Assembly: GCF_005080745.1 (NCBI RefSeq)
Contig: NZ_CP033004.1
Location: 454,192-469,005 of the forward strand
DNA from: Buchnera aphidicola (Melaphis rhois)
Lineage (GTDB): Bacteria; Pseudomonadota; Gammaproteobacteria; Enterobacterales; Enterobacteriaceae
Direction: 5' to 3'
Length of the DNA stretch: 14,814 bases
Part shown: in pieces, positions 1 through 14,814 of the stretch
How the letters are laid out: each line of letters opens with the position of its first letter
How positions within the stretch are numbered: position 1 is the first letter of the stretch
Translations under genes and position numbers: made by a program
The notes under the pieces: generated by a model
What the model saw: only the letters and a program-made list of their open reading frames with translations
What the model was told of the DNA's origin: nothing
Database searches by the model: none

Positions 1-315
1 TCTGAAATAAAACTATTAAATTTTAAGTATAGAAATAAAAATAAAACTACAAATATTTTATCTTTTCCATCTACTACCAATAAATTAATAAAATCTTATT
101 TTATTGGAGATTTAATCATTTGTAGTAGCGTTATTAAAAAAGAAGCACAAAAAAATTTTATAAAAATTGAATCACATTGGGCGCACATGGTAATACACGG
201 AGTATTACATTTATTAGGATACAATCACGATAATTACTATAATACAAACAAAATGCAAAACCTAGAAATAAAAATAATGTCATTTTTAGGATATAATAAT
301 CCTTATATAGTATAA
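1..315 (+). CDS. ybeY: Endoribonuclease YbeY, 3' end only
   Basis: The window opens inside this gene, frame 1, and the last 104 codons are seen up to the TAA at 313-315. YbeY is a metal-dependent endoribonuclease acting in 16S rRNA 3' maturation and ribosome quality control. The C-terminal half aligns with E. coli YbeY throughout: TNILSFP, then IGDLIIC, then SHWAHMVIHG and HGVLHLLGYNH. The last carries the three metal-binding histidines in the H-x3-H-x5-H spacing. The usual aspartate just before the third histidine (GYDH) is asparagine here (GYNH). The end, LGYNNPYIV, matches the E. coli terminus (LGYEDPYI). The next gene is corC 91 bases on, as in the E. coli ybeZ-ybeY-ybeX-lnt cluster. The start and the N-terminal third lie outside the window. 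Identification is secure. Confidence 0.95.
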   Translation, partial: SEIKLLNFKYRNKNKTTNILSFPSTTNKLIKSYFIGDLIICSSVIKKEAQKNFIKIESHWAHMVIHGVLHLLGYNHDNYYNTNKMQNLEIKIMSFLGYNNPYIV

Positions 316-406
316 TGATAATATCATAAGAGAAATATTTTAAAAAAATAATAAATTTTTAAATTATACTTAGAATAAATATATAAGAGATCTATACTAA
401 TACGTA

Positions 407-1246
407 ATGAACGATGATCATTCGAAAAATAACAAAAAAAATTTTTTTTCCATTTTTCTAAACCAAATATTCCATGATGAACCAAAAAACAAAGAAGAAT
501 TATTAAAATTAATACAATATTCTAAAAAAAAACAATTAATAGATCAAGACACATACGATATGCTAAAAGGAGTAATAAATATTACTAAAAAAAGAATCCG
601 AGATATAATGATCCCTCGTACGAAAATGATAAATCTAAAATTAACTTATTCATTTAAAAAATGTTTAAACATAATAATTAACTCAGCTCATTCACGATTT
701 CCTGTCATGAATCATGATGAAAGCTATATCGAAGGATTCTTAATAGCTAAAGATTTTTTAAAATTTGTTAGATATAAACCAAATTCTTTTCATATAAAAA
801 GTGTACTACGACCAGCTGTTGTTGTACCAGAAAGCAAACATGCAGACTGCATGTTAAAAGAATTTCGATTGCAAAAAAATCATATGGCAGTAGTAATAGA
901 TGAATTTGGAGCTGTGTCAGGATTGGTAACTATCGAAGATATATTAGAGTTAATTGTAGGTAATATCGATGACGAATACGACGAAGCAGAATCAAATATT
1001 CGACCATTAAACCAATATACTTTTATGATTAAATCTTTTACTCCTATAAAAGAATTTAATGATACTTTCAAAACTAATTTTAATAATAATGAAGTAGATA
1101 CTATTGGAGGTTTAGTTATGAAAAAAATAGGCCATCTTCCAATTCAAGGAGAATTCGCAAATATTGAAGGATATAAATTTACAGTTCATACTGTTAATAA
1201 TAGAAATATAGTACAACTGAAAGTTACTAGTCCGAAAATCACGTAG
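407..1246 (+). CDS. corC: CorC/YbeX CBS-domain protein (cation efflux-related)
   Basis: A 279-residue cytosolic protein, close in length to E. coli CorC/YbeX (292). Order: a leader with FFSIFLNQIFHDEPKNKEEL, nearly the same as E. coli; a CBS pair at about 66-126 and 131-190 with the family signatures RDIMIPRTKM, SAHSRFPV and GLVTIEDILELIVG; an acidic DDEYDEAE stretch; and the CorC_HlyC domain from about 205 with EVDTIGGLV and GHLP. In E. coli the protein is linked to cobalt/magnesium resistance and, more recently, to ribosome and heat-stress phenotypes alongside YbeY; the exact role in a symbiont is unknown. The start at 407 aligns with the E. coli N-terminus, although no clear Shine-Dalgarno is seen. 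An A8T8 block (434-449) and an A9 tract (524-532) are both in frame. It lies between ybeY and lnt in the conserved order. Confidence 0.96.
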   Translation: MNDDHSKNNKKNFFSIFLNQIFHDEPKNKEELLKLIQYSKKKQLIDQDTYDMLKGVINITKKRIRDIMIPRTKMINLKLTYSFKKCLNIIINSAHSRFPVMNHDESYIEGFLIAKDFLKFVRYKPNSFHIKSVLRPAVVVPESKHADCMLKEFRLQKNHMAVVIDEFGAVSGLVTIEDILELIVGNIDDEYDEAESNIRPLNQYTFMIKSFTPIKEFNDTFKTNFNNNEVDTIGGLVMKKIGHLPIQGEFANIEGYKFTVHTVNNRNIVQLKVTSPKIT

Positions 1247-1292
1247 TTAATTCAACTTCCAACAAACAATAATATATTTTATGTAATTATTA

Positions 1293-2846
1293 ATGGCTAT
1301 TATTCCTATGTTTATCGTTAAAGCTTTATCATCTATTCTTGTAGGTAGTATAGGAATATTGTCTTTTTCTCCTCAAAATTATTGGCCATGTTCTATATTT
1401 TCCTTTATGGGATTACAAATTATTTCCAATGGATTATCTCACTACAAATCAGGAATTATCGGATTTCTATGGGGTGTAGGTTTTTTTGGTACGGGCATTT
1501 ATTGGATTTATATTAGCATTCACTCTGTTAATATTTTATCATTTTCAAATAATGTTTTGTTAACTATTATTTTAATAGTATATCTTTCTAGTTATCCGGC
1601 ATTATTCTGTATATGTTTAAATTATATATATAAAAATGTGTCATTAATTAAGTTCTTAATATTATCTCCATCATTGTGGCACGTTATTGAATATTTTAGA
1701 GAAAATATTCTCACTGGATTTCCATGGCTAGAACTTGGTTATAGCCAAATTGACGGACCTTTAAAAAGCATTGCTCCTATATTAGGAATAAAAGGAATTA
1801 CTTTTATACTAATAATAATTGCTAATCTTTTTTCGCTATCAATTCTGTATAGAAAATATTCGTATTGTATTTACGCTTTTATTATATTAATGTTCTCTTA
1901 CGCTCTATCTACAATATCATGGTATTCAGAAAATAACTTAAGAAATATTAATATTGCTCTAATACAAACTAATACTCCTGAAACGTTGAATTGGAATATT
2001 AAAAATACTTTTAATGTTTTAAATATTTATTCCAAATTAATAAAAAAAATCTCTAAAAAAAATACTATAATAATATTACCTGAATCTGCTATTCCTAACT
2101 CATTGTTAAATGAAAAAAATATATTAAATACTTTTAAGAATATTCTAAAAAGAAAAAATGCTTCTTTAGTCATTGGATATATAAAATCATATTATAACAA
2201 ACATAAACAAATCTCTTTCTGCAATGCAATCGCAGTATTACAAAAAAATAAAAATAATATTTATAATTACCAGATAGAATACAAAAAACATCACTTAGTA
2301 CCATTTAGTGAAAATATACCTTATAAAAAAATTAAAAAAATATTATCATATATTTTTAATTTTGCTATTTTGCCTTTTGAATCAGGACCATACATACAAT
2401 CTCCTATAAAAATTAAAAATTTCTATTTTTCTGCATCAATTTGTTATGAAATCATTTTTGGTAAACAAATACTAGATAACTTTTATCCAAATGTAGATTT
2501 TTTATTATCTCTAGCTAACGACGTCTGGTTTAAGAACTCTTCTGAACCATGGCAACACTTTCAAATGGCTAGAATGAGGGCGTTAGAACTTGGTAGGCCA
2601 TTAATACATAGTTCTAATAATGGAATAACTGCAATAATTAACGCTAATGGAACAATAAACACGATATTACCTCAGTTCAAAAAGTTAATATTAGAAAAAA
2701 ACATAAAATCCACGTCAGGCGTTACTCCTTACGCAAAATTTGGACTCATTCCAATTTGGACAATCACAATAATATGTATAATTTATTCTATAAATAAATT
2801 AAAAATTATGACAAGTAAAAAAAATGAAAAAAGAATATATAGCTAA
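1293..2846 (+). CDS. lnt: Apolipoprotein N-acyltransferase
   Basis: A 517-residue inner-membrane protein (E. coli Lnt 512). It adds the third acyl chain to the N-terminal cysteine of lipoproteins, using phospholipid as donor. Residues 1-210 are a run of hydrophobic membrane segments with conserved ENILTGFPWLELGYSQ. From about 218 comes the periplasmic nitrilase-like domain (NIALIQTN). The catalytic triad is visible: Glu264 in LPESAIP, Lys332 in YKKHHLVPFSE and Cys384 in SICYEI, matching E. coli E267, K335 and C387. NDVWFKNSSEPWQHFQMARMRALE and GRPLIHSSNNG are also family blocks. A last membrane segment lies at about 485-500. It is 46 bases after corC, in the E. coli order, and overlaps leuS by 23 bases, so translational coupling is plausible. 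All active residues are kept, so it is probably functional. Confidence 0.97.
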   Translation: MAIIPMFIVKALSSILVGSIGILSFSPQNYWPCSIFSFMGLQIISNGLSHYKSGIIGFLWGVGFFGTGIYWIYISIHSVNILSFSNNVLLTIILIVYLSSYPALFCICLNYIYKNVSLIKFLILSPSLWHVIEYFRENILTGFPWLELGYSQIDGPLKSIAPILGIKGITFILIIIANLFSLSILYRKYSYCIYAFIILMFSYALSTISWYSENNLRNINIALIQTNTPETLNWNIKNTFNVLNIYSKLIKKISKKNTIIILPESAIPNSLLNEKNILNTFKNILKRKNASLVIGYIKSYYNKHKQISFCNAIAVLQKNKNNIYNYQIEYKKHHLVPFSENIPYKKIKKILSYIFNFAILPFESGPYIQSPIKIKNFYFSASICYEIIFGKQILDNFYPNVDFLLSLANDVWFKNSSEPWQHFQMARMRALELGRPLIHSSNNGITAIINANGTINTILPQFKKLILEKNIKSTSGVTPYAKFGLIPIWTITIICIIYSINKLKIMTSKKNEKRIYS

Positions 2847-5409
2847 AAATATAGAACATGATGTTCAACTATTATGGGAAAAAAATAACACGTTCTCAGT
2901 TACTGAAGACAACAAAAAAGAAAAATATTACTGTCTTGCTATGTTTCCTTATCCTTCCGGAAAATTACATATGGGACATGTTAGAAACTATACCATTAGC
3001 GATGTTATGGCACGATATCAACGCATGATTGGAAAAAATGTACTGCATCCTATAGGATGGGATGCATTTGGGTTACCAGCAGAAATAGCGGCTATGCAAA
3101 ACAATGTCAATCCTTCTGTATGGACTTATGAAAATATAAGATATATGAAAAAACAACTTAAAAAATTAGGATTTAGCTATGACTGGACTAGAGAAATTAC
3201 CACTTGTAAACCTGAATTTTACAAGTGGGAACAATGGTTTTTTATAGAATTATATAAAAAAAAGCTAGTATATAAAAAAAAATCTTGGGTTAATTGGTGT
3301 ACAACAGATAAAACAGTCTTAGCTAATGAGCAAGTTATTAATGGATTGTGTTGGCGTTGCAATACTAAAACTACTAAAAAAAATATTTCTCAATGGTTTA
3401 TCAAAATTACTAATTATGCAGAAGAATTATTAGATGGATTAAATACGTTATCTGAATGGCCAAAAAAAGTTAAAAAAATGCAATCAAACTGGATTGGAAA
3501 ATTATCAGGGATTGAAATAAATTTACAATTAACTGATTCAAAAGAAACTTTTGGTATTTTTATATCTAAACCTGAAACATTAATGAAAGCAACATATATT
3601 GCTATTTCACCTCTACATAAATTAGCTAAAAAAATATCTCATTATAATGAAGATGTACGAACTTTTTTAAAAAAACGATCATATCTTAATTTATATAATA
3701 GAAACTTTAACAACAATCAAGGAGTAGATACTAAAAAATCTGTTTTACACCCTCTAACTAAAGAAAAGCTACCTATATGGATTGCTAACTATGTACTATT
3801 AGAATGTCACTCCCAAGCAATATTAGGCATACCTGAACATAATCAAAAAGATCTAGATTTTGCTCAAACGTATAATTTAAAAATCAAACCTACTATACTA
3901 AAAAATAATAGAATGATATCAAAAATACAAAATGTAGACATGTCACAACCTGTAATATTATTTAACTCTGAAAAATATAGCAATTTAGATACTAAACATA
4001 GTCATCATGTTATAATGTCTGAACTAAAAAAAAATAAAATAGGCAAAAAAAAGATATATTATAGATTAAAAGATTGGGGCGTTTCAAGACAACGTTATTG
4101 GGGAGTTCCTATCCCCATGGCTACGTTAAAAAATAACAACATTATACCTATACCAAAAAAGTTTCTACCAATTATACTTCCTGAACACATCAACATCACA
4201 AAATACAATATAACCTCTCGCAACAAATCTAATCAAAAAAAGATAAATATTGATGGACAGTTAGCAATATGTGAATCTGATACGTTAGATACGTTTGTAG
4301 AATCATCATGGTATTACGCTAGATATACTTGTCCGACATTCAGAAACGGAATGATAGATAAATCTTCTTCGAATTATTGGTTACCTGTAGACTTATATAT
4401 TGGTGGAATAGAACATGCTACTATGCACTTAATTTATTTTAGGTTCTTTCATAAATTATTAAGAGATTTTGGACTAGTTAAATCAGATGAACCAGTGAAA
4501 AAATTATTATGTCAAGGAATGGTATTATCCGATGCTTTTTATTATCTCGATGAAGATAATCGAAAGCATTGGATTAATGTTTCATCTAATAATTTTCAAT
4601 ACGATATTAATGGAAATATAAAAAAATCTTTTAAATATTGTGATAAAATAATATTTCATTCAGGGATGATGAAAATGTCTAAGTCTAAGAAAAATGGCAT
4701 TGAACCAGAAAAAATGATTAATAAATACGGAGCAGATACAGTAAGACTATTTATTATGTTTGCGGCACCAGTAGAAGCATCATTAGAATGGACAGAATCT
4801 GGAGTAAAAGGAATGCATCGATTCTTAAAAAAAATATGGACATTTTGTTATAATCATGTTAAAAAATATAAACACTTAAATACAAAAACATGTTACAAAA
4901 ATTTAACTTATAATCAAAAAATTTTGTATTCTTTTTTACATACAACCATTCGAAAAGTAGAACAAGATATCAGTAAAAAACAATCATTTAACACAGCTAT
5001 TGCCGAAATAATGAAACTAGTTAACAAACTTTTTAATGCATCTTCAAAACAAGATTTCAATTTAGACTTAACTCAAAAATTTTTGTTATCTATTATAAAA
5101 ATGTTATATCCTTTTACACCTCATTTCAGCCATGTTTTGCTAACATATTTGTTGCACGAAAAAGAAAACATTACAGAAATTTCTTGGCCAAAGTTTAATA
5201 AAAATTATACTATAAACAACTTCAATATAATACTAATTCAAATTAATGGCAAACTTCGTCATAAAATTTCTGTATCGAAAATATATTCTAAACAAGAGAT
5301 ATTAGAAATAATTTTAAAAGAACCAAAAGTATCTAGATATACTGATAATTCTAAAATACATGATGTGATATATATTCCTAACAAATTAATAAATTTAGTC
5401 ATAAATTAA
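2824..5409 (+). CDS. leuS: Leucyl-tRNA synthetase, editing pocket degenerate
   Basis: 861 residues, against 860 in E. coli; it charges tRNA-Leu with leucine in the cytosol. The synthetic site is intact: PYPSGKLHMGH at 42-52 (HIGH motif), GWDAFGLPAE at 78-87, KMSKS at 617-621, DWGVSRQRYWG, SSWYYARYTCP and the C-terminal tRNA-binding region ending IYIPNKLINLVIN. Zinc-type cysteines 159, 176 and 179 are kept. The CP1 editing insert (about 225-415) is full length, but its active-site motifs are changed. The family TTRPDT reads ISKPET at 247-252, GTGA reads HSQA, and GHDQRD reads EHNQKD, so the invariant aspartate that holds the amino group of the mischarged residue (E. coli D345) is Asn340. Proofreading is therefore probably weak or lost (inference). 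The start lies inside lnt without a clear ribosome binding site. A9 tracts at 3274-3282 and 4026-4034 are in frame. Confidence 0.97.
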   Translation: MKKEYIAKNIEHDVQLLWEKNNTFSVTEDNKKEKYYCLAMFPYPSGKLHMGHVRNYTISDVMARYQRMIGKNVLHPIGWDAFGLPAEIAAMQNNVNPSVWTYENIRYMKKQLKKLGFSYDWTREITTCKPEFYKWEQWFFIELYKKKLVYKKKSWVNWCTTDKTVLANEQVINGLCWRCNTKTTKKNISQWFIKITNYAEELLDGLNTLSEWPKKVKKMQSNWIGKLSGIEINLQLTDSKETFGIFISKPETLMKATYIAISPLHKLAKKISHYNEDVRTFLKKRSYLNLYNRNFNNNQGVDTKKSVLHPLTKEKLPIWIANYVLLECHSQAILGIPEHNQKDLDFAQTYNLKIKPTILKNNRMISKIQNVDMSQPVILFNSEKYSNLDTKHSHHVIMSELKKNKIGKKKIYYRLKDWGVSRQRYWGVPIPMATLKNNNIIPIPKKFLPIILPEHINITKYNITSRNKSNQKKINIDGQLAICESDTLDTFVESSWYYARYTCPTFRNGMIDKSSSNYWLPVDLYIGGIEHATMHLIYFRFFHKLLRDFGLVKSDEPVKKLLCQGMVLSDAFYYLDEDNRKHWINVSSNNFQYDINGNIKKSFKYCDKIIFHSGMMKMSKSKKNGIEPEKMINKYGADTVRLFIMFAAPVEASLEWTESGVKGMHRFLKKIWTFCYNHVKKYKHLNTKTCYKNLTYNQKILYSFLHTTIRKVEQDISKKQSFNTAIAEIMKLVNKLFNASSKQDFNLDLTQKFLLSIIKMLYPFTPHFSHVLLTYLLHEKENITEISWPKFNKNYTINNFNIILIQINGKLRHKISVSKIYSKQEILEIILKEPKVSRYTDNSKIHDVIYIPNKLINLVIN

Positions 5410-5615
5410 AGATAAGAAATAACATATCATTTTTGTAAATTATATATATATAAAAAACATAGAAAAAATAAAACACATATAGTTAATTTTATAATACTTA
5501 AAACGTTTAATTCTACAATTTACTATATTAACATAGTAAAAACACATATAATCGACAAAAAACTAAGTTAATACTCTTGTACAAATGTTATCATACTAAA
5601 ATGTTAAATAATGTT
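5410..5615 (+). other. Non-coding gap at the position of lost lptE
   Basis: In E. coli the order is leuS-lptE-holA-nadD. Here leuS and holA are separated by 206 bases with no open frame resembling LptE, so the gene has been lost and only eroded A+T-rich sequence remains. The stretch has an AT repeat near 5442-5452. It also holds a perfect 8-bp inverted repeat, TTTACTAT at 5519-5526 and ATAGTAAA at 5533-5540, with a 6-base loop and no T-run after it. The repeat could be a weak structure in the holA leader or chance in such A+T-rich DNA. No tRNA or small RNA is recognised. Confidence 0.6.
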
Positions 5616-6616
5616 ATGAAAATTATTTATTCAGAACAACTATTCCCTACTTTCTTTAATGGTTTAAGTCCATATTATATCCTTATCGGGGACGATACTT
5701 TTTTTGTTCAAGAAAGCAAAAAAATTATATTTTCTCTAGCTAAAAAAAACGGATTTTCTAAATTGTCAACAAAAATCATAGAGCACAATATTAGTATCAA
5801 GCATTTATCTTATTATTTCAAAATGAATGATTTATTTTCAAAAAAAAAATTATTATTTTAAACTTACCTAAACAAATTCTTACAAAAGAAATTCAAAAAC
5901 AACTAGTTTATTTATCTAATTTTATAAATCCTGATATACTTTTAATTATTCACAAAAACGTAAAAGAAAATATATCAAATAATGTTTGGTTTAATATATT
6001 TCAATTAAAAGGTACAATTATATATTGTAACTCTCTTATAAAACAAAAAACAAATATCTGGATAAACAATAAAATATATGATTCAAAAATAAATATCCAC
6101 AAAAATGCAAAAGAACTATTACTGAAATTATATTCAGGAAACATATTATTCTTATACAATACAATAAATATGTTAATGTTAATTTGGCCGAAACGCCTAA
6201 TAACTATTGAAAAAATTAAACCGTTTATTAATAATTCAACTCTTTTTACACCAGAAGAGTGGATTGATTCAATGTTAATCGGTGATTTAAATAAATCTAT
6301 AAAAATTCTAAATAACTTATTTATTCAAAACTATAACCAAATAGTATTGATACGAAGTTTACAGTATAATTTGATTACTATACTAATGATACAACGTAAA
6401 ATTTTTCCTAATATTTACGATATCTTAAAGATGAGAAAAACTTCAAAAAGTAGATATCTAACACTAATATATTTTTCACGTTGCGAAAATATTGAAAAAA
6501 TTAATAAATCCATTACATTATTAACAAAAATAGAAATTAATATTAAAAAAAAATACGAAACGTCTATATGGAACCAATTAAAAATTTTATCCTGCATAAT
6601 TAGTAAAAAAAACTAG
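5616..6616 (+). CDS. holA: DNA polymerase III delta subunit, frame broken at an A10 tract
   Basis: HolA (delta) opens the beta sliding clamp within the clamp loader. The first part (from ATG 5616, MKIIYSEQL against E. coli MIRLYPEQL) runs to about residue 76 and then stops at 5859-5861, giving only 81 residues. From the A10 tract at 5840-5849 the -1 frame stays open to the TAG at 6614-6616 and continues the family: NLPKQILTKEI, then DILLIIHKN, SGNILFLYNTINMLMLIWP, LFTPEEWIDSMLIGD, LIRSLQYNL and SITLLTKIEINIKKKY. One extra A would give LFSKKKIIILNLP, aligning without a gap to E. coli LFASRQTLLLLLP, and a 333-residue protein (E. coli 343). The TTG at 5577 and ATG at 5601 give longer starts that E. 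coli does not support. The gene is 16-28 bases ahead of nadD. It is either a pseudogene, rescued by slippage, or a sequencing error. Confidence 0.92.
5840..5849 (+). repeat. A10 tract at the holA frameshift
   Basis: A run of ten A lies exactly where the holA frame changes by -1. Eleven A (or eight) would join the two parts. It is a candidate site for RNA polymerase slippage. Confidence 0.9.
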
Positions 6617-6644
6617 TATAAATTTTAATCTAATGAATAAAAAA

Positions 6645-7282
6645 ATGACATCGTTATATGCAGTATTAGGCGGCACCTTTGATCCTATTCACTACGGGCA
6701 CACTGCTACATCAGAAATACTAGCAGAAAAACTTAATTTAAAAAAAATTATTCTATTACCTACATATAATAGTTTATGCCACAATCAATCAATTATCTCA
6801 GTTCAACATAAAGTTAAAATGATAAAATTAGCAATAAAAAATAAACCATTATTTAAAATAAATTACTTAGAAATAAAAAAAAAATACCTTATACTATAGA
6901 TACATTAAAAGAACTTAGAAAAAACATAGGCTATAAACGACCATTAGGATTTATTATTGGATTAGATAATTTAGTTACCCTAAATCAATGGCATAAATGG
7001 AAAGAGTTACTAATATATTGTCATTTAATAGTATTACCACGAACTCTACATAAAAAACATATAAAAAATAATATTTTAAAAGCTTGGGTTAAAAACAAAA
7101 CGACCAGAAATTATCTTTTATTACATAGTAACTCTAACGGTTATATTTTTTTTTCTAATACACCCTATGTAAATATTTCTTCTACAAAAATTCGACTCTT
7201 GTTAAAAAATAATTTTTCTTGCCCAAATCTGTTGCCTATCTCTGTAATCCATTATATAAAAAAATATAATTTGTATATTTAA
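6645..7282 (+). CDS. nadD: Nicotinate-mononucleotide adenylyltransferase, frame broken at an A10 tract
   Basis: NadD joins nicotinate mononucleotide and ATP to form deamido-NAD, a late and normally essential step of NAD synthesis. The first part holds [11 protein letters not shown], the nucleotide-binding HxGH motif of this superfamily, and [12 protein letters not shown]; it ends prematurely at 6897-6899. From the A10 tract at 6875-6884 the -1 frame runs to the TAA at 7280-7282 with [49 protein letters not shown] (the ISxTxIR motif) and a terminal YIKKYNLY matching E. coli YINQQGLY. With one extra A the product would be 212 residues, against 213 in E. coli. The start at 6645 ([14 protein letters not shown]) matches E. 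coli MKSLQALFGGTFDP; the upstream ATG at 6633 adds four residues. Neither has a clear ribosome site. A T9 run at 7146-7154 is in frame. Confidence 0.92.
6875..6884 (+). repeat. A10 tract at the nadD frameshift
   Basis: Ten A occur exactly where nadD passes from frame 0 to the -1 frame. One more A gives [15 protein letters not shown], which lines up with E. coli ELKRNAPSYTAQTLKE with a single-residue gap. Confidence 0.9.
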
Positions 7283-7326
7283 TATTTATATCAAACAACT
7301 TATTGAAAATAAAATATTACTATAAT

Positions 7327-7605
7327 ATGAAAATTAAAACGTATTCACATCATTCATTATTAGATTTAAGAAATTTGAATTGTCCTGAACCTATTATGCT
7401 GTTAAGAAAAAAAGTAAGAGAAATACATACTGGGCAAACATTATTAATATTAGCAGACGATCCATCTACTATCAGAGATATTCCAAATTTTTGCAGATTC
7501 ATGAATCATATGCTACTAACATATACCATTAATAAACTACCTTACCAATATCTAATTAAAAAAGGAATTATATCTGAACATAATTCTACAACCCAATCAG
7601 ATTAA
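7327..7605 (+). CDS. tusA: Sulfur carrier protein TusA
   Basis: TusA takes persulfide sulfur from the cysteine desulfurase IscS and passes it through TusBCD and TusE to MnmA, for the 2-thio group of tRNA wobble uridine (Glu, Gln and Lys tRNAs). It is a 92-residue cytosolic protein (E. coli 81). The active cysteine is in NLNCPEPIM, the CPxP motif, at residue 19 as in E. coli when the ATG at 7327 is used; that is why I prefer it to the TTG at 7303, which adds eight residues. [19 protein letters not shown] and [10 protein letters not shown] match the E. coli core and end, with an extra tail of about 13 residues. It follows nadD by 44 bases, a neighbour it does not have in E. coli, and converges on asd. 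Confidence 0.93.
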
Positions 7606-7684
7606 TTAAAAAAAATCATAAAATATGTTTAAATATATTTAAAATTTTTTTAATACATATAAATAACATTTTTAAAACTAAAAA

Positions 7685-7719
7685 CTAACAATTATTAATT
7701 TATATTTAATAATTGTTAG
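7685..7719. terminator. 14-bp stem-loop between convergent tusA and asd
   Basis: A perfect inverted repeat: CTAACAATTATTAA at 7685-7698 pairs with TTAATAATTGTTAG at 7706-7719, around a 7-base loop. Read on the minus strand it is followed by TTTTTAGTTTT, a U-rich tail suited to ending asd. Read on the plus strand the tail is AATAATATTAAT, less typical. It lies 66 bases after the asd stop and 79 after the tusA stop, where a bidirectional terminator is expected. Only two G-C pairs support the stem, so strength is uncertain. Confidence 0.65.
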
Positions 7720-7777
7720 AATAATATTAATAACGCTAACATTATATAAACAATGAACTTCAAAAAGTATTCGATAA

Positions 7778-8893
7778 TTATAATTTAATGAGTATTTTTA
7801 ACATGCGTCGTAACGGTTCTGAAGCCCCCCATAACAATTGATCTCCGACAGTAAATGCAGATATATATTTTTTCCCAATATTTAATTTTCTTATCCTTCC
7901 TACGGGAGTTAATAACGTTCCAGTTACTGCAGCAGGAGTTAAATTATTAATAGTAAAATCAATCTCATTAGGAATTACTCGTGTCCAACGATTGTGATGA
8001 GATATAATACTTTCAATATCAAACATAGAAATATCTTTTTTTAACTTAATTACAAACGACTGACTATGACATCTCAAAGATCCAACTCGAACACATAATC
8101 CATCTATTACAATATTTTTCTTAGATGACAATATTTTATTTGTTTCAGCTTGAATTTTCCATTCTTCTCTACTTTGTCCATTTTTAACTTTAACATCAAT
8201 CCAAGGTATCAAACTACCTGCTAATGGGACACAAAAATAATTAGTAGGAAAAGAATCAGCCGAACTGATTCTACTGACTTTTTTCTCTATATCTAAAATA
8301 GATTTAGATGGATTATTTATATCATTAGAAATCCCGTTACAAATTGAGCTCATTTGAGTTAATAATTCAATCATATGTAATGCACCACTTCCAGATGCTG
8401 CTTGATAAGTGGAAACAGTCATCCAATCAATTAAATCATGAGAAAACAGTCCTCCTAATGACATTAACATTAAACTAACAGTACAATTTCCACCTATAAA
8501 AGTTTTAATGCCATTATCTATAGACCTATTAATTACTGACAAATTTACTGGATCTAATACAATTACCGCTTCACTTGTCATTCTTAAACAAGATGCAGCA
8601 TCAATCCAAAATCCTTTCCAACCACTATGTCTCAATTTATAATATATATCATTAGTATAATCACTTCCTTGACACGTAATAATGATATCTAATACTTTTA
8701 ATGCATCAATATCATAAGCATCTTTTAAACTGCCATAATAATTTCCATTAACAATTGGACCTTTTTGATCAACTTGAGATGTAGAAAAAAAAACTGGATC
8801 AAAATGATAAAAATCATTTTCTTCTTCCATTCTCTGCATTAAAACTGATCCAACCATCCCTCTCCATCCTACTAAACCTACAAGCTTTTTCAT
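7778..8893 (-). CDS. asd: Aspartate-semialdehyde dehydrogenase
   Basis: 371 residues (E. coli 367), the only minus-strand gene here. It reduces aspartyl phosphate with NADPH to aspartate semialdehyde, the branch point for diaminopimelate/lysine and homoserine/threonine. Seen: [15 protein letters not shown], the NADP-binding loop, at 8-22; TCQGSDYTN at 73-81; the active-site Cys137 in [15 protein letters not shown] (E. coli C135); Gln164 in TYQAASG; Arg269 and His276 in [14 protein letters not shown] (E. coli R267 and H274); and [20 protein letters not shown]. Two arginines of E. coli GARHMREL are Leu and Ile here (GALHMIEL), but they are not among the catalytic residues I know. A T9 run in the mRNA is in frame. 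A gene for nutritional amino acids fits a symbiont that feeds its host. It is divergent from yhgN, its neighbour in E. coli too. Confidence 0.98.
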
Positions 8894-9320
8894 TATTTAT
8901 TTTACCAAGTGATGTAAAATTGAAAATAGAAAATTCTAATAATATTAAACATATGTAATTTAAAATAAGTAACTAAAAAAAATATTTTGAATAGGTATAC
9001 ATTTAACTGAACATAACAAAATAATTACAAGTAACTTTACTAATTTTAAAAATTTTAAAATATTAAAAAGTTAAATATATAATTTTATCTTGAGCTAATT
9101 ACCTTATAATTTCATTATAAATAATTTACTTATTTTGTAATATATGTTTAATATATACAAATATATATTAATATATATTATATCTTGCATATTTTAATTA
9201 TTTTAAAAATTAAATTCTGTTTTTTAAAAATTATTCGATAACATTTATAACACAATATTATTATAAATATAATTCTCATATTTTTTTAAATTTATTAAAA
9301 TATTTTAATAAGAGTGAATT
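8894..9320. other. 427-base non-coding region between divergent asd and yhgN
   Basis: Very A+T-rich with no recognised gene, tRNA or small RNA. It must hold both promoters. A TATAAT lies at 9105-9110 and a TATAAA at 9116-9121 on the plus strand, but no -35 box at normal spacing stands out, so I do not call a promoter. Positions 9160-9179 are a perfect 20-bp palindrome that is also two copies of AATATATATT, inside a longer AT-repeat stretch (about 9151-9181). The yhgN ribosome site AAGAG is at 9310-9314. Confidence 0.6.
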
Positions 9321-9914
9321 ATGAACGAAATGATTTCTTCAACTATTTTATTAATTTTGATTATGGATCCATTGGGAAATCTTCCTATATTCATGTCTAT
9401 ATTAAAAAATTTAAAACCAAATCGTCGTCGTATTGTTTTATTACGAGAAATGATAGTGGCATTATTAATAATGTTGTTATTTTTATTCGCAGGCGAAAAT
9501 ATTCTTGTATTTCTAAATTTGAAAACCGAAACAGTTTCTATATCCGGTGGAATAATTTTATTTTTAATAGCAATCAAAATGATTTTTCCTTCTTATAAAT
9601 ATGAAAAAAATACGAAGAAAACCAGAGAAGAACCTTTTTTAGTCCCCTTAGCGATTCCGTTAGTAGCAGGACCATCACTATTAGCTACATTGATATTATT
9701 ATCACATGAATATCTGAATAAAATAGTGTATTTAACTGGATCTCTTTTAATAGCTTGGACTTGTACAGTAATAATTTTATTATCATCCAACATGTTTTTG
9801 AGACTATTTGGTTCTAAAGGAGTAGATGCACTAGAACGATTGATGGGTTTAATTTTAATTATGCTATCCACTCAAATGTTTTTAGATGGCGTAAAATCTT
9901 GGTTTCAAACTTAA
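9321..9914 (+). CDS. yhgN: MarC-family inner membrane protein YhgN
   Basis: 197 residues, the same length as E. coli YhgN, with near-identical blocks: LLILIMDPLGNLPIFMSILK, ETVSISGGIILFLIAIKMIFP, EEPFLVPLAIPLVAGPSLLATL and GVDALERLMGLILIMLSTQMFLDG. It is a polytopic membrane protein with about six hydrophobic segments. The family function is not established; the old antibiotic-resistance link of MarC was withdrawn, and transport is only a guess. An AAGAG ribosome site lies 6 bases before the ATG. The next gene in E. coli, on the other side, is asd, and the pair is kept here in divergent orientation. It appears to be a one-gene unit, since 320 non-coding bases follow. Confidence 0.96.
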   Translation: MNEMISSTILLILIMDPLGNLPIFMSILKNLKPNRRRIVLLREMIVALLIMLLFLFAGENILVFLNLKTETVSISGGIILFLIAIKMIFPSYKYEKNTKKTREEPFLVPLAIPLVAGPSLLATLILLSHEYLNKIVYLTGSLLIAWTCTVIILLSSNMFLRLFGSKGVDALERLMGLILIMLSTQMFLDGVKSWFQT

Positions 9915-10021
9915 ATAACAATATACACAAAACCATTATAAAAATATTCATGTACTTTTAATACATCTTATAATAACGTCATTACTACCTATAAAATTAA
10001 ATATATAAAACATTCTATAAT

Positions 10022-10050
10022 CGAATAACATTCATATAATTGAATATTCG
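10022..10050 (+). terminator. Possible stem-loop after yhgN
   Basis: CGAATA (10022-10027) and TTCA (10031-10034) pair with TGAA (10041-10044) and TATTCG (10045-10050), leaving a 3-base ACA bulge and a TATAAT loop. It is 107 bases after the yhgN stop and has no T-run, so the terminator role is only a guess. Confidence 0.3.
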
Positions 10051-10094
10051 TAATATCAAGTAAAAACAAAATATATGTTCAATTCATTTTGTTA

Positions 10095-10123
10095 TTTACA
10101 TTTGAAATATCAAAATATATATT
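10095..10123 (+). promoter_or_regulatory. Candidate promoter for pgk-fbaA
   Basis: TTTACA (10095-10100) and TATATT (10118-10123) each match the sigma-70 consensus at five of six bases with a 17-base spacer, and lie about 110 bases before the pgk start. Chance matches are common in DNA this A+T-rich. Confidence 0.35.
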
Positions 10124-10160
10124 TATGATTAATGTAATTAACTTTGAACAAAACCATATC

Positions 10161-10202
10161 AATTCTAAAAAATTTTTAAAACTAATTTAATCTTTTAGAA
10201 TT
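10161..10202 (+). promoter_or_regulatory. Stem-loop in the pgk leader
   Basis: A perfect 10-bp inverted repeat: AATTCTAAAA at 10161-10170 and TTTTAGAATT at 10193-10202, with a 22-base loop, followed by TTATTTCTTTA. It lies 33 bases before the pgk start and after the candidate promoter, so it could act as a leader structure or a weak terminator of upstream transcription. It has a single G-C pair per arm, so the stem is weak. Confidence 0.35.
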
Positions 10203-10234
10203 TTATTTCTTTACATATTTTTAATGGTAAAAAC

Positions 10235-11392
10235 ATGCCAATAATAAAAATAACAGATCTAAACCTTTCAAATAAAAGAGTACTTATACGATCAGATTTA
10301 AACGTACCAATACAAAATAAAAAAATCATATCTTATGCTCGAATTAACGCATCGCTTCCAACTATTAAACTAGCATTAAAAAATAATGCAAAAGTTATTG
10401 TTGCTTCACATTTAGGTAGACCAAAAGAAGGTTTTTATGATTCAGAATTGTCATTATTTCCTATCTTTAAATATTTTCAAGAAATATTTAAAAAGTATAA
10501 AGTATACTTTTGCAAAAATTATTTAAATGGTATAGAGACTAAATCAGGTGAATTAACTATATTAGAAAACGTACGATTTAATAAAGGAGAAAAAAACAAT
10601 AATAAACATTTATCTAAAACATATGCCAACTTATGTGATATATTTGTTATGGACGCATTTGGTTCACTACATAGAAATGAATCATCTACTTACGGTCTAT
10701 CAAAATATTCAAAAATCGCCTGTTCTGGACTACTTTTAGAATCAGAACTTACAGCGTTAAAAAAAATTATAAAAAAACCAATTCGACCTATGATTACAAT
10801 CGTTGGGGGTGCAAAAGTATCTACTAAATTCAATTTATTAAAATCACTAGCAAAAATATCGGATACTTTGATAGTAGGGGGAGGTATTGCTAATACTTTT
10901 ATAGCTATTGATAATAATGTTGGAAAATCTCTATACGAACCCAATTTTATTCATCAAGCTAAATTACTACGTGATAACTATAATATTTTTATACCAATAG
11001 ATTCTAAAGTAAGTACTACTTTTAACGAAAATAGTATAGGAATTACTAAAAAAGTTTCTGATATTGATATGAATGAAGAAATCATGGATTTTGGAGAAAA
11101 TACTATAACAAAAATGTTACCAATATTACAACAGGCAAAAACTATTCTTTGGAATGGACCCATCGGGGTATTTGAATTTAAAAATTTTCGAAAAGGGACA
11201 ACGGCTTTAGCACAAACTATTGCAAATAGTAATGCTTTTTCTGTAGCTGGAGGGGGGGATACTTTATCTGTAATAGAAATATTAAATATAACAAGCAAAA
11301 TTTCTTATATATCTACAGGTGGAGGTTCCTTTCTAAAATTTTTAGAACAAGAAGAATTTCCTATAATAAAGTTATTAGAACGTTTTATTTAA
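10235..11392 (+). CDS. pgk: Phosphoglycerate kinase
   Basis: 385 residues (E. coli 387), a cytosolic glycolytic enzyme moving phosphate from 1,3-bisphosphoglycerate to ADP. The N-terminal substrate domain shows RSDLNVP (19-25), SHLGRP (58-63), ENVRFNKGE (111-119) and MDAFGSLHR (139-147). The C-terminal nucleotide domain shows GGAKVSTK (191-198), VGGGIANTF (214-222), WNGPIGVFEF (306-315) and AGGGDT (338-343), and ends with STGGGSFLKFLE. All are the expected family motifs with no gap of note. The start aligns with E. coli (MPIIKITDL against MSVIKMTDL). fbaA follows after 48 bases with no terminator between, so the two are probably one operon, as in E. coli epd-pgk-fbaA. epd itself is missing upstream. 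Confidence 0.98.
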   Translation: MPIIKITDLNLSNKRVLIRSDLNVPIQNKKIISYARINASLPTIKLALKNNAKVIVASHLGRPKEGFYDSELSLFPIFKYFQEIFKKYKVYFCKNYLNGIETKSGELTILENVRFNKGEKNNNKHLSKTYANLCDIFVMDAFGSLHRNESSTYGLSKYSKIACSGLLLESELTALKKIIKKPIRPMITIVGGAKVSTKFNLLKSLAKISDTLIVGGGIANTFIAIDNNVGKSLYEPNFIHQAKLLRDNYNIFIPIDSKVSTTFNENSIGITKKVSDIDMNEEIMDFGENTITKMLPILQQAKTILWNGPIGVFEFKNFRKGTTALAQTIANSNAFSVAGGGDTLSVIEILNITSKISYISTGGGSFLKFLEQEEFPIIKLLERFI

Positions 11393-11440
11393 TAATACAA
11401 TAGCTTTATATATATTAAAATTTTAAATGAGAAATTAACG

Positions 11441-12520
11441 ATGTGTAATATTTCAAAATTTATACAGCCAGGTGTAGTAAACGGAAATGACGCACTAAAA
11501 ATATTTAAAATAGCTAAAGAAAATCTTTTTGCAATACCTTCAATAAACTGCATAGGACATGATTCCATAAATATTGTTCTAGAAACAGCAAGAAAAGTTA
11601 ATAGCCCAGTTGCAATACAATTTTCTTATGGAGGTTCAATTTTTATTGCGGGAAAAGGATTAAAAAAAAATAAAATACATCAACAAGCAGCATTAGGAGC
11701 TATATCAGGTGCTCAACACGTACATTTAATGGCAAAACATTATGAAATTCCTGTAATTTTGCATACTGATCACTGCAATAAAAATATGCTACCTTGGATA
11801 GACGAACTAATAAAAGAAGGAAAACGATACTTCAGAATTAATGATACACCTCTTTTTACTTCACATATGATAGATCTATCACATGAACCACTAGAATTCA
11901 ATTTAAACATTTGCTCAAAATATTTAAAAAAAATTAAAAATATTAATATGATGTTAGAAATAGAACTAGGATGTACTGGAGGAGAAGAAGACGGAATTGA
12001 CAATACGGATATAGATAATTCATTTTTATATACTAAACCAGTCGATGTTAATTTAGCATATGAACGATTATCTCCAATAAGTCCATGTTTTACTATTGCA
12101 GCATCTTTTGGAAATATACACGGAGTATATCGATCAGGAAATGTTCACTTAAAACCTATCATTTTAAAAAATTCACAAAAATATGTTAGAGAAAAACATA
12201 ATTTATCCTTTAATCCATTAAATTTTGTTTTTCATGGGGGATCTGGATCTTCGTTAGAAGATATTCAACAATCTATACAATATGGTGTAGTAAAAATGAA
12301 TGTTGATACTGATGTCCAGTGGGCAGCTTGGAAAGGAATATTAGAATTTTATAAAAAAAACAAAACTTATTTACAAAACCAACTAGGTAATCCGTTAGGA
12401 TCAGACAAACCTAACAAAAAATATTATGATCCAAGAACTTGGATTCGCGCTTCTCAAAAATCAGTAGCACATTACTTACAATACATATTTAAAGTATTAA
12501 ATTCTTATAATACTTTGTAA
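11441..12520 (+). CDS. fbaA: Class II fructose-1,6-bisphosphate aldolase
   Basis: 359 residues, the same length as E. coli FbaA. It is a zinc enzyme that splits fructose-1,6-bisphosphate into glyceraldehyde-3-phosphate and dihydroxyacetone phosphate. Visible active residues, one higher than the usual Met-less numbering: Asp110 and His111 in LHTDHC, Glu175 and Glu182-Glu183 in EIELGCTGGEEDG, His227 in SFGNIHGVY and His265 in FHGGSGSS. QLGNPLG and PNKKYYDPRTW are further family blocks. An A9 tract at 11662-11670 (GLKKNKI) is in frame. The start is supported by alignment; a weak GAGA lies about 8 bases ahead. It is cotranscribed with pgk by spacing, and a terminator follows at 12549-12590. Confidence 0.98.
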   Translation: MCNISKFIQPGVVNGNDALKIFKIAKENLFAIPSINCIGHDSINIVLETARKVNSPVAIQFSYGGSIFIAGKGLKKNKIHQQAALGAISGAQHVHLMAKHYEIPVILHTDHCNKNMLPWIDELIKEGKRYFRINDTPLFTSHMIDLSHEPLEFNLNICSKYLKKIKNINMMLEIELGCTGGEEDGIDNTDIDNSFLYTKPVDVNLAYERLSPISPCFTIAASFGNIHGVYRSGNVHLKPIILKNSQKYVREKHNLSFNPLNFVFHGGSGSSLEDIQQSIQYGVVKMNVDTDVQWAAWKGILEFYKKNKTYLQNQLGNPLGSDKPNKKYYDPRTWIRASQKSVAHYLQYIFKVLNSYNTL

Positions 12521-12548
12521 AACAACTATCACTATCATATACATTTTT

Positions 12549-12590
12549 AAAAAGTTAGAGGAGAACAAATATTATTCTCCCTAATTTTCT
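12549..12590 (+). terminator. Intrinsic terminator of pgk-fbaA
   Basis: TTAGAGGAGAA (12555-12565) pairs with TTCTCCCTAA (12575-12584) with one bulged A. The flanking A-run (12549-12553) can pair with TTTT at 12585-12588, with a bulged G. The loop is CAAATATTA and the stem ends in TTTTCT. It is by far the most G+C-rich stem in the window's intergenic DNA and lies 28 bases after the fbaA stop, so mscS needs its own promoter in 12591-12665. Confidence 0.75.
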
Positions 12591-12665
12591 ATATAAAATA
12601 ACATGAATTGTTACGTTTTTCATCATTAATGTTAATTACATAATACTTTAAAGAACATAAAAAAT

Positions 12666-13517
12666 ATGAAAAAATTAAACGTGGTTAACGATATTAATCA
12701 TGCAGGAAATTGGTTAATCCGAAACCAAGAAATCTTATTAAGTTATTTTATTAATCTCGTATCTGCAACTATGATACTAATAGTAGGTTTTTTTATAGCC
12801 AGAATCAGTTCAAATATTATTAATAGAGTATTAATTACTAGAAATATAGATACTACTGTTTCTGGGTTTTTAGCTGCACTAGTGAGATACATATTTATTA
12901 CATTTGCATTAATAGCTTCATTAGGATGTATTGGAGTTCAAACTACTTCTGTAATTGCCATATTAGGTGCAGCTGGAATGGCTATTGGATTAGCTTTACA
13001 AGGTTCTTTATCTAATTTTGCAGCAGGAGTTTTATTAGTAATATTAAGACCACTACGTACTGGAGAATATGTAAATTTAGAAAATATATCAGGAACAGTG
13101 TTGAGTATTCATATATTTTATACTACTCTTCGAACCTTAGACGGTAAAATTGTTGTCATACCGAATGGTAAAATTATATCAGGTAATATAATCAATTATT
13201 CTAGAGAAAAAATAAGAAGAAATGAATTTATTATTAGTGTTTCGTATGATTCTGATATTGATTTAGTGATTAAAGTATTAAAAAATGTTGTAGAAAACGA
13301 AGATAGAGTGTTAAAAGACAAAGATATTATTGTTGGATTAAGTGAACTAGCACCATCTTCATTAAATTTTATCGTACGCTGCTGGAGTAGCACTGATGAA
13401 TTAAATATAGTATATTGGGATCTAATGGCACAATTTAAAAAGGCTTTAGATTTAAATAATATTGAGATTCCTTATCCTCAACTTAAAATACATGGCTACA
13501 GAAAAATAACAAAATAA
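12666..13517 (+). CDS. mscS: Small-conductance mechanosensitive channel MscS
   Basis: 283 residues (E. coli 286), a homoheptameric inner-membrane channel that releases solutes on osmotic downshock. Three membrane segments lie at about 28-46, 68-88 and 95-127. The pore helix reads [25 protein letters not shown], keeping Leu109 and the hinge glycines 113 and 121. The first gate residue, Leu105 in E. coli, is Met here. The cytosolic vestibule follows with [28 protein letters not shown] (two parts: beta domain and PNG), [13 protein letters not shown] and [12 protein letters not shown]. An AAAGAAC site precedes the start, and [11 protein letters not shown] aligns with E. coli MEDLNVVDSIN. It follows fbaA as in E. 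coli, but after a terminator, so it is transcribed on its own or with recC, which is 32 bases on. Confidence 0.97.
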
Positions 13518-13549
13518 AACAATTATCAATACTAATTTAATGAAAAACT

Positions 13550-14814
13550 ATGCTTATACTATATAAATCTTACAACTTAAACTTACTCGTAGAGAAAGCA
13601 TGTTCTATTTTTATCACTAATCCACTATCTGATCCATTAGAAAACGAAATATTTATTACTCCTAATAAACAAACAGATCATTGGATAAAAATTTTTATAA
13701 CTAAAAAATATTCTATAATTTCTAATATTAAATTTCTTCGATTGAACAAATTTTTTTGGAAAATATTTCAACGTATTAACACTAATTGCTATTCTAACAT
13801 AGAATTTGAAAAATATTACTTGACATGGAAAATAATGAATATCAAAGATATTAAAAATTTAACTAATGTTATCAGCAAAAACAAATTAAAATCGGAGGAA
13901 CTATTTGAAATAGCATCTTTTTTATCAAAATGCTTTGAAAAATATTTATTATACCGTCCAGATTGGATTCAAACATGGGAAAATAATCCAAAATATCATA
14001 AGAATACTGATCCATTAGTAAAAAGTTATGAACTATTATGGGCTACTATTATAAGCAATATGAAAAATAAAAATCAAATAACATGGAATTACTCAAATCT
14101 ACTTTTCCTTCTACAAGATGTAATAACACACAAAAAATTAAATATAAACCAATTTCCTTCTAGAATTTTTATTTTTGGAAATGTTTTTTTAACACCATAT
14201 AATATAATTATGTTAAATAGTATTAGTAAATTATGTTCAATACATTTTTTTTACGTTACTCCTTATCAAAACGAAGAACAAATGTTGTTAAATCAAATTA
14301 AACTTAAAAAACATAAATTAACTATGATTAAAAAAAATATATCATATTTTTTTAATGAAACAGAAAAATACAAACAACTTTTAGACAATACTATAAATAA
14401 AAAAAACAACATTAATGATACTTTACTATGGAATAAATATAGATACGAACAATATCTATTATTAAGTTTAATAAATAAAAAAGAAATAAATATATTTAAT
14501 ATAAAAAAACCAATTTGCTTGCTTCAAAAAATACAAAGAAACATAATCAAAACTAATTTTTATAAAATATGGAATAACAATAAAAAAAAAATTATGATAA
14601 AAATAAAGAAATAATATGTGTAAATGATCACTCTATTTCTATACATGTATGTAACACAATAAAAAGAGAAATTGAAATATTATATGACAATTTATTAAAT
14701 ATACTTAACGATAATCATGATATTTCGTTTCATGATATTTTAGTAATCAGTACAAATATAAATTTATACACTCCATTTATTAATTCCATATTCAATTCTA
14801 TAAATTCTAAACAC
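13550..14814 (+). CDS. recC: Exodeoxyribonuclease V subunit RecC, 5' part, frame broken at an A10 tract
   Basis: RecC joins RecB and RecD in the helicase-nuclease that processes DNA double-strand ends and reads Chi sites. The start MLILYKSYNLN matches E. coli MLRVYHSNRLD. Further matches are EKYYLTWKIM, CFEKYLLYRPDWIQTWE, FPSRIFIFGNVFLTP and LWNKYRYEQYLLLS. The first frame ends at 14612-14614 (354 residues). From the A10 tract at 14582-14591 the -1 frame carries on to the window edge: DKNKEIICVNDHSISIHVCN matches the E. coli stretch ending SSISFHVCH, followed by REIEILYDNLL, HDILVISTNINLYTPFINSIF. One added A joins them. About 420 of roughly 1,100 residues are in view. Buchnera is known to keep recBCD without recA, so an end-degrading rather than recombination role is possible. 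Whether this copy is functional cannot be told. Confidence 0.93.
14582..14591 (+). repeat. A10 tract at the recC frameshift
   Basis: A run of ten A at the point where recC shifts by -1. Eleven A would read NKKKNYDKNKEIICVND and restore the RecC frame. Confidence 0.9.

Follow-up and report, generated by a model that had tools for sequence, protein, structure and literature searches.

In the Buchnera of Melaphis rhois and its relatives of the Rhus-gall-aphid group, at least four genes (nadD, pyrB, der and ftsI) carry a -1 frame offset at a long run of A, kept across deeply diverged lineages while the gene beyond the run stays, as sequence comparison indicates, under purifying selection. These genes are very probably recoded by the cell, +1 transcript slippage being the likeliest means; that the DNA itself carries the -1 offsets, and that the kept ones are read by +1 polymerase slippage on the A run, is judged likely. 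The mechanism is already known from Buchnera and Blochmannia, and what is new is the set of long-kept offsets of the same sign.

The window, i.e. the whole stretch of 14,814 nucleotides that was analysed, contains only three runs of A or T of ten or more, all of them A10 (5840-5849, 6875-6884 and 14582-14591), and inside each of them a -1 frame change occurs, in holA, nadD and recC. The zero frame closes 3, 4 or 6 codons past the run, and the homologous -1 frame is open beyond. The pieces were identified as HolA, NadD and RecC through NCBIfam, except for the upstream piece of HolA, recognised by tblastn against HolA of G006 (residues 6-96). All features lie on the + strand. The upstream frame of holA (5616..5861) ends with TAA 3 codons past the run at 5840..5849; its start, ATG 5616, was chosen by eye, the ORF list opening the same frame at TTG 5577. 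The downstream frame (5831..6616; DNA polymerase III delta) matches TIGR01128 (E 1.8e-24, profile 59-312 of 316). In nadD, the upstream frame (6633..6899) ends with TAG, carries an 11-residue motif and matches TIGR00482 (E 1.4e-19, profile 1-75 of 194), the run lies at 6875..6884, and the downstream frame (6857..7282), bearing an ISSTKIR motif, matches PRK00071 (E 1.8e-36, profile 83-215 of 219). Exactly two tblastn pieces were obtained for each of holA and nadD, overlapping around the run, with no further break. For recC, the upstream frame (13550..14614; PRK11069, E 7.5e-35, profile 1-356 of 1122) meets, at the run at 14582..14591, a downstream frame that extends from 14584 to the window end at 14814 (PRK11069, E 1.8e-16, profile 361-430); a second A10 further along the gene stays in frame.

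An earlier note on this DNA had placed a -1 offset at a ten-A tract in each of the three genes and had seen no other run of that length; the open reading frames with their homologous downstream frames support the former, and a run scan the latter. The five runs of nine that it gave as in frame are so, yet its list left out an A9 antisense to asd (8785-8793) and a T9 within the downstream frame of nadD (7146..7154), both in frame. Its treatment of the three genes as alike holds for the -1 sign and the A10 run but not for their history: the nadD offset is ancient, that of holA is shared with G001 alone, and in none of the ten other genomes is recC broken at this position.

The three cases belong to a larger class. 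The genome holds 69 runs of at least ten (81 overlapping matches merged), and run lengths comprise 227 A9, 60 A10, 6 A11 and 3 A12. Sense runs of at least ten A in genes or long open frames number 43, with 30 in frame, 12 at -1 and one at +1/-2, the 13 frame changes all falling in recognised genes; the other 26 runs are intergenic, at gene ends, T-sense (three in frame) or unclassified. The in-frame class was assigned mechanically and without a homology check, as a stop-free frame of at least 100 codons with at least 15 on each side of the run, and five of the 30 have fewer than 30 codons ahead and could precede the true start. The scan itself returned 32, from which the recB and der runs were subtracted, where the downstream frame spans the run and yet the gene is broken there. 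Entries such as the starts of rplK, holB, fliP, rpsQ and leuS were discarded by eye as neighbouring-gene overlaps. For A9 runs (44% of the genome covered), 70 are in frame, 30 unclassified and three flagged, namely a repeat of the der break, a neighbouring-gene overlap and one candidate -1. Breaks are thus enriched at runs of at least ten (13/43 vs 1/71 at A9, p = 9e-6), and their sign is biased (12/13 are -1, p = 0.003), so the preference for -1 seen by the earlier note extends to the whole genome. Its length threshold of about ten does not hold: of the runs of at least ten inside genes, roughly two thirds are in frame, and some runs of nine break, such as a T9 in its own lolD, an A9 in pyrB of G008 and an A9 in ftsI of G001.

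The source genome is compared here with ten others, nine of the 11 being of the Rhus-gall-aphid group and deeply diverged (pairwise identity 0.71-0.94 over seven intact proteins). The A10 run of nadD, its phase and the -1 offset are identical in eight of these nine, the ninth (G002) having an intact gene with an interrupted run. The offset of pyrB is found in 9/9 (A10, except A11 in G004 and A9 in G008), as is that of der (A10, except A11 in the source genome and A12 in G002), and the first site of ftsI is at -1 in 7/9 (A10, except A9 in G001). In the source genome ftsI has two offsets, so this gene is not otherwise intact. The comparison of tract lengths among relatives that the earlier note had proposed thus gives an A10 fixed in all eight offset nadD genes and a recC site confined to the source genome. 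In all four genes the offset would already have existed in, or near, the group's ancestor.

G003 and G006 share all four offsets, and between them downstream dN/dS is 0.276 for nadD, 0.074 for ftsI, 0.099 for pyrB and 0.291 for der, against 0.012-0.194 for seven intact genes of the window; parts of holA and recC, in frame in both genomes, reach 0.19-0.28. The downstream parts are also conserved (0.871 for pyrB). These values indicate that the downstream parts of all four genes are under purifying selection while offset. In the downstream frames, no start codon is placed alike in all species. The first ATG, GTG or TTG of nadD in the source genome lies 104 codons past the run, and that of pyrB 59-157 codons past it in six of nine genomes; a TTG near the run exists in some species (pyrB codon 2 in G004 and 4 in G008; nadD codon 6 in G004 and 9 in G005). 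Internal re-initiation or gene fission of pyrB and nadD was judged unlikely, for there is no common start, the first is usually deep in conserved sequence and a nearby TTG occurs in few species. Offset, conservation, constraint and the absence of commonly placed internal starts are directly established; the shared offset, the lack of a common start and the downstream constraint argue together that the four genes are recoded. Furthermore, Lys triplets are all AAA at 32/33 offset sites vs 29/42 in intact genes (p = 0.002).

How such offsets might arise and endure can be outlined. In a symbiont genome rich in AT and with a decayed mutS, long A runs would acquire -1 offsets through slippage during replication. 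RNA polymerase would then slip back on the run and give a fraction of the transcripts one more A. Those mRNAs would specify the complete protein and the others a truncated form; as the extra-A transcripts would give some full-length protein, offset and downstream constraint could persist together. That the polymerase rather than the ribosome slips, and what share of protein is full-length, we infer. Rescue of poly(A) frameshifts by transcriptional slippage has been described for Buchnera and Blochmannia (Tamas et al. 2008, as cited in PMC5009743, PMC3017870 and PMC3164680), 12-50% of transcripts being corrected where measured (PMC5009743). Likewise, one study counted 157 insertions vs 70 deletions for transcripts of Buchnera (PMC5574713); homopolymer runs account for 151 of the insertions, which increase with run length, and the direction of the excess fits +1 slippage correcting -1 offsets. 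Against this, the same study detected no frame-restoring transcription error, and its per-base Buchnera rates (1.30e-5 insertions, 1.75e-5 deletions) lack the excess of the counts. Other points against slippage are that dN/dS of nadD and der exceeds that of all seven intact window genes, that a full-length ftsI product of the source genome would need two slips, and that A11 runs are far fewer than A10 runs, a pattern that undercalling too would produce. The A9 of G008 pyrB should slip less. For nadD, slippage is the best reading of the offset, run and downstream constraint kept in 8/9 genomes; the mixture of full and truncated proteins that the earlier note had proposed for all three window genes applies best there, the offsets of holA and recC being lineage-restricted and the function of these two genes putative.

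A further possibility, entertained only tentatively, is that the -1 offset of pyrB, der and nadD is itself kept by selection, as a programmed dose control, gated by slippage, that became fixed in the group's ancestor. In its favour, pyrB and der are offset in 9/9 genomes with the frame unchanged despite run lengths from A9 to A12, although in other genes the frame at comparable runs changes along terminal branches. A tree model with single rates of gain and loss is however not clearly rejected (variance p = 0.028; at least two sites offset in each of the nine genomes, p = 0.31; at least three sites in at least eight genomes, p = 0.60), so that the offset may persist without being favoured.

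It is rather unlikely that the full-length proteins are made, wholly or in part, by ribosomes shifting to -1 at the A runs. The known slippery heptamer A_AAA_AAA is present in the zero frame and the sign is as needed, yet any run of at least nine A contains this heptamer, which therefore does not discriminate. Downstream folds are no better than those of shuffles (z -0.38 for holA, 1.10 for nadD, -0.13 for recC and 0.65 for pyrB), and no Shine-Dalgarno-like element was seen by eye upstream in the nadD, pyrB, der and ftsI alignments. The programmed -1 frameshifting of dnaX is alike in its A-rich site and direction, whereas no stimulators were found at the present runs. Moreover, it is transcript slippage that has been measured at such runs in Buchnera (PMC5574713, PMC5009743).

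Miscalling of homopolymers, by which the true runs would be one longer and the genes intact, is improbable overall. The fall from 60 A10 to 6 A11 in this assembly, the near uniformity of the -1 sign and the fact that many affected genes are needed ones speak for it. On the other side, eight of the ten relatives were matched to a study using Illumina 2x150 reads and SPAdes; in G007, one of the genomes of that study, 30 sense runs of at least ten A are in frame, none is split and six are unclassified (a mechanical count, in stretches chosen by the breaks of the source genome), its ftsI shifting by +1/-2 where a T10 run lies. The four ancient genes are offset by one at A9, A10, A11 and A12 alike, and the in-frame A11 and A12 runs of the source genome argue in the same direction. 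P0008, a protein of 256 aa from another source, has the length and start that a pyrB call cut short at the earliest start codon past the run would give, and no protein of at least 300 aa with more than 77% identity to PyrB of the source genome is among the 120 listed out of 6,267. The comparison thus makes miscalling unlikely for nadD, with the breaks confined to the source genome less protected from it.

That the genes are dead and being lost is no more probable than miscalling. Breaks in recC, recB, nadK, pncB, holA and the second site of ftsI are lineage-restricted; recC is broken at other sites in G004, G005 and G010 and recB is broken in G003, G004, G006 and G008 (ORF lists); and 42 of 69 breaks of Aphidinae Buchnera are scored as single-genome inactivations (PMC3164680). 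Some of the offset genes can also be lost, nadD and pncB not being found in the stretches examined of G007 and G009 (genome-wide for nadD of G009), nor pyrB genome-wide in either. Nevertheless, the downstream parts of nadD, pyrB, der and ftsI were constrained after the offset arose, and the offset is common to deep lineages, which bears out the earlier note in its view that this is not random gene death; that the breaks are real is probable. In holA and recC identity does not drop beyond the run, although a recent break would give the same picture. A truly dead gene, mutS of the source genome, looks different, with seven scattered pieces, six of them with stops. Least probable is an in-frame minority of run lengths among the chromosome copies of the polyploid Buchnera supplying the protein, as A runs are slip-prone but drift among copies would not keep the assembled nadD run at one length in 8/8 offset genes; the same fixed A10 (one assembly per species) argues against a phase-variable contingency gene.

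The slippage reading leaves holA and recC as putative younger cases of the same event, which may be starting toward rescue or toward loss. The -1 of holA at A10 is shared with G001, the other 9/11 genomes having a single frame, five of them with an A10 run in the same region; mean identity to eight relatives is 0.545 downstream vs 0.540 upstream. At the recC site none of the ten relatives is broken, and downstream identity to eight relatives averages 0.697.

The present case resembles the system of Tamas et al. 2008 in that genes otherwise intact, some of them cell-wall genes, are offset by a single base at a long A run; there RNA was measured, whereas here DNA alone reveals four genes offset in 7-9 of nine genomes with one sign. 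Homopolymeric frameshifts number 8-18 per genome in six Aphidinae Buchnera, one in the Buchnera of Baizongia pistaciae and three in that of Cinara cedri (PMC3164680); murF is repeatedly struck there and in the present genomes, but those breaks are mostly of single genomes and scored as inactivations, whereas nadD, pyrB and der are offset throughout a host group. Blochmannia vafer has eight genes offset at A/T runs, some shared among species, with no rate increase in four that were tested (PMC3017870); other genes and another host are concerned, with three Blochmannia species compared. In the literature searched, no mention was found of Buchnera paired with nadD (whole words), nor of Buchnera, pyrB and frameshift together with Rhus gall, and a plasmid collection gave no match.

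Offsets kept this long are rarely seen. A-run frameshifts of symbionts are commonly scored as recent inactivations (PMC3164680), and the four genes here have remained offset while a host group radiated. Among the long-offset genes under downstream selection are NadD, an enzyme of the NAD pathway, and Der, a ribosome-assembly GTPase essential in E. coli. Gene calling renders such genes as short hypothetical proteins or truncated enzymes, and metabolic reconstructions can err. The set also offers a natural, replicated test of how much transcript slippage a cell tolerates and whether offsets can turn permanent.

A few further genes touch this set. The frames of murF and murG vary in both directions among genomes, which places them outside the ancient class; ftsW was left out, its 29-residue upstream piece having no match in 7/10 relatives, and murE was not counted as a split gene, its upstream part being unreadable in every frame. 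In the mechanical scan, a flagellar gene at genome position 78723 has a candidate A9 break.

The three ten-A runs at which the earlier note placed a -1 offset (a change of frame inside the run), namely in holA (window 5840-5849), nadD (6875-6884) and recC (14582-14591), are borne out, and the window holds no further run of ten. The identities of the three genes were confirmed with NCBIfam; the window genes, the others named by eye, follow the Buchnera order, ybeY, corC, lnt, leuS, holA, nadD, tusA, asd, yhgN, pgk, fba, mscS and recC. The list of nine-base runs missed two, both also in frame. The chromosome (616,452 bases) contains 69 A or T runs of at least ten; the stretches around all of them were fetched, which with the window amounts to 44% of the genome, runs shorter than ten being scanned only inside this part. 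Thirteen of the 69 are frame changes within recognised genes: twelve at -1, in fliN (whose upstream piece had no match in the family search), nadK (A11), murG, ftsI (two), pncB, pyrB, holA, nadD, recC, recB and der (A11), and one at +1 (or -2), in murF, a marked bias in sign (12/13, p = 0.003). By a mechanical count, 30 other runs of at least ten leave the frame unbroken, within stop-free stretches of at least 100 codons (32 by script, less the recB and der runs). The supposed length threshold of ten therefore fails in the genome-wide tally: breaks cluster at runs of at least ten, but are not the rule there. Besides, lolD (genome position 319006) is offset by -1 at a T9 run, the LolD profile being matched at 20-64 before the run and 64-220 after it.

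Twelve broken sites, fliN left out, were compared with ten other Buchnera genomes, judged to be those of Meitanaphis elongallis (G001), Nurudea yanoniella (G002), Kaburagia rhusicola ensigallis (G003), Floraphis choui (G004), Nurudea shiraii (G005), Meitanaphis flavogallis (G006), Chaetogeoica yunlongensis (G007), Schlechtendalia peitan (G008), Baizongia pistaciae (G009) and a further one (G010). In a phylogeny built from seven intact proteins, G007 groups with G009, and G010 is sister to G008 (support 100 each), while the deep splits, including the position of the present genome and of the root, have weak support (35-42). All genomes except G007 and G009 are regarded here as the Rhus-gall-aphid group; seven of the nine are named Rhus gall aphid symbionts, the present genome and G010 being included by tree position only.

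Within this group pyrB and der are offset by -1 in nine of nine genomes, nadD in eight (G002 is intact) and ftsI, at its first site, in seven. The latter site is intact in G002, G008 and G009, and ftsI of G007 shifts by +1/-2 where it has a T10 run; nadD was not found in G007 or G009. Judging from the genome comparison, these four sites form an ancient class. Among 40 genomes searched, der open frames measure 401-436 aa in the group versus 445-566 aa in G007, G009 and the other 29, with one internal stop each in the matches of G009 and G015, another genome of the search. Likewise, pyrB, matched at E 1e-40 in 32 of 45 genomes, is open for 278-295 aa in the nine group genomes versus 312-392 aa in the other 23 (one with a stop). 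A NadD match turned up in 124 of 149 genomes sampled across the family, among which only the present one and G009 represent Buchnera. The two-piece pattern occurred in the present genome only, the exceptions being a 49%-complete genome with two abutting pieces and a poor match with stops.

Other offsets are young or variable. The holA offset is shared with G001 and that of pncB with G010; recC and recB at the present sites, as well as the second ftsI site, are offset in the present genome only, recC and recB being broken at other sites too in several relatives. nadK is -1 here and +1/-2 in G002, murG is -1 here and in G002 and G010 and +1/-2 in G008, and murF is offset in six of the nine group genomes, in both directions. 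In recC of G005 (locus L126, 14272-14301), A11 and A16 runs lie a short way apart near a frame break. The two ftsI offsets of the present genome (genome positions 240041 and 240948) are about 900 bases apart, so that a full-length product would need two slips.

Homopolymer undercalling may lie behind the breaks seen in the present genome only, and could cause the steep drop from A10 to A11 runs in its assembly (60 to 6). However, the genomes G001 to G008 were assembled with SPAdes from Illumina 2x150 reads, as stated in PMC11188193, and the ancient offsets occur on runs of 9, 10, 11 and 12. Moreover, in stretches chosen by the present breaks, sense A runs of at least ten number 30 in frame, none split and 6 unclassified in G007, and 17, none and 2 in G009. 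A protein search with the NadD downstream frame (the gene part after the run) returned 7 proteins: a single full-length one of the host group, from N. yanoniella (212 aa), pieces of 108-128 aa labelled hypothetical from M. flavogallis, N. shiraii, M. microgallis and K. rhusicola rhusicola, a fragment of the present genome, and Serratia symbiotica NadD. For PyrB, the best 120 of 6,267 matches included no full-length protein above 77% identity.

As read from sequence, the ancient genes must be recoded, for their downstream frames have no start-codon position common to the species and yet are conserved. The first ATG/GTG/TTG after the pyrB run is at codon 59 in the present genome, and at 157, 117, 22, 2, 89, 124, 4 and 104 in G001, G002, G003, G004, G005, G006, G008 and G010; for nadD it is at 104 here, and at 31, 40, 6, 9, 40, 59 and 58 in G001, G003, G004, G005, G006, G008 and G010. 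Set against eight relatives, the downstream part in the present genome has a mean identity of 0.871 for pyrB, 0.769 for ftsI, 0.653 for nadD and 0.624 for der, compared with 0.679-0.892 for the seven intact proteins. Between G003 and G006, which both carry all four offsets and are near enough to each other for this measure (dS mostly about 0.2), downstream dN/dS is 0.099 (pyrB), 0.074 (ftsI), 0.276 (nadD) and 0.291 (der), versus 0.012-0.194 for seven intact genes and 0.19-0.28 for the holA and recC parts, which neither genome has offset; nadD and der thus evolve more rapidly than the intact genes sampled, yet at nowhere near the neutral rate. Lysine codons in the run are AAA at 32 of the 33 offset sites, all but ftsI of G001, versus 29 of 42 lysine triplets from intact genes (p = 0.002, with overlapping triplets included and kinship not corrected for).

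One extra base in the transcript would restore the frame, as would equally a -1 slip of the ribosome; no RNA structure was found downstream of the runs in four regions checked. Transcript slippage is favoured, since it has been measured: in one symbiont of an aphid and one of an ant, 12-50% of transcripts are corrected (PMC5009743), and PMC3164680 cites functional correction for the Buchnera of Rhopalosiphum padi. Along the same line, Buchnera RNA showed 157 insertions versus 70 deletions, with 151 insertions within homopolymer runs and increasing with run length, although that paper (PMC5574713) states that no case of a restored frame was seen, and the per-base rates it prints lack the insertion excess.

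In a two-state model of the 12 sites, conditional on the present genome being offset, offsets are lost at 1.5 and gained at 0.42 per substitution per site. Two site classes improve the fit (2dlnL 5.4 for three extra parameters; 7.0 without murF), and one-class simulations reach the observed among-site spread in 2.8% of cases. Given this fit and the frames that were either restored or kept throughout in G002 (nadD, ftsI) and G008 (ftsI), the kept offsets are most aptly called tolerated and rescued; a testable reading is that they may be favoured. That some offsets are common to several species without decay is already stated in PMC3017870, and holA, nadD and recC add to them. In the portions of the literature searched, no description of the conserved nadD, pyrB, der and ftsI set in Rhus-gall-aphid Buchnera was found, and the main text of PMC11188193, on eight of the relatives, contains none of pseudogene, nadD, holA or homopolymer.

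As to other genes, mutS, outside the window, is truly decayed in the present genome (seven pieces, six with stops). It lies above the family cut-off in G002, G007, G008, G009 and G010, is in pieces in G006 and has no match in G001, G003, G004 and G005; the ancient offsets are also found in G010, where mutS is retained, as it is in G008, whose ftsI is in frame. Three enzymes from nicotinate to NADP, pncB (genome position 375880), nadD (461066) and nadK (198980), are all offset in the present genome, where nadE has a single open frame. Neither pncB nor nadD turned up in the stretches fetched from G007 and G009, two genomes in which the only nadE matches fall below the family's cut-off. The N-terminal part of murE (upstream of genome position 239223, minus strand) is unreadable in every frame, the remainder being open. 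Lastly, lnt (window 1293-2846) is intact here, in a corC-leuS gap of 1577 bases versus about 740-1170, without an ORF of lnt length, in eight of the ten relatives; the gap of G002 holds one such ORF and that of G007 two shorter ones.
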